A stretch of 64,000 nucleotides of DNA from Erythrobacter sp. EC-HK427 (GTDB lineage Bacteria; Pseudomonadota; Alphaproteobacteria; Sphingomonadales; Sphingomonadaceae), in contig NZ_LR701479.1 in NCBI RefSeq assembly GCF_902498745.1, positions 1,182,292-1,246,291 of the forward strand. Direction: 5' to 3'. Every line of letters starts with the position of its first letter. The stretch's first letter is position 1. The notes under the pieces are model-generated. The model did no database searches. It had not been told where the DNA came from and saw only the letters and a program-made list of their open reading frames with translations. Shown here one piece after another: positions 1 through 64,000 of the stretch. The position numbers and the translations under genes are program-made.

Positions 1-1910
1 GTGGCGGAAGTCCCGGCGGGAGGGAGCAGCAGGCTGATCTTCAGCCCCGGTGCGTTCACGGCAAAGGCGATCTGCCCGCCAAGGCGCGCCGCGCGGCTGC
101 GCATATTGGCAAGGCCTTTGCCGCCGGTTTGGTCAGCATCGCCCTCCAGCCCTATGCCATTGTCGGCCATTTCCAGTACTACCGCCCCATCCTCGCGTGC
201 GCGCAGCGCGACTTCGAAGTGGTCCGCGCCCGAATAGCGCAACATATTGGCGCAAGCTTCCTGCATGATGCGGTAGATATCGAGAATGGCGGTCGCCGAT
301 AGCGTGGTTTCGGCGGCGTGTTCGTCAATCGTCCATTCGCTTTCGATCCCGGCGGCGGCGAGCTTGCTTTCCATCCGCGCGCGGAACGCGCCCAGCGCCA
401 TCCCCAGATCATCGCCTGCGGTATCGAGCGAATCGACAATCAGGCGCAGTTCGTCCAGTGCCTCCATCAGTTCATCAGCGAGGGCTGCGGGCGGCGGCGC
501 GGCGCTGCCTTGCGCTTTGAGCTGCGCGGCAATGCTCATCAGCCGCCCGCCCATGCCATCGTGCATATCGCGCATGATCCGCTGGCGTTCGGTCAGCAGC
601 GCCTGCTGCCGCGCGACTTCCTGCCGTTCGGCGTAAGCGTCGGCGATCTCTTTCTCGCGCGCCGCGAGTTCGGTTGCGAGCTGCTCGTTATATTCCTCCA
701 TCGAGCGGAACAGGCGGATATTGCGCGACAAAAACGAGGCCGCGAAAGCGACGAAGATCAGCGGCGCGGTCCATTCCAGTCCGCCGACATGGCTGACCAG
801 TTGCAGGGTCTGCAGCGCCTCAATCCCCACCAGCATGGCCAGCAGCAGGAAAAGCGCGGTTTCCAGCGCATGGCGCAGGCCGAACAGCAAAGCGTGGCGC
901 AGCAAGAGCAGCACGGCGATGCCCGCCAGCAGCACACCGCCCCACAGATCGATCAGGCTGCTGGTGTCATACCCCTCGGGCGAAGGGTAGGTGTACAGCG
1001 CCACGGCGTTGAGCCCGAGCTTGGCGGCGGTGAGCGCAGGCAAGGCATAGCGCAACCAGCGCACCGGCCTGCCGCCCCATTCATTGGCAAAGCTGGCCCA
1101 GCCAAGCGCGACCAGCGTAATCGTCACGCTCCACACCAGCACGCGGCCATTGCCGCCAAGGGGAAATTCGGCCCAGAAGGCGAGATAGAGCCGCAGACCC
1201 CATGCACTCGTCAGCACGGCCAGCCAGAACCATGCCGGATTGCGTCCGCCGCGCAGGAACAGCACCAGCGCCGCGAGCGCCAGCACCAAGCAGGTTGAAA
1301 TGCCGATCCAGCTCAGCTCGCCAAACTGGAACTCGCGCCAGCCGAAGGCGCGCTTCATATCGGGCCATGGGCCGATGCGCGGCTCGGTCACATCGGTGTA
1401 AGGCATGGTGGCCCGCACGGTGACAATTTCGACCGTGTTGGTTCCAGGACGGAGCAGGTCGGGCGAGAAAAACCAGATATTGCGCAACCGCTCGATCGTT
1501 GGCTGCGGCAGGGCCATCGCGCCGTCGTTCACGATCAGATGGCCGTTGAGATAGACCCGTGCATTGTCCGCCTGGATGCTGGGCGTCATGCCCACGCCGT
1601 CGGGCATCGGCTGATCGAGATCGAAGGTCAGCCGCACCGCGTAATAGGCGGGGTCGCAGCAGCCGGTGAACATGAATTCTGCCGGTTCGAATTGCGCTGC
1701 TTCGATCCCGGCGCGGTCGGGCGTGGCAATCTGCGCTGCTTCTACCGAGCTGACTTCGAACAGCGTATCGGGCAGCTCGGGTGCCCCCAAAAGCGGGCGC
1801 ACGGCCAGCCAATACACCGCTTGCACCGCAAGAATTGCCAGCACTAGCCGCGCCAGCCCCCGGCGCAGTTCACCGTCACGTCGCAGTCGTTGCCATGTCC
1901 CCGCAATCAC
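1..1910 (-). CDS. Sensor histidine kinase, NarX/DesK (HisKA_3) type, C-terminus cut by window edge
   Basis: Open frame of 636 codons reading off the left end. It starts with GTG at 1910, whose bases overlap the TGA stop of the upstream response regulator (GTGA). One N-terminal membrane segment (about residues 20-38) is followed by an extracytoplasmic region of about 160 residues, then a block of several membrane segments (about 200-385), a coiled coil, the HisKA_3 box RDMHDGMGG with the phospho-accepting His near residue 450, and a HATPase domain with an N box (EACANMLRY), MADNGIGL and GKGLANM. The layout resembles 7TMR-DISM kinases. It should phosphorylate the LuxR-type regulator encoded just upstream. 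The signal is unknown. Only a few C-terminal residues are missing. Confidence 0.9.
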   Translation of the reverse strand, partial: MIAGTWQRLRRDGELRRGLARLVLAILAVQAVYWLAVRPLLGAPELPDTLFEVSSVEAAQIATPDRAGIEAAQFEPAEFMFTGCCDPAYYAVRLTFDLDQPMPDGVGMTPSIQADNARVYLNGHLIVNDGAMALPQPTIERLRNIWFFSPDLLRPGTNTVEIVTVRATMPYTDVTEPRIGPWPDMKRAFGWREFQFGELSWIGISTCLVLALAALVLFLRGGRNPAWFWLAVLTSAWGLRLYLAFWAEFPLGGNGRVLVWSVTITLVALGWASFANEWGGRPVRWLRYALPALTAAKLGLNAVALYTYPSPEGYDTSSLIDLWGGVLLAGIAVLLLLRHALLFGLRHALETALFLLLAMLVGIEALQTLQLVSHVGGLEWTAPLIFVAFAASFLSRNIRLFRSMEEYNEQLATELAAREKEIADAYAERQEVARQQALLTERQRIMRDMHDGMGGRLMSIAAQLKAQGSAAPPPAALADELMEALDELRLIVDSLDTAGDDLGMALGAFRARMESKLAAAGIESEWTIDEHAAETTLSATAILDIYRIMQEACANMLRYSGADHFEVALRAREDGAVVLEMADNGIGLEGDADQTGGKGLANMRSRAARLGGQIAFAVNAPGLKISLLLPPAGTSA

Positions 1911-2569
1911 AGCTCGATCATCCCGGCCTTGAGCGCCTTGTTCACCGCCGCGCCGCGCGAATTGACTTGCAGCTTGCGATACAGCGTCTTCACATAATCG
2001 CCCACAGTGTGCAGCGAGATATCAAACTTGCGCGCCACTTCCTTGTAGCTAGCCCCGCGGGCGAATTCGGTCAGCACCTGCCGTTCGCGCCGGGACAGCG
2101 CCACGCTCTCGGCATCGCTGCCGGCCATCGTCGAGGGCTGGAACCGGCGCAGCAAATGCCGCGCGACGCCAGGGCTGATCGGCGCTTCGCCTGCGAGCAC
2201 CTGCGCAATCGGCTGGCCAAGATCGGCAAAGGCGCCATCTTTCAGGATGTAGCCATCGGCTCCCGCCTCGATCGCGCTGATCACGCTGTCCTCGTCCCCC
2301 AGCACGCTGATGACCATGATCCGCGCTTCGTGATTGGCGCGCGACAGCTCGATAAGGTCGAAGCTCTTGCGGGTGCCCAGATTGATATCGACCAGCAGCA
2401 CGTCATATTCGCCCGCCACGATCAGCGGCAGCGCCTCGTCATGGTCGCCCGCCGCACCTGCCAGCGCCAGCTGCGGATCGCGCGTGATGGCGGCGCAAAA
2501 GGCGGCGCGCGTCGGCGCGTCATCCTCGATCACCACAATCCGGGCGGCACTGGTGGTATCCCCCTCCAT
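1907..2569 (-). CDS. LuxR/NarL-family response regulator
   Basis: 220 residues. N-terminal receiver domain with the acidic pair EDD near residues 12-14, phospho-acceptor Asp in LLVDINLG and Lys in YILKDG. C-terminal LuxR helix-turn-helix (LSRRERQVLTEFARG...ISLHTVGDYVKTLYRKL). It is the partner of the HisKA_3 kinase downstream, with translational coupling by a GTGA overlap. The start chosen is ATG at 2569 (MEGDTTSA); an ATG four codons upstream at 2581 is also possible and neither has a strong ribosome binding site. Target genes cannot be told from the sequence. Confidence 0.9.
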   Translation of the reverse strand: MEGDTTSAARIVVIEDDAPTRAAFCAAITRDPQLALAGAAGDHDEALPLIVAGEYDVLLVDINLGTRKSFDLIELSRANHEARIMVISVLGDEDSVISAIEAGADGYILKDGAFADLGQPIAQVLAGEAPISPGVARHLLRRFQPSTMAGSDAESVALSRRERQVLTEFARGASYKEVARKFDISLHTVGDYVKTLYRKLQVNSRGAAVNKALKAGMIEL

Positions 2570-2735
2570 ATTCCGCGTCATGCCACGCAACCAGCGGACA
2601 ATCACCCCCCAAACATTGGGGGATCGCGGCGGCGCAGTGAGGCGGCATCTGCGGACAAGGCGGGCGCAGCGCGTTGCATTTCCGTGACACTCGGCTAGGC
2701 GGTGGCCACGACCAGCTAACGGGGATTCGCGTTCC

Positions 2736-3671
2736 ATGAAGATCATGTCCGGCAATTCGAACCTGCCGCTCGCCCGGGCGATTGCCGCCTATCTCGAAGT
2801 CCCGCTCACCGATGCCAGCGTGCGCCGGTTTGCCGACGAGGAAATCTTCGTCGAGATTCACGAGAACGTGCGCGGGGAGGACGTCTTTATCGTCCAGTCG
2901 ACCAGTTTTCCGGCGAACGACAATCTGATGGAATTGCTGATCGGCATCGACGCTTTGCGGCGCGCTTCCGCGGCGCGGATTACCGCTGTGGTGCCCTATT
3001 TCGGCTATGCCCGGCAGGATCGCAAACCCGGCCCGCGCACCCCGATTTCGGCCAAGCTGGTGGCCAATCTGATTACCGAGGCGGGGGCCGACCGCGTGCT
3101 GGCCGTCGATCTCCACGCCGGGCAGATCCAGGGCTTTTTCGATATCCCGACCGACAATCTCTACGCCGCGCCGACGATGGCGGCGGATATCCAGGCGCGG
3201 TATGGCGACGATGATCTGATGGTCGTTTCCCCCGATGTCGGCGGCGTGGTGCGCGCCCGCTCGCTCGCCAAGCGGCTGGACAACGCCCCGCTGGCGATTG
3301 TCGACAAACGCCGCGACCGCCCGGGCGAAAGCGAAGTGATGAACATTATCGGCGATGTGAAAGGGCGCAAATGCATCCTGATCGACGATATCGTCGATTC
3401 GGGCGGCACGCTGTGCAACGCGGCGCAGGCGCTGCTCGATCACGGGGCTAAAAGCGTTGCCGCCTATATCACCCACGGCGTGCTGTCAGGCAGCGCGGTG
3501 GCGCGGGTGGATACCTCCGCGCTGACCGAGCTGGTGATTACCGACACCATCAATGCGAGCGAGGAAGCCAAGCAATCGAGCCGCATCCGCGTGCTTACGA
3601 TTGCGCCGTTGCTGGGCGAAGCCATCCGCCGCATCGCCGATGAAAGCAGCGTGTCGAGCCTGTTTGACTAG
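2736..3671 (+). CDS. prs: Ribose-phosphate pyrophosphokinase
   Basis: 311 residues. Makes PRPP from ribose 5-phosphate and ATP for nucleotide, histidine and tryptophan synthesis in the cytosol. Family landmarks are visible: the [15 protein letters not shown] region (residues 93-107), [15 protein letters not shown] (121-135) and the PRPP loop [12 protein letters not shown] (215-226). Length matches class I PRPP synthetases. An in-frame ATG three codons in is an alternative start. Its stop codon shares bases with the stop of the convergent AraC-type gene. Confidence 0.96.
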
Positions 3672-4648
3672 GTGTTTTGTCCACCCGAGCGCGGTTCCGC
3701 GTTTGGATCGCGCCATGGGCCGATCTCGTCGGGCTTCAGGCGGTTGAGCGCGTCGAGCCGCCGCCGCTGGCGCACTTCCAGCGCCAGCCGGAGGAAAGGG
3801 TGGCGGCCTCTCTGCAAATCGGTGGGCACCATGCCAAAGAAGGCCTTCACTTCCTTCACCCGGTGCGACTGGTCAAAATAGCGTAGCTCTATCTCGGGCC
3901 GGTCTTCGGGGCGCGCCACGTCGAGCAGGGCAGCGCCCATATCCAGCACCCGCGCGCGGCGCAGCGCCTGCTTGGGCGTCAGGCCGAAGGTTTGCTTGAT
4001 GAGCCGCTCGATCGTCCGCTTCGAAACGTCGCGTCCTTCGGCAAAGGCCTCGACACTGATTTCCGGATTGGCGAGGCATTGCTGCTCGAATTCGAGTGAG
4101 AGGGCATCGGGCGCTTTCCGGCCAGCCGCTTCGACGAGCGGGCGCAGGAACCCGTCCTCCAGCGCGGCGAGCCATTTTTCGTGGCTGGCAGACAGGTCGA
4201 CCAGCGAACCCAGCGGCACATCGCGCCCGAAATGCTCGTCCAGATCGACGATGCGATTGACCATTTCGGCATTGCTGGGAAAGCCGAGCAGCGGCGCTGC
4301 GCCGGGGTTGAAGTGGACGGTGATCGCCACATACTTGCCCGAAATGCCCAGCGGCATCATTTTGGACTGGGGGCCGAAATAGAGCGCGCGGCCATGCGGG
4401 CCGGGGTGCCACACCTGCTCGCCATCGGCGGTGCCGGCGGTCCATGCGTCGTGATAGATGATGGTAATGCAAGGGTGGTCTACCACGCGGCCACAGTCTA
4501 TGCGCATTCCCGCTGGCAATTGCCCTTCGGCAATGCTCCACCAGTAACACCAGGGCAGCAGATCGCTTGCAGGCGCGCGGGACAAGGCTAGCGGAGACCC
4601 GCTTTTGGTCGCGCCCGTCTGCGATGTTATTTGCGGCCCCACATTCAT
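3668..4648 (-). CDS. AraC-family transcriptional regulator
   Basis: 326 residues from the ATG at 4648 (MNVGPQ); a TTG ten codons further upstream would also be open. The C-terminal part carries two helix-turn-helix units of the AraC type ([22 protein letters not shown] and [23 protein letters not shown]). The N-terminal two thirds resemble the DUF6597-like sensing domain found with such regulators ([11 protein letters not shown]...[13 protein letters not shown]). It is divergent from the hisN-like gene, 65 bp apart. An 8-bp perfect inverted repeat covers its start codon. Ligand and regulon are unknown. Confidence 0.85.
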
Positions 4649-4663
4649 TACCGCGATGAATGT
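4641..4663. promoter_or_regulatory. Inverted repeat over the AraC-type start codon
   Basis: ACATTCAT and ATGAATGT form a perfect 8-bp inverted repeat with a 7-bp spacer. It overlaps the ATG of the AraC-family gene and lies in the 65-bp divergent spacer towards hisN. It could be an autoregulatory operator. AraC proteins often prefer direct repeats, so this is only a candidate. Confidence 0.35.
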
Positions 4664-4713
4664 GTAAAATTGCGACAAATTGCAACGGAATTAGGGATAA
4701 ACAGGTAAGAACC

Positions 4714-5487
4714 ATGCCGTCAGCTGCCGATATCGCGCTTATTTCGCGCCTCGCCGACGTGGCCCGGGCGGAGATCGTCCCGCTGTTCCGCACGATGATC
4801 GATAGCGAGGCGAAGGGCGATGCCTCCCCCGTGACCGCCGCAGATCGCAATGCCGAAGCGGCGATGCGCAAGCTGATCGAAGCCGAAGCGAGCGCCGACG
4901 GCATCCATGGCGAGGAATACGGCGTGAAAGACGGCGTATCGGGCCGCCAATGGGTGCTCGACCCGATCGATGGCACCACCGCCTTTCTGGCCGGACGCCC
5001 GATTTTCGGCACGCTGATCGCGCTGCTGGAGGACGGCTTCCCCGTGCTCGGTCTGATCGACCAGCCGATCACGGGCGAACGCTGGGTGGGCATTACCGGC
5101 AAAGGCACCACCTTCAACGGCCAGCCTGTTCGCGCGCGGCTGTGCCCCGAACTCGGCAACGCCTCCATCGCCACCACCGGCCCGCATTATTTCAGCGTGG
5201 AGCAGGGCGACCGCTTCATGGCGCTGGCAGGCCAGACCGATCACAAGCGCATGGTGATGGGCGGCGATTGCTACAATTACGGCTGCCTTGCTTCCGGCCA
5301 TCTCGATATCGTGGCCGAGGCGGGATTGAAGCTGCACGATTACGCCGCGCTTGTCCCTGTGGTCGAAGGCGCGGGCGGAGTGATGAGCGACTGGCGCGGC
5401 GAGCCTTTGCACGCAGGCAGCGATGGCACGGTGCTGGCGCTGGGCGATCCCGCGCGGCTGGAAGATGTGCTCGCGATTCTCGGTTGA
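4714..5487 (+). CDS. hisN: Inositol-monophosphatase family phosphatase, probable histidinol-phosphatase
   Basis: 257 residues. Mg-dependent phosphatase of the inositol monophosphatase fold: GEEYG at residues 66-70, DPIDGTTAF at 83-91 and the C-terminal LKLHDYAALVPVVEGAGG block that completes the metal site. In sphingomonads and other actinobacterial-type histidine pathways, members with this pattern act as histidinol-phosphatase (HisN), so that role is inferred; other sugar phosphates are possible. Start at ATG 4714 is preceded by AGGTAAG. The gene is divergent from the AraC regulator. Confidence 0.82.
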   Translation: MPSAADIALISRLADVARAEIVPLFRTMIDSEAKGDASPVTAADRNAEAAMRKLIEAEASADGIHGEEYGVKDGVSGRQWVLDPIDGTTAFLAGRPIFGTLIALLEDGFPVLGLIDQPITGERWVGITGKGTTFNGQPVRARLCPELGNASIATTGPHYFSVEQGDRFMALAGQTDHKRMVMGGDCYNYGCLASGHLDIVAEAGLKLHDYAALVPVVEGAGGVMSDWRGEPLHAGSDGTVLALGDPARLEDVLAILG

Positions 5488-5637
5488 ACCCCGCCAATGG
5501 ATGTACTTACCTGTGGTGCGAAAGCCACAAACAAGGGCAAATTATCGCGCGTTCTCAAACTGTAATGTGCGGTAAATTTTTGCGGCATTAAGCGCAGGCC
5601 ATCGCAGCACGGGCTGCGTTTGCTAAAGGGAAGCACA

Positions 5638-6240
5638 ATGAAAATCATCACCGTCGCGGCTGTTCTGGCAGCTGTTGTTTCGACCCCGGCACTGGCCCAG
5701 GAAGGCCCCGTCCAGGGCAAGGATGGCATCCGTATCGAAGGCCAGGTGGCGTGGGAACGTCTGAACGATCCCGAGCTCGATCAGGGCATCAATTACGAAC
5801 TGGGCAGCGGCATTTCCTATGGCGGCGAAATCGGCTTCGATTTCCCCGTGAGCAACCGCGTCGTGGTTGGCCCCTATGCCAACTACTCGGCCTCCACGAT
5901 TGAGGAATGCGAAGGCCAGCTGTGCGTTTCGTCGGGCGGCTACTGGGCAGCGGGCATCCACGCCGGTCTGCTCGTCGGCACCAACGGCATGGTCTATGCC
6001 AAGGCCGGTTACGGCCAGCAGACCATTGATCTGGTCGGCCCGTTCAATGACAATGGCACGATCATCAATTTCGACGAGAGCGAAACCGGCGGCGGCTACA
6101 ATTTCGGCCTCGGCTACGATCACAGCTTCGGCGAAAACTTTTATGGCCGGATCGAGACCTCGATCAGCGAAAGCTACGACATTTACGGCTTCGATTTCCA
6201 GCGCTCGACCGTGGGCGTGAGCCTAGGTGCGCGCTTCTAA
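5638..6240 (+). CDS. Outer-membrane beta-barrel protein (OmpA/Opa-like)
   Basis: 200 residues from ATG 5638. A typical signal peptide (MKIITVAAVLAAVVSTPALAQ, cleaved after ALA) is followed by alternating amphipathic strands such as VVVGPYANYS, YAKAGYGQQ and YNFGLGYDH and a C-terminal Phe (LGARF), as in small eight-stranded barrels. A single Cys pair (EECEGQLC) may form a loop disulfide. The gene stands alone with a strong intrinsic terminator behind it. Function beyond a surface or porin-like barrel cannot be told. Confidence 0.75.
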   Translation: MKIITVAAVLAAVVSTPALAQEGPVQGKDGIRIEGQVAWERLNDPELDQGINYELGSGISYGGEIGFDFPVSNRVVVGPYANYSASTIEECEGQLCVSSGGYWAAGIHAGLLVGTNGMVYAKAGYGQQTIDLVGPFNDNGTIINFDESETGGGYNFGLGYDHSFGENFYGRIETSISESYDIYGFDFQRSTVGVSLGARF

Positions 6241-6265
6241 GCCAAGCGTAAACGCATCATCGCGG

Positions 6266-6303
6266 AAAGGGGCGGCGAACTTCGGTTTGCCGCCCCTTTT
6301 TGC
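6266..6303 (+). terminator. Rho-independent terminator after the barrel protein gene
   Basis: GGGGCGGC and GCCGCCCC form a strong stem with a short loop including TTCG, followed by a run of five T. It lies 29 bp behind the stop of the outer-membrane protein gene. Confidence 0.85.
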
Positions 6304-6383
6304 GTGCGGCCCGCAGCAAATCCGTTCCATCCGTGCGCCGCTATGCAATATACGTTTGGTATCGAATCGCTGGGGGGCGGCGT

Positions 6384-7115
6384 ATGTATGCCAGTGTATT
6401 GTCAGGGGAAGTGCCATCGCAGGCCGCCCAATTGCAGGATCTGACCGCCGGAATGGCATGCGGTGCGGACAGGCTGGGCGCGCTTGCCGGGGCGCTGCAA
6501 ACGGTGATTGTCGGACAGCAAGAGCAGGCTGCGGTCGCCCGCCTGCGTTACCGTGCCTATCTGGCCGCAGGCGCGGTGCCGGAGGATCGCTCGGGCGCGA
6601 TCTGGGAAGCGGGCGATAGCGACGCCAATGCGCGGACATATGCCGTGCTGCTGGAGGGCGAGCCCATCGCCTCGATCCGCGTCCATATTGCGCGGGGAAC
6701 GCAGACCACCTCGCCAGCCTGCACGGTGTTCCCCGAGGTGACATCGCCGTGGCTGGCAAGCGGCTGCGCTATCGTGGATTCGAGCTGCTTCTGCGTGGAA
6801 CCGCAACTCGCGCGAGACTTTCCGCAGCTTGCCCTGCTGGCCGTGCGCATTCCGGTGGTGCTGGCGCAGGCTTTTGCCCCGTCATGGCTGATCGCCACAC
6901 CGCGCCGTGGCCATGAAGGATTTTACCTGCGCAATTTCGGCGGGCGCAGGCTGGCAGAGCCCCGCGTATATCCCGGCCGGGAACGGCCGCTCGCGCTGGT
7001 GGGCAACCGCATGGAACTGGTCGCCGAGCGCATTTTCGGTCGCTATCCCACCTTCCGCGCCGATGCCGCCGAGCAAGCGGCGATGCGCGGCCATTACCGG
7101 GAGGCCTTGCAATGA
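6384..7115 (+). CDS. FeeM-like N-acyl amino acid synthase (GNAT-fold acyltransferase)
   Basis: 243 residues from ATG 6384, preceded by a purine-rich GGGGGGCGG. It has features of the FeeM/LuxI/OlsB acyltransferase group: RLRYRAYL at residues 53-60, EGEPIASIRVHIA around 91-103, then a DSSCFCVEP block, a long helix with LLAVRIPVVLAQAFAP, and IATPRRGHEGFYLRNFGG. Such enzymes join a fatty acyl chain from acyl-ACP to an amino acid or amine. The next gene starts inside its stop codon (ATGA), so the two are translationally coupled. The acceptor substrate cannot be read from sequence. It is not a LuxI homoserine lactone synthase by motif. Confidence 0.7.
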   Translation: MYASVLSGEVPSQAAQLQDLTAGMACGADRLGALAGALQTVIVGQQEQAAVARLRYRAYLAAGAVPEDRSGAIWEAGDSDANARTYAVLLEGEPIASIRVHIARGTQTTSPACTVFPEVTSPWLASGCAIVDSSCFCVEPQLARDFPQLALLAVRIPVVLAQAFAPSWLIATPRRGHEGFYLRNFGGRRLAEPRVYPGRERPLALVGNRMELVAERIFGRYPTFRADAAEQAAMRGHYREALQ

Positions 7116-7846
7116 CCGCCGGACAGCCCGTTGCGCCGCCGCGCACGCTCGCCATTGCAGGCGGCTTGGTGCCGCGGATCGAAGCGGTGATCGGGCGCAA
7201 CTCGTTACACGGCGATCCGGCCTTCTACGATCCGGCCAGCTTTGCGTGGACGCATAAGCTCGAAGCCGCCTTTCCCGCCATCCGCGCCGAACTCGACGCG
7301 CTGCTGGGTTCCGGCGCGGCGATTCCCGGCTTCGAGGAAATCAGCCACGACCAGACCAAGCTGACCGACGACAAACGCTGGCAGACCTATTTCTTCCTCG
7401 GCTACGGCCTGCCTTTCGAAGAGAATATCGCCGCCTGCCCGCAAACCTGGGCGGCGCTCCAGAATGTGCCGGGGTTGGTCACCGCGTTCTTCTCCATTCT
7501 TGCGCCGGGCAAGCAGATCCCGCTCCATCGCGGGCCCTATAAAGGTGTGCTGCGCTATCATTTGGGGGTGGTCGTGCCGGAGGGCGAGACAATCGACATC
7601 ACGGTTGATGGCGAGACTCGCGGCTGGGCGGAAGGAAAGAGCCTGATTTTTGACGACACCTATTACCATTCGGCGCGCAACCTCACAGACAGGCCGCGCG
7701 TGGTTCTGTTCGTCGATTTCGAACGCCCGCTCAAACGCCCGCTTTCTTGGGTGAACAAGGGCGTGCTGAAAATCATCGCCCGCTCCGGCTTTGTGCAGGA
7801 GGCGAAGGTGAATTACGATAACTGGCGGCGCAGCAATGCTAGCTGA
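7112..7846 (+). CDS. Aspartyl/asparaginyl beta-hydroxylase family dioxygenase
   Basis: 244 residues. Fe(II)/2-oxoglutarate oxygenase of the Asp_Arg_Hydrox family: PLHRGPYKGVLRYHLGV (His139, Arg148) and FDDTYYHSARN (His186) give the two iron His ligands and the oxoglutarate Arg. Relatives include LpxO and OlsC, which hydroxylate lipid acyl chains, as well as peptide hydroxylases. Being coupled by ATGA to a FeeM-like acyltransferase suggests that it hydroxylates the acyl amino acid product, but that is inference. No signal peptide or membrane segment is clear apart from a hydrophobic stretch near residue 200. Confidence 0.78.
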   Translation: MTAGQPVAPPRTLAIAGGLVPRIEAVIGRNSLHGDPAFYDPASFAWTHKLEAAFPAIRAELDALLGSGAAIPGFEEISHDQTKLTDDKRWQTYFFLGYGLPFEENIAACPQTWAALQNVPGLVTAFFSILAPGKQIPLHRGPYKGVLRYHLGVVVPEGETIDITVDGETRGWAEGKSLIFDDTYYHSARNLTDRPRVVLFVDFERPLKRPLSWVNKGVLKIIARSGFVQEAKVNYDNWRRSNAS

Positions 7847-7970
7847 GATGCTTGCATTCGCTGGCCGATCCGCTATGTGCGCCCCCTTCACTGACACGTG
7901 ATTCTTCTTCCGGTCTGGCTGAAAGGGCTGCCAGGGCTGGTTGGACGTGTTCTCGAACTAGGAGACGAAA

Positions 7971-8174
7971 ATGCCCAAGCTGAAGACCAAGAGCGGTGTC
8001 AAAAAGCGCTTCAAGCTCACTGCCACCGGCAAGGTCAAGCATGGTGTCGCCGGAAAGCGCCACCGCCTGATCAGCCACAATGCCAAGTATATCCGCCAGC
8101 AGCGCGGCACCAAGGTTCTGGCCAAGGCCGACTTTGCAGCCGTCAAAAAGTGGGCACCCTACGGCCTTAGCTGA
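7971..8174 (+). CDS. rpmI: 50S ribosomal protein L35
   Basis: 67 residues, very basic ([23 protein letters not shown]), with the L35 signature including [11 protein letters not shown]. The family is normally 64-67 residues. A good GGAGA ribosome binding site precedes the ATG. It forms an operon with rplT 22 bp downstream. The usual infC gene is not immediately upstream here. Confidence 0.97.
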
Positions 8175-8196
8175 GCCGGGGATAAGGAGATAAGAT

Positions 8197-8556
8197 ATGC
8201 CTCGCATTAAACGTGGTGTGACCACCCGCGCTAAACACAAGCGCGTTCTCGAACAGGCCAAGGGTTACCGCGGCCGTCGCAAAAATACGATCCGCGTCGC
8301 CCGTCAGGCCGTCGAAAAGGCCGGCCAGTACGCCTATCGCGACCGCAAGGTGAACAAGCGCAATTTCCGCGCTCTGTGGATCCAGCGTATCAACGCTGCG
8401 GTGCGCGCCGAAGGCCTCACCTATTCGCAGTTCATGCACGGCGTGAAGCTGGCCGGGATCGAGCTGGACCGCAAGGTCATGGCCGATCTGGCGATGAACG
8501 AAGGCGCAGCCTTTAGCGGCATCATCAAGCAGGCCAAGGAAGCGCTTCCGGCCTGA
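8197..8556 (+). CDS. rplT: 50S ribosomal protein L20
   Basis: 119 residues, the normal length for L20, with the conserved start [18 protein letters not shown] and the internal [14 protein letters not shown]. Binds 23S rRNA and is needed for early assembly of the 50S subunit. It follows rpmI in an operon, with AAGGAG upstream of the start, and is followed by an intrinsic terminator before pheS. Confidence 0.98.
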
Positions 8557-8568
8557 TTGCTGATTGCC

Positions 8569-8640
8569 ATGAAATTCAGGAAGCGCCATCCGAAAGGGTG
8601 GCGCTTTTTGTTTATGCCCACTAAGCGAGCGAGCCCATGA
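8569..8640 (+). other. Candidate Phe-containing upstream ORF of pheS
   Basis: An ATG at 8569 opens a 23-codon frame with Phe at codons 3, 13 and 15. It spans the terminator hairpin and its TGA overlaps the pheS ATG (ATGA). This is the arrangement expected of a leader peptide that could sense Phe-tRNA, but no good ribosome binding site precedes the ATG. Low confidence. Confidence 0.25.
8581..8610 (+). terminator. Intrinsic terminator between rplT and pheS
   Basis: GCGCCATCC, a GAAA loop and GGGTGGCGC, followed by five T. It lies 25 bp after rplT and about 27 bp before pheS. A small open frame with three Phe codons runs through it (see the separate entry), so it could also act as an attenuator. 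Confidence 0.8.
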
Positions 8641-9746
8641 GCACCGAACAAGAGAAGCAAGTTTCCGATACGCTGGCGCGCCTCGATGCTGCGGCCAGTG
8701 CGGGCGATGTCGAAGCGATCCGTGTGGAAGCGCTGGGCAAGGCGGGCTGGATCAGCGCGCTGATGAAAACGCTGGGCAAAATGACGCCCGAGGAACGGCA
8801 AAGCGAAGGCCCCCGCATTCAGGGCATCCGCGCCCGCGTGGCCGATGCGATCGAGGCGAAGAAGACGGCGCTCGAAGCGGCCGAACTCGAAGCGCGGCTC
8901 GCCACCGAAACGCTTGACCTCACCCTGCCCGCTCCCTCTGTGCCCAAGGGCAGCGTGCATCCGGTGAGCCAGGTGATGGACGAGCTGTCCGAAATCTTCG
9001 CCGATCTGGGCTTCTCGGTCGCTACCGGGCCGGAGATCGAGGACGACTGGTACAATTTCACCGCGCTCAATATGCCTGAAAGCCATCCGGCGCGGGCGAT
9101 GCACGATACCTTCTATTTCGGCGATAACCACCGGGCGCCCAATGGCGGAAAAATGTTGCTCCGGACGCATACCAGTCCCGTGCAAATCCGCACCATGATC
9201 GCCGAAGGTGCTCCTTTGCGCATTATCGCGCCGGGCCGCGTCTACCGTTCGGACAGCGACGCCACGCATACGCCGATGTTCCATCAGGTTGAAGGGCTGG
9301 TGATCGACCGGGATATCCATCTCGGCCACCTCAAATGGACGCTGGAGACTTTCCTCAAGGCTTTCTTCGAAACCGACGATATCGTGTTGCGGCTGCGCCC
9401 TTCCTATTTCCCCTTCACCGAGCCTTCGGTGGAAGTCGATGTCGGCTTTGCTATCGAGAACGGCAAGCGGGTGCTGGGCGGCAGCGGCGACGCGCCGGGG
9501 CATGGCTGGATGGAGCTGCTGGGTAGCGGTATGGTCAACCGGCGGGTGATCGCATTTGCCGGACTCGACCCCGACGAGTGGCAGGGCTTTGCCTTTGGCG
9601 TCGGCGTAGACCGGCTCGCCATGCTCAAATACGGAATGGACGATCTGCGCGCCTTTTTTGACGGCGATGCGCGCTGGCTGTCGCATTACGGGTTCAGCGG
9701 GCTTGACCAGCCAACCCTTTCCGGCGGTGTGGGAGCAAAGGCATGA
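8637..9746 (+). CDS. pheS: Phenylalanyl-tRNA synthetase, alpha subunit
   Basis: 369 residues. Catalytic subunit of the alpha2-beta2 class II synthetase. The N-terminal coiled-coil arm is followed by [14 protein letters not shown], motif 2 ([27 protein letters not shown]) and motif 3 ([20 protein letters not shown]). Length is normal for PheS with the N-terminal arm. The stop overlaps the pheT start (ATGA), so the two subunits are coupled. Confidence 0.97.
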
Positions 9747-12133
9747 AGTTCTCGCTCGAATGGCTGAAACATTTCCTCGAAACCGAAGCGACGGTGGAGG
9801 AAATTGCCGCCAAGCTGAATGCCATCGGCATCGAAGTCGAAGAGATCGACGATCCGGCGGCAAAGCTGGCCGGATTCCACGTGGCCGAAGTGCTCACCGC
9901 TGCGCCGCATCCCGATGCCGACAAGCTGCAAGTGCTCACGGTCAACACTGGTGAAGGCGAGCCGCTCCAAGTCGTCTGCGGCGCGCCCAATGCGCGTGCG
10001 GGGATGAAAGGCGTGCTTGGGCTTGCTGGTGCGGTCGTCCCGGCGAACGGCATGGTGCTGCGCAAGAGCGCGATCCGCGGCGTCGAATCGAACGGCATGA
10101 TGTGCTCGGTGCGCGAGCTGGAGCTGGGCGACGAGCATGACGGGATTATCGAACTGCCCGCTGATGCGCCTGTCGGCACCGCCTTTGCCGACTATCACAA
10201 TGCCTCGCCTATTTTCGACGTGGCGATCACGCCCAATCGCCCCGATTGCATGGGCGTTTATGGCATAGCCCGCGATCTGGCGGCGGCTGGCCTTGGCACG
10301 CTGAAACCGGTCACCGCGCCGGACATCGCCGCGCAAGCGCCTTGCCCGGTCAAAATCCGCACCGACGATCCCGAAGGCTGTCCGGCCTTCTATGGCCGCG
10401 TCATTACCGGTGTGACCAACGGCCCTTCGCCCGACTGGATGCAGCAGCGGCTGATCGCGGCAGGCCAGCGGCCCAAAAGCGCGCTGGTGGACATCACCAA
10501 TTATCTGATGCTGGCTTTCGGCAGGCCTGCGCACGTCTACGATCTTGCCATGTTGACCGGCCCCGTCGTCGCTCGCCGTGCGGTCGATGGCGAGAGCGTG
10601 AAGGCCTTGAACGAAAAGAGCTACACGCTCGATTCCAGCATGACGGTGATTGCCGATGATGCGGGCGTGCACGATATTGCCGGGATCATGGGCGGCGAAC
10701 ATTCGGCAGTGCAGGACGGCACGACCGATGTGCTGCTCGAAATCGCCTATTTCGATCCCGAGCAGATCGGGGTGACGGGCCGCAAGCTGGGTCTTGCCAC
10801 CGATGCTCGCACCCGGTTCGAGCGCGGCGTCGATCCGGCTTTCCTTGATGACGGCCTTGCCATTCTGACCGACCTTGTGCTGCGCCTGTGCGGCGGGACG
10901 CCGAGCGAGGTGGTGCGCGCAGGCTCGCCGCCGAACGCGCCCAAAGTGGTGGCGTTCGATCCGGCGATGACGGCGAAGCTGGGCGGGGTCGAAGTGCCGG
11001 CGCAAGAGCAGAAACGCATCCTCGAAGCGCTCGATTTCGCGGTCGATGCGGGTTGGAACGTCACGTGCCCGCTGCGCCGCCACGATATCGAAGGCCCAGC
11101 CGATCTGGTCGAGGAAGTGGTGCGGATCTACGGCATCGACAATGTCGCCAGTGTCGCGCTCCCCCGTGCAGAGGGTGTGGCCAAGCCCACCGCCACGCCG
11201 CAGCAGCAGCTTGAGCGCCGCGTGCGCCGCGCCGCCGCCGCGCGCGGGCTGAACGAGGCGGTGACATGGAGCTTCCTGCCGGTACCCGATGCCGAACATT
11301 TTTCGGCTAGCGCGCCGCTCTGGGTGCTCGACAATCCGATCAGCGAGGACATGAAGGCGATGCGCCCCTCGCTCCTCCCCGGCCTGCTCGCCGCTGCCAA
11401 ACGCAATGCCGATCTCGGCGCGGATAGCCTGCGCCTGTTCGAAGTCGGTCGCCGTTATTTGCGCAGCGCTGATAGTTCGTCTGCCGAACATCCCACGCTC
11501 GCCGTGCTGCTGGCGGGCGAGAAGACCCCGCGCGGCTGGGCCACAGGCAAGGCCACGCTGTTCGACGCCTACGACGCCAAGGCTGAGGCTGAAGCTTTGC
11601 TGGCGGAAGCCGGCGCTCCGGTAGCGAATTTGCAAGTGATGGGAGAAGCAGGGCCGCAATTCCATCCCGGCCAGTCGGGCACTCTGCGGCTCGGCCCCAA
11701 GACCGTGCTCGCCCGCTTCGGCGCGCTGCATCCGGCAACGCTCGCAACCTTCGATGTCGATGGCCCGGTGGTCGCAGTGGAGATGTATCTCGATGCGATC
11801 CCTGCGAAGAAGGGCAAATCCGGCTTCGCCAAACCGCATTACGCCCCGCCCGCCTTGCAAGCGGTAACCCGCGATTTCGCCTTCCTCGTCCCCGCTGGCC
11901 TCCCGGCGGGCGACCTGCTGCGCGCGGCCAAAGGCGCGGACAAGGTGAACATCGTCGATGCCCGCGTGTTCGACGTCTTCGCTGGCCAAGGCGTGCCCGA
12001 AGGCAAGAAATCGGTCGCAGTAGAAGTGACGCTGCAACCGGGCGAGAAGTCGTTCAAGGATGACGAGCTGAAGGCGATTTCGGAGGCGGTTGTTGCGTCG
12101 GCTGGGAAGCTGGGTGCGGAGCTGCGTGGGTGA
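9743..12133 (+). CDS. pheT: Phenylalanyl-tRNA synthetase, beta subunit
   Basis: 796 residues, the usual size. Visible parts: N-terminal tRNA-binding OB fold ([17 protein letters not shown]), the B3/B4 editing domain ([58 protein letters not shown]), B5 domain and a C-terminal anticodon-binding domain (FRDFAFLV-like [10 protein letters not shown]). It edits misacylated Tyr-tRNA(Phe). It overlaps pheS by four bases, and the next small gene starts with a GTG inside its stop. Confidence 0.97.
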
Positions 12134-12549
12134 AACTTATCGAGCGTCTGACCCAGGGCTTGCCCGATCCGGAAACGGCGCCAGACGCGGATATTTTTAT
12201 GACTGTCGCAGTTCCAGGCGATATCGACCCATTCGAGCGGCACGCGCGCTTCAGCATTCCGTTGGATGCCGAGCTTCGGCTCGCAGGTCTCGGCTGCTCA
12301 TCGGGTGGCGGAACGCTATATTTTGAACGCGATGAATGGACGCCAGACGGCAAGGACGAGATCGCCTATTGCATTGTCGACATCGAAGCGTCGCATCTGG
12401 ACAAGGTTCGGGAATTGCTGCGCTTCCATTTACCAGTTCTCGGTGCTCCGGCAGGCACGCTGGTGCAGTTCGGTGACCGCGAAGACGCCTATGATGGAAG
12501 CGACTGGGTCCTGGGTCAGGAGCGCACGGTTCCCGACCCGTTCGGCTGA
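12130..12549 (+). CDS. Uncharacterised protein downstream of pheT
   Basis: 139 residues starting with GTG at 12130, overlapping the pheT stop (GTGA). Soluble, acidic and without signal peptide or membrane segment. It has a beta-rich middle (DIFMTVAVPGDIDPFERHARFSIPLDAEL) and ends VLGQERTVPDPFG. I do not recognise a family. Coupling to pheT suggests co-expression, not necessarily a translation role. Confidence 0.7.
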   Translation: MKLIERLTQGLPDPETAPDADIFMTVAVPGDIDPFERHARFSIPLDAELRLAGLGCSSGGGTLYFERDEWTPDGKDEIAYCIVDIEASHLDKVRELLRFHLPVLGAPAGTLVQFGDREDAYDGSDWVLGQERTVPDPFG

Positions 12550-12597
12550 TATGATCGCTCTCGACCGCGATGCCTCGCTCGGCTAGGCGCGCAAGCC

Positions 12598-14130
12598 ATG
12601 TCCACCAGAAGAACCTTCGCCATCATTTCGCACCCTGACGCGGGGAAGACCACGCTCACGGAAAAGCTCCTGCTGCAAGGCGGGGCGATTCATGCGGCGG
12701 GGGCGGTGAAGGCGCGCGGGGAAGCGCGGCGGGCGCGGTCGGACTGGATGAAGATCGAGCAGCAACGTGGCATCTCGGTCACCTCCAGCGTGATGACCTT
12801 CGAAAAAGATTTCAACGGAGAGACGATTACCTTCAACCTGCTCGATACGCCGGGGCACGAGGATTTCTCCGAAGACACCTATCGCACGCTGACCGCGGTC
12901 GATTCCGCCATCATGGTGATTGACGCCGCCAAGGGGATCGAGCCGCAGACGCTCAAGCTGTTCGAAGTCTGCCGCCTGCGCAGCGTGCCGATCATCACCT
13001 TCGTCAACAAGGTGGACCGCGAAGGCCGCGACGCGTTCGAGACTCTGGACGAAGTGGCGGACAAGCTGGCGCTCGATGTCAGCCCGCAAATGTGGCCCAT
13101 CGGCATGGGCGGGCTGTTCGAAGGCCTGCTCGATTTCCGCACCGGCGAGGTCGCGCGGCCCGAGGGTGGCTCGAAGGAGTATCTGGGCAAGCGCGATGCC
13201 GATGCCGCTATCCCGGATAATTATGCCGAGGAAATCGAACTGGCGCGCGCAGGCTATCCCGAGCTTGATCTGGAAGCCTATCGCAATGGCGATCTGACGC
13301 CCGTCTATTTCGGCTCCGCCTTGAAGAATTTCGGGGTGGAGGAGCTCATCGACGCGATTGCCCGCTATGCCCCGCCGCCGCGTCCGCAACCCGCGGGTGA
13401 GGAGACAATCGGGCCGGAGCGCGATGAGGTCACCGGCTTCATCTTCAAGGTGCAGGCCAATATGGACCCCAACCACCGCGACCGCATCGCGTTCATGCGG
13501 CAGGTGTCGGGCACGTTCAAACGCGGCATGAAACTGACGCCGAGCGGGCTGGGAAAACCCATCGCGGTGCATTCGCCCATCCTGTTCTTCGCGCAAGACC
13601 GCGAGATTGCCGATACCGCCAGCCCCGGCGACATTATCGGCATTCCCAATCACGGCACGCTGCGCGTGGGCGATACGCTCAGCGAGAAGAACACCATCCG
13701 CTTCACCGGTCTGCCCAATTTCGCGCCGGAAATCCTGCGCCGCGTGCAGCTGAAAGACCCGACCAAGACCAAGCAATTGCGCAAGGCGCTGGATGATTTG
13801 TCCGAAGAGGGCGTGATCCAGGTGTTCTACCCGATCATCGGCGGATCAAGCATTGTCGGCGTGGTCGGGCAGTTGCAGCTGGAAGTGCTGATCTCGCGGC
13901 TGGAGGCGGAATATAAGGTCGAGGCGGCGCTCGAACCCTCGCCTTTCGCGACCGCGCGCTGGCTCAAGGGTCCGCAAGCCAAAATCGACGAGTTCGAGCG
14001 CTTCAACCAGGGCAATCTCGGCAAAGACCGCGACGGCGATCTGGTGTTCATGGCCAAGAGCCCGTGGGATGTCGGCTACCAGCAGGAAAAGAACCCGGAG
14101 ATCGTGTTCTCGGCCACGAAGGAGCGGTGA
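12598..14130 (+). CDS. prfC: Peptide chain release factor 3
   Basis: 510 residues. Translational GTPase that recycles RF1/RF2 from the ribosome. G1 HPDAGKTTL (residues 12-20), switch region with QQRGISVTSSVM, G3 DTPGHEDFSEDTYR and G4 NKVDRE are all present, followed by the RF3-specific C-terminal domain (GVIQVFYPIIGGSSIVGVVGQLQLEVL). Slightly shorter than the E. coli protein (529). It stands just downstream of the phe cluster on the same strand. Confidence 0.96.
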   Translation: MSTRRTFAIISHPDAGKTTLTEKLLLQGGAIHAAGAVKARGEARRARSDWMKIEQQRGISVTSSVMTFEKDFNGETITFNLLDTPGHEDFSEDTYRTLTAVDSAIMVIDAAKGIEPQTLKLFEVCRLRSVPIITFVNKVDREGRDAFETLDEVADKLALDVSPQMWPIGMGGLFEGLLDFRTGEVARPEGGSKEYLGKRDADAAIPDNYAEEIELARAGYPELDLEAYRNGDLTPVYFGSALKNFGVEELIDAIARYAPPPRPQPAGEETIGPERDEVTGFIFKVQANMDPNHRDRIAFMRQVSGTFKRGMKLTPSGLGKPIAVHSPILFFAQDREIADTASPGDIIGIPNHGTLRVGDTLSEKNTIRFTGLPNFAPEILRRVQLKDPTKTKQLRKALDDLSEEGVIQVFYPIIGGSSIVGVVGQLQLEVLISRLEAEYKVEAALEPSPFATARWLKGPQAKIDEFERFNQGNLGKDRDGDLVFMAKSPWDVGYQQEKNPEIVFSATKER

Positions 14131-14162
14131 CAAGCGTGGCGCGCGGGCCTAGGCTCGCCGCT

Positions 14163-14720
14163 ATGGCCGACTTCTCCGACACGCTCACTGACAAACACAT
14201 CGCCATGATCGAACGCCAGCCGGTGTTCTTTGTCGCCACCGCGGCAGCGGATGCGCGGATCAATCTCTCGCCCAAGGGCTATGATGCGTTTCGCGTGCTG
14301 GCGCCCGACCGTGTTGCGTGGCTCGATCTGGCGGGTTCGGGGAATGAGACCAATGCGCATCTGCTCGCCGATGGCCGCATCACGATCATGTTTTGCAATT
14401 TCGATCAGCCCGCGCTGATCCTGCGCATTTACGGGCGCGGCACGCCGGTGCTTCCGGCGGATGACGGCTGGGCGGAACTGGCCGCGCATTTCACCCTCCT
14501 GCCCGGCACGCGGCAAATCTTCGATATACAGGTCGAGAGCGTGCAGACGAGCTGCGGCTGGGGCGTCCCGTTTATGGAGCTGAAGTCGGAGCGCAACACG
14601 CTGGTCAAAGCGCATAGCGGAGTGGACGAGGAAAAGTGGCTCGCCAAGCGGCAGAACCACCCCGGCAGCATTGACGGCCTGCCCACCCGCAAGACCGACC
14701 GCTATATTGCCGGCGAATAG
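14163..14720 (+). CDS. Pyridoxamine 5'-phosphate oxidase-family flavin-binding protein
   Basis: 185 residues from ATG 14163. Split-barrel FMN-binding fold of the PNPOx-like family: PVFFVATAAADARINLSPKGYDAFRVLAPDRVAWLDLAGSGNETNAHL is typical of this subgroup in proteobacteria. Biochemical substrate is not known; the family includes general stress and F420/FMN oxidoreductases. It does not look like true PdxH. Start chosen over the longer upstream frame because the motif begins directly after it. Confidence 0.8.
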   Translation: MADFSDTLTDKHIAMIERQPVFFVATAAADARINLSPKGYDAFRVLAPDRVAWLDLAGSGNETNAHLLADGRITIMFCNFDQPALILRIYGRGTPVLPADDGWAELAAHFTLLPGTRQIFDIQVESVQTSCGWGVPFMELKSERNTLVKAHSGVDEEKWLAKRQNHPGSIDGLPTRKTDRYIAGE

Positions 14721-14733
14721 CAAGCCTGATCGC

Positions 14734-15444
14734 ATGGAGCTGACATTCGCCAGCTACAATATCCACAAGGGCGTGGGCGGCGACGGGCGGCGCGTACCGT
14801 TGCGCATTCTCGATGTATTGGATGAAATGGCCGCGGATGTGGTCGCCTTGCAGGAAGTCGATATCCGCTTCGGCAACCGGCAGAGCGTGCTTGATCTGCG
14901 CGACATTGAACGGCGCGGCTGGCAAGTGGCGGCAGTGCCGACCAAGCCGGCGAGCATGGGCTGGCACGGCAATGCGCTGCTGGTGCGCGAGGGGATTGGT
15001 ATCGCGCAAGTTGAGGCCGAGCATCTCCCCAGCCTCGAACCGCGCGGCGCAGTGCGCGCAAGACTGGTCGCGCAGGGGCAGGAGATTTGCGTCACTGCCA
15101 TGCATCTCGATTTGAGCGGGCTCGCGCGCAAGCGGCAATTTGCGCATCTGTGCAATGCCAGCCGCGCGCCCGGCCTGCCTGCGGTGATGCTGGGCGATTG
15201 CAACGAATGGCTCCGCCCCATCGGCGGGGAGCGGGGGCTGGCGGCGCATTGGCAGATGGTGGAGCCGGGCAAGAGCTTTCCCGCGCGCCGCCCGCTGCTG
15301 TCGCTCGACCGGGTGATGCACACGCCGCATTGGCGGCTTGCCGCGGCGCGTGTGCATTCGAGCGCGCTGGCGCGGCAAGCGTCTGATCATCTGCCGATCA
15401 TCGCGCGGCTCGCGCTGGAGCGGGCAGACCTGCCCGAAAAATAG
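14734..15444 (+). CDS. Endonuclease/exonuclease/phosphatase family protein
   Basis: 236 residues from ATG 14734. EEP-fold metal-dependent phosphodiesterase: N-terminal SYNIHKGVGGDGRR, VVALQEVD (Glu metal ligand), HGNALLVRE, MLGDCNEW (Asp/Asn) and the C-terminal ASDHLPIIARL with the catalytic Asp-His pair. Likely hydrolyses nucleic acid or lipid phosphodiesters, exact substrate unknown. It follows the flavin-binding protein gene by 13 bp and probably shares its transcript. Confidence 0.88.
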   Translation: MELTFASYNIHKGVGGDGRRVPLRILDVLDEMAADVVALQEVDIRFGNRQSVLDLRDIERRGWQVAAVPTKPASMGWHGNALLVREGIGIAQVEAEHLPSLEPRGAVRARLVAQGQEICVTAMHLDLSGLARKRQFAHLCNASRAPGLPAVMLGDCNEWLRPIGGERGLAAHWQMVEPGKSFPARRPLLSLDRVMHTPHWRLAAARVHSSALARQASDHLPIIARLALERADLPEK

Positions 15445-15513
15445 GCGCACCTGCCCGATTCTTGTGCGATGCAGCATCGGCAATACTCCGCCAATCGCGG
15501 AGTCTCCTTGTGA

Positions 15514-15936
<423 letters not shown>

Positions 15937-15953
15937 AACAGGGGTCAGCTTCA

Positions 15954-17282
15954 ATGAAAACATCTCTCTTCAAGCTTGGCGCTGCTGCAACTGCCGCGCT
16001 GCTCGTTGCGGGGCCCGCCATGGCGGCGGCTCCTGCGCCGGTTCCCAATCCTGGCAACAACGCCTGGATGATGACCTCGACCATCCTCGTCCTGCTGATG
16101 ATCCTGCCGGGTCTGGCGCTGTTTTACGGCGGCCTGACCCGTTCCAAGAATATGCTGTCCACCATGACGCAGATCGGCGCGACGGCGGCGCTCGCCATGC
16201 TGATCTGGGTGATGTGGGGCTATTCGTTGGCTTTCGGGGATACGTCCTACGAAGGCACGCTGGGCATGTTCATCAGTGGCGGCAGCTACTTCCTGATTGG
16301 CACCGATGCCAGCAGCACGGCGGCAACCTTCACCGATGAAGTCATCAGCAAATATGTCTTCATCAGCTTCCAGATGACGTTTGCGGCGATTACCGCGGCG
16401 CTGATCCTGGGGGCCACGGCAGAGCGGATGAAGTTCGCCGCGACGATGCTGTTCGTGCCGCTTTGGCTTACAATCGTCTACTTCCCGATTGCCCACATGG
16501 TGTGGGCGAGCAATGGCCTGCTCTATGTCGATGGCGCGCTGGACTTTGCCGGCGGCACCGTGGTGCATATCAATGCCGGTGTCTCGGGCCTGGTGCTTGC
16601 TTACCTCCTCGGCAAGCGTCGCGGCTATCCGGCAGAACAGATGCCGCCGCACTCGATGACGCTGACGATGGTCGGCACGGGCCTGCTGTGGGTGGGCTGG
16701 TTCGGGTTCAACGCCGGTTCGGCGCTCGAAGCTGACGGTTCGGCTGGGCTTGCCATGATCAACACCTTTGTTGCCACCGCAGCGGGCGGCCTCGCGTGGA
16801 TGGTGATCGAGAAGCTGGCGGGCCACAAGGGTTCGGCACTGGGCTTCTGCTCGGGCGTGATTGCAGGCCTCGTGGCCGTGACGCCTGCTGCGGGCAATAG
16901 CGGCCCGTTCGGCGCGATCCTGCTCGGCATCATCTCTTCGCTCGTCTGCTACATCGCGGTCGCCAAGGTGAAGGGCAAGTTCGGTTATGACGACTCGCTC
17001 GATGCTTTCGGCATCCACGGCGTGGGCGGGATCGTCGGCGCTATCGGCACGGCGGTGGTCTATCAGGCCTTCCTCGGCGGGCCTGCTGGCGACACCGCCA
17101 ATCCGCTCGGCGTGCAGCTCTGGATCCAGATCAAGGGCGTGCTCATCACGATCGTCTGGGCCGGTGTCGGTACGCTGATCGCTGGTCTGGTGACCAAGGC
17201 GCTGGTTGGCCTGCGGGTTGACGAGGAAGCCGAAGTCAACGGCCTCGACATCTCCGAACATGGAGAGCGCGCTTACAACTAA
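15954..17282 (+). CDS. amtB: Ammonium transporter AmtB
   Basis: 442 residues. Trimeric inner-membrane ammonium channel with a cleavable signal peptide (MKTSLFKLGAAATAALLVAGPAMAAAP) and eleven membrane segments. Family motifs are present: PGLALFYGGLTRSKNMLS, the DFAGGTVVHINAGVSGLV block with the pore His, WVGWFGFNAGSAL, and DAFGIHGVGG with the second pore His. It is second in the sigma-54 operon with glnK, whose product blocks it when nitrogen is plentiful. A terminator follows before a second PII gene. Confidence 0.97.
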   Translation: MKTSLFKLGAAATAALLVAGPAMAAAPAPVPNPGNNAWMMTSTILVLLMILPGLALFYGGLTRSKNMLSTMTQIGATAALAMLIWVMWGYSLAFGDTSYEGTLGMFISGGSYFLIGTDASSTAATFTDEVISKYVFISFQMTFAAITAALILGATAERMKFAATMLFVPLWLTIVYFPIAHMVWASNGLLYVDGALDFAGGTVVHINAGVSGLVLAYLLGKRRGYPAEQMPPHSMTLTMVGTGLLWVGWFGFNAGSALEADGSAGLAMINTFVATAAGGLAWMVIEKLAGHKGSALGFCSGVIAGLVAVTPAAGNSGPFGAILLGIISSLVCYIAVAKVKGKFGYDDSLDAFGIHGVGGIVGAIGTAVVYQAFLGGPAGDTANPLGVQLWIQIKGVLITIVWAGVGTLIAGLVTKALVGLRVDEEAEVNGLDISEHGERAYN

Positions 17283-17366
17283 CCCAAGTTTGGCAGGGCC
17301 GGGACCTCTCCTCTCTCTCCCCGGCTCTGCCTCACCTCGTTCCTCCTGCGAACATAAAAACTGCCA

Positions 17367-17399
17367 AGGGCCGGAGCCACCCGCTCCGGCCCCTTTTTT
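17367..17399 (+). terminator. Intrinsic terminator after amtB
   Basis: GGGCCGGAGC and GCTCCGGCCC form a 10-bp stem around a CACCC-type loop, followed by six T. It separates amtB from the second PII gene, so that gene needs read-through or its own promoter. Confidence 0.88.
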
Positions 17400-17485
17400 G
17401 TGCCCGCGTGCCGCGTGGGGACTTGCCAGCCGCGCGGCTGCGCCGCACAAGCTGGCGGCAAGAGCTGCAAAAAGGGGGCCGCGCC

Positions 17486-17824
17486 ATGAAACTCGTCATT
17501 GCCGTGATCAAACCGCACCGGCTGGAAGCTGTGCGCGAGGCGCTCGCGGGGATCGGTGTGGCTGGAATGACGGTGTGCGAGGCGAAGGGGTTCGGGCGGC
17601 AAAAGGGCCAGAACGAGATTTATCGCGGGGCCGAATATGCGGTGAACATGCTGCCCAAAGTGCGGCTGGAAATCGCCTGCGACGATGCGCTCGCCCCGCA
17701 GATTGTCGAAACCATCCGCAATGCAGCAAACAATGGCCAGATCGGCGACGGCAAGATCTTTGTGCTCGAACTGGCAGGCGCGACCCGCATCCGCACCGGC
17801 GAAAGCGGCGAGCTGGCGCTGTAG
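17486..17824 (+). CDS. Nitrogen regulatory protein P-II (second copy)
   Basis: 112 residues and closely similar to the PII protein upstream of amtB; both keep [19 protein letters not shown], Tyr51 in EIYRGAEY and [10 protein letters not shown]. It lies about 200 bp after amtB, behind a terminator, and has AAAGGGGG before the ATG. No sigma-54 promoter was found in front of it, so it may be expressed differently from the first copy. The name glnB or glnK cannot be decided from sequence alone. Confidence 0.93.
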   Translation: MKLVIAVIKPHRLEAVREALAGIGVAGMTVCEAKGFGRQKGQNEIYRGAEYAVNMLPKVRLEIACDDALAPQIVETIRNAANNGQIGDGKIFVLELAGATRIRTGESGELAL

Positions 17825-17901
17825 CTCGCCTCTTGCTGCGCGATTGCGCCCGCCGCGCGGCCCGCGTAGAAGCGCGTAAGGCGCAGGGTTGGAGAGGCAG
17901 A

Positions 17902-19038
17902 ATGCGGGGAATAGCGGCACATTTGGCAGGCATGGCGCTGATCGCGCTTGCTGCTCCGGCAGCGGCGCAGGAGAGCGGGCCCTACATCGCGGCCGATGCT
18001 GGCGCGGTGCTGCCGGTGGAGTTCAGCAGTGACATCGCTGGCGTGCGCGAAGACGCCACAAGCACCGGCAAGACCGGCTGGGGCGCATCGCTGCGCGCGG
18101 GCTATCGCTGGGACTGGCTGCGCACCGAGCTGGAAGGCTCCTACCAGAGCTTCGGCGCGGACGAGATCAGCGTGGCGACGCAGGGCCTTCCCGCTGGCGG
18201 CGAGAGCCTCGCCAATGGCAGCTTCCCCTATGGCGGGGATTTCTCGCTCGCCTCACTGATGGCGAACACGCTGGCCGAGTTTGGCGAAGAAGACGGGGCG
18301 CGCTTTGCTATCGGCGGCGGGGTCGGGCGCAGCTGGATGCAGGCGGATACGGCGCTGGCAGGAAGCACCATCGCGCATCTCGACGCGCGCGATAGCGAAT
18401 GGGCGTGGCAGGCGCTCGCCGAAGCGCGCGTGCCGGTGAGCGAGCGTGTCGATCTGGGCCTGCGCTACCGCTATTTCAGCACGCTGGAATTTGAAGTCGA
18501 CGATACGCTGGGGCGCGATACGCAATTCGAACTGGCGACGCACAGCCTTTCGCTCGGGCTGACCGTGCGGTTTGGCGGTGGCCGCGAAGCGCCAATGATC
18601 CAACCGAGCGCGCCGCCGGTTGCGGCCATCGCGCCCGCGCCTGTGCGGCGCCCGCCGCCTGGCCCCCGTCTTCCACCTCCGGTTCCTTGCGAGACCGGCC
18701 CTTACATCGTCTATTTCGACTGGGATGAGGCTGCGATCACAATCGAAGCCGAGCAGGTGCTGGATTCGGTTATCCGCGCTTACGCCAATTGCGGCAATGC
18801 ATCGGTGATGCTGGCCGGCCACGCCGACCGTTCCGGGCCGCAGGGCTACAACGTCACCCTGTCGCAGCGGCGCAATGCGGCGGTGCGCACCTATTTGGCG
18901 GATCGCGGGGTGCCCGGGAACATGATGGCCGCCGAGGCCTATGGCGAGAGCCGCTCGCGCGTCCCGACCAGCGATGGCGTACGCGAAGCGCAGAACCGCC
19001 GGGTCGAGATCATGTTCGGCCCCGGTTCGGGCAGTTAG
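17902..19038 (+). CDS. OmpA-family outer-membrane protein
   Basis: 378 residues from ATG 17902, preceded by GGAGAGG. Signal peptide MRGIAAHLAGMALIALAAPAAAQ, then an N-terminal eight-stranded barrel (about residues 25-230), a proline-rich linker (PPPGPRLPPPVPC) and a C-terminal OmpA peptidoglycan-binding domain (YIVYFDWDEAAIT, GHADRSGPQGYNVTLSQRRNAAVRTYL, YGESRSRVPTSDGVREAQNRRVEI). It tethers the outer membrane to the wall. A longer upstream reading frame exists but overlaps the PII gene and is not used. Its stop overlaps the stop of the convergent desaturase gene. Confidence 0.9.
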   Translation: MRGIAAHLAGMALIALAAPAAAQESGPYIAADAGAVLPVEFSSDIAGVREDATSTGKTGWGASLRAGYRWDWLRTELEGSYQSFGADEISVATQGLPAGGESLANGSFPYGGDFSLASLMANTLAEFGEEDGARFAIGGGVGRSWMQADTALAGSTIAHLDARDSEWAWQALAEARVPVSERVDLGLRYRYFSTLEFEVDDTLGRDTQFELATHSLSLGLTVRFGGGREAPMIQPSAPPVAAIAPAPVRRPPPGPRLPPPVPCETGPYIVYFDWDEAAITIEAEQVLDSVIRAYANCGNASVMLAGHADRSGPQGYNVTLSQRRNAAVRTYLADRGVPGNMMAAEAYGESRSRVPTSDGVREAQNRRVEIMFGPGSGS

Positions 19039-19919
19039 CTGTCGAGCTTATCCCGTTCCCAGCGGGCGCGGATCATGTCCGAGGTTTCGCGGCTGCCGTC
19101 ATGCGTCCAGCCGGGTTCGCGCAAGAGATAAGACAGCTTGTGCCGCCAAGGTGCGCGCCACAGGTCTTTGAGCAGCGCCGCCCATTCGTGGAACACCGCC
19201 TTCAGCGGATTGAACGTGCCCAGCTGGCTGACAATGCCGTAGCGGATCGGATCGGCATCATCTTCTGCCACAAAGGTGCCGAACATCCTGTCCCAGATGA
19301 TGAAGGTGCCCGCGTAGTTCTTGTCGAGATAGCGCGGGTTCACCGCATGGTGCACACGGTGGTGGCTCGGCGTGTTCATCACCGCTTCGAACCAGCGCGG
19401 CATCCGCTTGATGCTCTCGGTGTGGATCCAGAACTGGTAGATGAGATTGAAGCCGCCGCACACCAGAATCATCCCCGGCTCGAAGCCTGCGAAAGCGAGC
19501 GGCAGGCGGAAGACGAAAGTCAGCGCGAAGAACCCCGTCCAGCTTTGCCGCAGCGCGGTGGAGAGGTTGTAGTGCTGGCTCGAATGGTGGTTCACATGGC
19601 TCGCCCAGAACCAGCGGACGCGGTGCGCGCTGCGGTGGAAGGCGTAATAGGCGAGATCATCGAGCACGAAGCAGAGCGGCCACGCCCACCAGACCCAGCC
19701 GAGGCTAATCGGACTCACCGAATGCGCCCAGACGAGCGTTCCGGCAACCACGCCGCCGGTCAGCGCGCCCGCGACCGTGCTGCCGAGCCCGATGGCCAAT
19801 GATGTTGCCGTATCGCGCGATTCGTAAGCCACGGGATTGCGCCGCCGTGCCCACAGCATCTCGGCGATGACGAGCACCACGAACAGGGGAATCGCAAAGG
19901 CTACGGGATCGAACGGCAT
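19035..19919 (-). CDS. Sterol desaturase / fatty acid hydroxylase superfamily membrane protein
   Basis: 294 residues with four or more hydrophobic segments. The eight-His di-iron pattern is complete: HRSAH (near 95), HVNHHSS (near 108) and HHRVHHAV (near 186). Members hydroxylate or desaturate lipids, carotenoids or hopanoids in the membrane; the substrate is not known here. It is last in a minus-strand set with the small membrane protein and the DUF442-type protein. Confidence 0.87.
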   Translation of the reverse strand: MPFDPVAFAIPLFVVLVIAEMLWARRRNPVAYESRDTATSLAIGLGSTVAGALTGGVVAGTLVWAHSVSPISLGWVWWAWPLCFVLDDLAYYAFHRSAHRVRWFWASHVNHHSSQHYNLSTALRQSWTGFFALTFVFRLPLAFAGFEPGMILVCGGFNLIYQFWIHTESIKRMPRWFEAVMNTPSHHRVHHAVNPRYLDKNYAGTFIIWDRMFGTFVAEDDADPIRYGIVSQLGTFNPLKAVFHEWAALLKDLWRAPWRHKLSYLLREPGWTHDGSRETSDMIRARWERDKLDS

Positions 19920-19925
19920 CGCGGC

Positions 19926-20324
19926 TTACCTAGCAGCAACGGGGCGCTGCGCCCCAGCCTGCGCCCAAGCCTGTGCCTCTTGGCCCAGCTGCAAAGCGAT
20001 TCGCGGCGTCGTGTGGATGCACAGCGTCTCGCCTTGCGCCTCCAGCAGCGTTTCCGGGGGAAGCGGCTGCGCGATAAAGCGCCCGCCATGCGGCCTAAGC
20101 AGGGCCAGCCGGCCGTCGCGGCTGCGCGCAATGGCGCCCGCACCGTCGGCGGCGAGGGCGAGCGCGGCAACGGGAAAACCGCCGGGGGCCAGAGCGAGGA
20201 GCTGGCGTGCCGCTTCTTCGCTTTCGAGCCGTGCGCTGCGCGAAAAGCCGAGCCAGTGGGCAAGCGCCACCAGCGCCGTGATCGCCAGCAGGCTACCGCC
20301 AAATTGCAGGAGCTCGGAGTTCAC
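19926..20324 (-). CDS. Small membrane-anchored protein of unknown function
   Basis: 132 residues starting with GTG at 20324, with GAGG suitably upstream. A single N-terminal membrane helix (LLAITALVALAHWLGF) is followed by a soluble beta-rich domain (VAALALAADGAGAIARSRDGRLALLRPHGGRFIAQPL) with an inside-out style orientation. No family is recognised. It lies 6 bp before the desaturase gene and 9 bp after the DUF442-type gene, so the three are probably one transcript. Confidence 0.65.
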   Translation of the reverse strand: MNSELLQFGGSLLAITALVALAHWLGFSRSARLESEEAARQLLALAPGGFPVAALALAADGAGAIARSRDGRLALLRPHGGRFIAQPLPPETLLEAQGETLCIHTTPRIALQLGQEAQAWAQAGAQRPVAAR

Positions 20325-20333
20325 CGGTTCGCC

Positions 20334-20780
20334 TCAGCCGCGCGCCTGTTCCGCCAGCAGCTGCATCGTCTCACGCATACCGGCGGTGTTGTAACCAGCA
20401 CCGGCAGCCGCAGCGATCAGATCATCAGCCGATATTCCGACAGAGGCCTGCGCCAGTGACCAGAGAAAGGTCGAGCGGGTGCCCGAACGGCAAAAGGCTA
20501 GCACTTTGCCGCCATCCGCAAGGCCTGCAAGCGCTTGCGCCATGGCGGCGATCTTCTCGTCCGATATGCCTGTATGGTCGATGGGAATCGCCAGATAGTC
20601 CATCCCGGCCGCGCGCACGGCGGCTTCGATGCTGGCACCTTCGGGTTGGCTGGACTCTTCATGATCGGGGCGGTTGTTAATGACCAGCGTAAAGCCCTGC
20701 TCTGCCGCCTCGGCAATATCCTCTGCATCGATTTGCGGGCTTGCCCACACCGTGCCCGAAAGCCTGCGAAAATCGCTCAA
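20334..20780 (-). CDS. TIGR01244/DUF442-family phosphatase or sulfurtransferase-like protein
   Basis: 148 residues if the TTG at 20780 is used. This start is favoured because GGAG lies seven bases upstream and family members begin with a sequence like LSDFRRLSGTVWASPQI; an ATG at 20882 would add 34 unlike residues. Single DUF442 domain with a cysteine phosphatase-type loop CRSGTRST near residue 99, as in BlhA/Blh-associated and tyrosine-phosphatase-like proteins. Function in sphingomonads is undefined; relatives occur fused to persulfide dioxygenases. First gene of a three-gene minus-strand unit. Confidence 0.75.
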   Translation of the reverse strand: MSDFRRLSGTVWASPQIDAEDIAEAAEQGFTLVINNRPDHEESSQPEGASIEAAVRAAGMDYLAIPIDHTGISDEKIAAMAQALAGLADGGKVLAFCRSGTRSTFLWSLAQASVGISADDLIAAAAGAGYNTAGMRETMQLLAEQARG

Positions 20781-21029
20781 CTGCCTGCTCCCCGCCTGTT
20801 CAAGAATTGCCTGTTGCGACGTGGCGGTTCGACCGGCCCGATGCAAGGGCGTTGCTGAATCACAACTGTCATTTTGCTGCAATCTTAAATTGTTCGCGTC
20901 CCGCCCAATTTACAGCTATAGACCAGCGGCGGAGATGCGGGAATTGTCTTGTATCCCCGGCCGGTGCTGAGTTCGTCCGCAGTTCCGGCCAAGATAGCGC
21001 AGGGCGGGAAAACAAGGTTTCTGGTTTAC

Positions 21030-21845
21030 ATGGGTTACGACAAAGGACGTCGCGGCAGGGGTCGAGACAAGCGGGATGGTTTCGGCGAAGACAACTTCGA
21101 TCCGTTCATGGAAGGCGGACCGCCGCCGATGGAACGCGGCGGCTGGCGCGACGGGGGGAATGACCGCTTCGGAGGCGGTGGCGGCGGCTTTGGCGGCGGC
21201 GGTGGCGGCTTCAATGACGATCGCGGCGGCGGCTTTGGCGGCGGAAACCGTGGCGGCCCGCGTAGCGGTGGTGGCGCTGGCGGCGGCGGTGGTTTCCGCA
21301 GCGGCGGCGGCAGCGGTGGCCCGCGCGGCGGCGCTGGCGGCGGCGGCGGCGGTATGCCCGCACAGGTTGTCGGCACCGGATCGGGCAAGGTCAAATTCTT
21401 CAACGCACAAAAGGGCTTCGGCTTCATCCAGCTCGACGAGGGCGGTGAGGACGTGTTCGTGCACATCAGCCAGGTGGAACGCGCCGGGCTTGATGGTCTT
21501 GCCGAAGGGCAGGAGCTGCAGTTCAATCTGGTGGATCGCGGCGGCAAAGTGTCGGCTGCTGATCTGCAGGTTGTCGGCGATGTTATCGCCGCTCCCGCAA
21601 AGGCCGCACCGCAGCGCGAGCTGACCGGCGAAAAGGCCGTTGGCACGGTCAAGTTCTTCAATGCGATGAAGGGCTTCGGCTTCATCACCCGCGACGATGG
21701 CAAGGAAGATGCCTTTGTGCATATCAGCGCGGTGGAACGCTCGGGCATCCAGAGCATCGAAGAAGGCGACCGGTTCGAATTCGATCTCGAAGTCGACCGA
21801 CGCGGCAAATATTCCGCCGTCAATCTGGTGCCGGTTCAGGCTTAG
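21030..21845 (+). CDS. Double cold-shock-domain protein with Gly-rich RGG-type N-terminus
   Basis: 271 residues from ATG 21030. Residues 1-110 are low-complexity: basic, then long glycine runs with RGG, FGG and NRGG motifs. Two cold-shock domains follow at about 118-182 (GKVKFFNAQKGFGFIQ...DVFVHISQVE) and 205-269 (GTVKFFNAMKGFGFIT...DAFVHISAVE), both with intact RNP1 and RNP2. It should bind single-stranded RNA or DNA. The 5' leader of about 150 bp is free of genes and could be a cold-responsive UTR. The disordered Gly-rich arm may drive RNA-rich assemblies (inference). Confidence 0.9.
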   Translation: MGYDKGRRGRGRDKRDGFGEDNFDPFMEGGPPPMERGGWRDGGNDRFGGGGGGFGGGGGGFNDDRGGGFGGGNRGGPRSGGGAGGGGGFRSGGGSGGPRGGAGGGGGGMPAQVVGTGSGKVKFFNAQKGFGFIQLDEGGEDVFVHISQVERAGLDGLAEGQELQFNLVDRGGKVSAADLQVVGDVIAAPAKAAPQRELTGEKAVGTVKFFNAMKGFGFITRDDGKEDAFVHISAVERSGIQSIEEGDRFEFDLEVDRRGKYSAVNLVPVQA

Positions 21846-21978
21846 AACCGCACCTGAAAATAAGGCGGCAAGGTTTGACCCCCTGCTTGCCTCGTCCTAA
21901 AGGCGAAGAGAACAGGCGGTCGGACCATCAAGGCCCGGCCGCCGTTCGCTTTTTCGCGTTTTGAAGGACGTTTTCCCG

Positions 21979-23169
21979 ATGACGATTACTCCGCTGATGC
22001 CCGTCTATCCCCGCTGCGGCGTGCGCCCGGTGCGTGGTGAACATTGCCACCTGATTGACGAGGACGGCACCCGCTATCTCGATTTTGCCAGCGGCATTGC
22101 GGTGAACCTGCTCGGCCACAGCCACAAAGGGCTGATCGGCGCGATCCAGCGACAGGCCGAAACGCTGATGCACGTCTCCAACCTCTACGGAAGCCCGCAG
22201 GGCGAAGCACTGGCGCAGAAGCTGGTCGATACGACCTTTGCCGACACCGTCTTCTTCACCAATTCGGGCGCAGAGGCGGTGGAATGCGCCATCAAAGCCG
22301 CGCGCGCCTATCACCAGCACGAAGGCAATGAAGAGCGGTACGAGCTCATCACTTTCAAGAACGCCTTCCACGGGCGCACGATGGCGACGATCAGCGCGTC
22401 GAATCAGGAAAAGATGCACAAGGGTTTCAGTCCCTTGCTGCCCGGCTTCCGCTATGTCGATTTCGACGATCTGGAAGGGGCCAAGGCGGCGATCGGCCCG
22501 CATACGGCAGGCTTTCTGGTGGAGCCAGTGCAGGGCGAGGGCGGCATTCGCCCGGCCAGCCAGGAATTCATGACCGGCCTGCGCCAACTCGCCGACGAGC
22601 ATGATCTGATGCTGGTGCTGGACGAAGTGCAATGCGGCGTCTCGCGCACCGGCACGTTCTATGCCTATGAGCAGTATGGCATCACGCCCGATATCGTTGC
22701 CAGCGCCAAGGGGCTGGGCGGCGGTTTCCCGATGGGCGCGTGCCTTGCCACCGAAAAGGCGGCGCGCGGCATGGTGTTCGGCACGCATGGCTCCACCTAT
22801 GGCGGCAACCCGCTCGCCATGGCCGCGAGCATGGCGGTGATGGATGCAGTCGCCAATGACGAATTCCTCGCCGATGTGCGCGCCAAGGGCGAACGGCTGC
22901 GGACGCGGATGGAACAGTTTATCGGCAATTATCCTGACCTGTTCGAAAGCGTGCGCGGCATGGGGCTGATGCTCGGCCTCAAGATGAAGATCGAACCGCG
23001 GCCCTTCATGGTGCATCTGCGCGATCACCACCAGTTGCTGACGGTGGCGGCGGGCGACTCGACGCTGCGCATTTTGCCGCCGCTGGTGATCGGCGATGCG
23101 GAGATGGACGAGTTTCTGGAGAAGCTTTCCGCCGGTGCGGCGTCCTTCGCGGCTGCCGAGGCAGCCTGA
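21979..23169 (+). CDS. argD: Acetylornithine aminotransferase
   Basis: 396 residues from ATG 21979. PLP enzyme of arginine synthesis converting N-acetylglutamate semialdehyde to N-acetylornithine. Class III aminotransferase motifs are clear: [44 protein letters not shown] and [13 protein letters not shown] with the PLP Lys, then [17 protein letters not shown] six codons upstream is open but unneeded. It shares a TGATG overlap with argF, so both steps of the ornithine-citrulline branch are co-expressed. Confidence 0.95.
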
Positions 23170-24101
23170 TGGCGGTGCGCCACTTCCTCGACCTGTCCGA
23201 TGCGGGCGGCAACGCGATTGCCGCGATGATCGACGATGCGATCACCCGCAAGGTGGCGCGGGCCAGTTGGCCCAAGGGCCAGCCCGATGCCGACGCACCG
23301 CTCGCTGGCCGCGTGCTGGGCATGGTGTTCGAAAAGAGCTCAACCCGCACGCGGGTGAGCTTCGACATCGCCATGCGGCAATTGGGGGGAAGCGCGATTG
23401 TCCTCGATGCAGGGACGACGCAATTGGGGCGCGGGGAAAGCGTCGCTGATACCGCGCGCGTGCTCAGCCGGATGGCCGATGCCATCATGGTACGCACCGA
23501 CGATCATGCGAAGATCGAGGAAATGGCGCGCTATGCCAGCGTGCCTGTCATCAACGGGCTGACCGACCGTTCGCATCCATGCCAGATCGTCGCCGATCTG
23601 CTCACCATGATCGAGCACAAGAAACCGCTCCCCGGGCTCGAAGTCGCCTGGCTGGGTGATGGCAACAATGTGCTGCACTCGATCCTTGAGGCAGCGGCGC
23701 TGATGAAGTTCAACGTGCGCGTGGCGACGCCCGCCGGGTACGAGCCGGAAGCGGAGTTTGTGGAGCTGGCGCGCGCCGCCGGTTGCACGGTCACGCTAAC
23801 GCAGGATGCAGGCGCTGCCGCCGCGGGGGCGGATGTGCTCGTCACCGATACGTGGGTTAGCATGGGGCAGGCGGACAGCGCGGAGAAGCTCGCCGCGATG
23901 CAGCCCTACCGCGTCGATGCGGCGCTGATGGCGCAGGCGAAGCCCGAGGCGATTTTCCTCCACTGCCTGCCCGCCCATGTCGGCGACGAGGTGAGCGAAG
24001 AGGTGTTCGAAGGCCCGCAATCGGTCGTGTTCGACGAGGCAGAGAACCGCATCCACGCGCAGAAATCGGTGCTGCTGTGGTGCTTTGGCCTGATCGGCTG
24101 A
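23169..24101 (+). CDS. argF: Ornithine carbamoyltransferase
   Basis: 310 residues. Makes citrulline from ornithine and carbamoyl phosphate. Carbamoyl-phosphate motif [13 protein letters not shown] (near residue 56), the HPCQ motif ([13 protein letters not shown]), [13 protein letters not shown] and the C-terminal [13 protein letters not shown] are all present. It starts within the argD stop (TGATG). Confidence 0.97.
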
Positions 24102-24141
24102 TGCGGCTTACAAAAGCGTCCACGCCCCCCATATTCCCCGC

Positions 24142-25038
24142 ATGAGCACGATCCAGACCCAGACTTTCTCCGACAAATTGCTCGGCTTCACCCTGCCCGA
24201 GCGCGATTGCCGCGGGCGGGTGGTGCGGCTGGGGCCGGTGTTGGAGGAAATCCTTGGCGCGCATGACTATCCGCCCGCGCTAACCCATTGTCTGGCTGAG
24301 GCGCTGGTGCTGACCGCGCTGATGGGCGGGCTGCTGAAGGATCATGGCGACCAGCTGACGCTGCAGGCGCAGAGCAAGGGCGGCGTGGCCAATCTGCTCG
24401 TTTGCGATTATCGTGCCGGGCAGCTGCGCGGCTATATCCAGCACGATCCGCTGATGACCGCCGATGTCGGGACTAGCGCCTCGCTGCAAACGCTGTTTGG
24501 CGAAGGGCATCTGGCGATCACCTTCGAAATCGCGCGCAATGGCAAGCGGTATCAGGGGATTGTGCCGCTCGAAGGGGATTCGCTGGCGGGCGCGGTGGAG
24601 AATTATTTCGCCAAGAGCGAGCAGGTGCCCACCCGCATCCGCACCGCGATCAGCTCCGGCCCAGACGGTTGCATGGCGGCAGGCCTGCTGGTGCAGCACC
24701 TGCCCGATGGCGAGGAAGGGCGCGAGCGGCTGCATGTCCGGCACGACCTGCCCGAGTGGGAACACGTCTCCGTGATGGCCGAAAGCCTTCGGCACGAGGA
24801 ACTGGCAGACACGCTGCTGTCGCTGGAAGAACTCGTCTGGCGTCTGTACCATGAAGAGCGCGAAGTGCGCATCCTGCCTGGCGATAATCTGACCAAGGGA
24901 TGCCGCTGTACGGCCGCCTATTACGAGTCCGTGCTGTCGCGTTTCCCCAAGGAGGAACGGCGCGACATGGCTAATGAAGACGGGCTCATTCTGGTCGATT
25001 GCGCGTTCTGTTCGAAGCAGTTTGCCATCCAGGACTGA
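24142..25038 (+). CDS. hslO: Hsp33 redox-regulated chaperone
   Basis: 298 residues. Cytosolic holdase activated by oxidative unfolding. The C-terminal zinc centre is visible as GCRC and, about 30 residues later, CAFC. The N-terminal domain has the family pattern LTALMGGLLKDHGDQLTLQAQSKGGVANLLV and DGCMAAGLLVQ. Length is normal. It follows argF on the same strand after 40 bp. Confidence 0.95.
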   Translation: MSTIQTQTFSDKLLGFTLPERDCRGRVVRLGPVLEEILGAHDYPPALTHCLAEALVLTALMGGLLKDHGDQLTLQAQSKGGVANLLVCDYRAGQLRGYIQHDPLMTADVGTSASLQTLFGEGHLAITFEIARNGKRYQGIVPLEGDSLAGAVENYFAKSEQVPTRIRTAISSGPDGCMAAGLLVQHLPDGEEGRERLHVRHDLPEWEHVSVMAESLRHEELADTLLSLEELVWRLYHEEREVRILPGDNLTKGCRCTAAYYESVLSRFPKEERRDMANEDGLILVDCAFCSKQFAIQD

Positions 25039-25107
25039 GTGAAGTGAGCAGTTCGTCGCTCAAAAAGTGCAACTCGTCGTTCATCTTGTGTGTTTTATAG
25101 GGTGAGC

Positions 25108-25533
25108 ATGGATATTGGAAACATGACAATGCGTCGAACGGGCATGATCAAGCTGGGCATGGCGGCCATCGCGGCGGCCTATGCCGTCGTGCCTGCCGCC
25201 GCGCAGGCGCCCGAGTTGGAGATGCTCGACAATCTCGACCGGGGCAGCTGGACGCTGACCTTCCGCTCGGGCGAGCCGAGCCAGCGGATCTGTTTGCGTA
25301 CCGGGCGCGAGCTGATCCAGCTGCGCCACCGCCAACCGGGCTGCGAGCAATTTGTCGTGCGCGACGGAGCGGACGAAGTGACGGTGCAATATACCTGCCG
25401 CGGCAATGGCTATGGCCGCACGACGATCCGCCGCGAGGGCAACAGTCTGGTGCAGGTGGATTCGCAGGGCATCGTCGGCGGCGCGCCGTTCTCGATGACG
25501 GGCGAAGCGCGGCGGACGTCGCCGACCTGCTAG
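25108..25533 (+). CDS. DUF3617-family secreted protein
   Basis: 141 residues from ATG 25108 (other in-frame ATGs at 25123 and 25129). A signal peptide ends at VVPAAAQA. The mature part has the DUF3617 pattern common in sphingomonads: GSWTLTFRSGEPSQRICLRTGRELIQLRH...CEQFVVRDGADEVTVQYTCRGNGYGRTTIRRE with paired Cys residues that probably form disulfides. Periplasmic, function unknown. Confidence 0.8.
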   Translation: MDIGNMTMRRTGMIKLGMAAIAAAYAVVPAAAQAPELEMLDNLDRGSWTLTFRSGEPSQRICLRTGRELIQLRHRQPGCEQFVVRDGADEVTVQYTCRGNGYGRTTIRREGNSLVQVDSQGIVGGAPFSMTGEARRTSPTC

Positions 25534-25587
25534 AATCCCGCTGTTTCGATCTTGTCGGCTGCGCCCAAGCGTCCTAGCGCACGGGCT

Positions 25588-26280
25588 ATGACCGATACAC
25601 CGAAGATTGCCGTCATCCTGCTGTCGGGCGGGCTCGATTCCATGGTGAGCGCGGCGATTGCCCGCGAGCAGGGGTTTACGCTCCACGCGATCACCATCGA
25701 TTACGGCCAGCGCCATGTACGCGAGCTGTTGTCGGCGCGCGCGATTGCCGAAAAGCTGGGGGTGACGCGGCACGTCACCATGCCGCTCGATCTGCGGCAG
25801 TTCGGCGGCTCGGCACTCACGGCCGATATCGATGTGCCCAAAAGCGGGGTGGGGGAAGATATCCCGGTCACCTATGTACCTGCGCGCAATCTGCTGTTCC
25901 TTGCGCTGACCACGGCTTTTGCCGAAAGTTCGGGGGCGAGCGACCTGTTCATCGGCGTCAACGCGCTCGATTATTCGGGCTATCCCGATTGTCGCCCCGA
26001 ATTCATCGCCAGCTTCACCGAGACTGCGCGGCTCGGCACCAAGCAAGGGGTGGAGGGGCGGCCCTTCACGATCCACGCTCCGCTCCAGCATATGACCAAG
26101 GCGGACATCGCGCGCGAATGCCACCGGCTCGGGCTTGATCCGGCGTGGAGCTGGTCGTGCTACGATCCGACGCCTGCAGGCATTGCCTGCGGCGAATGCG
26201 ATAGCTGCCGCTTGCGGCGCAAGGGCTTTGCCGAAGCAGGGCTGGTCGATACGACGCCCTACGCTGCGGAACCCGCCTAG
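25588..26280 (+). CDS. queC: 7-cyano-7-deazaguanine synthase
   Basis: 230 residues from ATG 25588. Converts 7-carboxy-7-deazaguanine to preQ0 on the queuosine pathway, using ATP and ammonia. The PP-loop SGGLDSMVSA is at residues 12-21; the zinc site is CYDPTPAGIACGECDSC near the end. RNLLFLALTTAFAE and LFIGVNALDYSGYPDCRPEF are conserved. gluQRS elsewhere in the window acts on queuosine-type tRNA modification. The stop overlaps the sodC stop. Confidence 0.95.
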   Translation: MTDTPKIAVILLSGGLDSMVSAAIAREQGFTLHAITIDYGQRHVRELLSARAIAEKLGVTRHVTMPLDLRQFGGSALTADIDVPKSGVGEDIPVTYVPARNLLFLALTTAFAESSGASDLFIGVNALDYSGYPDCRPEFIASFTETARLGTKQGVEGRPFTIHAPLQHMTKADIARECHRLGLDPAWSWSCYDPTPAGIACGECDSCRLRRKGFAEAGLVDTTPYAAEPA

Positions 26281-26810
26281 CTGGCGGTCACCACACCGCA
26301 GGCGATGCGGCCGCCCGCCGCACCGGCAGGGTCGGAACGGTAATCGTCCGGCCCTTCATGCACCACAATGGCGGTGCCGTCCGCGTCGAAAATGTCGTCC
26401 GAAATGCCCTCCAGCGTGCCGCGAAGCACCGTGCTCATCGTGCCCGAGCCATCGGCAGCGATGGTGACATTGGGCAGATCGCCCAGATGCGCGCCGCGCG
26501 GATTGGCGGTGCCATGTTCGTGCCCGCCGGGGTTCAGATGCCCGCCAGCCGAGGTGAAATCTGCCGCGCTGCAATCGCCCGCCGTGTGCAGATGCACCGC
26601 CTTCGTGCCTGCAGGCAGGCCGGTGAAGCTGGCACTGACGGTTACTTCGCCGCTCAGCGAATAGAGCCGCGCGGTGCCGACATTCGCGCCGCTCCGGTCA
26701 CGGATTTGCGCCGTGGCGATCTCGCTTGCGGCTTCCTCGTATACCGTCTGGCAACCGGCCAGTGCGAAGAGGGCAATCGGGGAAGCGAGCAGGGCGGAAT
26801 AACGAAGCAT
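26277..26810 (-). CDS. sodC: Cu/Zn superoxide dismutase, lipoprotein
   Basis: 177 residues. Lipobox LAGC at about residues 17-20 after MLRYSALLASPIALFALAG, so the protein is probably membrane-tethered on the periplasmic side. Copper and zinc ligands are in AVHLHTAGDC, GGHLNPGGHEHG, HLGDLPN and IVVHEGPDD, with the conserved disulfide Cys pair (GDC and IACGVV) and the active-site Arg in GGRIACG. It detoxifies superoxide outside the cytosol. Confidence 0.95.
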   Translation of the reverse strand: MLRYSALLASPIALFALAGCQTVYEEAASEIATAQIRDRSGANVGTARLYSLSGEVTVSASFTGLPAGTKAVHLHTAGDCSAADFTSAGGHLNPGGHEHGTANPRGAHLGDLPNVTIAADGSGTMSTVLRGTLEGISDDIFDADGTAIVVHEGPDDYRSDPAGAAGGRIACGVVTAS

Positions 26811-26870
26811 GAGGGTTTCCTTTGGCGTTACGGTTTGCCAGTATAACCCCTCTATGCCGCGCCCGGTTCC

Positions 26871-27273
26871 CTATGTCGCGGGGAGAATCCGCGCTTCGAT
26901 AAGCGCGGCGATTAGCGCTGCTATGGCAGCGCGCGCTGCGGCATCCTCAACCGCGCCGCCCGTGGGGGCAGCCACGGCGACAGGCAGCGACCACCCGTTC
27001 TCGTAAACGCGATAGGCGGAAAGCGCAGTGTCAAACACGCGCATTCCTGCTTGCGGAGCGACGAACAGCCAGTTTCCCGCTTGGCGACAGGCGAGCGCGC
27101 CCGCTTCGCCCTGCCAGTCGCCCGTGGGGGCCGCGCCAACGATCCAGCACTCGCCATCTGCGGGCGCGCCCGGCGGCGCGTCGGCTTCACCCGCCACGGC
27201 GGGATGGAGCAGCCCGTCGAGCCGTGCGAGCGCTTCGTTTACGGTGAACTCCTTCTGCGCCTGCCCGACGATC
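26871..27273 (-). pseudogene. DUF2793-domain (GTA tail-end) gene, 5' end lost
   Basis: The last 134 codons of a DUF2793 protein (VGQAQKEFTVNEALARLDGLLHP...GECWIVGAAPTGDW...GNWLFVAPQAGMRVFD). In RcGTA-like clusters of sphingomonads this protein lies at the far end, after the tail genes. Here it begins abruptly in the middle of prohead protease sequence near 27264-27273 and has no start of its own in frame close to the junction; an ATG at 27377 in this frame lies inside antisense-frame protease DNA. Marks the right border of a large deletion in the GTA cluster. Confidence 0.75.
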
Positions 27274-27405
27274 GGGCCGGTGCTGCCAGAACAGCGGCAG
27301 AGGCATGGTTCGCTCAGCCAGCGTGCGGGCAAAGGCGCCGGGCAGGATAGTGTCCTTCGCGCCATCGGGAATCGCAAACAGCGCGGCGTATCCGGCGATG
27401 CGCAA
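27265..27405 (-). pseudogene. HK97-type prohead protease, truncated after about 45 residues
   Basis: Begins at TTG 27405 with LRIAGYAALFAIPDGAKDTILPG, GAFARTLAERTMPLPLFWQHRPD: the start of a GTA g4 / HK97-family head maturation protease. After WQHRPD the coding sequence passes into DUF2793 sequence in another frame. The catalytic Ser/His core is missing, so the protein cannot work. It is preceded by a GC-rich inverted repeat inserted between it and the g3.5-type gene. Confidence 0.75.
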
Positions 27406-27502
27406 ACTCCCCGCCCTTGAGGGAGGGGCTAGGGGTGGGTTTGCGGCGGCAGTAATCGGCGTGGAACCCCCACCCCTAACCCCTCCCCACGGGGAGGGGG
27501 AT
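27406..27502. repeat. GC-rich palindromic repeat (CCCCACCCCTAACCCCTCCCC type)
   Basis: Two arms, 27412-27441 and 27464-27500, carry GGGAGGGGCTAGGGGTGGG and its near-complement with a shorter internal GGGGAGGGG/CCCCTCCCC hairpin. This type of dispersed element is common in alphaproteobacterial intergenic spaces. It lies exactly between the g3.5-type gene and the truncated prohead protease. Confidence 0.7.
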
Positions 27503-27515
27503 TTGCAGTGCGCAC

Positions 27516-27824
27516 TCACCGCACTAGCTCCGTCACGCCCAGCCGAACGGCGATACCGATCAGCAGCAGCGCGCCGATCACCTTGACGCACCAGTCGATC
27601 GCAGCCTTCAGGGCGGAGGATTTCGCGGTGCGCCATGCGCCCAGCAAGTCGCGCAATTCGCCCAGATCCTCGGGCGCGGCGTCATCGCCCAAGCCCAGCT
27701 TCTCGACCGCGCGCCGCGCGCCGCCTTCGCTGGCCTCCTCGACAATCGCGCGCAGCGTAACGAGGTCGGTGCCGGTATTGTTGGCCTGCGCCATCAAGGC
27801 GGCGAGCATATCTTCGCGGATCAT
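27516..27824 (-). CDS. GTA g3.5-like DUF6127 membrane protein
   Basis: 102 residues. N-terminal soluble helices (MIREDMLAALMAQANNTGTDLVTLRAIVEEASEGGARRA) are followed by one membrane helix near the end (VIGALLLIGIAVRLGV). Small proteins of this type sit between portal and prohead protease genes in sphingomonad GTA clusters. It is coupled to the portal gene by an ATGA overlap. Confidence 0.75.
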   Translation of the reverse strand: MIREDMLAALMAQANNTGTDLVTLRAIVEEASEGGARRAVEKLGLGDDAAPEDLGELRDLLGAWRTAKSSALKAAIDWCVKVIGALLLIGIAVRLGVTELVR

Positions 27825-29005
27825 TGCGGGTCTCCTGTCGAAGCGCGTGCGGGGGCTTTGCGTTCGGGCAGGCCCAGCATCGCGCGCTTTTCGTGTTCGT
27901 CGAGAAAGTCTGCCGCGCTCACCTGGCTCCACAGCCGCTCGCGGTCTTCGGAGAGCGCGGGCACGCGGTCGAGATCGACCGTTAGCGCCAGACCGGGGAA
28001 CCACGGCGCCAGCCCTTGCGAGAGCGCGCCCAGCAGATTGTCCGCCATCGGCAACAGGGTGAGCCGCCACAGCGCGCGGTTCGCCTCGCGGTAATTGGCG
28101 TAGGTGTTGTCCCCCGGCAGGCCGAGCAGCATCGGCGGCACGCCGAATGCGAGCGCAATGTCGCGCGCGGCGGCGGCCTTTAGCTCGGCAAAGTCCATAT
28201 CGGCGGGCGACAAGGCAAGGCTCTGCCATTTGAGCCCGCCTTCCAGCAGCATCGGCCGCCCGGCATTGCCACCGCCCTGGTACGCCTGCGCCAGCTCCGC
28301 CTTCAGCCGCTCATACTGCTCGGTGGTGAGCCCGCTGGTATCGCTGCCCGCTTCATAGACCAAAGCGCCCGATGGCCGGGCCGCGTTTTCCAGCAGCGCG
28401 CGGTTCCACTCCGCCGCCGCATTGTGGATTCCCACCGCCTGCGCGGCAGCGGCGAGGCAGCCCGCGCCGTAATGGTCGTCGGTCGGGTGAAAGCCCTTGA
28501 GGTGGATGACGCAGGGCCAGCCATCGGCATCCTCCACGGGCAGTTCGAGCGTGCGCTCCCCCGGACGGTAGCGATAGGCGACGGGCCAGCCATCTGCCCC
28601 CTGCACAATGCTGACCCGCTCGGGCCGCAGCGCGTAGAGCTCGACCGGCTTGCCGCTGCCATCGCGGGCGATCTGCACAAAGGCATTGCCATGCAGCAGC
28701 AAATGCGCCGCGAGCGTTTCGAGCAGCGACTGCCCGCCGCTGGTGGCGCGGATGAGCGCGATGGCGGCAGGATCAGCCTCGGCCAGCGGCGCGCTGCCCA
28801 CCCCCTCGGCGACAATCCGCACACTGCGCTGCGCCACCGGATTATCGCAATAGGCGCGCTGCACCGCATCGCGATAGGCAAAGGGCGGCCGCGTGCCGCC
28901 GCTCTCGTAAGCCGAGCCCCACGGCGCGGCAAAGGTGCGGGCAAGCGGCACACGAGAAGGCGCCCCGCCCTTGAAGGCGGAGCGTAACGATGTGAGGAAT
29001 GACAT
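27821..29005 (-). CDS. Phage portal protein, GTA g3 type
   Basis: 394 residues from ATG 29005. HK97-family portal (PF04860 type): AYCDNPVAQRSVRIVAEGVG near the N-terminus, LAAHLLLHGNAFVQIARDGSGKPVELYALRPERVSI in the middle and AFGVPPMLLGLPGDNTYANYREANRALWRLTLLP in the wing/clip region. The short length is usual for GTA portals. It appears intact, although the capsid genes that should follow are missing. Confidence 0.88.
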   Translation of the reverse strand: MSFLTSLRSAFKGGAPSRVPLARTFAAPWGSAYESGGTRPPFAYRDAVQRAYCDNPVAQRSVRIVAEGVGSAPLAEADPAAIALIRATSGGQSLLETLAAHLLLHGNAFVQIARDGSGKPVELYALRPERVSIVQGADGWPVAYRYRPGERTLELPVEDADGWPCVIHLKGFHPTDDHYGAGCLAAAAQAVGIHNAAAEWNRALLENAARPSGALVYEAGSDTSGLTTEQYERLKAELAQAYQGGGNAGRPMLLEGGLKWQSLALSPADMDFAELKAAAARDIALAFGVPPMLLGLPGDNTYANYREANRALWRLTLLPMADNLLGALSQGLAPWFPGLALTVDLDRVPALSEDRERLWSQVSAADFLDEHEKRAMLGLPERKAPARASTGDPQ

Positions 29006-29044
29006 GGGGGTTCCTTTGGTTTTTGGATGGTCGACCAACACCCG

Positions 29045-29127
29045 CTCGTCTTGAGCCTGTCGAAGGGCGCGAGTGCCAACGTCGTAGGCGTACAGCCAGC
29101 TTCGCTTCCGACAGGCTCAGGACGAAC
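29045..29127. repeat. REP-like inverted repeat (TTGAGCCTGTCGAAGG family)
   Basis: Left arm 29047-29066 (GTCTTGAGCCTGTCGAAG) and right arm 29105-29126 (CCGACAGGCTCAGGACGAAC) are near-complementary. The same element type occurs at 50088-50174 and 54876-54958. It lies between the portal gene and the divergent gene at 29183. Confidence 0.7.
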
Positions 29128-29182
29128 GAAATATTAGATTTAGGCGCTATGGCGGAAAAGCTGACACATCTCGGAGCGCGCC

Positions 29183-30166
29183 ATGTACCCCGATTACGAC
29201 GACATTCTCGAAGTGGCTAGCAAGCCTCCACTGTGGTGGGACAAAGGCGTTCCGCGCTTCCGTCCCTTCACTCCGCATCACGTATATCCCGCCACGCAGG
29301 TCGCGCTTGTGCATACAGAGTGCCAAGACTGTCGCACCCGATATGACATCGCAGTCACTTCGGCTTTCTTGGGCAACAATCTGCGGGACTTGCTTGCCTT
29401 TTACCGTGAACTGGGCGTCGGCGATCCGCCCAATGCCTGTGGCTATCCGCCAATACCCCGTACCTTGAATTGCACAGGCCGAGTAATGAACTCGCTAGAG
29501 ATTGAAATTCTCGAATTCTGGGAAAGCGAAGACGGTCGCCCTGGAAAACTCCTACGCCAACCCGATCTAGAAGGACGGCTTGCGGACGCTGATCGCTCGG
29601 AAAGCACCAACCAATGGGGAAGCTCGGTTTTCGACAGGATACATTCGGCGGGGCGTGGCGAAGAATTGAGACGGGTGCGGATGGCGGGTGACCGCGACAA
29701 AGTCCTCGCAATGCTTGGAGACTTCGGGTGTGAACGGGCACCGCAAGTTGCGCAAATGCTGATTAAGCGTTCACAACCCCCGCACCCTAGGCACCACCCT
29801 CCGCTCCCCCAGCATCAGTTCGGTCAGCGCCCACACCAGTGCGTCGGCCCGGTCGGGCGAGCGGCCGGGGCCTTCGTAGCCGCCGCCGGTCAGCATTCCG
29901 CACATCTGGTCTTCCAACTCGGGCAGCATCCCGACATGGGCGACGCGGCCTGCTTCGTAGAGCGCGGCGACCGGTTCGGCACGGGCGACTTTGCCGCGGC
30001 TCGCGTGCACCTTCTTCACCGGCAGCGTGATATCCGCCGCGCGCAACACGCTCAAAACCATATCGCCGCCCTGATTGGCCTCGGCGACGACGCGGTCGGC
30101 CTTCCATTCGCGAGCGGTCACCGCCACGCGCCGTGCCCAGGCTTCGGGCGAGGGTGCCTCGATTGA
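29183..30166 (+). CDS. Uncharacterised protein inserted between GTA portal and terminase, with run-on C-terminus
   Basis: Open frame of 327 codons from ATG 29183 with GGAG eight bases upstream. The first 195 residues look like a real protein of a small alphaproteobacterial family (MYPDYDDILEVASKPPLWWDKG, a Cys-x-x-Cys in HTECQDCRTRYDIAV, GDPPNACGYPP). From about 29770 the frame enters the antisense strand of the terminase gene and has no stop for 130 codons, so the C-terminus is likely a run-on after loss of the native stop. It is on the opposite strand to the GTA genes. Confidence 0.6.
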   Translation: MYPDYDDILEVASKPPLWWDKGVPRFRPFTPHHVYPATQVALVHTECQDCRTRYDIAVTSAFLGNNLRDLLAFYRELGVGDPPNACGYPPIPRTLNCTGRVMNSLEIEILEFWESEDGRPGKLLRQPDLEGRLADADRSESTNQWGSSVFDRIHSAGRGEELRRVRMAGDRDKVLAMLGDFGCERAPQVAQMLIKRSQPPHPRHHPPLPQHQFGQRPHQCVGPVGRAAGAFVAAAGQHSAHLVFQLGQHPDMGDAACFVERGDRFGTGDFAAARVHLLHRQRDIRRAQHAQNHIAALIGLGDDAVGLPFASGHRHAPCPGFGRGCLD

Positions 30167-31102
30167 GGCATCGTGCAGCACCCGCCCTTCGCCGCCCGCC
30201 GTCAGCGCGGCGACGATGATCCCGCAGGCATCGCCCTTCGCGCTTGCAGGCGGATCGACCCCGATGACGATGCGCGCTGTGTCCTCCAGACAGGCAGGCA
30301 GGCGGCACGCCTCTAACAGGCTGCGCGTCCAGAGCGCGCCTTCAATGTCGGTGAGCAGCTCGCCTTCCAGCTCCTGCCGTCCCAGCGCGCTCTCGCCGTA
30401 TTGCCGCTTCATCGCGCCAAGAAACTCGACGGGAAGATGCGCCGCGTTGTCATAAGTGGTGCCGCGTGTAACGACGAGATCCGGATCGCTGCCATCGCTG
30501 ACCAGTCGCCGCATCAGCGGCACGGCACGCGGCGTGGTGGTGGCGACCACTTGCGGATGGTCGCCCAGCCGCAAGCCCATTTGCAGATTGTCCCATGCGG
30601 CCTCGGCGCGTCCTGCGGCATTGTCCCATTTGGCAATTTCGTCGCACCAGGCATGGCTGTGCTGCGGGCCACGCAGACTTTCGGGCTCGCCTGCCGAATA
30701 GAGCGTCGCCTGCGCCCCGCTTGGCCAGGTCAGGCGCCGCAACGACGGTTCGAAATGCGGTTCTTCGTCATGCTTGCAGCAAGCCAGAATGCCGCTTTCG
30801 CCTTCGACCATGACGGCGCGAGCCTCGCCCAGAGAGCGGGCGACAAGAGCGATGCGCGCATCTTCGTGTTGGCACGCAATGTGCCGCACCCATTCCGCGC
30901 CTGCCCGCGTTTTGCCGAAGCCGCGTCCTGCGCAGATCAACCACAGTCGCCATGCGGTCTGCGGCGGCATCTGCTCGGGCCGTGCCCAGAGTGGCCAATA
31001 GCTTTCGAGCGCGTCGCACTCGTTGTCGTCCAGCTGGTCATAGAAGGCGCTGCGTTTGCGTCGCCCGATGGTGTCGAGCGCATATCTTTGCTCACTGCCC
31101 AT
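29771..31102 (-). CDS. GTA large terminase / DNA-packaging ATPase
   Basis: 443 residues. Walker A-like CAGRGFGKTRAGAEW near residue 55, Walker B with CDEIAKWDN, and a C-terminal RNase H-type nuclease domain beginning VIGVDPPASAKGDACGIIV and containing VVAEANQGGDMV and DRADALVWALTELMLG. The match in layout is to RcGTA gene 2 and sphingomonad homologues. The start overlaps the stop of the small terminase gene by 11 bp. Appears intact. Packages random genomic DNA into heads in active GTAs, but head genes are absent here. Confidence 0.9.
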   Translation of the reverse strand: MGSEQRYALDTIGRRKRSAFYDQLDDNECDALESYWPLWARPEQMPPQTAWRLWLICAGRGFGKTRAGAEWVRHIACQHEDARIALVARSLGEARAVMVEGESGILACCKHDEEPHFEPSLRRLTWPSGAQATLYSAGEPESLRGPQHSHAWCDEIAKWDNAAGRAEAAWDNLQMGLRLGDHPQVVATTTPRAVPLMRRLVSDGSDPDLVVTRGTTYDNAAHLPVEFLGAMKRQYGESALGRQELEGELLTDIEGALWTRSLLEACRLPACLEDTARIVIGVDPPASAKGDACGIIVAALTAGGEGRVLHDASIEAPSPEAWARRVAVTAREWKADRVVAEANQGGDMVLSVLRAADITLPVKKVHASRGKVARAEPVAALYEAGRVAHVGMLPELEDQMCGMLTGGGYEGPGRSPDRADALVWALTELMLGERRVVPRVRGL

Positions 31103-31736
31103 GGCTGCTGGCCTGTTGGGCGGCAGCCTTGCGCGCCTCCCGCTTTTCGGCCTGCAAGCGGCGCTCGCGCATTTTCTCCAGTTTCGCCTCGAGACTGGCG
31201 AGCACTTCCTTCCGGTCGCGCTTGCCCCGCCGCGCCTTTTCGCGCGCCACGGTCTCGCGATGTGCGGTCAGCAAACGCAGGGCATTGGCCACGTCCATTT
31301 TGCGGTCTGCCTCTGGGCTCCGCAAATGGCCGAGCAGCTCCATTTCGAGGCTGGTATACCCTTCATAAAGCGCGTGTTCCCACTTCGCGGCAAACTCGCG
31401 ATCGTTGCGCCGCATCCGGTAGACAGTCGACAGCGGCACATTGGCAGTGCGCGCCGAGGCGGCGATGTTGGATGTTTGCGCCAGCAATTCGAGGAACTGG
31501 TGCTGCCATTTCCCGTCACTGCTGTTCGGCAACGCATCGACCGGCACGAAGAGGTCGCCAGTATGCAAAGCCGCCTTCCATGCGTCGTCAAAACGTTGGT
31601 TGCGCCTGCGCTGATCATAGATTGCCTTGCGCGATACCGGTGCCGCTTCAATTGCCCTGTCTACGCTCCGTGTGGCAGCGAGCGCCGTCAGGAAGCCGGG
31701 AATCCATGCAGGCCCCGGGATCGTTATTTCCGCCAT
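31092..31736 (-). CDS. GTA small-terminase-like DNA-binding protein (g1-like)
   Basis: 214 residues. Two helix-turn-helix-like units: RSVDRAIEAAPVSRKAIYDQRRR near the N-terminus and TSNIAASARTANVPLSTVYRMRR in the middle, then a long charged coiled coil (EKARRGKRDRKEVLASLEAKLEKMRERRLQAEKREARKAAAQQ). Position directly before the large terminase with an overlap fits GTA g1, shown in Rhodobacter to be the small terminase. Its upstream region holds a leftward terminator and then the IS1595-type insertion. Confidence 0.8.
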   Translation of the reverse strand: MAEITIPGPAWIPGFLTALAATRSVDRAIEAAPVSRKAIYDQRRRNQRFDDAWKAALHTGDLFVPVDALPNSSDGKWQHQFLELLAQTSNIAASARTANVPLSTVYRMRRNDREFAAKWEHALYEGYTSLEMELLGHLRSPEADRKMDVANALRLLTAHRETVAREKARRGKRDRKEVLASLEAKLEKMRERRLQAEKREARKAAAQQASSHGQ

Positions 31737-31769
31737 AATCCCTCCAGAAAATGCAGGCGGGCAGGCACG

Positions 31770-31806
31770 AAAAAGGGCGGCCCTCCGGTGAAGGAGGCCG
31801 CCCTTG
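31770..31806 (-). terminator. Leftward intrinsic terminator upstream of the GTA cluster
   Basis: AAGGGCGGCCCTCC and GGAGGCCGCCCTT form a long stem with a GGTGAA loop. The A-run on its left gives a T-run on the minus strand, so it stops leftward transcription coming from the 35-kb side. Before the transposon inserted it would have lain about 110 bp behind the gene at 35061-35597. Confidence 0.75.
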
Positions 31807-31853
31807 GGTGATTCGTGCTGCCGACTCGCTTTATCGCGATGTTCGACTTATGT

Positions 31854-31878
31854 GGCGATTATGTACTTTACAAACCCA
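31854..31878. repeat. Left terminal inverted repeat of the IS1595-family element
   Basis: Starts GGCGATTATG and ends AAACCCA; 25 of 25 bases match the reverse complement of 34957-34981. The target duplication ACTTATGT lies immediately outside at 31846-31853. Confidence 0.95.
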
Positions 31879-31952
31879 GCCAATATAGGATTGATAACAT
31901 GAGCAAAAAGTACACAATGGCGTTTGCCAGACTGGTTCGCTTGAAGGTCGTG

Positions 31953-31994
31953 ATGGACTTGGCTAGACTTCTGCGCGTTCCAGTCCAAGTCCAT
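31953..31994. other. Hairpin behind the 102-residue cargo gene
   Basis: ATGGACTTGG and CCAAGTCCAT are perfect 10-bp complements around a 22-bp loop. There is no T-run on either side, so it is not a standard intrinsic terminator. It lies between the left transposon end and the 102-residue gene and might take part in transcript end or transposition control. Confidence 0.4.
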
Positions 31995-31999
31995 CAATC

Positions 32000-32308
32000 T
32001 TATTTCACCACTACTGATGGTAAAAGCGATCGCAGCGTCATTTGATCTTTGATGTTCCCGCGCGCAATAGCGTCATCGTAACGTACATCCAAGACAAGCA
32101 TCTTATCCTTAGTGGGGCTGAATTTGCTCAGGTACAAACGGCGTTCGAAAGTTTCTAAAGTTTCGTTCGTTTCGCAAAGGCAAAAGGATGTGGTTTCCAG
32201 CCAAAATTTTGGGCATTTCTTGATTTCATCCATCAAGCTCTCATACCGTTCATTATAGGAATTCGCGGTGTCATAATGGATATTGAAGCTCACGGCGTAG
32301 GTTGCCAT
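32000..32308 (-). CDS. Transposon cargo: 102-residue uncharacterised protein
   Basis: Begins MATYAVSFNIHYDTANSYNERYESLMDEIKK and contains FWLETTSFCLCETNETLETFERRLY and DKMLVLDVRYDDAIARG. The alternation of strand-helix-strand resembles small ferredoxin-fold proteins such as Cas2-like or 'SinR-like' mobile-element proteins, but I cannot assign it firmly. It lies inside the IS1595-type element. A 10-bp perfect hairpin (31953-31962 with 31985-31994) lies directly behind its stop. Confidence 0.6.
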   Translation of the reverse strand: MATYAVSFNIHYDTANSYNERYESLMDEIKKCPKFWLETTSFCLCETNETLETFERRLYLSKFSPTKDKMLVLDVRYDDAIARGNIKDQMTLRSLLPSVVVK

Positions 32309-32425
32309 AACGGTGTGCCTTTCGGACTAACGCAACCGTCTTGACCTTCGAGTGAACAGGGCTAGTGTGTCCCTGCTGTTTCAAGCTCAGTCCACCAGAC
32401 GGTTGCTCTAAAACCAAGGTGGAAT

Positions 32426-32460
32426 GAATGGGGCCGGGTCGGAAGCTCGGCCCCTATTCA
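32426..32460. other. Hairpin in the gene-free gap of the transposon
   Basis: GAATGGGGCCG and CGGCCCCTATTC-like arms form a stem of about 10 bp in the 235-bp gap between the 102-residue gene and the small membrane-protein genes. No reading frame is supported in this gap. It may be a terminator-like or structured RNA element. Confidence 0.35.
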
Positions 32461-32543
32461 TGTCAGTCGACATGATTCCGACTCAAGCCGTTGAAAGCGA
32501 ATCCCTTTTCCAGTTTTTCTGGGGATTATTTGAACTAAGCCCG

Positions 32544-32648
32544 TCAGAGCGCAGCGAATAGCGCCCGCACAATCCAATAGCCGAGCGGTGCCAGCATCAG
32601 GAACAGCAGGATCGAGAATTCGATTTCTTCGCGATTAAGCTGGCGCAT
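32544..32648 (-). CDS. Transposon cargo: 34-residue single-helix membrane peptide
   Basis: From ATG 32646-32648, MRQLNREEIEFSILLFLM followed by a hydrophobic stretch ending LFAAL. One membrane helix. A longer in-frame start at 32729 is possible but overlaps the neighbouring small gene. Third in a run of tiny minus-strand genes. Coding status is based on position and hydrophobicity only. Confidence 0.4.
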   Translation of the reverse strand: MRQLNREEIEFSILLFLMLAPLGYWIVRALFAAL

Positions 32649-32688
32649 CCGGTGCAGATAAGGCGGGCAGGCCGATGTAGGAAAGTGA

Positions 32689-32817
32689 TTATTGATCTCT
32701 CCGGTTGCGGAGCAGTTTCTCAATCGCATCTAGCTTCGTCGCTATGTGATACAAAAGTGAAAGCGCCATAAAGCCAGCGCCGTATGCCAATGCGCTCGGC
32801 AGCCATTCGTGGCTCAT
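32689..32817 (-). CDS. Transposon cargo: 42-residue membrane peptide
   Basis: Starts MSHEWLPSALAYGAGFMALS with one membrane helix, then a charged tail (KLDAIEKLLRNRRDQ). Its ATG overlaps the TGA stop of the 45-residue gene before it (ATGA), which supports real coding. No family recognised; the form is like small holin-like or toxin-like peptides. Confidence 0.5.
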   Translation of the reverse strand: MSHEWLPSALAYGAGFMALSLLYHIATKLDAIEKLLRNRRDQ

Positions 32818-32951
32818 TTAGCCTTCTCCGACTTTACCTTCGCCAGCTTACCCAGGCGTTCTTTGAAGCGCGCTTCGTCGTCGTCGCATTCGAGGTCGCG
32901 GGCTGCCTCTTTGAACTTCTCCAGTTGCGTTTTGTCTTTGGTGTCAGGCAT
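32814..32951 (-). CDS. Transposon cargo: 45-residue acidic helical protein
   Basis: Starts MPDTKDKTQLEKFKEAARDL and is rich in Glu, Asp and Lys, predicted all-helical. Similar short proteins accompany IS1595-type cargo genes. It is divergent from the DUF3800 gene, whose ATG lies only 10 bp away, and coupled by ATGA to the 42-residue membrane peptide downstream. Confidence 0.55.
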   Translation of the reverse strand: MPDTKDKTQLEKFKEAARDLECDDDEARFKERLGKLAKVKSEKAK

Positions 32952-32961
32952 ACCCCGCTCC

Positions 32962-33744
32962 ATGATCCGCTTGTACGTTGACGAACAGGGTACTGATACC
33001 CTGACTAATCTTGACCAAGATAAGCATCGTTTCCTCAGCCTAACAGGTGTCGCGCTGAATCGCGAGTACGCACGCGATAATCTTGTACCCGCCATAAACA
33101 GCTTGAAGGGCGACTTGTTTAATGAAGACCCTGATGAGCCCTTCTCTTTGCACAGAAGCCACATTTTGGGTGGCAACGGCCCGTTCCATAAAATCCGCAC
33201 AGATGACGCGTTCAAAGCGCAGTTTAACCAGCGTATCACTGATATATTTGTGGACACAGATTACAAGGTCATCACGGCCCTAATCGACAAACAATGGATG
33301 GTGAAACAGTGGCATTGGGAGCGAAGGCATCCCTACCATTACCTAATGGAAATCCTCGTCGAGAAATTCGCGCAATATTTGGAGCGCGCTGGCGATATCG
33401 GCGATATAATGCCTGAAAGCAGACAAAAAAAGGATCGGTTACTGCAATCAGAGTACGCCCGTGTGCGTGCAGAAGGTACTCAATATGTAGACAGCGCCCG
33501 CATACAAAGCGTGTTGCGGGGTGGTTCACTTAAGTTCCGTACGAAGCGCGACAATATCGCGGGCTTGCAGTTGTGTGATCTATTAGCTCATCCAAGTCAC
33601 ATGTTTGTGCGAGAGAAAATGGGGCACAACGTTAATCGAAGCGCGTTCTCGACAATGGTGGGGAACATCCTACTTAATCATGGCAAGTATGATCGATCTG
33701 CGTCAGGCAAAGTTAAAGGCTATGGCTACAAACACCTTCCATGA
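32962..33744 (+). CDS. Transposon cargo: DUF3800 protein
   Basis: 260 residues from ATG 32962. N-terminal MIRLYVDEQGTD matches the YVDESG-type acidic motif of DUF3800; ITALIDK and the late GLQLCDLLAHPSHMF fit its conserved QLxDLxA block. The fold is thought to be RNase H-like, which would make a nuclease role plausible; this is inference. DUF3800 genes are frequent cargo of IS and defence regions. Only gene on the plus strand inside the element. Confidence 0.8.
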   Translation: MIRLYVDEQGTDTLTNLDQDKHRFLSLTGVALNREYARDNLVPAINSLKGDLFNEDPDEPFSLHRSHILGGNGPFHKIRTDDAFKAQFNQRITDIFVDTDYKVITALIDKQWMVKQWHWERRHPYHYLMEILVEKFAQYLERAGDIGDIMPESRQKKDRLLQSEYARVRAEGTQYVDSARIQSVLRGGSLKFRTKRDNIAGLQLCDLLAHPSHMFVREKMGHNVNRSAFSTMVGNILLNHGKYDRSASGKVKGYGYKHLP

Positions 33745-33944
33745 ACACAAAGGGCGGCCTATGAGCCGCCCCGATGGATTAATGTACCATCCGTGTACCA
33801 CCCGCCGTAGCAGTGGATTAGCTGTCTAAATACACAGATATCGCAGAAAAATCAAGAAATTAGATTGATTCAAGATCAATGACTTAGCGCCAACGCGACT
33901 TTCTGCGTGGCTTGAATCCTGGCAACCATAGCTGCTCTGCGCTC

Positions 33945-34913
33945 TTAGGCGCGGATATCAGATTGGTTGTAGGTCAAACGCTTGCCTGCGATGCCCTTCA
34001 CCGCTTCCGCGCTGCGCTCTCGGTCGTCAAAGCCGTTTGCAGTGCGCGTGTTGTACCGGAACTCGAACTCGGCAAGGTAGCGGTGCAAGTGATGCTCTGC
34101 GCAATGCTGGTACACGCCGCGCATACCGCGCTTGAAGATCGAAAACGCGCCTTCGACGGTGTTGGTGTGAATAGTGCGGTCGTTAAGATCGACGTACTGG
34201 CCAGCGCCATGCAGCGTCTTGCCATGCTCGGCAAATTCAGCGCCGATCTTGCGGTACATCGTGGCTTCGTCAGTCATTAGGCGCGCTTCACGGCTAATGT
34301 TGCCGAGAACGATGGGGTGAATGTCTGCTGCGCTGGCGTTGGCAACGTGGAACCATTTGCTCTTGCCCGTCTCACGGTCTACGAGGGTGACGACAGCGCG
34401 CTTATGGCCAGTACCGCCACGCTTCATGTCCACGCCCTTTTTGAAGCCAATGTAGGTTTCGTCCACTTCGACAGCGCCACCGCCATTGCCAAACGGTTGT
34501 GCCAGATCACCGGAGCGCATTGCTTCGCGGATACGGTGAGCAAGGAACCACGCGCTCTTGTACTGGACTTCGAGTACGCGGCTAAGCTGGTGGGCGCTAA
34601 TGCCCTTCTTGCTGGACACCATAAGGTGAACGGCCTGTAGCATCTTGGTGAGGGGCAGGCGGGCGTGTTCGAACACGGTGCCAACCTTGGCGGTGAACTG
34701 CTTACGGCACTCACCGCACTTCTTAAGGCCGTGGCGCACCTTGCCTTCGGGATTCTTCACGCTCGCCTTGGTGCGCACACCGGACAGATCGTACACGCGA
34801 CCGCCAACCGTACCGCAATGCGGGCAAACAATTCCGTCAGCCCATACGATGCTTTCAAGGTACTCGTATGCCTTGGCGTCGTCGTGGAAATGAGGGGATG
34901 AAAGAACCGACAT
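33945..34913 (-). CDS. IS1595-family (ISXO2-like) transposase
   Basis: 322 residues from ATG 34913 with GGAG upstream; a GTG at 34949 is also open. N-terminal zinc ribbon (CPHCG and CGECRKQF), helical recognition region (HLMVSSKKGISAHQLSRVLEVQYKSAWFLAHRIREAM) and DDE catalytic domain with VEVDETYIG, MTDEATMY and NTVEGAFSIFKRGMRGVYQH. Intact from start to stop. It ends 1 kb from the DUF3800 gene direction and lies at the right end of the element. Confidence 0.93.
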   Translation of the reverse strand: MSVLSSPHFHDDAKAYEYLESIVWADGIVCPHCGTVGGRVYDLSGVRTKASVKNPEGKVRHGLKKCGECRKQFTAKVGTVFEHARLPLTKMLQAVHLMVSSKKGISAHQLSRVLEVQYKSAWFLAHRIREAMRSGDLAQPFGNGGGAVEVDETYIGFKKGVDMKRGGTGHKRAVVTLVDRETGKSKWFHVANASAADIHPIVLGNISREARLMTDEATMYRKIGAEFAEHGKTLHGAGQYVDLNDRTIHTNTVEGAFSIFKRGMRGVYQHCAEHHLHRYLAEFEFRYNTRTANGFDDRERSAEAVKGIAGKRLTYNQSDIRA

Positions 34914-34956
34914 GGTGATATTGCTCCGTTGTTGAGCATTATCTACCACTTAGTCG

Positions 34957-34981
34957 TGGGTTTGTAAAGTACATAATCGCC
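34957..34981. repeat. Right terminal inverted repeat of the IS1595-family element
   Basis: Exact reverse complement of 31854-31878. The copy of the target duplication ACTTATGT is at 34982-34989, directly outside. Confidence 0.95.
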
Positions 34982-35060
34982 ACTTATGTGCCGGAACAGC
35001 GTCACAATGTCAATAAAAAAGTGCCATAGCGGTTACTTTGTTGGAGAAGGGAGGTCCCTG

Positions 35061-35597
35061 CTACTGCAGCGTAGCGCCGAAGAGTGCTGCAACGCGCGCT
35101 TCTTCCTGTCGCAGCTCAAAAAGGTGCTGATCGAAATCTTGCGCTAGCCTTTCCATCGCGAAATTCACCGCGCGCATCTCGAGTTCGCGCTGGGTTTCGC
35201 CCGTGGTGTCGTCAATCATCCGGAGTTCGTTCGCCCATCGGGGGGAGGAGATCATCCGGTTCGTGTCAATAATGCCCACGACAGCCCATGCCACAGACCG
35301 TTCCAAGCCGTTGCCCGAATCTGTCATCAGGGTGATGCTCAGATTGTTGGCGCGAAGCTGCGCGCACAGGGTCTCGAAACTTTCGAAGTCAAACTGGAAC
35401 TCCTCGATGAGGGCCGAGGTATTCGCCGCTGCCATAAAACGGATTTCGCACCCGGCAGCCGCTGGCGGCGGCGTTTCCGCCTGGGCGAAAGCGGCGCCCG
35501 GCAGAGCTGGCGTGCAAGACAGTGCCGCCGCCATCATGCACCGCCGCAGAACGCGGCGTGCAGCCGCCCGATTGTTCGAAAAAACCTGTGCCCCCAT
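35061..35597 (-). CDS. Secreted protein of unknown function
   Basis: 178 residues. Signal peptide ends near AAFAQAETPPP. The mature part has one Cys pair (GCEIRFMAAANTSALIEE...FETLCAQL) and a helical C-terminal half (ETQRELEMRAVNFAMERLAQDFDQHLFELRQEEARVAALFG). No family recognised. It was probably followed at about 110 bp by the terminator now on the other side of the IS1595-type element. Confidence 0.7.
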   Translation of the reverse strand: MGAQVFSNNRAAARRVLRRCMMAAALSCTPALPGAAFAQAETPPPAAAGCEIRFMAAANTSALIEEFQFDFESFETLCAQLRANNLSITLMTDSGNGLERSVAWAVVGIIDTNRMISSPRWANELRMIDDTTGETQRELEMRAVNFAMERLAQDFDQHLFELRQEEARVAALFGATLQ

Positions 35598-35753
35598 GGC
35601 CGAATCCCCTTTGCGTGTCCGCCACCCTGATTATCGTTTGTGCGGCTCGTGTCCAATTACACTTGCTGTTAGGCGCACGCATTCGCCTTGCGCGCTACGG
35701 GCCGCTTGCCTAGAGGCGCAGCCAGCGCCCACCTGCCTGAAAGCTCCCCCGCC

Positions 35754-36404
35754 ATGATGAAATTGCTGCGCGGTCTGTATGACTGGACGATGGAGAAGGC
35801 CTCGCATCCCAAGGCGGAATGGTGGCTGGCCTTCTTCGCGTTCATCGAATCGAGCTTTTTCCCCGTGCCGCCGCATCCTTTGCTCGGGCTGATGTGCCTG
35901 GCGGAGCCGAAAAAGGCGATCCGCTTCGCGCTCGTCTGCACCGTGGCAAGCGTGCTGGGCGGGCTGTTCGGCTATGCGATCGGCGCGCTGGCTTACGAGG
36001 CGATTGGCGAATGGATGCTGGGCGTGCTGGGGCTGAGCGAAAGCTTCCCAGTCGCCGCCTGTTACATCCGCGAACAAGGGGCCTTGGCGGTGTTTCTGGC
36101 GGCCGGAACCCCGATCCCGTTCAAGCTGATGACGATCACCGCGGGCTTTATCGGGATGAACCTGCTCACCTTCACGCTCGCCGCGATTGCGGGCCGCGCG
36201 CTCATCTTTATGGTCGTGGGAATCCTGTTCCAGATCTTCGGCGCGCCGATCAAGGCATTCATCGAAAAATACCTCGGCTGGATGACAACGCTGTTCGTGG
36301 TGCTGGTGGTCGGCGGATTTCTCGCGATCACCCAGCTGGGCGGCGGCGAGGATGACGGCGCAGCGCACCCGTGTGACAGCGTGACCTCTATCGAAGACCT
36401 TTAA
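35754..36404 (+). CDS. YqaA/DedA-like (SNARE-associated) inner-membrane protein
   Basis: 216 residues from ATG 35754. Re-entrant and membrane segments typical of YqaA: WWLAFFAFIESSFFPVPPHPLLGLMCL, GLFGYAIGALAYEAIG, and GTPIPFKLMTITAGFIGMNLLTF. The VPPHPLL motif matches this branch of the DedA superfamily, which includes lipid carriers. Substrate unknown. Its 3' end overlaps the first palindrome of the ars promoter. Confidence 0.82.
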   Translation: MMKLLRGLYDWTMEKASHPKAEWWLAFFAFIESSFFPVPPHPLLGLMCLAEPKKAIRFALVCTVASVLGGLFGYAIGALAYEAIGEWMLGVLGLSESFPVAACYIREQGALAVFLAAGTPIPFKLMTITAGFIGMNLLTFTLAAIAGRALIFMVVGILFQIFGAPIKAFIEKYLGWMTTLFVVLVVGGFLAITQLGGGEDDGAAHPCDSVTSIEDL

Positions 36405-36465
36405 TTTCGAGTTTTCTCGAAATAAAACTTGCAATCGGGAAAAACATTTCGATAATAGTCGAAAT
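36404..36465 (+). promoter_or_regulatory. ars promoter with two ArsR operator palindromes
   Basis: Two perfect copies of ATTTCGA-N6-TCGAAAT lie at 36404-36423 and 36446-36465, 42 bp apart centre to centre (four helix turns). Between them is a sigma-70-type promoter: TTGCAA at 36429-36434 and GATAAT at 36451-36456 (16-bp spacer). The second palindrome covers the -10 box and the arsR start codon at 36464, so the arsR mRNA would start at or next to its ATG (leaderless). Confidence 0.8.
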
Positions 36466-36790
36466 GAACTCTGATTCTGCCATTCAAGCCTTGGGCGCGC
36501 TCGCCCACGATCACCGCCTCGCCGTATTCCGCCTGCTGGTGCAGCGCGGGCGTGACGGGATGGCGGCTGGCGATATCGCGAAGGCGCTCGGCCTGCCCAA
36601 TTCCTCGCTCTCCTTCCACCTCGCGCAATTGCAGCAGGCGGGAATCGTGGCGCAAAGGCGCGAGGGGCGCAGCCTGATCTATTCCGCCGATTACGACGCG
36701 ATGGAGGCTCTGATGGGTTTCCTCACGGAAAATTGCTGCCAGGGCGCAGGGTGCGCTCCATCGGTGGCACAAACGAAGGAGCAATGCTGA
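36464..36790 (+). CDS. arsR: ArsR-family arsenite-responsive repressor
   Basis: 108 residues. Winged helix ArsR fold with recognition segment GLPNSSLSFHLAQLQQAGIV. C-terminal Cys residues at 91, 92 and 97 (ENCCQGAGC) and 108 resemble the C-terminal As(III) site described in Acidithiobacillus-type ArsR. It should repress the operon until arsenite or organoarsenical binds. Two operator palindromes precede it. The stop overlaps the arsI start (TGATG). Confidence 0.92.
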   Translation: MNSDSAIQALGALAHDHRLAVFRLLVQRGRDGMAAGDIAKALGLPNSSLSFHLAQLQQAGIVAQRREGRSLIYSADYDAMEALMGFLTENCCQGAGCAPSVAQTKEQC

Positions 36791-37212
36791 TGAAACGGAT
36801 GCACGTTCATGTCGGAGTGCGTGATCTCGACGCCTCCGTCACTTTCTATTCTGCGCTGTTCGCTGCTGAACCGACGGTGCGCAAGCAAGATTACGCCAAG
36901 TGGATGCTCGACGATCCCCGCCTCAACTTCGCGATCTCGCACGAACACGCTGCTTTGGGCATCGAGCATCTGGGTATCGAAGCTGAAAGCGCGGATGAAC
37001 TGCGCGAGGTCTATGCGCGGCTGGAGGCGGCCAAGGCTCCGGTGCTGGAAGAAGGCTGCACGACCTGCTGCTACGCCAACAGCGAAAAGAGCTGGATCGC
37101 CGACCCTGATGGAGTAAACTGGGAAGCCTTCTACACGAGCGGGGAGGCAACCGTATACGGCAATGCCGCCGAAATCGCCCCACCCGTCCCATCGGCGCAA
37201 TGCTGCGGCTGA
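36790..37212 (+). CDS. arsI: ArsI-type C-As lyase / CadI-like vicinal-oxygen-chelate protein
   Basis: 140 residues from ATG 36790, chosen because GGAG lies eight bases upstream and the ATG overlaps the arsR stop; ATG 36784 is less likely. VOC fold starting HVHVGVRDLDASVTFYSALF with metal ligands in the first His, HLGIEAES His60 and Glu in WEAFYT. The vicinal Cys pair Cys93-Cys94 (GCTTCCYAN) that binds trivalent organoarsenicals is present. ArsI cleaves methyl or phenyl groups from As(III). Cys-rich end (QCCG). Confidence 0.88.
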   Translation: MKRMHVHVGVRDLDASVTFYSALFAAEPTVRKQDYAKWMLDDPRLNFAISHEHAALGIEHLGIEAESADELREVYARLEAAKAPVLEEGCTTCCYANSEKSWIADPDGVNWEAFYTSGEATVYGNAAEIAPPVPSAQCCG

Positions 37213-37215
37213 CCC

Positions 37216-37728
37216 GTGCGCAATATCCTGTTCCTCTGCACCGCCAATTCGGCGCGCTCGATTCTCGCCGAGGCGATTCTGCGCGATGCCGCGCCGGGGC
37301 GCTTCGCTGCCTACTCCGCCGGAAGCACGCCGCGCGGCGTGCCCAATCCACTGGCGCTCGAATTTCTGGCGGCGAAAGGCCACGCGGTCGATGATCTGCG
37401 CTCCAAAAGCTGGAGCGAATTTGCGGGAGCGGAAGCGCCGGAAATCCACGCCGTCATCACCGTGTGCGACAATGCCGCGGGCGAGGCGTGCCCCGTCTTC
37501 CCCGGCCATCCGGTGCAGGCGCATTGGGGCATTCCCGACCCCGCAGGCTACGCAGCGGACGGCTCGCATATCGATGGCGATCTGTCGGGCTTTGAAACCG
37601 CGTACACGCGGCTGACGAACAGGGTGCAGGCGATGCTGGCGCTGGACGAGGCTGCGCTCGCTCCGGCGGACTGGCGCAGGGCGCTCACCGCCATCGGGCG
37701 GGATGCCGAAGGGGCAACTTATGGCTGA
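37216..37728 (+). CDS. arsC: Arsenate reductase, low-molecular-weight protein tyrosine phosphatase type
   Basis: 170 residues, GTG start at 37216, three bases after arsI. P-loop LFLCTANSARSILAE (Cys8) and the C-terminal HWGIPDPAG acid loop; AGSTPRG is conserved. The family uses thioredoxin or glutathione with downstream Cys residues; CDNAAGEACPVFPG supplies them (CxxxxGEACP) as in thioredoxin-coupled enzymes. It reduces arsenate to arsenite, which the next gene's channel can release. The last 8 bp overlap the aquaporin gene. Confidence 0.9.
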   Translation: MRNILFLCTANSARSILAEAILRDAAPGRFAAYSAGSTPRGVPNPLALEFLAAKGHAVDDLRSKSWSEFAGAEAPEIHAVITVCDNAAGEACPVFPGHPVQAHWGIPDPAGYAADGSHIDGDLSGFETAYTRLTNRVQAMLALDEAALAPADWRRALTAIGRDAEGATYG

Positions 37729-38401
37729 TGTATCGAGGCCAAGGCGACTGACAGCAGAGGGGCTCGGCAGCTTCTTCCTGTTCGCAGGCGTGCTGGGATC
37801 GGGCGTCATGGCGGAGACGCTGGCGGGCGGCAACGTCGCGCTGGCGCTGCTCGCCAACACGATTGCGACGGGCGCAATCCTCTTCGTGCTGATCGCGATG
37901 CTCGGCCCGGTGTCGGGCGCACATTTCAATCCGGCGGTCACGCTGGCCTTCGCGCTGCGTCGCGAGATCGGCTGGAGCGAGGGCGCGGCCTATGTGCTGG
38001 TGCAGATTGCAGCGGGCGCGCTGGGCGCATTCGCGGTGCATCTGATGTTCGATCTGGAGATCCTGCAATTTTCGACGAAGGCCCGCGCCGGAATTGGACA
38101 GTGGAGCGGTGAGGGAATCGCCACGTTCGGCCTCGTGCTGACCATCCTCGGTCTGATCCGCCACAAGCCGGACGCGATTCCGGCGGGCGTGGCGCTCTAT
38201 ATCACCGCCGCCTACTGGTTTACGAGTTCGACGAGCTTCGCCAACCCCGCCATCACCATCGTGCGCAGCCTCTCGGACACCTTTGCAGGCATTGCCCCTG
38301 CTGATGTGCCCGCCTTCATTGCGGCGCAGCTGGCGGGCGCGGTGCTGGCGACTTTGCTGGGCGGCTGGCTGTTCGCCGCGCCGTCCGGCGGGAAGTCCTA
38401 A
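37721..38401 (+). CDS. aqpS: MIP-family aquaglyceroporin, probable arsenite channel (AqpS type)
   Basis: 226 residues from ATG 37721. Six membrane segments and two half-helix NPA motifs (SGAHFNPAVTLAFAL and SFANPAITIVRSLSDTFAGI). Its place at the end of arsR-arsI-arsC, overlapping arsC by 8 bp, matches AqpS of Sinorhizobium, which lets arsenite produced inside flow out. No arsB or acr3 efflux pump is encoded in this operon. The stop overlaps that of the convergent OsmC gene. Confidence 0.88.
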   Translation: MADVSRPRRLTAEGLGSFFLFAGVLGSGVMAETLAGGNVALALLANTIATGAILFVLIAMLGPVSGAHFNPAVTLAFALRREIGWSEGAAYVLVQIAAGALGAFAVHLMFDLEILQFSTKARAGIGQWSGEGIATFGLVLTILGLIRHKPDAIPAGVALYITAAYWFTSSTSFANPAITIVRSLSDTFAGIAPADVPAFIAAQLAGAVLATLLGGWLFAAPSGGKS

Positions 38402-38829
38402 CCCTCGAACGCGGTTTCCAGCGTGATCTCGGTGTCGAGCAGTCTCGAAATCGGGCAACCTGCCTTCGCTTCGGCGGCGAGGGCTTCGAACGTTGCCTGA
38501 TCCATTCCGGGCACTTTACCCTTGGTCGAAAGTGCCGATTTGGTGACAGTCCAGCCGCCATCGCCTTTTTCCAGCGTGACCTCGCACGAGGTGGTGAGAT
38601 CACCGTCACTATGCCCCGCCTCGGCCAGCTTGAAGCTGAGCGCCATGGTGAAGCAGGCAGCATGGGCCGCCGCGATCAGTTCCTCGGGATTGGTCCCCGC
38701 TTCATCTGCGAACCGCGTGGTGAAGCCATAGGGCTGCGCCGCCAGCGCGCCCGAGCCGGTCGAAACGTGGCCTTTGCCGGTTTTGCCGAAGCCTTTATAG
38801 GTCGCACTGCCGGTATTGGTGGTTTTCAT
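38398..38829 (-). CDS. OsmC-family peroxiredoxin-like protein
   Basis: 143 residues from ATG 38829 with GGAGA upstream. OsmC fold: NPEELIAAAHAACFTMALSFKLAEAG (first Cys) and AKAGCPISRLL (second Cys), the catalytic pair that reduces organic hydroperoxides. The subfamily with MKTTNTGSATYKGFGKTGKGHVST is OsmC proper. It uses the lipoyl or thiol systems for recycling. Confidence 0.9.
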   Translation of the reverse strand: MKTTNTGSATYKGFGKTGKGHVSTGSGALAAQPYGFTTRFADEAGTNPEELIAAAHAACFTMALSFKLAEAGHSDGDLTTSCEVTLEKGDGGWTVTKSALSTKGKVPGMDQATFEALAAEAKAGCPISRLLDTEITLETAFEG

Positions 38830-38876
38830 GGGAAGTCTCCTTTCCCGCTCCAACGCGCCGCCCGGCCAAGGCGTTC

Positions 38877-40127
38877 CTAGATTATCCCCACAGCCTTGCC
38901 CGCACGCTCGAACATGCCGAGGATCGTTTCGACCTGTTCGCTCGAATGCTCCGCGCATAGCGAACAGCGCAGCAGCGTCATCCCCGCGGGCGTCGCCGGG
39001 GGGCGGGCGAGATTGACGTAAAGGCCTTCGGTCAGCAGCGCGCTCCACATTGCAGCGCCGCGCTCCAGATCGGGCATCACCACGGCGATGATCGCGCTTT
39101 GCGGCTCATCGGTGCCGAGTGTGAAGCCCAGCGCGGTCAGCCCGGCATGGAGCCGCCGCGAATTCTCCCACAAATGCGCGCGCTTTTCCCCGCCGTGCAT
39201 CAGCTTGCGGATCGAGGTGGCGGAACTCGCCATAACCGCAGGCGGCAGGGCGGCGGTGAACACGTAAGGACGGCACACCAGCCGCATGATTTCAAACTTC
39301 GGGTGGTTGGACACGCAGAAGCCGCCCACCGTGCCGACCGATTTGGAGAAGGTGCCGATGATAAAATCGACCTCGTCCAATACGCCCTGTTCCTCGGCCA
39401 CGCCGCGCCCGTGTTCGCCGATAAAGCCCATGGAGTGCGCTTCATCCACCAGCACCATCGCGCCATTGGCCTTGGCGACTTTGACCATCTCGGCCAGCGG
39501 GGCGACATCGCCGAGCATCGAATAGACGCCTTCGAGCACCACCAGCTTGCCCGCGCCTTCGGGAATGCGCTTCAGGCGCTTTTCCATCGCTTCGATATCG
39601 TTGTGCTTGAACGGCACGACTTCGGCATTGCCCATCGCGCAGCCATCCCAGATGCTGGCGTGGCTATCGATGTCGAGCACGATGTAATCGCCCTTGCCCG
39701 CCAGCGTGGAAATGATGCCCAGATTGGCCTGGTAGCCGGTGGAAAAGACCATCGCATGGTCCATTCCGTAAAACTCGCGCAGCGCGGCCTCGACATCGCG
39801 GTGATCGCGGAAGGTGCCGTTCAGCACACGGCTGCCGGTGGTGCCCGCGCCGAAATCGGCCATCGCCGCCTGGCCTGCCGCGATCACATCGGGATCGAAG
39901 GTCATGCCCATGTAATTATACGTGCCGAGCAGGATCGTATCGCGCCCGTTGCAGATGGCGCGGGTGGGGCTGAGCACCTTTTCCATGACGAGGCTGAACG
40001 GGTCTTCCGCGCCGCTCGCCAGCAGGTTCTGCCGCAGCGCGATCACGTCATCGAATTTGGAGAGGAGGTCTTTCGCGCCGCCCTCCTGCGCCTCGGGCCG
40101 GTCGGCCTGCATCACAGCTTCGCTCAT
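38877..40127 (-). CDS. spt: Serine palmitoyltransferase
   Basis: 416 residues from ATG 40127. PLP-dependent alpha-oxoamine synthase that condenses serine with palmitoyl thioester, the first step of sphingolipid synthesis. Motifs: GAGTTGSRVLNGTFRDHRDVEAAL, DSHASIWDG (His156), VDEAHSMGFIGEHGRGVAEE and GTFSKSVGTVGGF with the PLP Lys at 262. Close in pattern to the soluble Sphingomonas enzyme. An acyl carrier protein gene lies 7 bp upstream, so palmitoyl-ACP may be the donor. Confidence 0.92.
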   Translation of the reverse strand: MSEAVMQADRPEAQEGGAKDLLSKFDDVIALRQNLLASGAEDPFSLVMEKVLSPTRAICNGRDTILLGTYNYMGMTFDPDVIAAGQAAMADFGAGTTGSRVLNGTFRDHRDVEAALREFYGMDHAMVFSTGYQANLGIISTLAGKGDYIVLDIDSHASIWDGCAMGNAEVVPFKHNDIEAMEKRLKRIPEGAGKLVVLEGVYSMLGDVAPLAEMVKVAKANGAMVLVDEAHSMGFIGEHGRGVAEEQGVLDEVDFIIGTFSKSVGTVGGFCVSNHPKFEIMRLVCRPYVFTAALPPAVMASSATSIRKLMHGGEKRAHLWENSRRLHAGLTALGFTLGTDEPQSAIIAVVMPDLERGAAMWSALLTEGLYVNLARPPATPAGMTLLRCSLCAEHSSEQVETILGMFERAGKAVGII

Positions 40128-40134
40128 GCTCTGG

Positions 40135-40377
40135 TTACTCCGAAACCATGGAGGTGACGGCATCGACCAGCTGGCCGTATGTCTCGATCTCGGCCTGCTG
40201 GTTCATGCTGATGATGATGTCGAATTCGTCTTCAATCGCGGCGACGAAATCCATCACCGTCAGGCTGTCGAACTCCATGTCGCCGGCAAAGGTCGTGGCG
40301 TCGGCAATCTCCACACCCTTTTTGTTGAATTCGTCAAGGATGGCGCGGATGCGCTCGTCAACTGTGGCACGGTCCAT
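40135..40377 (-). CDS. Acyl carrier protein of the sphingolipid locus
   Basis: 80 residues. Phosphopantetheine site is Ser38 in GDMEFDSLTVMDF; overall pattern is that of a dedicated ACP rather than the fatty-acid AcpP (which has DSLDTVEL). It is directly in front of serine palmitoyltransferase with the same direction, as in the Caulobacter sphingolipid cluster, where a special ACP feeds the enzyme. GAGGAATA-like ribosome binding site precedes the start. Confidence 0.88.
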   Translation of the reverse strand: MDRATVDERIRAILDEFNKKGVEIADATTFAGDMEFDSLTVMDFVAAIEDEFDIIISMNQQAEIETYGQLVDAVTSMVSE

Positions 40378-40483
40378 GAAGGGGTATTCCTCGGGTCAAA
40401 GCGTTATGCGCGTCATAGAACGCGTGTCTGCGTCCGGCAAACCTTTCGGCGCGGCGAATGTCAAGCTGGTCTGAAAGGTGGTG

Positions 40484-40885
40484 TCAGGCTGCGGCAGGGT
40501 TGGCAGCGGCGGTTCCGGCGGCATCAACCAGCCCTCTGACCGCCGCCATGAAGGGGCCGATGCTGACCGGTTTGGAGAGATAACCCTCCGCCCCCGAAGC
40601 GCGAATCCGCTCTTCATCGCCCTTGCCCGCATAGGCGGTGACGGCGAGCACGGGCACGCCGCGCAGCTCTGCATCGCCCTTCATTGTGGCGATCAGGTCA
40701 AGGCCGGAAATATCGGCGAGCTGTATATCCATGACAACGAGATTGGGCGTAAAAGCACGCGCGGTATCAATCGCGATATTGCCATCGGCGACGCCTTCTA
40801 CTGCAAAACCGCCAGCGGCCAGCACGTCGCAGAACAATTTCCGGTTGAGATCGTTGTCCTCGACAACGAGTATCCGTTTGGTCAT
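40484..40885 (-). CDS. Single-domain response regulator, DivK-like
   Basis: 133 residues from ATG 40885. Stand-alone receiver: acidic VVEDNDLNRKLFCDVL, phospho-Asp in NLVVMDIQLADISGLD, Thr in VTAYAG and Lys in YLSKPVS. The pattern EDNDLNRKLFxDxL with MDIQLPxxSGL is typical of DivK cell-cycle regulators in alphaproteobacteria. It ends with an unusual Ala-rich tail. Divergent from the DUF3572 gene. Confidence 0.8.
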   Translation of the reverse strand: MTKRILVVEDNDLNRKLFCDVLAAGGFAVEGVADGNIAIDTARAFTPNLVVMDIQLADISGLDLIATMKGDAELRGVPVLAVTAYAGKGDEERIRASGAEGYLSKPVSIGPFMAAVRGLVDAAGTAAANPAAA

Positions 40886-40993
40886 GTGCGCCCCCGCAAT
40901 ACCGATCTGCAAGATCGACTTGCCTTTCGGCTGGTTCCTTACCATTCGATCGCCGATTCGCGAAATGCCGCATTTGACCGGAATTGTAAAACC

Positions 40994-41263
40994 ATGTCTG
41001 ACCCCTCGCCGCCCACCGATCCTGCTGCTATCGCGCTGGGTGCGCTCGGGTGGATATTGTCGGAGGAAGCGCGGGCGCAGCGTTTTCTCGATTTGACCGG
41101 GCTGACCCCCGATGGCCTGCGCGCGGCATTGGCAGAACCGGCAACGCACCGCGCGGTGTTCGAATTCCTCGCCGCACATGAACCCGATCTGCTGGGCGCT
41201 GCCGCCGCGCTGGGGTTCGCGCCCGAAACGCTAGTCGCCGCCGGACAGGAGCTTTCGCGATGA
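40994..41263 (+). CDS. DUF3572 family protein
   Basis: 89 residues from ATG 40994. Helical protein with IALGALGWILSEEARAQRFLDLTGLTPDGLRAAL and ALGFAPETLVAAGQEL, the DUF3572 pattern often found beside divK in alphaproteobacteria. Function unknown. ATGA overlap with the HAD gene. Confidence 0.8.
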   Translation: MSDPSPPTDPAAIALGALGWILSEEARAQRFLDLTGLTPDGLRAALAEPATHRAVFEFLAAHEPDLLGAAAALGFAPETLVAAGQELSR

Positions 41264-41880
41264 GCCGCCCGCTGCTGGTGACCGATTGTGACGAGGTGCT
41301 GCTGCATATGGTGCGCCATTTCAGCGCCTGGCTCGATGAAGAACACGCCATCGATTTCTCGCTGAACGGCAATCCTTTCGCCGAGTCCATGCGGGTGCGC
41401 GCCACCGGAGAGACCGTGCCCGAAGAGAAGATGTGGGAATATCTCGGCGGCTTCTTCGATACGCAAATGGACACGCAGGAGCCGATTGCGGGCGCGCTCG
41501 AAGCGGTCGCAAAGATCGGTGAGGATGCCGATGTCGTGGTGCTGACCAATTTGACCGATGAGCGCAACGCGGCGCGCGTGCAGCAATTGCGCAAACACGG
41601 CCTCACCGCGCCGGTCTTCACCAACCAAGGGCCCAAAGGCGCAGCATTGAAGCGCATTGTCGAAGAGCACGGCGCGACCCGCGCGGTCTTCATCGATGAC
41701 ATTGCGGGGCACCATAAGAGTGCGCTGGAAAAAGTCCCGTTTGTGCACAGGCTGCATTTGTGCGGCGAGCCTGCCGTTGCGCCGCATATTCCTTGCGCGC
41801 ATGAAGCCGGCGATGCCCACGCGCGGATTGATCGCTGGGACGAGGCATTGCCCTGGATTCTTGAGACTTTGCATCGCTAG
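41260..41880 (+). CDS. HAD-family hydrolase
   Basis: 206 residues. Motif I is LVTDCDEVLLH (nucleophile Asp9), motif II VVLTNLT, the Lys in NQGPKGAALK and motif IV FIDDIAGH. Likely phosphatase of unknown substrate. Coupled by ATGA to the DUF3572 gene and followed by the RidA-GDPD-FemAB set. Confidence 0.82.
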   Translation: MSRPLLVTDCDEVLLHMVRHFSAWLDEEHAIDFSLNGNPFAESMRVRATGETVPEEKMWEYLGGFFDTQMDTQEPIAGALEAVAKIGEDADVVVLTNLTDERNAARVQQLRKHGLTAPVFTNQGPKGAALKRIVEEHGATRAVFIDDIAGHHKSALEKVPFVHRLHLCGEPAVAPHIPCAHEAGDAHARIDRWDEALPWILETLHR

Positions 41881-41900
41881 AATGTGTGAGGATGACTGAC

Positions 41901-42362
41901 ATGACGATTGCTGCCCGCCTTGCCGAACTGGGCATTACCCTGCCCAAAGCCGCCGCACCGGTCGCGTCCTATGTGCCGGTGGTGGTGACAGGGAACCTTG
42001 CCCATGTGTCGGGCCAATTGCCTTTTATCGACGGCGCGCTGGTGACAGGGCGGCTGGGCGAGGATGTTTCGCTGGAACAGGGACAGGCTGCCGCACGGGC
42101 CTGCGCGCTGATGATCCTCGCACAGGTCGAAGCCGCTGGCGTGTCGCTCGACCGGGTGACGCGGATCGTCAAGCTGGGCGGCTTCGTCAATTCGACCGGT
42201 GATTTCACCGATCAGCCCAAGGTTGTGAACGGCGCGTCAGACCTGATGGTGGACGTGTTCGGCGATGCCGGAAAGCACGCCCGCGCCGCCGTGGGCGTGC
42301 CCGCCCTGCCACTGGGCGCGGCGGTGGAAGTCGATGCGATTATCGAGCTTGATAATGGTTAG
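41901..42362 (+). CDS. RidA-family protein
   Basis: 153 residues from ATG 41901 (GAGG nine bases upstream); the ATG at 41892 has no spacing from GAGG and is less likely. YjgF/RidA subgroup with a longer N-terminus: GNLAHVSGQLPFIDGALVTGRLGEDVSLEQGQAAARACALMILAQVEA, RIVKLGGFVNSTGDF and HARAAVGVPALPLGAAVEVDAII with the imine-deaminase Arg. Probably removes reactive enamines. It overlaps the next gene by 8 bp. Confidence 0.88.
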   Translation: MTIAARLAELGITLPKAAAPVASYVPVVVTGNLAHVSGQLPFIDGALVTGRLGEDVSLEQGQAAARACALMILAQVEAAGVSLDRVTRIVKLGGFVNSTGDFTDQPKVVNGASDLMVDVFGDAGKHARAAVGVPALPLGAAVEVDAIIELDNG

Positions 42363-43095
42363 TGCTCCCGATTGGTTGACCGCGCAGGCCTATGCCCATC
42401 GCGGGCTGCACGATGCCAAAACGCCGGAAAACTCGCTCGCCGCATTCCGCGCCGCGATGGATCGCGGGCTGGGGATCGAATGCGATATCCGCGTCAGCAT
42501 CGATAGCCGCGCCGTGGTGTTCCACGATGCCGAGACCGAACGGCTGACCGGCCAAGCGGGGGTGACAGCGAATATGACCGTGGGCCAACTCACCGCGCTG
42601 ACGCTGGGCGGGAGCACGGAGCACATTCCCACTTTGCGCGATATGCTCGAACTGGTGGCGGGGCGCGTGCCATTGCTGCTCGAACTCAAAACCGACGGGA
42701 AAGAGAGCGTGCACAAGCTCTGCCGCGCGGTGCGGCGCGATGTCGAGGGCTATACCGGGCCGGTCGCGGTGATGAGCTTCGACCCGCGTATCGGCGCATG
42801 GTTTGCCAGCCATATGCCCGATCTGCCGCGCGGCATGGTGATTACCGAACAAGGCTCGCGCACGCTGTCGGGCGCGGTGAAGCGGCGCGTGCAGACGAAA
42901 CGGGGCCTGCCGCACTTCCTCGCCTATGATGTGCGCGATTTGCCGAGCCGCTTTGCCAAGAGCTACACCAAATGTGGCACGCCCTTGCTCAGCTGGACGG
43001 TGAAGAGCGGCAGCGATGTCGAAACCGTGCTGGCTACGGGCGCGATACCTATTTTGGAAGGTGATGGGGTAGCCGCGTGGGAGGCGCGCGCCTAA
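42355..43095 (+). CDS. Glycerophosphodiester phosphodiesterase
   Basis: 246 residues from ATG 42355. GDPD TIM-barrel: AYAHRGLHDAKTPENSLAAFRAAMDRGLGIECDIRVSIDSRAVVFHDAETERLTG carries the HRG, PENS, Glu-Cys-Asp and HD catalytic residues; LLLELKTDGKE has the later Glu-Lys. Cytosolic, without signal peptide. Overlaps the RidA gene by 8 bp and is followed by the FemAB-like gene. Confidence 0.92.
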   Translation: MVSAPDWLTAQAYAHRGLHDAKTPENSLAAFRAAMDRGLGIECDIRVSIDSRAVVFHDAETERLTGQAGVTANMTVGQLTALTLGGSTEHIPTLRDMLELVAGRVPLLLELKTDGKESVHKLCRAVRRDVEGYTGPVAVMSFDPRIGAWFASHMPDLPRGMVITEQGSRTLSGAVKRRVQTKRGLPHFLAYDVRDLPSRFAKSYTKCGTPLLSWTVKSGSDVETVLATGAIPILEGDGVAAWEARA

Positions 43096-43105
43096 TTAGC
43101 CTGTC

Positions 43106-44257
43106 ATGGCTGACGGCGAACTCTCTGCACGAATCTATCCCGCCGTTGGCGCCATTCCGCAAGCGGAGTGGGATCGGCTGGCAGGAAGCGGTAATCCTTT
43201 TGTCAGCCACGATTTCCTGACGATCATGGAAGACAGCGGCAGCGTCGGGCGGCTGGGGGAGGACGCGGGCACCGGCTGGCAGGCCGCGCCGCTGGTGCTG
43301 GAAGATGCAGCGGGCCGGAAGCTGGGCGCGCTCCCCGGCTATCTCAAAATGCACAGCCAGGGCGAATATGTCTTCGATTACGCCTGGGCCGATGCCTACC
43401 ACCGCGCGGGCGGTGAGTATTATCCCAAATACCAGATCAGCGCGCCTTTCACCCCCGCCACCGGCCCGCGCGTGCTGGTGGAGGATGCCGCCTACGCCGC
43501 CCCGCTGCTCCGCGCCGCGCAGCAACTCACAGCGAGCAACCGCTGGTCGAGCGCGCACGCGACCTTTATCGAGCCCAATCAACTGCACTTGTTCGAAACG
43601 GCTGGCTGGCTGAAGCGCGAGGATATCCAGTTTCACTGGAGCAATCGCGGCTATGCCAGCTTTGATGCGTTTCTGGAGACGCTGACTTCGCGCAAACGCA
43701 AGGATCTGCGCAAGGAACGGCGGGCGGCGAATGAAGGCGTCGAGATCAAGGTGCTGTCGGGCGATGACATCAAACCGCATCATTGGGACGCCTTCTGGCT
43801 GTTCTATCAGGACACTGGCGCGCGCAAATGGGGCACGCCCTATCTGACGCGAGAAGCCTTCACCCTGTTCGGCGAGCGGATGGGGGAGCAACTGCTGCTG
43901 CTGCTCGCCTATGCCGACGGGATGCCGATTGCGGGCGCGCTCAATTTCATCGGCGCAGAGGCGCTGTACGGCCGCTATTGGGGCTGCCTCGCTGACAAAC
44001 CCTTCCTGCATTTCGAGCTATGCTATTACCGCGCGATCGACGCCGCAATCGAGCGGGGCCTCGCGCGGGTGGAGGCAGGCGCGCAAGGCGGCCACAAAAT
44101 GGCGCGCGGCTATGAACCTGTTGCGACCACCTCGATGCACTGGATCACCGATCCCGGCTTCCGGCAGGCGGTCGAGGCTTTTCTGGAAGCCGAACGGCGC
44201 GGCGCGGCGATGGACCGGGAAATGTTGAGCCGGAGGATGCCGTTTCGGCAGGGTTAA
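43106..44257 (+). CDS. FemAB-like GNAT acyltransferase (PF04339 type)
   Basis: 383 residues. N-terminal GNPFVSHDFLTIMEDSGSVG and PGYLKMHSQGEYVFDYAWADAYHRAGGEYYPKYQISAPFTPATGPRVL are hallmarks of this peptidogalycan/FemAB-like family, with a second GNAT half (LAYADGMPIAGALNFIGAEALYGRYWGCLADKPFLHFELCYYRAIDAAIERGL). Often co-located with RidA and GDPD genes in sphingomonads. Substrate unknown. Confidence 0.85.
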   Translation: MADGELSARIYPAVGAIPQAEWDRLAGSGNPFVSHDFLTIMEDSGSVGRLGEDAGTGWQAAPLVLEDAAGRKLGALPGYLKMHSQGEYVFDYAWADAYHRAGGEYYPKYQISAPFTPATGPRVLVEDAAYAAPLLRAAQQLTASNRWSSAHATFIEPNQLHLFETAGWLKREDIQFHWSNRGYASFDAFLETLTSRKRKDLRKERRAANEGVEIKVLSGDDIKPHHWDAFWLFYQDTGARKWGTPYLTREAFTLFGERMGEQLLLLLAYADGMPIAGALNFIGAEALYGRYWGCLADKPFLHFELCYYRAIDAAIERGLARVEAGAQGGHKMARGYEPVATTSMHWITDPGFRQAVEAFLEAERRGAAMDREMLSRRMPFRQG

Positions 44258-44266
44258 TATCTCTGT

Positions 44267-44321
44267 GTTCTCCAGAGAACTTGACAATTGGGAAATTGCT
44301 TTTCATATAACTCCAGAGAAC
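44267..44321 (+). promoter_or_regulatory. Promoter with phased operator repeats of the 44.3-kb islet
   Basis: A TTGACA box at 44281-44286 is followed by TATAAC at 44306-44311 (19-bp spacer; CATATA at 17 bp is the alternative). The 11-bp sequence CTCCAGAGAAC occurs at 44270-44280, just before the -35 box, and again at 44311-44321, at the expected start of transcription, 41 bp apart. The first is part of the palindrome GTTCTC-CA-GAGAAC. This fits a repressor operator pair. Confidence 0.65.
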
Positions 44322-44335
44322 AATGGAGATTTGAA

Positions 44336-44818
44336 ATGCGAGCCATCATCTTGGAGGGAAACTCCGAAGAAGTGAGTCGGGCACTTTTGGAGCTCGGTGT
44401 GAAGCAACAGGATATTGTGCTTTCGAAAGATACAGATTCGTCACAAAGCGAAGTGGGCGATCAGGTCGGTGAGAGTGAGGGATGCCGGCCAATGCCTGTT
44501 GCTGTTGCCAGGGGGCTGCTCTCCAGACGCCCCTTGTCAGGCGCAATGGCTGAGGCCATTGTCGCAATCTATAACTCTGGAAAAGAAGGTATTTTTGGCA
44601 ACGAGCTGTGCGATCTTCTCTCCCATAGTCCGGCGCAATTCCGCGGGATGATGGGTGCTTTTGGTCGCCGAATGTGGCATACGCCCGGCTACGAAAAAGA
44701 TATGTTCTTCTTTGAGCAGGACTGGGATAACGAGCACGGCTTTCGGTATTCCTTGCCCGAAACTTCAAGGCTAGCTGTTGAAGCCGAGCTTTCCGAAAAG
44801 CTTGATGGAGAACGCTGA
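44336..44818 (+). CDS. Islet protein 1, winged-helix-like, unknown function
   Basis: 160 residues from ATG 44336. Starts MRAIILEGNSEEVSRALLELG; the C-terminal half (GKEGIFGNELCDLLSHSPAQFRGMMGAFGRRMWHTPGYEKDMFFFEQDW) looks like a winged helix that could bind DNA. GC content is well below that of neighbours. It follows a promoter with two phased repeats and may be the autorepressor, which is inference. Overlaps the second islet gene. Confidence 0.7.
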   Translation: MRAIILEGNSEEVSRALLELGVKQQDIVLSKDTDSSQSEVGDQVGESEGCRPMPVAVARGLLSRRPLSGAMAEAIVAIYNSGKEGIFGNELCDLLSHSPAQFRGMMGAFGRRMWHTPGYEKDMFFFEQDWDNEHGFRYSLPETSRLAVEAELSEKLDGER

Positions 44819-45398
44819 GGTGCCTCAGAGAAGAAGAGAAGTCGTATATCGTCGTCTCAAAATTGTGGCGCGTGAAGCGAAGGGCGGCTGGGAAGCACGT
44901 GCCTTTGCCGGCAAGCGGCCTGTAAGCCAAACGCATCTAGCAGCAGCCCACGAACAGGCGATTGACGCGGTCAAAGCAGATATTGACGAGGAGCGTCGGG
45001 CAGAATTGGCCAGCCGTGAGTCCGATGGCTTCCCTACAGCGCAGCACGTCCTGTCCGCACTTCTGCGACTCAGGCCTCATGCGGGGCAGCTTGCTATGCT
45101 TGAGGCGCATTACAAGGCCAAAAACCATACCCTTACCGCTACACAGCTAGCCAATGCTGCCGGCAAAGACACGCATTCATATGCCAATTCTCAATACGGG
45201 TCGCTCGCACGCGATCTTGCAGAAGAAATGGAATATGTGCCGCCGAATACACATCCGGCAGATGGCTCTACTGTTTGGACTTTCGCGCTGGCCGAAGGAA
45301 AACGGGATGAGAACTCCGACGGAACCGGAGAATATGTCGAGTGGGAGTGGACACTTCGGCCTCAGGTCGTACAGGCCCTCAAAGAGTTTGGATTCTAA
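44805..45398 (+). CDS. Islet protein 2, unknown function
   Basis: 197 residues from ATG 44805, overlapping gene 1 by 14 bp; TTG 44778 and GTG 44820 are other candidate starts. N-terminal basic region (RRREVVYRRLKIVAREAKGGWEARAF), then a domain (LLRLRPHAGQLAMLEAHYKAKNHTLTATQLANAAGKDTHSYANSQYGSLARDLAEEMEYVPP) of a type seen in accessory proteins linked to HNH or restriction-like systems, ending VEWEWTLRPQVVQALKEFGF. No catalytic motif seen. Low GC, part of a two-gene acquired unit. Confidence 0.7.
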   Translation: MENAEVPQRRREVVYRRLKIVAREAKGGWEARAFAGKRPVSQTHLAAAHEQAIDAVKADIDEERRAELASRESDGFPTAQHVLSALLRLRPHAGQLAMLEAHYKAKNHTLTATQLANAAGKDTHSYANSQYGSLARDLAEEMEYVPPNTHPADGSTVWTFALAEGKRDENSDGTGEYVEWEWTLRPQVVQALKEFGF

Positions 45399-45401
45399 CC
45401 C

Positions 45402-45521
45402 CTACCGCTCAAACCCCGCCATCATCTCGTGGAGGTAAGGGGACTGCCGGATCAGCGCATCGCCCGATTGGCCGGACTTCCCCGAAATCGACAGGCTCAG
45501 CACCAGCCGCTTCATGCTCAT
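45402..45521 (-). CDS. Possible 39-residue protein
   Basis: From ATG 45519-45521, begins MSMKRLVLSLSISGKSGQSG and ends MMAGFER. It converges on the islet and lies 45 bp behind the Sel1 gene on the same strand. No ribosome binding site. It might be a small gene or a remnant at the islet border. Confidence 0.25.
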   Translation of the reverse strand: MSMKRLVLSLSISGKSGQSGDALIRQSPYLHEMMAGFER

Positions 45522-45565
45522 CGCAAATTTACGCAAAATCATTCTCCAAACCGCGCAACGGACAA

Positions 45566-45898
45566 TCAAGCTGCCCGCATGTCCCCTGCGCGCAGCCATT
45601 CGCGGGCGCGGCGTTGCGCTTCGGAGATTTCGCGCGCGGTCATTTCGTCGGAAATGTCGGCGCGGCACCAGCTCGCTTCTTCGTGACCGCGCGATGCGGC
45701 GAGGTTGAACCATTTGTGCGCCTCGACAAGATCGCACTCCACGCCATGACTGCCGGTCGAATAGGCGACCCCCAGATTATATAGCGCGTCGACATCGCCA
45801 TCCGCCGCTGCGCCAAGATTGCGCGCAATCAGCATATCCGCCCCGCGCATATCGGCGGGCTCGGCCTTCACAAATGTTTCGATCCTGGCGAGTTCCAT
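45566..45898 (-). CDS. Sel1-repeat protein
   Basis: 110 residues from ATG 45898. One complete Sel1-like unit (GDVDALYNLGVAYSTGSHGVECDLVEAHKWFNLAASRGHEEASWCRADISDEM) with the ALYNLGVAYSTG and AHKWFNLAA marks. Such helical repeats mediate protein contacts. No signal peptide from this start. Short for the family, complete in sequence. The 320-bp gap up to dksA holds no supported gene. Confidence 0.8.
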   Translation of the reverse strand: MELARIETFVKAEPADMRGADMLIARNLGAAADGDVDALYNLGVAYSTGSHGVECDLVEAHKWFNLAASRGHEEASWCRADISDEMTAREISEAQRRAREWLRAGDMRAA

Positions 45899-46219
45899 GC
45901 CCTTGATCCCCTGTTGTCGTACCGGTGTTCCACACGCTCCGGCTTCGCGATGGGCCAAGGTTTTGACGCTTATGGTCAAGAAAAGGTTAACGCGGCGGAG
46001 GTTTTACGAAATTCTACGCAAGTCCGGCGCCGCCCGCGCTAAACAAAATACCGCATTTGGGGACACGCAAGCTTTGCCGCTTGTGCGCGTGAAATCGCGC
46101 CCCTATAGGCCCGCCACGACCCCCAATGCCTTCGCGGCCAGCGGTGTCAGACCCGGCAAACGGGCGGCCATTGGCGCAAACCCCATGAAGGCTCCAGCGA
46201 GCGGGATTTGGAGTAGCTG
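45899..46219. other. Divergent intergenic region Sel1 / dksA
   Basis: 321 bp between divergent genes. It must hold both promoters. A minus-strand frame (46103-46297) has a plausible hydrophobic end but overlaps the dksA start and lacks a ribosome binding site, so no gene is called. Confidence 0.5.
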
Positions 46220-46678
46220 ATGGCAACCGCCACGCGTGACGATATCGATGTTCTCGCCCAGGCAAAGCGCGCCCTGCCGGCGGATTACGTGCCGCATGAC
46301 GCTGAAGACTATATGTCGGATGCGCAGCTCAATTATTTCCGTGTCCTGCTGCTGGAATGGAAGAAGTCGATCCTCTCGGCAGCCGAGGGGACGTTGCAGA
46401 ACCTGCAGGATGGCCCGATCCGCGAGCCCGATCTCAATGATCGCGCATCAAGCGAGACCGATTGGGGCATCGAATTGCGCACCCGTGATCGCCAACGCAA
46501 GCTGATTGCCAAGATCGATGCGGCGCTGCGGCGCATCGATGCGGGCGAATATGGCTGGTGCGACAAGACCGGCGAGCCGATTGGCATCAACCGCCTGATC
46601 GCCCGCCCGATCGCCACCATGACGGTGGAAGCGCAGGCTGCGCATGAGCGGCGCGAAAAGATTTCCCGCGACGATTGA
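46220..46678 (+). CDS. dksA: DksA RNA polymerase-binding transcription factor
   Basis: 152 residues with GGAG six bases before the ATG. Coiled-coil arm with YFRVLLLEWKKSILSAAEGTLQNLQDGPIREPDLNDRASSETDWGIELRTRDRQRKLIAKIDAALRRI; the tip Asp residues (DLNDRAS) needed for action on RNA polymerase are kept. The zinc region is Cys-poor (YGWCDKTGEPIGINRLIARPIATMTVEAQAAHE has one Cys), as usual for alphaproteobacterial DksA. Mediates the stringent response with ppGpp. Confidence 0.93.
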   Translation: MATATRDDIDVLAQAKRALPADYVPHDAEDYMSDAQLNYFRVLLLEWKKSILSAAEGTLQNLQDGPIREPDLNDRASSETDWGIELRTRDRQRKLIAKIDAALRRIDAGEYGWCDKTGEPIGINRLIARPIATMTVEAQAAHERREKISRDD

Positions 46679-46848
46679 TCCGTTTCGGGACAGTCTGACA
46701 TGACCACCCGAAATTAACTTCTGGTTAGCCCTTTCCGCCGCATTGCGATGATGTCGGATGCAGCCATCCGGCAGATTGTAAAATCGTTTCCGGCCCCCAT
46801 GTCGGCAGCACTTTGCAAGCAAACGGACAGAGGCAAGACGTGACCGCA

Positions 46849-47184
46849 ATGAGCAATGTCGATACCCGCCAGGTCGGACGAGACAGCCTGTTCCTGCTGG
46901 CGCAGATTCGCGTCGACGGGAACGAGAACGTGTTCCGCATCAAGGTGCGCAACCTCTCCGCAGGCGGCATGATGGCGGAAGGTGACGTGCCGGTGGTGCG
47001 CGGCGCGCGGGTAACTGTCGAGCTGCGCAATATCGGCTGGATCGAAGGCTCTGTGGCGTGGACACAGGGCAACCGCTTCGGCATCGCCTTCCTCGATGAA
47101 ATCGACCCCAAGCTGGCGCGCGCCCCGGTGGAAGGCTCCACCGTCAACCCCGACGGCATCCCACAGGCTTTCCGCAAGATCTGA
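46849..47184 (+). CDS. PilZ-domain protein
   Basis: 111 residues from ATG 46849. Single PilZ domain with RxxxR (RQVGR) near residue 7 and the NLSAGGMM motif near residue 35, the two halves of the c-di-GMP binding site. The role of the effector is unknown; such single-domain proteins tune motility or exopolysaccharide. Stands between dksA and the substrate-binding lipoprotein. Confidence 0.85.
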   Translation: MSNVDTRQVGRDSLFLLAQIRVDGNENVFRIKVRNLSAGGMMAEGDVPVVRGARVTVELRNIGWIEGSVAWTQGNRFGIAFLDEIDPKLARAPVEGSTVNPDGIPQAFRKI

Positions 47185-47240
47185 CACCGCAGCTACGCTG
47201 GCCATTGAAGCCATGCGCCCTGTGGCTTATCGCTGCGGCT

Positions 47241-48758
47241 ATGGCCCTGCGCGACATTCCTTCCATCCGGCGGCTGAGCATCAGCGCGGCCGGACTGCTG
47301 CTGCTCGCAGGATGCAGCGGCGGGGATGACGGGACGGTCGATATCGCGGTGATCGGTACGCCCGCATCGGTGTTTGCCGATGATCTGCGCTTGTCATCGG
47401 GGGCGCAACACGTTCGTGCAGCCACCCAAAGCGGATTGGTCGCGCTCAATGCCCAAGGCGACGTCGTGCCCGCACTTGCCGAAACCTGGTTGCCCGCCGA
47501 TGACGGGCTGAGCTTCTATTTCCGCCTGCGCGACACCGATTGGCCCGATGGCACTCCGATGAGCGCCGATACCGCCGCTGCTGCGCTCAACCGCACGATT
47601 ACCGCGTTGGAAGGCACCTCGCTGGGGCGCGATCTGGTGGTGATCGAGGAAGTGCGCGCCATGGCCGGCCGGGTGATCGAAGTGCGGCTTTCCTCGCCCG
47701 AGCCCTACCTGCTGCAAATCCTCGCCCAGCCCGAACTTGCCTTGCGCGCGGAGGGCGGCGGCACCGGGCCAATGGTAATGACGCGGCTGGACGCAGCAGA
47801 TCGCGAGGACAGCAATGCGGCGCGCCTCGCCTTCAAACCGCCAGACCAGCGCGGTCTCGCTATGGACGAGGACTGGCAGGAGGATGTCCGCACGATCACG
47901 CTGACGGCCAGCGATGCGGAAAGCGCAATTGCCCGCTTCGATACCGGTGAGACCGATGTCGTGCTGGGCGGTACATTGGGGGCGCTGCCGCTGGTGGAGC
48001 TTGGCCCGCTGTCCACCGCAACCTTGCGGATCAGCGCGACGATCGGCCTGTTCGGCCTGCGCATCCAGCGCGAGGACGGCTTGCTCGGCAATAGCGGGGT
48101 GCGCGAGGGACTGGCGATGGCGCTCGACCGTGAGGCACTGCTGGCCGATTTCAATCTGGGCGGCTGGGTTTCGACCACGCGCCCGGTCTATCCCGACCTG
48201 CCCGATGATCCGGGCCTGGTGGCCGAACGCTGGGCTGACAGGCCGATAGAAGACTTGCGCAGCGAGGCGGCGGCGCGCGTTGCGTCGTGGCGGCAGCAAT
48301 TCGATGCAGAGGGCGGCGCGAACGCGGCCGAGCTCAGCATCCATCTGCCGCGCGGCCCCGGCTGGGAGATCTTTCTGGGCAATCTGGCGGAGCAATTTGC
48401 CACCATCGGTATCACTCTGGTGCGCGCCGAAAGCAGTGCCGGGGCCGATTTGCTGCTGATCGACCGGGTGGCCCGCTATCCTTCCCCGCGCTGGTTTCTC
48501 AACCAGTTCCACTGTTCGCTGGGCCGCCCGTGCAGCGAGATTGCGGATCTCAAAGTAGAAGCCGCTTTGCAGCAGACCGATCCGCTCGCCCGTGCCGCGC
48601 TGATGGCCGAGGCGGAGGCCGATCTGACACTGGAAAACATCTACATTCCCATAGGGTCGCCGCTGCGCTGGTCTTTGGCGCGTGGCAGTGTCGAAGGCTT
48701 TGTTCCAAACATCTACGCCTTCCATCCCTTGCCGCAGCTCGCCGAAATACCCAGATAG
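47241..48758 (+). CDS. ABC-type oligopeptide-binding-like lipoprotein (SBP family 5)
   Basis: 505 residues from ATG 47241. Lipobox LLAGC near residue 24 after RRLSISAAGLLLLAG. SBP_bac_5 pattern: SGLVALNAQGDVVPALAETWLPADDGLSFYFRLRD..WPDGTPMSADTAAAALNR, VREGLAMALDREALLADFNLGG, ending FVPNIYAFHPLPQL. No permease or ATPase genes lie next to it, so it is an orphan binding protein. Ligand unknown; membrane-tethered in the periplasm. Confidence 0.85.
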   Translation: MALRDIPSIRRLSISAAGLLLLAGCSGGDDGTVDIAVIGTPASVFADDLRLSSGAQHVRAATQSGLVALNAQGDVVPALAETWLPADDGLSFYFRLRDTDWPDGTPMSADTAAAALNRTITALEGTSLGRDLVVIEEVRAMAGRVIEVRLSSPEPYLLQILAQPELALRAEGGGTGPMVMTRLDAADREDSNAARLAFKPPDQRGLAMDEDWQEDVRTITLTASDAESAIARFDTGETDVVLGGTLGALPLVELGPLSTATLRISATIGLFGLRIQREDGLLGNSGVREGLAMALDREALLADFNLGGWVSTTRPVYPDLPDDPGLVAERWADRPIEDLRSEAAARVASWRQQFDAEGGANAAELSIHLPRGPGWEIFLGNLAEQFATIGITLVRAESSAGADLLLIDRVARYPSPRWFLNQFHCSLGRPCSEIADLKVEAALQQTDPLARAALMAEAEADLTLENIYIPIGSPLRWSLARGSVEGFVPNIYAFHPLPQLAEIPR

Positions 48759-48779
48759 CGCCGAAGGAGGATTGCCGCG

Positions 48780-49241
48780 ATGGCCGAGCCGAACCGTCCA
48801 GTGCCGATGCAAGCAGAGCCGTTTGGCGGCGACCAGCCGCGCGCCACCCCGCTGGGGCTGGAATTGCCGCTGGACAATCACCCGCATTCGATCCGTCGCC
48901 GGATCGAAACGATGGAAATGCTGCTGGAACGCAGCTTTGTCATCCCCGGCATCAATCGCCCTATCGGCCTCGATTCGATCATCGGGCTGGTGCCGGTGGT
49001 GGGCGATGTGATCGCGATGGGCCTTGCCGCCTACATTGTGTGGGAAGCGCGCAATCTGAAAATGCCCAAATGGAAGCTGCTGCGCATGGCGGCTAATGTG
49101 GCGGTGGATACCGCGGTGGGCGCGGTGCCCGTGGTGGGAGATGTGTTCGACTTCATGTTCCGCTCCAATTCAAAGAACTTGCGGATCGTGAAGAACCATC
49201 TCGACAAGCATCACCCCGAAACGCGGCTGGTCGACCGATAG
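48780..49241 (+). CDS. DUF4112 membrane protein
   Basis: 153 residues. The DUF4112 core has two re-entrant or membrane stretches with the repeat VPVVGDV (GLDSIIGLVPVVGDVIAMGLAAYIVWEARNL and VDTAVGAVPVVGDVFDFMFRSNSKNLRIVKNHL). Function unknown. 21 bp after the lipoprotein gene and likely co-transcribed. Confidence 0.88.
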   Translation: MAEPNRPVPMQAEPFGGDQPRATPLGLELPLDNHPHSIRRRIETMEMLLERSFVIPGINRPIGLDSIIGLVPVVGDVIAMGLAAYIVWEARNLKMPKWKLLRMAANVAVDTAVGAVPVVGDVFDFMFRSNSKNLRIVKNHLDKHHPETRLVDR

Positions 49242-49276
49242 TTTCTTTTGTGACCGCTTGGCGCTAGGCCGTGGCC

Positions 49277-50071
49277 ATGGGCAAGAGCGACGTTACCTAT
49301 TCTAGCTATCTCGATCTCGACCGCATTCTGGCGGCGCAGCACCCTGCGTCCGATGCGCATGACGAGTTTCTGTTCATCATCGTCCACCAGGCGAGCGAAT
49401 TGTGGCTGAAACTGTGCCTGCACGAACTGATGGCCGCACGCGAGCTGATCATCGCCGACGATCTCGATCCGGCATTCAAAATGCTCGCCCGTGTGGCGCA
49501 GGCACAGCGGCAACTGATTTCGAGCTGGGACGTGCTGGCGACGATGACGCCGCATGATTATTCGCAAGTCCGCCCGCATCTGGGCCGTTCGAGCGGGTTC
49601 CAGTCGGCGCAATACCGCTTGATGGAATTCATCATGGGCGGGCGCAATCCCGACATGGTGACGATGCACGAAGCGACGCCAGACGTGGCGGAGAATCTGC
49701 GCGCCGAACTCGCCCGGCCCAGCCTGTATGGCGAAGTGCTGCGGCTGTTGCGGCGGCGCGGCTTTGCCATTCCGGCAGGTCTGGTCGAAGGCGAGACGCG
49801 CGGCCCGCACCAGCCCGCCGAGGAAGTCGTGCAAGCCTGGGCACAGGTCTACCGCGACCCGAAAACGCATTGGGACTTGTACGAGCTGGCCGAAAAGCTG
49901 GTCGATCTTGAATACCACTTCCAACGCTGGCGCTTCGGCCATCTGAAGACCGTGGAGCGCGTCATCGGATTCAAGCGCGGGACGGGCGGCACGGCGGGCA
50001 TTCCCTATCTGGAAAGTGTCTTGAAGCTGGGGTTCTTTCCCGAGCTGTTGAGCGTGAGGACGGAGCTTTGA
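49277..50071 (+). CDS. kynA: Tryptophan 2,3-dioxygenase
   Basis: 264 residues from ATG 49277; a GTG two codons upstream is possible but AGG is spaced better for the ATG. Haem enzyme that opens tryptophan to N-formylkynurenine. Motifs: TYSSYLDLDRILAAQHP, HDEFLFIIVHQASELWLKLCLHEL with the substrate-binding His, LGRSSGFQSAQYRLMEF, and the haem-ligand His in RFGHLKTVERVIGFKRGTGGTAGIPYL. Followed by kynU; no kynurenine formamidase gene lies in this locus. Confidence 0.96.
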   Translation: MGKSDVTYSSYLDLDRILAAQHPASDAHDEFLFIIVHQASELWLKLCLHELMAARELIIADDLDPAFKMLARVAQAQRQLISSWDVLATMTPHDYSQVRPHLGRSSGFQSAQYRLMEFIMGGRNPDMVTMHEATPDVAENLRAELARPSLYGEVLRLLRRRGFAIPAGLVEGETRGPHQPAEEVVQAWAQVYRDPKTHWDLYELAEKLVDLEYHFQRWRFGHLKTVERVIGFKRGTGGTAGIPYLESVLKLGFFPELLSVRTEL

Positions 50072-50087
50072 CATCGCCTCTTCAACC

Positions 50088-50174
50088 GACTGCCCTGAGC
50101 CTGTCGAAGGGCTGTATTTCCCTATTTGCGCGTGGCCAGAAGGAAAAGCAGTCCTTCGACAGGCTCAGGACGGA
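50088..50174. repeat. REP-like inverted repeat between kynA and kynU
   Basis: Arms 50088-50114 (GCCCTGAGCCTGTCGAAGGG) and 50149-50174 (CCTTCGACAGGCTCAGGAC) are near-perfect complements around a 34-bp centre. Same family as the elements at 29045-29127 and 54876-54958. Confidence 0.8.
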
Positions 50175-50186
50175 CGGGGGTGGGAT

Positions 50187-51410
50187 ATGGATCTAGAAGC
50201 CAAAGCCGCCACCCTCGACGCCGCCGACCCGCTTGCCCGGTGGCGTAGCGAGTTCCTGATCGCGGACGATATCGCCTATCTCGACGGAAACTCGCTGGGA
50301 GCGCTTCCGAAGGTGACACCCGAACGGCTCCAGCACGCCATCCAGCAGGAATGGGGCCAAGACCTCATCTCCAGCTGGAATACCGCCGACTGGATCCGCC
50401 TGCCGCAGACCATCGGCGCGAAAATCGCCCCGCTGATCGGCGCGGCGGCGCATGAAGTGATCGCGGCGGATAGCGTCTCGGTAAACCTGTTCAAGCTGAT
50501 CAGCGCGGCGTTGAAAATGCGGCCCGGGCGCAAGGTCGTGCTGAGCGAACCCGGCAACTTCCCGACCGATCTCTACATGGTGCAAGGCCTCAAAGGGCAG
50601 GGGCTGGCCGAACAACGGCTGGCGGAACGAGACGCCATTGAGGACGCGCTCGACGAGAATGTCGCGCTGCTGATGCTCACCCATGTACATTACAAATCGG
50701 GCGCGATGTTCGATATGGCGCAGCTGACGGCCAAGGCACATGAAGCGGGCGCGCTGGTGTTGTGGGACCTTTCGCATAGCGCAGGGGCGGTGCCGGTAGA
50801 CTTGAACGCTGCCAATGCCGATTTCGCGGTCGGCTGCGGGTACAAATACCTCAATGGCGGCCCCGGCGCGCCCGCCTTCGCCTTCGTCGCCGAGCGGCAC
50901 CACAGCGCCGTCGAGCAACCGCTGAGCGGCTGGATGGGCCATGCCAAGCCCTTTGCCTTCACCGATGATTACGCGCCTGCGCCGGGGGTCAACCGCCTGC
51001 TCTGCGGCACCCCGCCGATCCTCGCCATGCGCGCGCTCGAATGCGGGGTGGAGCTGATGGCGCGCATCGGAATGGAGGCTTTGGTCGCAAAATCCCGCGC
51101 CCTGTCCGAATTCACACGCGAGGCGATGGCGCAGCACGTTCCCGAGCTCGAATGCATCGCGCCGGAAGATCCGGCAGCGCGCGGGAGCCAACTGAGCTTC
51201 CGTCACGCCCATGCTTACGAACTATGCCAAGCCCTGATCGCCCGCAAAATCACCGGAGACTTCCGCGCCCCCGACGTCCTGCGCGTAGGCTTCGCGCCTG
51301 CCTATGTGAGGTTCGCCGACTGCGCACGGCTGGTGAGCGAGCTGCGCGACATTCTCGACAGCGGGGAGTGGCAGAAGCCGGAATATGCGGAGCGGGGGGC
51401 GGTGACGTGA
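50187..51410 (+). CDS. kynU: Kynureninase
   Basis: 407 residues. PLP enzyme cleaving kynurenine to anthranilate and alanine. Conserved: YLDGNSLGALPK, SVSVNLFKLISAAL, LVLWDLSHSAGAVPVDL, VGCGYKYLNGGPGAPAF with the PLP Lys, and CGTPPILAMRALE. Next to kynA, it forms a tryptophan catabolic unit. Its last 33 codons are repeated at 51891-51989. Its stop overlaps a GTG start of a membrane protein gene. Confidence 0.96.
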   Translation: MDLEAKAATLDAADPLARWRSEFLIADDIAYLDGNSLGALPKVTPERLQHAIQQEWGQDLISSWNTADWIRLPQTIGAKIAPLIGAAAHEVIAADSVSVNLFKLISAALKMRPGRKVVLSEPGNFPTDLYMVQGLKGQGLAEQRLAERDAIEDALDENVALLMLTHVHYKSGAMFDMAQLTAKAHEAGALVLWDLSHSAGAVPVDLNAANADFAVGCGYKYLNGGPGAPAFAFVAERHHSAVEQPLSGWMGHAKPFAFTDDYAPAPGVNRLLCGTPPILAMRALECGVELMARIGMEALVAKSRALSEFTREAMAQHVPELECIAPEDPAARGSQLSFRHAHAYELCQALIARKITGDFRAPDVLRVGFAPAYVRFADCARLVSELRDILDSGEWQKPEYAERGAVT

Positions 51411-51817
51411 ATTTGGCGCTTTCTTCGGTCAGCCGGAACCAATTCAGGCTCTTGGCCACCTTCGTCCCGATCGCGGCTTGGTTGGCCACACCCTTGCTGT
51501 CTTTTGGGAACCTAACGAACCTGTTTTGGAGCAGCGTTTTCGGAACGACCCTATGCCTTGGTGCCTTTATCCAGGGTGGCCTTTGGCAGGGCGCTTGGAC
51601 AACCGCAGGATTGTGGCTAGTCTTGGTTTGGCCATTCCTGCTTTTCGGATTAGCTGGTAAAACTTGGAATATAATATCAGTCCGCGTAAGAGCGTTAGCA
51701 TTGTTTGGCTTAGCAGCGTCAGTATTGTTCGTCGCGCCGATCGACGTCGTGTCGGAACTTGATGAAAGCGGTGTTCACCTACCTGAGTTTTGGGTCCATC
51801 TTCTGTCCACAAGATAG
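51407..51817 (+). CDS. Four-helix membrane protein inserted behind kynU
   Basis: 136 residues from GTG 51407, overlapping the kynU stop (GTGA). Four membrane helices (LLATFVPIAAWLATPLLSF; SVFGTTLCLGAFIQGGLW; AGLWLVLVWPFLLFGLAG; LFGLAASVLFVAPIDVV). No family recognised. GC content is lower than in kynU. It lies between the two copies of the kynU 3' end, so it probably came with an insertion or rearrangement. Confidence 0.6.
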   Translation: MNLALSSVSRNQFRLLATFVPIAAWLATPLLSFGNLTNLFWSSVFGTTLCLGAFIQGGLWQGAWTTAGLWLVLVWPFLLFGLAGKTWNIISVRVRALALFGLAASVLFVAPIDVVSELDESGVHLPEFWVHLLSTR

Positions 51818-51854
51818 TGAGCTTTCCGCAGCTTGGCCGAACAGAAGATAAGCA

Positions 51855-51880
51855 GGACCCCGGATCAAGTCCGGGTGACG
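51855..51880. repeat. Short REP-like palindrome (GACCCCGGATCAAGTCCGGG type)
   Basis: CCCGGA-TCAAG-TCCGGG inverted repeat, of the dispersed type common in sphingomonads. Located between the membrane protein gene and the second kynU 3' copy. Confidence 0.7.
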
Positions 51881-51890
51881 AGGCGATTTC

Positions 51891-51989
51891 TTCGCCGACT
51901 GCGCATGGCTAGTCAGCGAACTGCGCGATATTCTGGACAGCGGCGAATGGCGGAAGCCGGAATATGCGGAGCGGGGAGCGGTGACGTAA
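51891..51989 (+). pseudogene. Duplicated 3' end of kynU
   Basis: 99 bases matching 51312-51410 at 88 positions without gaps, coding FADCAWLVSELRDILDSGEW and on to ERGAVT with a TAA stop. It is the C-terminal 32 codons of a kynureninase, without the rest. Differences are mostly at third codon positions, so the copies diverged while coding, or the second came from a related strain. Confidence 0.85.
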
Positions 51990-51999
51990 GCTGCGGCGC

Positions 52000-52473
52000 T
52001 TAGCCTGCCCGGTATCGCCAGGTAAATTCCACTTCGTCCCTCTTGCCATTGCTGCAAAACACCAGACTATCAGGGTCTCTGGACAGGGCAGCAATCCGAT
52101 CCGCGTTCCGCAGCAGTGCATTGAGCATCGCCAGATAGAACGGCGCGCTGTTGTTTGGCGCTTTGATGTCGACCCAGCCGAGATGCTTGTGCGTGAAATC
52201 GCCAATCGAATAACTCCTTTCGGGGACTTTCGCCCAAGAGCTTGCCTTTTCAAGATCCTTTGCCGCTAATGCCTCGTGAAATCGGGCTGCTTGAAACGCA
52301 TTGAATTGCCGCGCCGTCGCCAATGAATTGCCCCGCGTATCGGCGTAAGCACAAACCCCGTAGCTCTCGTGATCGTAATAGAGCGCGAAAGTGAAAATAT
52401 CTGCACCCTTGTCGAACAGGACACGCAGCGCTGTGTCTATCACCCAGTCGAAATTGGAATCGTATACGCTCAT
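52000..52473 (-). CDS. Uncharacterised protein (DUF4303-like shape)
   Basis: 157 residues from ATG 52473 (five more codons possible). Soluble, begins MSVYDSNFDWVIDTALRVLF and has DIFTFALYYDHESYGVCAYADTRGN near the start. The beginning resembles immunity-type DUF4303 or SMI-like proteins but identity is not firm. It converges on the kynU duplicate. Alone on the minus strand. Confidence 0.6.
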   Translation of the reverse strand: MSVYDSNFDWVIDTALRVLFDKGADIFTFALYYDHESYGVCAYADTRGNSLATARQFNAFQAARFHEALAAKDLEKASSWAKVPERSYSIGDFTHKHLGWVDIKAPNNSAPFYLAMLNALLRNADRIAALSRDPDSLVFCSNGKRDEVEFTWRYRAG

Positions 52474-52509
52474 GCGACCTGTTAGCACTGCGTTGGGTGA
52501 GCGCCTAGA

Positions 52510-52914
52510 TCAGTTGCTGGTTCGAGGTGACGAGGTGATTTCTTCGCCCGGTTGCCACTCCTCATAGTCCCAATCATAAACCCGGCCAGCTTCCAAATCG
52601 ACAGCATACCAACCGAGCAGTACGCTCCCACAGATTTCTTCACGGCAATGGGCATTCAGGCGCCCCGTATGCAGGTCAGTGCCCTCTCTCGGCCCCAGCT
52701 CGCAGCCATAGATTTGCTCGTCGCGGTAAGTACCATTTGCCACGACTGTTTCCCGAAGAAGATCGCAGGCTTCGATAGAGGACGCGTCCTGAACAGCCGT
52801 GAGGACTGGCCCGATTGGTGCGGTCTCTTGCGGATTGTCAGGTGGCTCGCTTTCGGCGCAAGCCGCTGTCAGGCTGACACTTAGGGCCAGCCAAAGGGCG
52901 AGTGCGCTTCTCAA
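52510..52914 (-). CDS. Putative secreted lipoprotein
   Basis: 134 residues if the TTG at 52914 is used, which overlaps the TGA of the HNH gene (TTGA). N-terminus LRSALALWLALSVSLTAAC is a lipoprotein signal with Cys at about 19. The mature part contains two likely disulfide pairs (ACDLL...YGCELG, HCREEICGS). Unknown function. No in-frame ATG is available unless the gene extends deep into the HNH gene. Confidence 0.6.
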   Translation of the reverse strand: MRSALALWLALSVSLTAACAESEPPDNPQETAPIGPVLTAVQDASSIEACDLLRETVVANGTYRDEQIYGCELGPREGTDLHTGRLNAHCREEICGSVLLGWYAVDLEAGRVYDWDYEEWQPGEEITSSPRTSN

Positions 52915-53519
52915 GCCTCCAGCTCGATATCCCAGTACAGCCAGTCCCGCCACGTTTCGTGCAGGTAATGCGGCGGGAAGCTTTTGCCGTGTTGTTGCAG
53001 CTGCCACGAAGTCGGGCGGATCGGTTCGTATTGCAGCCGCATTCCCGCTTCCTTCGGCGTGCGCCCGCCTTTGCGCATATTGCACGGCGCGCAGGCGGTG
53101 GCGATGTTTTCCCAAGTTGTCTTGCCACCTGCACGGCGGGGGATCACGTGGTCGTAGGTCAAGTCCTTCTCGCTGCCGCAATACTGGCAGGAAAACCGGT
53201 CGCGCAGGAACAGGTTGAAGCGGGTGAAGGCGGGGAAGGCGCTCGGCTTCACATATTGCCGCAGTGCGATGACGCTGGGCACTTTCATGTCGAGCGATTG
53301 CGAGTGCACCGCGCGGTCATAACTCGCGACGATATCCACCCGTTCGAGGAACACCGCCTTGATCGCGGTCTGCCACGGCCACAGGCTCAAAGGGTAATAG
53401 GACAGCGGGGTATAGTCCGCATTGAGCACCAGCGCGGGGCAGCTTTCCAGCTTGCGTACCGGATCGTCCTCCGCACTGCGGAAGACGGCGGCTCTTTCAA
53501 TCAATTCGGCTTTGAACAC
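52911..53519 (-). CDS. HNH endonuclease
   Basis: 202 residues from GTG 53519. HNH domain: CQYCGSEKDLTYDHVIPRRAGGKTTWENIATACAPCNMRKGGRTPKEAGM carries two zinc Cys pairs and the DH/N/H catalytic pattern. N-terminal part VLNADYTPLSYYPLSLWPWQTAIKAVFLERVDIV is that of the chromosomal HNH family widespread in bacteria (not a homing intron type). Its cellular role is not settled. Confidence 0.9.
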   Translation of the reverse strand: MFKAELIERAAVFRSAEDDPVRKLESCPALVLNADYTPLSYYPLSLWPWQTAIKAVFLERVDIVASYDRAVHSQSLDMKVPSVIALRQYVKPSAFPAFTRFNLFLRDRFSCQYCGSEKDLTYDHVIPRRAGGKTTWENIATACAPCNMRKGGRTPKEAGMRLQYEPIRPTSWQLQQHGKSFPPHYLHETWRDWLYWDIELEA

Positions 53520-53621
53520 GCCTCGTGTCCTCCCGTGATTGACGGTGAGTGTGCATTTGCACGGTTAAGCGTCAAGACTGTTACACACCACCTGTCCACA
53601 GGGCTGTGCACATAATTGCTC

Positions 53622-53750
53622 CTCGTCATTGCGAGCTGCCGACAGGCGGCGCGGCAATCCAGTCCCCGTTACTGCAATGGGCGAGCATCGGCTTTCATCA
53701 TGCAGGGCAGAACCGGATTGCTTCGGCGCTGCGCTTCTCGCAATGACGGT
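53622..53750. repeat. REP/BIME-like inverted repeat upstream of gluQRS
   Basis: Left arm 53624-53662 (CGTCATTGCGAG ... CGGCAATCCAG) and right arm 53715-53749 (GGATTGC ... CTCGCAATGACG) are complementary over most of their length. It ends only 8 bp before the gluQRS start codon, so it forms the leader of that mRNA. Confidence 0.75.
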
Positions 53751-53757
53751 TTTAGCA

Positions 53758-54633
53758 ATGACCGTCACCCGCTTCGCCCCCAGCCCCAATGGCCCGCTGC
53801 ATCTGGGCCACGCCTATAGCGCCATCGTGGCGCATGATCTGGCGCGCGAGGCAGGCGGGCGGTTCCTGCTGCGGATCGAGGATATTGACGCGGAGCGCGC
53901 GCGGCCCGAATTGCCCGACGAATTCCGCCGCGATCTCGAATGGCTCGGCCTCGAATGGGAGGAGGTGCCTGCGCAATCGACGCGGGCGGAATTTCATGAC
54001 CTGATGCTGGCCGAAGGCACATTCGCCAGAGATGCGCGCATCTATGCTTGCGACTGCACGCGGGCGCAGATCATTGCGACCTCCACGCGCGAGGGGCCGG
54101 ACGGGCCGGTTTATCCCGGCACCTGCCGCGACAAGTCCTATGCCGATATAACGGGCGAACCCGCGTTCCGGCTCAACGTCACCAATTGCATTGCGGCGGA
54201 GCCCTCACTCGCCAAGCTGACTTGGGAAGACGCGCTGGCGGGCGTGCAGCCGGTCGATCCCCACCTTTTCGGCGACATTGTGCTGCAACGGAAGGACGGT
54301 TCGCCCAGCTATCACTTTGCAGTGACGCTGGACGATGCCACCGATGGCGTAACGCTGGTCACGCGCGGGGCTGACCTGTTCCCCGCCAGCCATGTCCACC
54401 GGCTACTGCAGGGCATTCTCGGACTGGCCGTGCCGCGCTGGCACCATCATCCGCTGCTGCTCGATGAAAGCGGGCAGAAGCTCGCCAAACGGCGCGGTTC
54501 GGGCGCGCTGGGGTGGGGCCTTGCGGATCGCCGCAAAGCAGGCGAGAATGGCCGCGACCTTGCCGAGCGGCTCCGCATGGGCGAAATGCCGTGTGGCATT
54601 ACGCTCTCCCGCTTCCCACATGAGGCCGTATGA
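53758..54633 (+). CDS. gluQ: Glutamyl-Q tRNA(Asp) synthetase
   Basis: 291 residues from ATG 53758. Truncated GluRS paralogue that attaches Glu to queuosine in tRNA(Asp). HIGH-like motif APSPNGPLHLGHAYSA; zinc site CDCTRAQI with YPGTCRD; KMSKS-like LAKRRGS. It lacks the anticodon-binding domain, as expected. A REP-like repeat directly precedes the start. ATGA overlap with the next gene. Confidence 0.93.
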   Translation: MTVTRFAPSPNGPLHLGHAYSAIVAHDLAREAGGRFLLRIEDIDAERARPELPDEFRRDLEWLGLEWEEVPAQSTRAEFHDLMLAEGTFARDARIYACDCTRAQIIATSTREGPDGPVYPGTCRDKSYADITGEPAFRLNVTNCIAAEPSLAKLTWEDALAGVQPVDPHLFGDIVLQRKDGSPSYHFAVTLDDATDGVTLVTRGADLFPASHVHRLLQGILGLAVPRWHHHPLLLDESGQKLAKRRGSGALGWGLADRRKAGENGRDLAERLRMGEMPCGITLSRFPHEAV

Positions 54634-54857
54634 ACACTTTCCTTGTTATCGTTATCGCCCTGCTGGCCATTATGGTCGTCGTCTCGCTGGTGCGCGGCAT
54701 CGTCGCCTTTTTGCAGACGACCAAGATCGATCTGGAACGCGGCGGAGACAATGTGAAAGAGCTGCAAATGCGGCAAAACAGCGCAATGTTCGCCCGCATC
54801 AAGTTCCAGGCGCTTACGATTGTCGCGATTGCCGTGCTGCTGGCCGTCAATAGCTAA
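54630..54857 (+). CDS. HIG1-domain twin-helix membrane protein
   Basis: 75 residues. Two membrane helices (LVIVIALLAIMVVVSLVRGIVAFLQ and ALTIVAIAVLLAVNS) around KELQMRQNSAMFARIKFQ, the HIG1-type loop seen in alphaproteobacterial cytochrome oxidase-linked proteins. Possibly helps respiratory complexes. Overlaps gluQRS by ATGA. Confidence 0.8.
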   Translation: MNTFLVIVIALLAIMVVVSLVRGIVAFLQTTKIDLERGGDNVKELQMRQNSAMFARIKFQALTIVAIAVLLAVNS

Positions 54858-54875
54858 TTTTTCCCGGTTTCCGCG

Positions 54876-54958
54876 TGTCCTGAGCTTGTCGAAGGACTGC
54901 CTTTTTCTTTCCTTTGCGCTTATCGAAGAAAGTGCAGCCCTTCGACAAGCTCAGGGCA
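54876..54958. repeat. REP-like inverted repeat upstream of the adenosyltransferase gene
   Basis: Arms GTCCTGAGCTTGTCGAAGG (54876-54895) and CCCTTCGACAAGCTCAGGG (54938-54957) pair across a 40-bp centre. Same family as the repeats near 29.1 kb and 50.1 kb. Confidence 0.8.
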
Positions 54959-54980
54959 GTCGGAGAATTGGACGAAGTTC

Positions 54981-55547
54981 ATGGTAAAGCTGAATCGCAT
55001 ATACACCCGCACCGGAGACGATGGCACCACCGGCCTAGTCGATGGCTCGCGCCTGCCCAAACACGCGCCGCGCATGGAAGCGGTGGGCGCGGTGGACGAG
55101 GCGAATGCCGCCATCGGCATGGCGGTGCAGGTTCTGGACGGCGCGCATCGTGACGCGCTGATCCGGGTGCAAAATGATATGTTTGATCTCGGCGCTGACC
55201 TCGCCACGCCAGGTGACGATTTTGAGCCCGGCGAAATGACGCTGCGGATTGTCCCCTCGCAAGTCGACTGGCTGGAAGCGCAGATCGACGCGGTGAATGC
55301 CGGTCTTGCGCCGCTCACCAGCTTTATCCTGCCCGGCGGCAGCGAGGCTTCGGCGCGGCTGCACATGGCGCGCACCGCCACGCGCAGAGCCGAGCGTGCG
55401 GCATCGGCGCTCGCGGCGCAGGAGCCGGTCAATCCGGCGGCCATTGCCTTTATCAACCGACTGTCCGACTTGCTGTTCGTGCTGTGCCGCGCGGTGAACA
55501 ATGGCGGCGCGGGCGATGTGCTGTGGACGCCGGGAGCGAACCGCTAA
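54981..55547 (+). CDS. Cob(I)alamin adenosyltransferase, PduO type
   Basis: 188 residues. Five-helix bundle ATP:corrinoid adenosyltransferase: N-terminal IYTRTGDDGTTGLVDGSRLPKHAPRMEAVGAVDEANAAIG holds the ATP loop, and LPGGSEASARLHMARTATRRAERAASAL the conserved second half. Makes adenosylcobalamin. The gene lies downstream of a REP-like element, without other B12 genes nearby and no cobalamin riboswitch seen. Confidence 0.94.
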   Translation: MVKLNRIYTRTGDDGTTGLVDGSRLPKHAPRMEAVGAVDEANAAIGMAVQVLDGAHRDALIRVQNDMFDLGADLATPGDDFEPGEMTLRIVPSQVDWLEAQIDAVNAGLAPLTSFILPGGSEASARLHMARTATRRAERAASALAAQEPVNPAAIAFINRLSDLLFVLCRAVNNGGAGDVLWTPGANR

Positions 55548-55594
55548 TCGGGAACGCGACTCCGGCGCCGGCCGTTAGGGCAGCAAAGGAGTTT

Positions 55595-55942
55595 ATGATG
55601 ACAGACCCCAAGCAAAGCAGCCCCGAAGCCCGCCAGTCCGGCCTCGCGCCTGAAACCCACAATGACGAGCAGAACGATCACCGCTCGCAGGCGCAGCAAG
55701 TGTCGGAAGACGCGCAGGGCACAACCACCGAAACCGGTAGCCCGCTCGACAGCGAGAAAGTCAGTGAGAGCATCGGCGTGCAAGGCGCGTCGAAGCAGGA
55801 TCTGGTGGATCACATGCGCGACATGGAAGCCTCGGGCCGGATCGACATGGACGCATTTGCCAATGAGCCGAACCATGACGACAATGTCGACAAATTCGGC
55901 AAATCGAAAAAGTTGGGTGGGCTCAAAGGCCACGGCAGCTAA
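55595..55942 (+). CDS. Small hydrophilic protein, unknown
   Basis: 115 residues from ATG 55595 with AAAGGAG upstream; a second ATG follows at once. Rich in Gln, Ser, Asp, Glu, probably disordered over the first 60 residues, with an acidic helix (ASKQDLVDHMRDMEASGRIDMDAFANEP) and a Gly-Lys tail. Resembles sphingomonad stress-related hydrophilic proteins in composition; no function is known. Confidence 0.75.
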   Translation: MMTDPKQSSPEARQSGLAPETHNDEQNDHRSQAQQVSEDAQGTTTETGSPLDSEKVSESIGVQGASKQDLVDHMRDMEASGRIDMDAFANEPNHDDNVDKFGKSKKLGGLKGHGS

Positions 55943-55981
55943 GCGTCAAGCGGCTCGGCCGGGCGCGCAGGTACGAGGAGG

Positions 55982-56266
55982 CTAGCGGTACGGCTTGCCG
56001 ACCGCCTGCGAGCCCGCTGATTCTTCCGGCGCAAATTGGTCTGGCTCGCGCGCCCATTCCTCGAAAGTCAATTCGCCGCCTGTTTCATATGCAGGGGCGC
56101 TTTGCTGCCGGGGCGAGCCGGACTGCCGTCCCGCCTCGATCGTCTCGACGGCATCAACCAGCTCGCCGCCATCGCTCTCGGTGCCGACCATGCGGTACAC
56201 CGAAAAGGGGATGAGGCCGACAAAGACGACGGCGCCGAGTTTACTGCGGAACATATATCCGGTCAT
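55982..56266 (-). CDS. Membrane-anchored small protein, unknown
   Basis: 94 residues. One N-terminal helix (LGAVVFVGLIPFSVYRMV), then an acidic, Pro/Gln-rich tail (GGELTFEEWAREPDQFAPEESAG). Lies 24 bp behind mutS on the same strand and may share its transcript. No family recognised. Confidence 0.65.
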   Translation of the reverse strand: MTGYMFRSKLGAVVFVGLIPFSVYRMVGTESDGGELVDAVETIEAGRQSGSPRQQSAPAYETGGELTFEEWAREPDQFAPEESAGSQAVGKPYR

Positions 56267-56290
56267 GCGCGGCAGGATAATCGCAGAGAA

Positions 56291-58915
56291 TTAGGATTTT
56301 GTTTCGCCGCCCAAGCGCTTCAGTTCATACAGAATATCAAGTGCTTCACGCGGGGTGAGCGCATCTGCATCCACGTTGGCAAGTCGTTCGCGCAAGGCAT
56401 CGGCAGGCTCGTCCTCCTGCTGCGCCATCGCGGCGAAGAGCGGCAATTCGCCAAGCCCCGCCGCCAGCCCGCCGGTTTCGGCGCGGCCTTTCTCCAGCCG
56501 GTCGAGCACAGATTTCGCGCGCTTGACCACCGGTGCGGGCACGCCAGCGAGCTTCGCCACGGCGAGCCCGTAAGACCGGTCCGCCGCGCCCTCGGCCAGT
56601 TCGTGCAGCAGGACAAGATCGCCCTTCCATTCCTTTGCGCGCACGTGGTGTAGGCTGAGTGAAGGGCACGTCTCCGCCAGCCGCGCCATCTCGTGGTAAT
56701 GCGTGGCAAAGAGGCAGCGGCTGCGGTTTGTTTCATGGATCGCCTCGGCCACCGCCCATGCCAGCGCCAGCCCGTCATAGGTGCTGGTACCGCGCCCGAC
56801 TTCATCGAGGATCACGAAACTGCGCTCGCGGGCCTGGCTCAGGATAGCGGCGGTTTCGACCATTTCGACCATAAAGGTCGAGCGGCCCCGCGCCAGATTG
56901 TCCGCTGCGCCGACGCGGCTGAAAAGCTGGTCGACAAGGCCGATGGTGGCCGCCTTTGCCGGGACAAATCCGCCCGCTTGCGCCATCAGCACGATCAGCG
57001 CGTTCTGCCGCAGGAAAGTCGATTTACCGCCCATATTCGGCCCGCCGACCAGCCACAGCCGGTCATCTTCTGCCAGCGCGCAGTCATTGGCGACGAACCG
57101 CTCGCCCGCTTTGGCCAGCGCCGCTTCGACGACGGGATGCCGCCCCGCTTGAATGTCGAGCACCGGCTCCTCGACAATCACCGGCTTGCACCATTCGCCT
57201 TCGCTCGCCCGCTCGGCCTGGCCCGCGCTGACATCGAGCCGCGCCAAGGCCGCCGCCGTCGCCGCAATTGCCTCGCGCCGCGCGTTCACCCGCTCGCACA
57301 ATTCCTCGAAATGCGCTTCTTCCGCTGCCAGTGCCCGCCCGCCTGCCTCGGCGATACGGCTTGCTTCCTCGTGCAGTTTGAGCGAGTTGAAGCGCACTGC
57401 CGTTGCCATGGTCTGGCGGTGGGTGAAGCCGCTGTCGGGCGCCATCAGCTTGTCGGCGTGCTTGCTCGGCACTTCGATGAAATAGCCCAGCACGCCATTG
57501 TGCCTGATCTTGAGCGAGGGCGTGTCGGTCTCCTCGCGATAGCGCGCTTCCATCGCGGCTATGGCGCGGCGGGCATTGCCGGAGACTTCGCGCAGCTCGT
57601 CCAGCGCATGATCGTATCCGCCCGCGATATAGCCGCCATTGCTACGCTCGGTCGGCGGGGCGGGGACGAGTGCGCGGGCGAGCAGGTCGGTCAATTCGGC
57701 GTGTCCGGTGATTTCCGGCAAATATCTCGCCAGCAAAACAGGTTTGTCCGGTGTGTTGTGCAGCAGGTCATGGATGCGCCGTGCCTCGATCAGACCATCG
57801 CGCACTTGCCCCAGATCACGCGGGCTGCCGCGCCCTGCAACCAGCCGCCCGAGCGCTCTGCCGATATCGGGTAAGGCTCTGAGATACTCACGTAAATCGG
57901 CGCGCAGCAGTGGATCGCGGTGGAGATAATGGACAACCGCCAGCCGTTCCTCGATCGCGGTTTTGTGAGCGAGGGGCGCGGACAAGTCCTCAGCGAGCAG
58001 CCTCGCGCCCGCGCCGGTCACACAGCGATCTATCGCCGAAATCAGCGTGTTAGCCCGCCCTCCCTGCTGGCTGGCGAGGATCTCCAGCGATGCGCGCGTC
58101 GCCTCGTCCATCGCCAGATGCGCGCCCGATTGGCGCGAAATTGGCGGCAATAACAGGGGCATAGAGCCACGACCGGCATGGTCGAGATAAGCGAGCAGCC
58201 CGCCCGCTGCTGCCAACATCGCGCGAGTGAACTGGCCGAACCCGTCCAGCGTCGCCACGCCGTGCAGCCGCTTTAGCGCCGCTTCCCCCGCATCGCTGGA
58301 GAAGGTGGCGCGGGGGCGGATAGTGGCCTCGCCAAGCGGCGTATCCCCTTCATCGGGGACCACAATTTCGCTCGCGCCGATGCGGGCCAGCACCGCGCCG
58401 AGCCGTTCGGGCGGGCATTCCTCCAGCACCATCGCGCCGGTCGAGATGTCGCAGGCCGCCACGCCAAAGGTGCCGCGCACATCGCACAAGGCCGCCAGCA
58501 TATTGGCCCGGCGCGGTTCGAGCAGGGCGTCCTCGGTCAGCGTTCCCGCTGTCACGAAGCGCACGATATCGCGCCGCACCAGCACTTTGGAAGACGGCAG
58601 CCCGTCGCGCTTGGCCCGCGCCTTGGCCTCGTCGGGCGTTTCCACCTGCTCGGCAATCGCCACCCGGCAGCCGGCCTTGATCAGCCGCGCCAGATAGCCT
58701 TCCGCCGAATGCACCGGCACCCCGCACATCGGCACCTTCTCGCCGCCGCTTTCCCCACGCGAAGTCAGCGCGATATCGAGAATGCCTGCGGCCACCTTCG
58801 CATCGTCAAAAAACAGCTCGAAAAAATCGCCCATGCGGTAGAACAGCAGGCAATCCCCCGCCTCTTCCTTCAGCGCGAAATATTGCTGCATCATCGGGGT
58901 GCGGGTGTCGGCCAT
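56291..58915 (-). CDS. mutS: DNA mismatch repair protein MutS
   Basis: 874 residues. Mismatch recognition motif near the start (DCLLFYRMGDFFELFFDDA with the Phe-x-Glu mark), connector and lever domains, then the ABC-type ATPase with GGPNMGGKSTFLRQ (Walker A), ERSFVILDEVGRGTSTYDGLALAWAVAE and FATHYHE. Full length, with the C-terminal dimer region. It initiates methyl-independent mismatch repair with MutL. Confidence 0.98.
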   Translation of the reverse strand: MADTRTPMMQQYFALKEEAGDCLLFYRMGDFFELFFDDAKVAAGILDIALTSRGESGGEKVPMCGVPVHSAEGYLARLIKAGCRVAIAEQVETPDEAKARAKRDGLPSSKVLVRRDIVRFVTAGTLTEDALLEPRRANMLAALCDVRGTFGVAACDISTGAMVLEECPPERLGAVLARIGASEIVVPDEGDTPLGEATIRPRATFSSDAGEAALKRLHGVATLDGFGQFTRAMLAAAGGLLAYLDHAGRGSMPLLLPPISRQSGAHLAMDEATRASLEILASQQGGRANTLISAIDRCVTGAGARLLAEDLSAPLAHKTAIEERLAVVHYLHRDPLLRADLREYLRALPDIGRALGRLVAGRGSPRDLGQVRDGLIEARRIHDLLHNTPDKPVLLARYLPEITGHAELTDLLARALVPAPPTERSNGGYIAGGYDHALDELREVSGNARRAIAAMEARYREETDTPSLKIRHNGVLGYFIEVPSKHADKLMAPDSGFTHRQTMATAVRFNSLKLHEEASRIAEAGGRALAAEEAHFEELCERVNARREAIAATAAALARLDVSAGQAERASEGEWCKPVIVEEPVLDIQAGRHPVVEAALAKAGERFVANDCALAEDDRLWLVGGPNMGGKSTFLRQNALIVLMAQAGGFVPAKAATIGLVDQLFSRVGAADNLARGRSTFMVEMVETAAILSQARERSFVILDEVGRGTSTYDGLALAWAVAEAIHETNRSRCLFATHYHEMARLAETCPSLSLHHVRAKEWKGDLVLLHELAEGAADRSYGLAVAKLAGVPAPVVKRAKSVLDRLEKGRAETGGLAAGLGELPLFAAMAQQEDEPADALRERLANVDADALTPREALDILYELKRLGGETKS

Positions 58916-59033
58916 CTGTGCACAGGCGATAGGGCCGGTGCAGCCGATTCGGGAAGGGATAGCGGCAACCTTTCCCCTACCCCTTCGCGTCCGATGCCTC
59001 TATGCGGGGGCCGCGAGACAGGAGACACACGCC

Positions 59034-61298
59034 TTGGACGAGAAAGACAACACCGGCTTCACCACCCGCGAAGCACTGTTTTATCACGAGACGATCCGCC
59101 CCGGTAAGATCGAGATCATCGCGTCCAAGCCGATGACGACGCAGCGCGATCTGTCGCTCGCCTATTCGCCGGGCGTGGCCGCGCCGGTGGAAGCGATTGC
59201 AAAGGATCCCTCGCTGGCCGCCAAATATACCGCGCGCGCCAATCTGGTGGCGGTGATTTCCAACGGCACCGCAATTCTCGGCCTCGGCAATCTGGGCGCG
59301 CTTGCCTCAAAGCCGGTGATGGAAGGCAAGGCGGTGCTGTTCAAACGGTTCGCCGATGTCGATTCGATCGATATCGAATTGGACACCGAAGACCCGGAGG
59401 CTTTCATCAATGCCGTTGCGCTGATGGAGCCGACCTTCGGCGGCATCAATCTGGAAGATATCGCGGCGCCGGAATGCTTCATCATCGAGCAGGCCTTGCG
59501 CGAGCGGATGAACATTCCGGTGATGCATGACGACCAGCACGGCACCGCGATCATCGCGGCGGCGGGTCTGCTCAATGCCGCCTACCTCACCGGGCGCGAG
59601 TTCAAAGACTGCAAGATGGTGGTGAACGGTGCGGGCGCTTCCGCGCTGGCTTGCACCGCGCTGATCAAGGCGATGGGGGTGCCGCACGAGAATGTGATCG
59701 TGTGCGACCGTTCGGGGCCGATCTATCCGGGCCGCGAGGGCGTGGACCAGTGGAAGAGCGCGCACGCGGTGGATACCCCACATCGCAGCCTGGAAGAGGC
59801 GCTGGAAGGCGCGGACATTTTCCTCGGATTGTCGGCAGCGGGCGCGCTGAAGCCCGAATGGGTGCGCAAGATGGCGGATCAGCCGATCATCTTCGCGATG
59901 GCCAACCCCACGCCCGAAATCATGCCCGATGAAGCCAAGGCTGTGCGCCCCGACGCGATCATCGCCACGGGCCGCAGCGATTTTCCCAACCAGGTCAACA
60001 ATGTGCTGGGCTTCCCCTTCATTTTCCGCGGCGCGCTCGATGTGCGGGCGACCGCGATCAACGAGGAAATGAAAGTCGCGGCGGCGAAGGCAATCGCCGA
60101 TCTGGCGCGCGAGCGCGTGCCCGAGGAAGTCGCCGCCGCATACGGCATCAATCACAAGTTCGGGCGTGAATATATCATTCCTGCGCCCTTCGATCCGCGG
60201 CTGATCGAGCGGGTATCCTGCGCGGTGGCCAAGGCGGCGATGGATTCGGGCGTGGCGCAGGAACCGATCGCCGATTTCGAGGCCTATTCGCTGGCGCTGC
60301 GCACGCGGCTCAACCCGACGACCGCCGCGCTCACCCGCGTCTACGAGGATGCCAAGGCCAATCCCAAGCGCATCGTCTTTGCCGAGGCGGAGGAAGACGT
60401 CGCGCTGCGCGCCGCGATCCAGTTCCGCGATTTCGGCTATGGCACGCCGGTGCTGGTCGGTCGCACCGACAAAGTGCTGGAAAAGCTGCGCGAGCTGGCG
60501 GTCGACAATCCCGAGAGTTTCGAGATCGCCAATTCGGCCAATTATGCCGAAATCGAGCCGATGGTGGAGTATCTCTACTCCCGCCTGCAACGGCGCGGCT
60601 ACACCCAGCGCGATGTGCGCCGCATGGTTAATCAGGAGCGCAACGTGTTCGCGGCGCTGCTGGTCGCGATTGGCAAGGGCGATGGCATGGTGACGGGCCT
60701 CACCCGCACCTTCAGCCAGACCGCGCGCGAAATTGCCCGCGTGCTCGATCCCAAGCCCGATGCGATCCTGTTTGGGGTACACATGATCGTCGGCAAGAAC
60801 CACACGACCTTCCTCGCCGATACGACGATGAACGAGCGGCCCAATGCCGAGCAATTGGCGCATATCGCCAAGGAAACCGCCGCTGTTGCCCGCCGCATGG
60901 GGCACGAACCGCGTGTCGCCTTCCTGTCCTATTCGACCTTCGGCAATCCGTCGGGCCAGTGGCTTGGCAATATCCGCGATGCGGTGGCGCTGCTCGATGC
61001 CGATGAGAGCGTGAATTTCGAATATGAAGGCGAAATGGCGCCCGACGCCGCGCTCAACCCCAAGGTGATGGCGCTGTATCCGTTCAGCCGCCTGTCCGGC
61101 CCGGCGAACGTGCTCATCATGCCCGGCCTGCAATCGGCGAACCTTTCCGCCAAGCTGCTGCGCGAGCTGGGCGGCGATGTCACCATCGGCCCGCTGATGA
61201 TCGGTTCGGAAAAGCCGGTGCAGATCGCTCCGATGACCGCCATCGCGCCCGATGTGCTGACTTTGGCGGTGCTGGCAGCGGCGGGAATCCTCGGCTGA
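59034..61298 (+). CDS. maeB: NADP-dependent malic enzyme with phosphotransacetylase-like C-terminal domain
   Basis: 754 residues from the TTG at 59034, which has GGAG nine bases upstream; no ATG is suitably placed. N-terminal malic domain with [50 protein letters not shown] and NGAGASALA for NADP. The C-terminal 320 residues are a phosphotransacetylase-like regulatory domain ([18 protein letters not shown]...[16 protein letters not shown]). It turns malate to pyruvate and CO2. Confidence 0.95.
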
Positions 61299-61363
61299 TT
61301 TGCGACACAAAATGACATTTCGATACGCCTGAGGTTCAGCTCGGTCTGCTAGAGGCTGGTGGC

Positions 61364-62782
61364 ATGAACCCGCAGCGCAATATTGCGACCGATCGCTTTG
61401 GCCTTGGCGTGCAGGCGGACGAGGCGGTGCCGGATGATCTGCGCTGCTGGCTGCGCGAGCAGCTGCGCCGCTTCGATCCTGCGCCGTCTGCGCTGGCAGC
61501 CTATCCTGACAGCGCGGCCATTGGCGGAGCCTATGCCGATCTCGTCCGCATCCGCCGCAGCGCGCGGGAAGAGGGCGGGGATGCCGAGGCAGCGCGTGCG
61601 ATGGGTATGGCAGCGCGGCAAGAGGATGCCCGCCTGCTGGCCGAAGCCGCCGCCACCCGTATCGAAATGGCGGTGGCGAGCGAGACGAGCTTTGCCGAGC
61701 GTCTGGTGCATTTCTGGTCGAACCATTTTGCCGTCTCGGTCGAAAAGCTGCCTTTGCGCATTTATGCGGCGGACTACGAATTCCGTGTGATCCGGCCCAA
61801 TATCATGGGCAGTTTTACCGATCTGCTGCTGTCGGTCGCTGCGCATCCGGCGATGCTGATTTTCCTCGACCAGACGCGCTCGGTCGGCCCCGGCAGCGCG
61901 CTGGCGGTGCGCGCCAATCGCCGCCGCAGCGACCGCGAAATCGGGCTGAACGAGAATTATGCGCGCGAGATTCTCGAACTGCATACGCTGGGCGTGCGCT
62001 CGGGCTACGGGCAGGAAGACGTGACCGAGCTTGCCCGCGCGCTCACCGGCTGGACGGTGGCGGGCGTGGGTGACGGGCGGCTGGCGCGCTTTGTCGATGC
62101 AGCCGATGGCGAGACGGTGTTCGTCGAGGAATTGCACGAGCCCGGCCCTCGCACGGTCTTGGGCCGATCCTATGCCGATACTGGTGCTGAACAGGCACAT
62201 GCTATCCTGCGCGATCTCGCCCTTCGCCCGGAAACCGCGGCGCATATCGCGCGCAAGCTGGCGGTGCATTTCATCGCCGATGATCCGCCCGCTGCCGCTG
62301 TCACGCGGCTGGCGCAGGCGTTTCTGGCAAGTGATGGCGACTTGCCGAGCGTCTATGCGGCGCTGATTGACGAGCCCGCAGTATGGAGCGCGCCGCGCGC
62401 CAAGTTCCGCAGCCCGTGGGACTGGCTGGTCGCCAGCCTGAGAGTGACGGGCATCGCCGGTGCGGGCGACAATCTGCGCGGTTCGATCCGCGCTTTCGGC
62501 GCATTGGGCCAGCCGGTCTGGCAATCGGGCCATCCGGCGGGCTGGAGCGATCAGATGGTCGATTGGGCCTCGCCCGGTGCCCTGCTGGCGCGGGTGGAGC
62601 TTGCCAACCGCTTCGCGCCTCGGGCAGGTCGGCAAGGGGACGTGCCTGCGCTCGCCACGCACGTTTTGGGCGATGCCTTGCGCAGCGCAACCGCCGATGC
62701 GATCATCGCCGCCGAAGCGAGCGGCACACGCGGCACTGGCCTTGCCCTGCTGCTGTCCAGCCCCGAATTCATGCGGAGGTGA
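61364..62782 (+). CDS. DUF1800 protein
   Basis: 472 residues. DUF1800 pattern: RLVHFWSNHFAVSV, PAMLIFLDQTRS, ENYAREILELHTLGVRSGYGQEDVTELARALTGWT, and ARKLAVHFIADDPP, RLAQAF. The family always pairs with DUF1501, here on the same strand starting 3 bp after. No signal peptide. Function unknown; members are common in aquatic bacteria. Confidence 0.9.
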   Translation: MNPQRNIATDRFGLGVQADEAVPDDLRCWLREQLRRFDPAPSALAAYPDSAAIGGAYADLVRIRRSAREEGGDAEAARAMGMAARQEDARLLAEAAATRIEMAVASETSFAERLVHFWSNHFAVSVEKLPLRIYAADYEFRVIRPNIMGSFTDLLLSVAAHPAMLIFLDQTRSVGPGSALAVRANRRRSDREIGLNENYAREILELHTLGVRSGYGQEDVTELARALTGWTVAGVGDGRLARFVDAADGETVFVEELHEPGPRTVLGRSYADTGAEQAHAILRDLALRPETAAHIARKLAVHFIADDPPAAAVTRLAQAFLASDGDLPSVYAALIDEPAVWSAPRAKFRSPWDWLVASLRVTGIAGAGDNLRGSIRAFGALGQPVWQSGHPAGWSDQMVDWASPGALLARVELANRFAPRAGRQGDVPALATHVLGDALRSATADAIIAAEASGTRGTGLALLLSSPEFMRR

Positions 62783-62784
62783 CC

Positions 62785-63903
62785 GTGCCTGATTTCCCCC
62801 TTACCCGCCGCAGACTGATCGCCGCCGGTGCGCTGGCCGGGCTGGGCATTACCTTCCCGCGCATCGCCATGGGGGCCGAGCAGAGCAAGCGGCTGGTCTT
62901 CATCATCCAGCGCGGCGCGGCAGACGGGCTGGCGATGGTGCAGCCGCATGGTGATCCGGCGTTGCGCAGCCTGCGCGCTGCGCTGGTGGATGACGACGCG
63001 CACGATCTCGACGGCTTCTTCGCGCTGCATCCCGCGATGGAGCAGACCGCGCGGATGTTTGCGGCGGGCGAAGCGCGGGCCTTTCACGCGGTCGCTACAT
63101 CCTACCGCGAACGCTCGCATTTTGACGGGCAGAACCTGCTGGAGACGGGGGCGTCCGCCCCTTACGCCATTGGTACCGGCTGGCTTGGACGGTTGGTGCC
63201 GCTGCTGCCGGGCGAGGGCGGGGCGATGGCCATGTCTGCCACGGTTCCGCTGGCGTTGCGCGGCGAGCGCCCTGTTGCCACCTATGCCCCGCCCAACCGC
63301 ATTCCCGACCCCAGCGATGAATTGCTGGCGCAGCTCGGCACGCTCTATGCCGAGGACGCGCAGCTCGCGCCTTTGTGGGAGGAAGGGCTGCGCACGCGGA
63401 TGCTGGCGAGCGATATCGGTGCGGACAATGGCCGCAATGGTGCCGCTGTGGGCGCGCTGGTCGCTTCGCTGCTGACCGCCGCCGATGGCCCGCGCTTGGC
63501 GATGATCGAGACGGGCAATTGGGATACGCATCTGGGGCAGGCGGGCCGCTTGCGCACGCAGCTGGGCGGGCTCGACGCGCTGCTCGGCGGGATGCGCGAA
63601 GGGCTGGGCAGCGTGTGGGCTGATACGCTGGTGCTGATCGCGACCGAGTTTGGCCGCACTGCCGCCATCAATGGCACGATGGGCACCGATCACGGCACCG
63701 GCGCTGCCGCACTGATGCTGGGCGGCGCGCTGCCTGCGGGCGATCCGGTGGTGGCGGACTGGCCAGGCCTTGCGCCGAGCCAGCTTTACGAAAACCGCGA
63801 TTTGCGGGCGACCGCCAATGTGCTGGACATCATGGCGCGCGGCATCGCCGGGCACTTCGCGCTTGATCCGGAGCGGGCGCTCGCTGCTGTCCGCGCAGCC
63901 TAG
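62785..63903 (+). CDS. DUF1501 sulfatase-like protein, Tat-exported
   Basis: 372 residues, GTG start at 62785 with GGAGG upstream. N-terminus PLTRRRLIAAGALAGLGITFPRIAMGA is a twin-arginine signal (RR followed by hydrophobic segment). The body has the alkaline-phosphatase/sulfatase-like DUF1501 pattern RLVFIIQRGAADGLAMVQPHGDP, SYRERSHFDGQNLLETG, NWDTHLGQAGRL, TEFGRTAAINGTMGTDHGTG. Partner of the DUF1800 protein. Its stop overlaps that of the convergent permease gene. Confidence 0.9.
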   Translation: MPDFPLTRRRLIAAGALAGLGITFPRIAMGAEQSKRLVFIIQRGAADGLAMVQPHGDPALRSLRAALVDDDAHDLDGFFALHPAMEQTARMFAAGEARAFHAVATSYRERSHFDGQNLLETGASAPYAIGTGWLGRLVPLLPGEGGAMAMSATVPLALRGERPVATYAPPNRIPDPSDELLAQLGTLYAEDAQLAPLWEEGLRTRMLASDIGADNGRNGAAVGALVASLLTAADGPRLAMIETGNWDTHLGQAGRLRTQLGGLDALLGGMREGLGSVWADTLVLIATEFGRTAAINGTMGTDHGTGAAALMLGGALPAGDPVVADWPGLAPSQLYENRDLRATANVLDIMARGIAGHFALDPERALAAVRAA

Positions 63904-64000
63904 TAGAACATCGTAATCGCGGTGCAGACAGCAACACCCACGGCGATATTCATCGGCACGCCAACCTTGAGGAAATCGGTGAAGCGGTAATTCGCCGCGC
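63900..64000 (-). CDS. SLC13-type anion permease, C-terminal fragment
   Basis: 33 codons from the window edge to the stop at 63900. The sequence NYRFTDFLKVGVPMNIAVGV and the following VAVCTAITMFY is the last loop and membrane helix typical of the ion transporter superfamily (SLC13/ArsB-like permeases). The rest lies beyond the window. Confidence 0.6.
   Translation of the reverse strand, partial: AANYRFTDFLKVGVPMNIAVGVAVCTAITMFY

Follow-up and report, generated by a model that had tools for sequence, protein, structure and literature searches.

A rare gene pair of a FeeM-like N-acyltransferase and an OlsC-like hydroxylase that may make an undescribed small lipid

What might be produced by a FeeM-like N-acyltransferase and an OlsC-like oxygenase whose genes overlap by four bases? 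This question is raised by a locus in the 64,000 nucleotides of Erythrobacter sp. EC-HK427 that we analysed (the window; Table 1), for which a preliminary description had suggested a two-enzyme route to a hydroxylated N-acyl amino acid or amine. Re-reading of the sequence confirmed the coordinates, both frames and the ATGA overlap given there, and the motifs RLRYRAYL, IASIRV, PRRGHEGFYLRNFGG, PLHRGPYKGVLRYHLGV and YYHSARN were each found in the translations, with the histidines of the hydroxylase correctly numbered. The overlap probably reflects translational coupling of both genes. A scan for promoters and terminators was uninformative, as it gave no promoter-like sequence with 1.0 expected and one terminator-like sequence with 3.5 expected. 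Searching the whole genome returned a single FeeM match at E≤1 as well as one PF05118 match above the cut-off and one stretch at E 0.06 below it.

Table 1: Features of the gene pair, and loci of unpaired FeeM genes with sensor-type neighbours.
Feature	Position or loci	Strand	Details
FeeM-family N-acyltransferase (GNAT/LuxI-like fold)	6384..7115	+	ATG 6384 to TGA 7115, 243 aa
OlsC-like Fe(II)/2-oxoglutarate hydroxylase (Asp/Asn beta-hydroxylase family)	7112..7846	+	ATG 7112 to TGA 7846, 244 aa
ATGA start/stop overlap of both genes	7112..7115	+	read from the sequence; 4-base overlap kept in two other genomes
His139, predicted metal ligand	7526..7528	+	invariant in alignments A4 and A8; aligned to the AspH His of the HTGP stretch
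His186, predicted second metal ligand	7667..7669	+	invariant in alignments A4 and A8; aligned to the AspH His of FDDSFEH
Arg196, predicted 2-oxoglutarate-binding residue	7697..7699	+	invariant in alignments A4 and A8; aligned to an AspH Arg
Unpaired FeeMs with sensor-type neighbours	L043, L045, L047, L048, L062, L044, L064, L065, L243, L244
Longer loci of unpaired sensor-neighboured FeeMs	L165-L170, L182, L183

The first protein matches the Pfam family FeeM (PF21926) with 95.3 bits (gathering cut-off 27) over positions 1-154 of the 158 of the profile and the second matches Asp_Arg_Hydrox (PF05118) with 159.4 bits (cut-off 22.6) over positions 2-157 of 157, and as both matches (E 4.2e-27 and 8.3e-47) are well past the curated cut-offs they cannot be put down to chance. 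The top structural match of the predicted fold of the first protein is FeeM itself (structure 2g0b), which supports a FeeM/LuxI-type acyltransferase fold for the model and agrees with the family assigned in the preliminary description, whose pathway idea would have failed with an unrelated GNAT group. Despite the common Pfam family and predicted fold, identity to FeeM is 13-18% over the structural alignments, and the protein differs from FeeM in having a hydroxylase partner beside it. A PDB profile search with 13 FeeM rows matched 2g0b (E 9e-4), and the three paired FeeMs described below, when used as the only queries, gave no PDB sequence match at E≤1. LuxI-type acyl-homoserine lactone synthases have a related fold but are not the best match: in the structural lists EsaI, LasI, BjaI, RpaI and TofI rank behind FeeM and also behind many ordinary GNAT acetyltransferases, and the Pfam autoinducer synthase model (LuxI) was unmatched in a hmmscan at E≤10, which gave FeeM only and in which the HMMER filters drop most weak matches. 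Because ordinary GNAT acetyltransferases dominate the lists below FeeM, the fold alone is no proof of a long-chain acyl donor.

For the second protein the nearest named family is OlsC, ahead of LpxO, in line with the oxygenase family proposed earlier. The window hydroxylase reaches 241.9 bits with the NCBIfam model for OlsC (NF052565), the other two paired hydroxylases 243.4 and 262.3 bits, and since this compares with an equivalog cut-off of 450 we call the enzyme OlsC-like rather than OlsC. With the model for LpxO (NF033391), the lipid A 2-hydroxylase of the same superfamily, it reaches 119.3 bits at a cut-off of 500. Two plasmid proteins that group with the paired hydroxylases at 100/100 do pass the OlsC cut-off (530 and 536 bits); the window hydroxylase is 43% identical to them, and both metal histidines are present. 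H139, H186 and R196 are identical in all nine rows of alignment A8, window included. In AspH the metal is bound by two histidines and 2-oxoglutarate by an arginine, and we assume the same roles for these residues, which would give the window hydroxylase an Fe/2-oxoglutarate site of two histidines and a conserved arginine, as judged from the alignments. A sequence search for relatives in the PDB gave 11 rows at E≤0.01, every one of them an Asp/Asn beta-hydroxylase. The structure prediction of the hydroxylase itself was poor (pLDDT 55.1) and was kept out of the fold search. A further relative (44-45% identical), encoded at 3989-4693 of a Mycobacterium riyadhense plasmid region (L242), directly follows a very long adenylation-domain gene, which suggests acyl or lipopeptide tailoring there.

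We found the pair in three genomes, those of the window, of Aurantiacibacter sp. D1-12 (G478) and of a Sphingomonadaceae MAG (G049). In both others the FeeM gene is followed by the hydroxylase gene with a 4-base overlap, GTGA in D1-12 and ATGA in the MAG, so that all three genomes with the paired FeeM type have the hydroxylase adjacent, and the two genes are neighbours in relatives, on which the pathway idea had been made to depend. The identity to the window protein is 59% in D1-12 and 31-33% in the MAG for FeeM, and 77% and 61%, respectively, for the hydroxylase. Much faster divergence of the FeeM gene would suit a changed acyl donor or acceptor. A crude estimate of dN/dS for the window against D1-12 gives 0.15 for FeeM and 0.18 for the hydroxylase, with 0.08 for the neighbouring inositol monophosphatase gene and 0.13 for pheS, all of these being rough values because synonymous sites are near saturation. 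The pair is a real, conserved and rare two-gene unit of two known enzyme families.

The expectation that both genes stay coupled across Sphingomonadales was borne out in part, as the pair is intact wherever the paired FeeM type was found but is rare and sporadic and no general feature of the order. Conservation throughout the genus was rejected, with the paired FeeM type being present in two of 40 genomes. PF05118 matched 19 of these 40 genomes at 23 places, two of which are the pairs; from the remaining 21 places 14 lie in fetched regions and seven weak ones (39-73 bits) were seen as short loci only. The 14 fetched unpaired hydroxylases score 169-198 bits with the paired-hydroxylase HMM, one of them 102, compared to 475-504 for the pairs, and no match to the paired FeeM profile was found in their genomes except in D1-12, where it lies elsewhere in the genome. 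In a sample of 396 genomes of the order seven match a two-row FeeM profile, namely the two Aurantiacibacter and five with distant FeeMs, all of which belong to one other family (f5); the MAG is evidently outside this sample, as it was also missing from a Pfam search of an order sample of the same size. A general linkage of FeeM and hydroxylase was rejected as well: among 199 genomes of the family 13 have a FeeM, and when their coordinates were set against all PF05118 places counted in these 13, adjacency was seen only in the window genome (G000) and the MAG. Neither within 1.5 kb of the other returned FeeM loci, to which this check applies (two weak FeeM places lie outside it), nor in 19 longer stretches (L165-L183) did the paired-hydroxylase HMM find anything. 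Scanning genome contigs with two peptide patterns, which are narrow enough for more diverged pairs to escape, gave 27 matches and two confirmed loci, both being the pairs already found. From the plasmid records 98 match the hydroxylase and 11 match FeeM, and the pair is absent from the six regions opened (four of the 98 and two of the 11, with 4 kb on each side). In the open-licence literature, judged on titles and the openings of abstracts, we found no description of a FeeM-hydroxylase pair. FeeM and the OlsC-like hydroxylase belong to known families, and their combination is without description in the literature searched.

In the window genome and in D1-12 the pair sits between the inositol monophosphatase gene and rpmI. 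Upstream are an outer-membrane beta-barrel gene and the inositol monophosphatase gene, and downstream follow genes that we take to be rpmI, rplT and pheS. In the MAG the locus is a different one, with what is presumably a suf-like gene cluster beside the pair and an Rrf2 regulator also nearby, so the pair is seen at two loci across three genomes. The same region was fetched from 17 further genomes of the genus; their slot between the inositol monophosphatase gene and rpmI is empty or holds other genes, and neither gene of the pair was found in it. Across the window (5488-7970) and loci L148-L164 it is variable, being empty or filled with a beta-barrel gene, a TonB receptor, other genes or FeeM and the hydroxylase. 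An unpaired FeeM gene in another genome (L183 in G853, about 7450-8240) lies between pheS and rplT, near the ribosomal-protein locus of the window pair, which may be chance. An AraC-type gene is found within 2 kb of all three pairs but was not counted as part of the system, because the similarity of the window protein to that of the MAG is largely confined to the DNA-binding part (32% over 102 aa) and because genomes lacking the pair have AraC genes at this locus too. Further upstream in the window, beyond PRPP synthetase, a histidine kinase (6-1844) and a LuxR-type response regulator (1910-2581) are encoded on the minus strand; neither was seen upstream of PRPP synthetase in D1-12.

To look into the origin of both partners we reconstructed their trees. 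For the hydroxylase the loci were the chosen short-frame and top-scoring PF05118 places of the family sample (40 regions) together with 14 of the genus, and 49 of 61 given loci were kept (score of at least 120, or a plasmid row). The three paired hydroxylases form one clade (100/99), which falls into a larger group together with four plasmid proteins, including the two that pass the OlsC cut-off. This group is set apart at 100/100 from the 42 remaining hydroxylases, taken from the family and genus samples, beside none of which a FeeM was found. D1-12 has a second, unpaired hydroxylase, which falls with those of the genus. As the paired hydroxylases group with true OlsC and apart from the 42 sphingomonad hydroxylases, the partner is not simply a local paralog. 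In the tree of 26 FeeMs, which left out weak matches (below some 50 bits), L021 because it is truncated, L042 because it is a near-copy, and nine of the 11 plasmid records, the paired FeeMs form one clade (94/88; 92% of bootstrap trees). Unpaired FeeMs from Sulfitobacter, Rhizobium tumorigenes and one more alphaproteobacterium join them in a wider group (99/97), and a 100/100 split divides this group from 13 FeeMs of the same bacterial family. From both trees, therefore, both genes look imported, and the cassette has probably spread horizontally. The trees would allow a single pairing event, which three pairs cannot prove.

How might the two enzymes work together? We see an even chance that the pair is a two-gene cassette for a small amide lipid, in which N-acylation by the FeeM-like enzyme is followed by hydroxylation of the product by the OlsC-like one. 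Judging from family and fold, the first enzyme would take a fatty acyl group off acyl carrier protein and join it to an amino acid or amine at the amino group. The clade of the hydroxylase and the tight coupling of both genes suggest that the Fe/2-oxoglutarate enzyme would then hydroxylate this FeeM product, and its action on that product is the simplest reading because of the gene overlap, the co-occurrence and the shared location; the MAG has kept the pair though its FeeM has diverged far more than its hydroxylase. By analogy to OlsC and LpxO, C2 of the acyl chain would be the most likely position and is our first guess, leading to a 2-hydroxyacyl amino acid or amine, with the head group as the main alternative. 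It counts against this reading that the substrate chain of OlsC is ester-linked and a FeeM product would have only an amide-linked chain, and also that, of the four plasmid relatives of the hydroxylase that were opened, two lie among genes without an evident lipid role. Of the two-enzyme route in the preliminary description, both families and the tight coupling have held up, whereas the second protein stays below the OlsC cut-off and the pair is rare.

The logic resembles that of the OlsB/OlsA/OlsC route to hydroxylated ornithine lipids, where a GNAT-like N-acyltransferase also precedes a hydroxylase, but the window cassette has a FeeM-type instead of an OlsB-type acyltransferase and contains no O-acyltransferase. 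A search for OlsB (PF13444) stayed below the cut-off in the window genome (E 0.16) and gave no match in D1-12, which would make classical ornithine lipid unlikely in both Aurantiacibacter. In the MAG PF13444 matches with 107 bits, and an OlsB-like gene (L184:13702-14379, contig 6; 247 bits with OlsB equivalog cut-offs of 320 and 350) is located at a distance of about 12.6 kb from the pair; given this gene, ornithine lipid is a possible substrate there. In the passages of PMC3972451 on ornithine lipid, OlsC hydroxylates the ester-linked fatty acid and OlsD the amide-linked one. This regiochemistry would be fitted by a FeeM product that is a lyso-aminolipid, to which a separate O-acyltransferase adds the second chain that is then hydroxylated exactly as by OlsC, and the two-step aminolipid logic in parts of PMC11631085 fits as well. 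We nevertheless consider such a two-chain lipid unlikely, as no O-acyltransferase gene was seen by eye beside the pair at the loci of the window, D1-12 and the MAG. The FeeM products in the literature are, to our knowledge, single-chain, which also speaks against it.

The hydroxylase could instead modify the amine head group, for example by beta-hydroxylation of an amino acid, whether this precedes or follows N-acylation. The family member AspH modifies Asp and Asn side chains, making this possible, and the solved relatives mentioned above are solely Asp/Asn beta-hydroxylases, yet the enzyme groups with OlsC lipid acyl hydroxylases in the tree and scores 242 bits with their model, so that we rate modification of the head group as quite improbable. 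Even more doubtful is that both genes are merely co-expressed and that the target of the hydroxylase is an unrelated membrane lipid, for instance a sphingolipid. In sphingomonads 2-hydroxymyristate is frequent. Passages of PMC12210278, which are silent on Aurantiacibacter, name C14:0 2-OH as one of the predominant fatty acids of the order, and plasmid relatives of the hydroxylase adjoin phospholipid genes (Pseudomonas sp. JS425) or an NRPS (M. riyadhense). As PF05118 is absent at E≤1e-5 from 21 of the 40 genus genomes (19 of 33 good-quality ones), the hydroxylase is unlikely to make the 2-hydroxymyristate of the order, and it is unlikely to be required for a 2-hydroxy acid shared across the genus. 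The second, unpaired hydroxylase of D1-12 also argues against an unrelated lipid, as does the occurrence of the paired clade only next to FeeM within the sample.

Compatible with the two-gene cassette for a small amide lipid is a version in which its product, a hydroxylated N-acyl compound, is a signal. It comes from the neighbours of FeeM genes, which differ between both sides of the FeeM tree. On the PEP-CTERM side a PEPxxWA-CTERM protein adjoins nine of the 11 loci examined (from 13 rows, with L018 and L020 left out), and a link between NAS and PEP-CTERM has been published, as seen in the reference list of PMC11631085; no PEP-CTERM gene was recognised beside the window FeeM. A sensor-type gene adjoins two of these 11 loci, with the sensor-like neighbour in L171 judged by eye, and L178 has, besides its PEP-CTERM gene, a kinase-like gene two genes off. 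In contrast, all ten unpaired FeeMs on the paired side are accompanied by a sensor-type gene, in seven cases histidine kinases or sensor parts and in three GGDEF-EAL genes, one of which lies about 1 kb off rather than adjoining. This hints that the FeeM clade on the paired side makes signals. Against it stands that one family accounts, with five genomes, for six of the ten, which are not independent (in two of them a contig end truncates the sensor gene), that the GAF matches in L044 are below the Pfam cut-offs in a gene cut by a contig end, and that only two of the 11 plasmid FeeM records were opened for this set. In addition, none of the three pairs has an adjacent sensor, the hydroxylase standing there instead, and the kinase and response regulator of the window are 3.8 kb off and were not seen there in D1-12. 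We therefore give the signalling version a low probability, and likewise think it improbable that the pair represents a mobile route of two enzymes to a new class of 2-hydroxyacyl amino acids or amines serving as an extracellular or membrane signal. If this were true, an acyl-chain hydroxylase coupled by gene overlap to a sensor-associated FeeM clade would change the message.

In summary, the gene pair may make an undescribed small lipid. Known FeeM-type acyl amides include bacterial antibiotics, surfactants and possible signals, and hardly any tailoring enzymes are known for them. The link of the FeeM clade to sensor proteins is a testable hint on what its products serve for. If the pair does make and hydroxylate an acyl amide, it could readily serve as a two-gene test system in E. 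coli, and OlsC/LpxO-type chemistry would then also cover single-chain acyl amides, with a possible new lipid class as the result.
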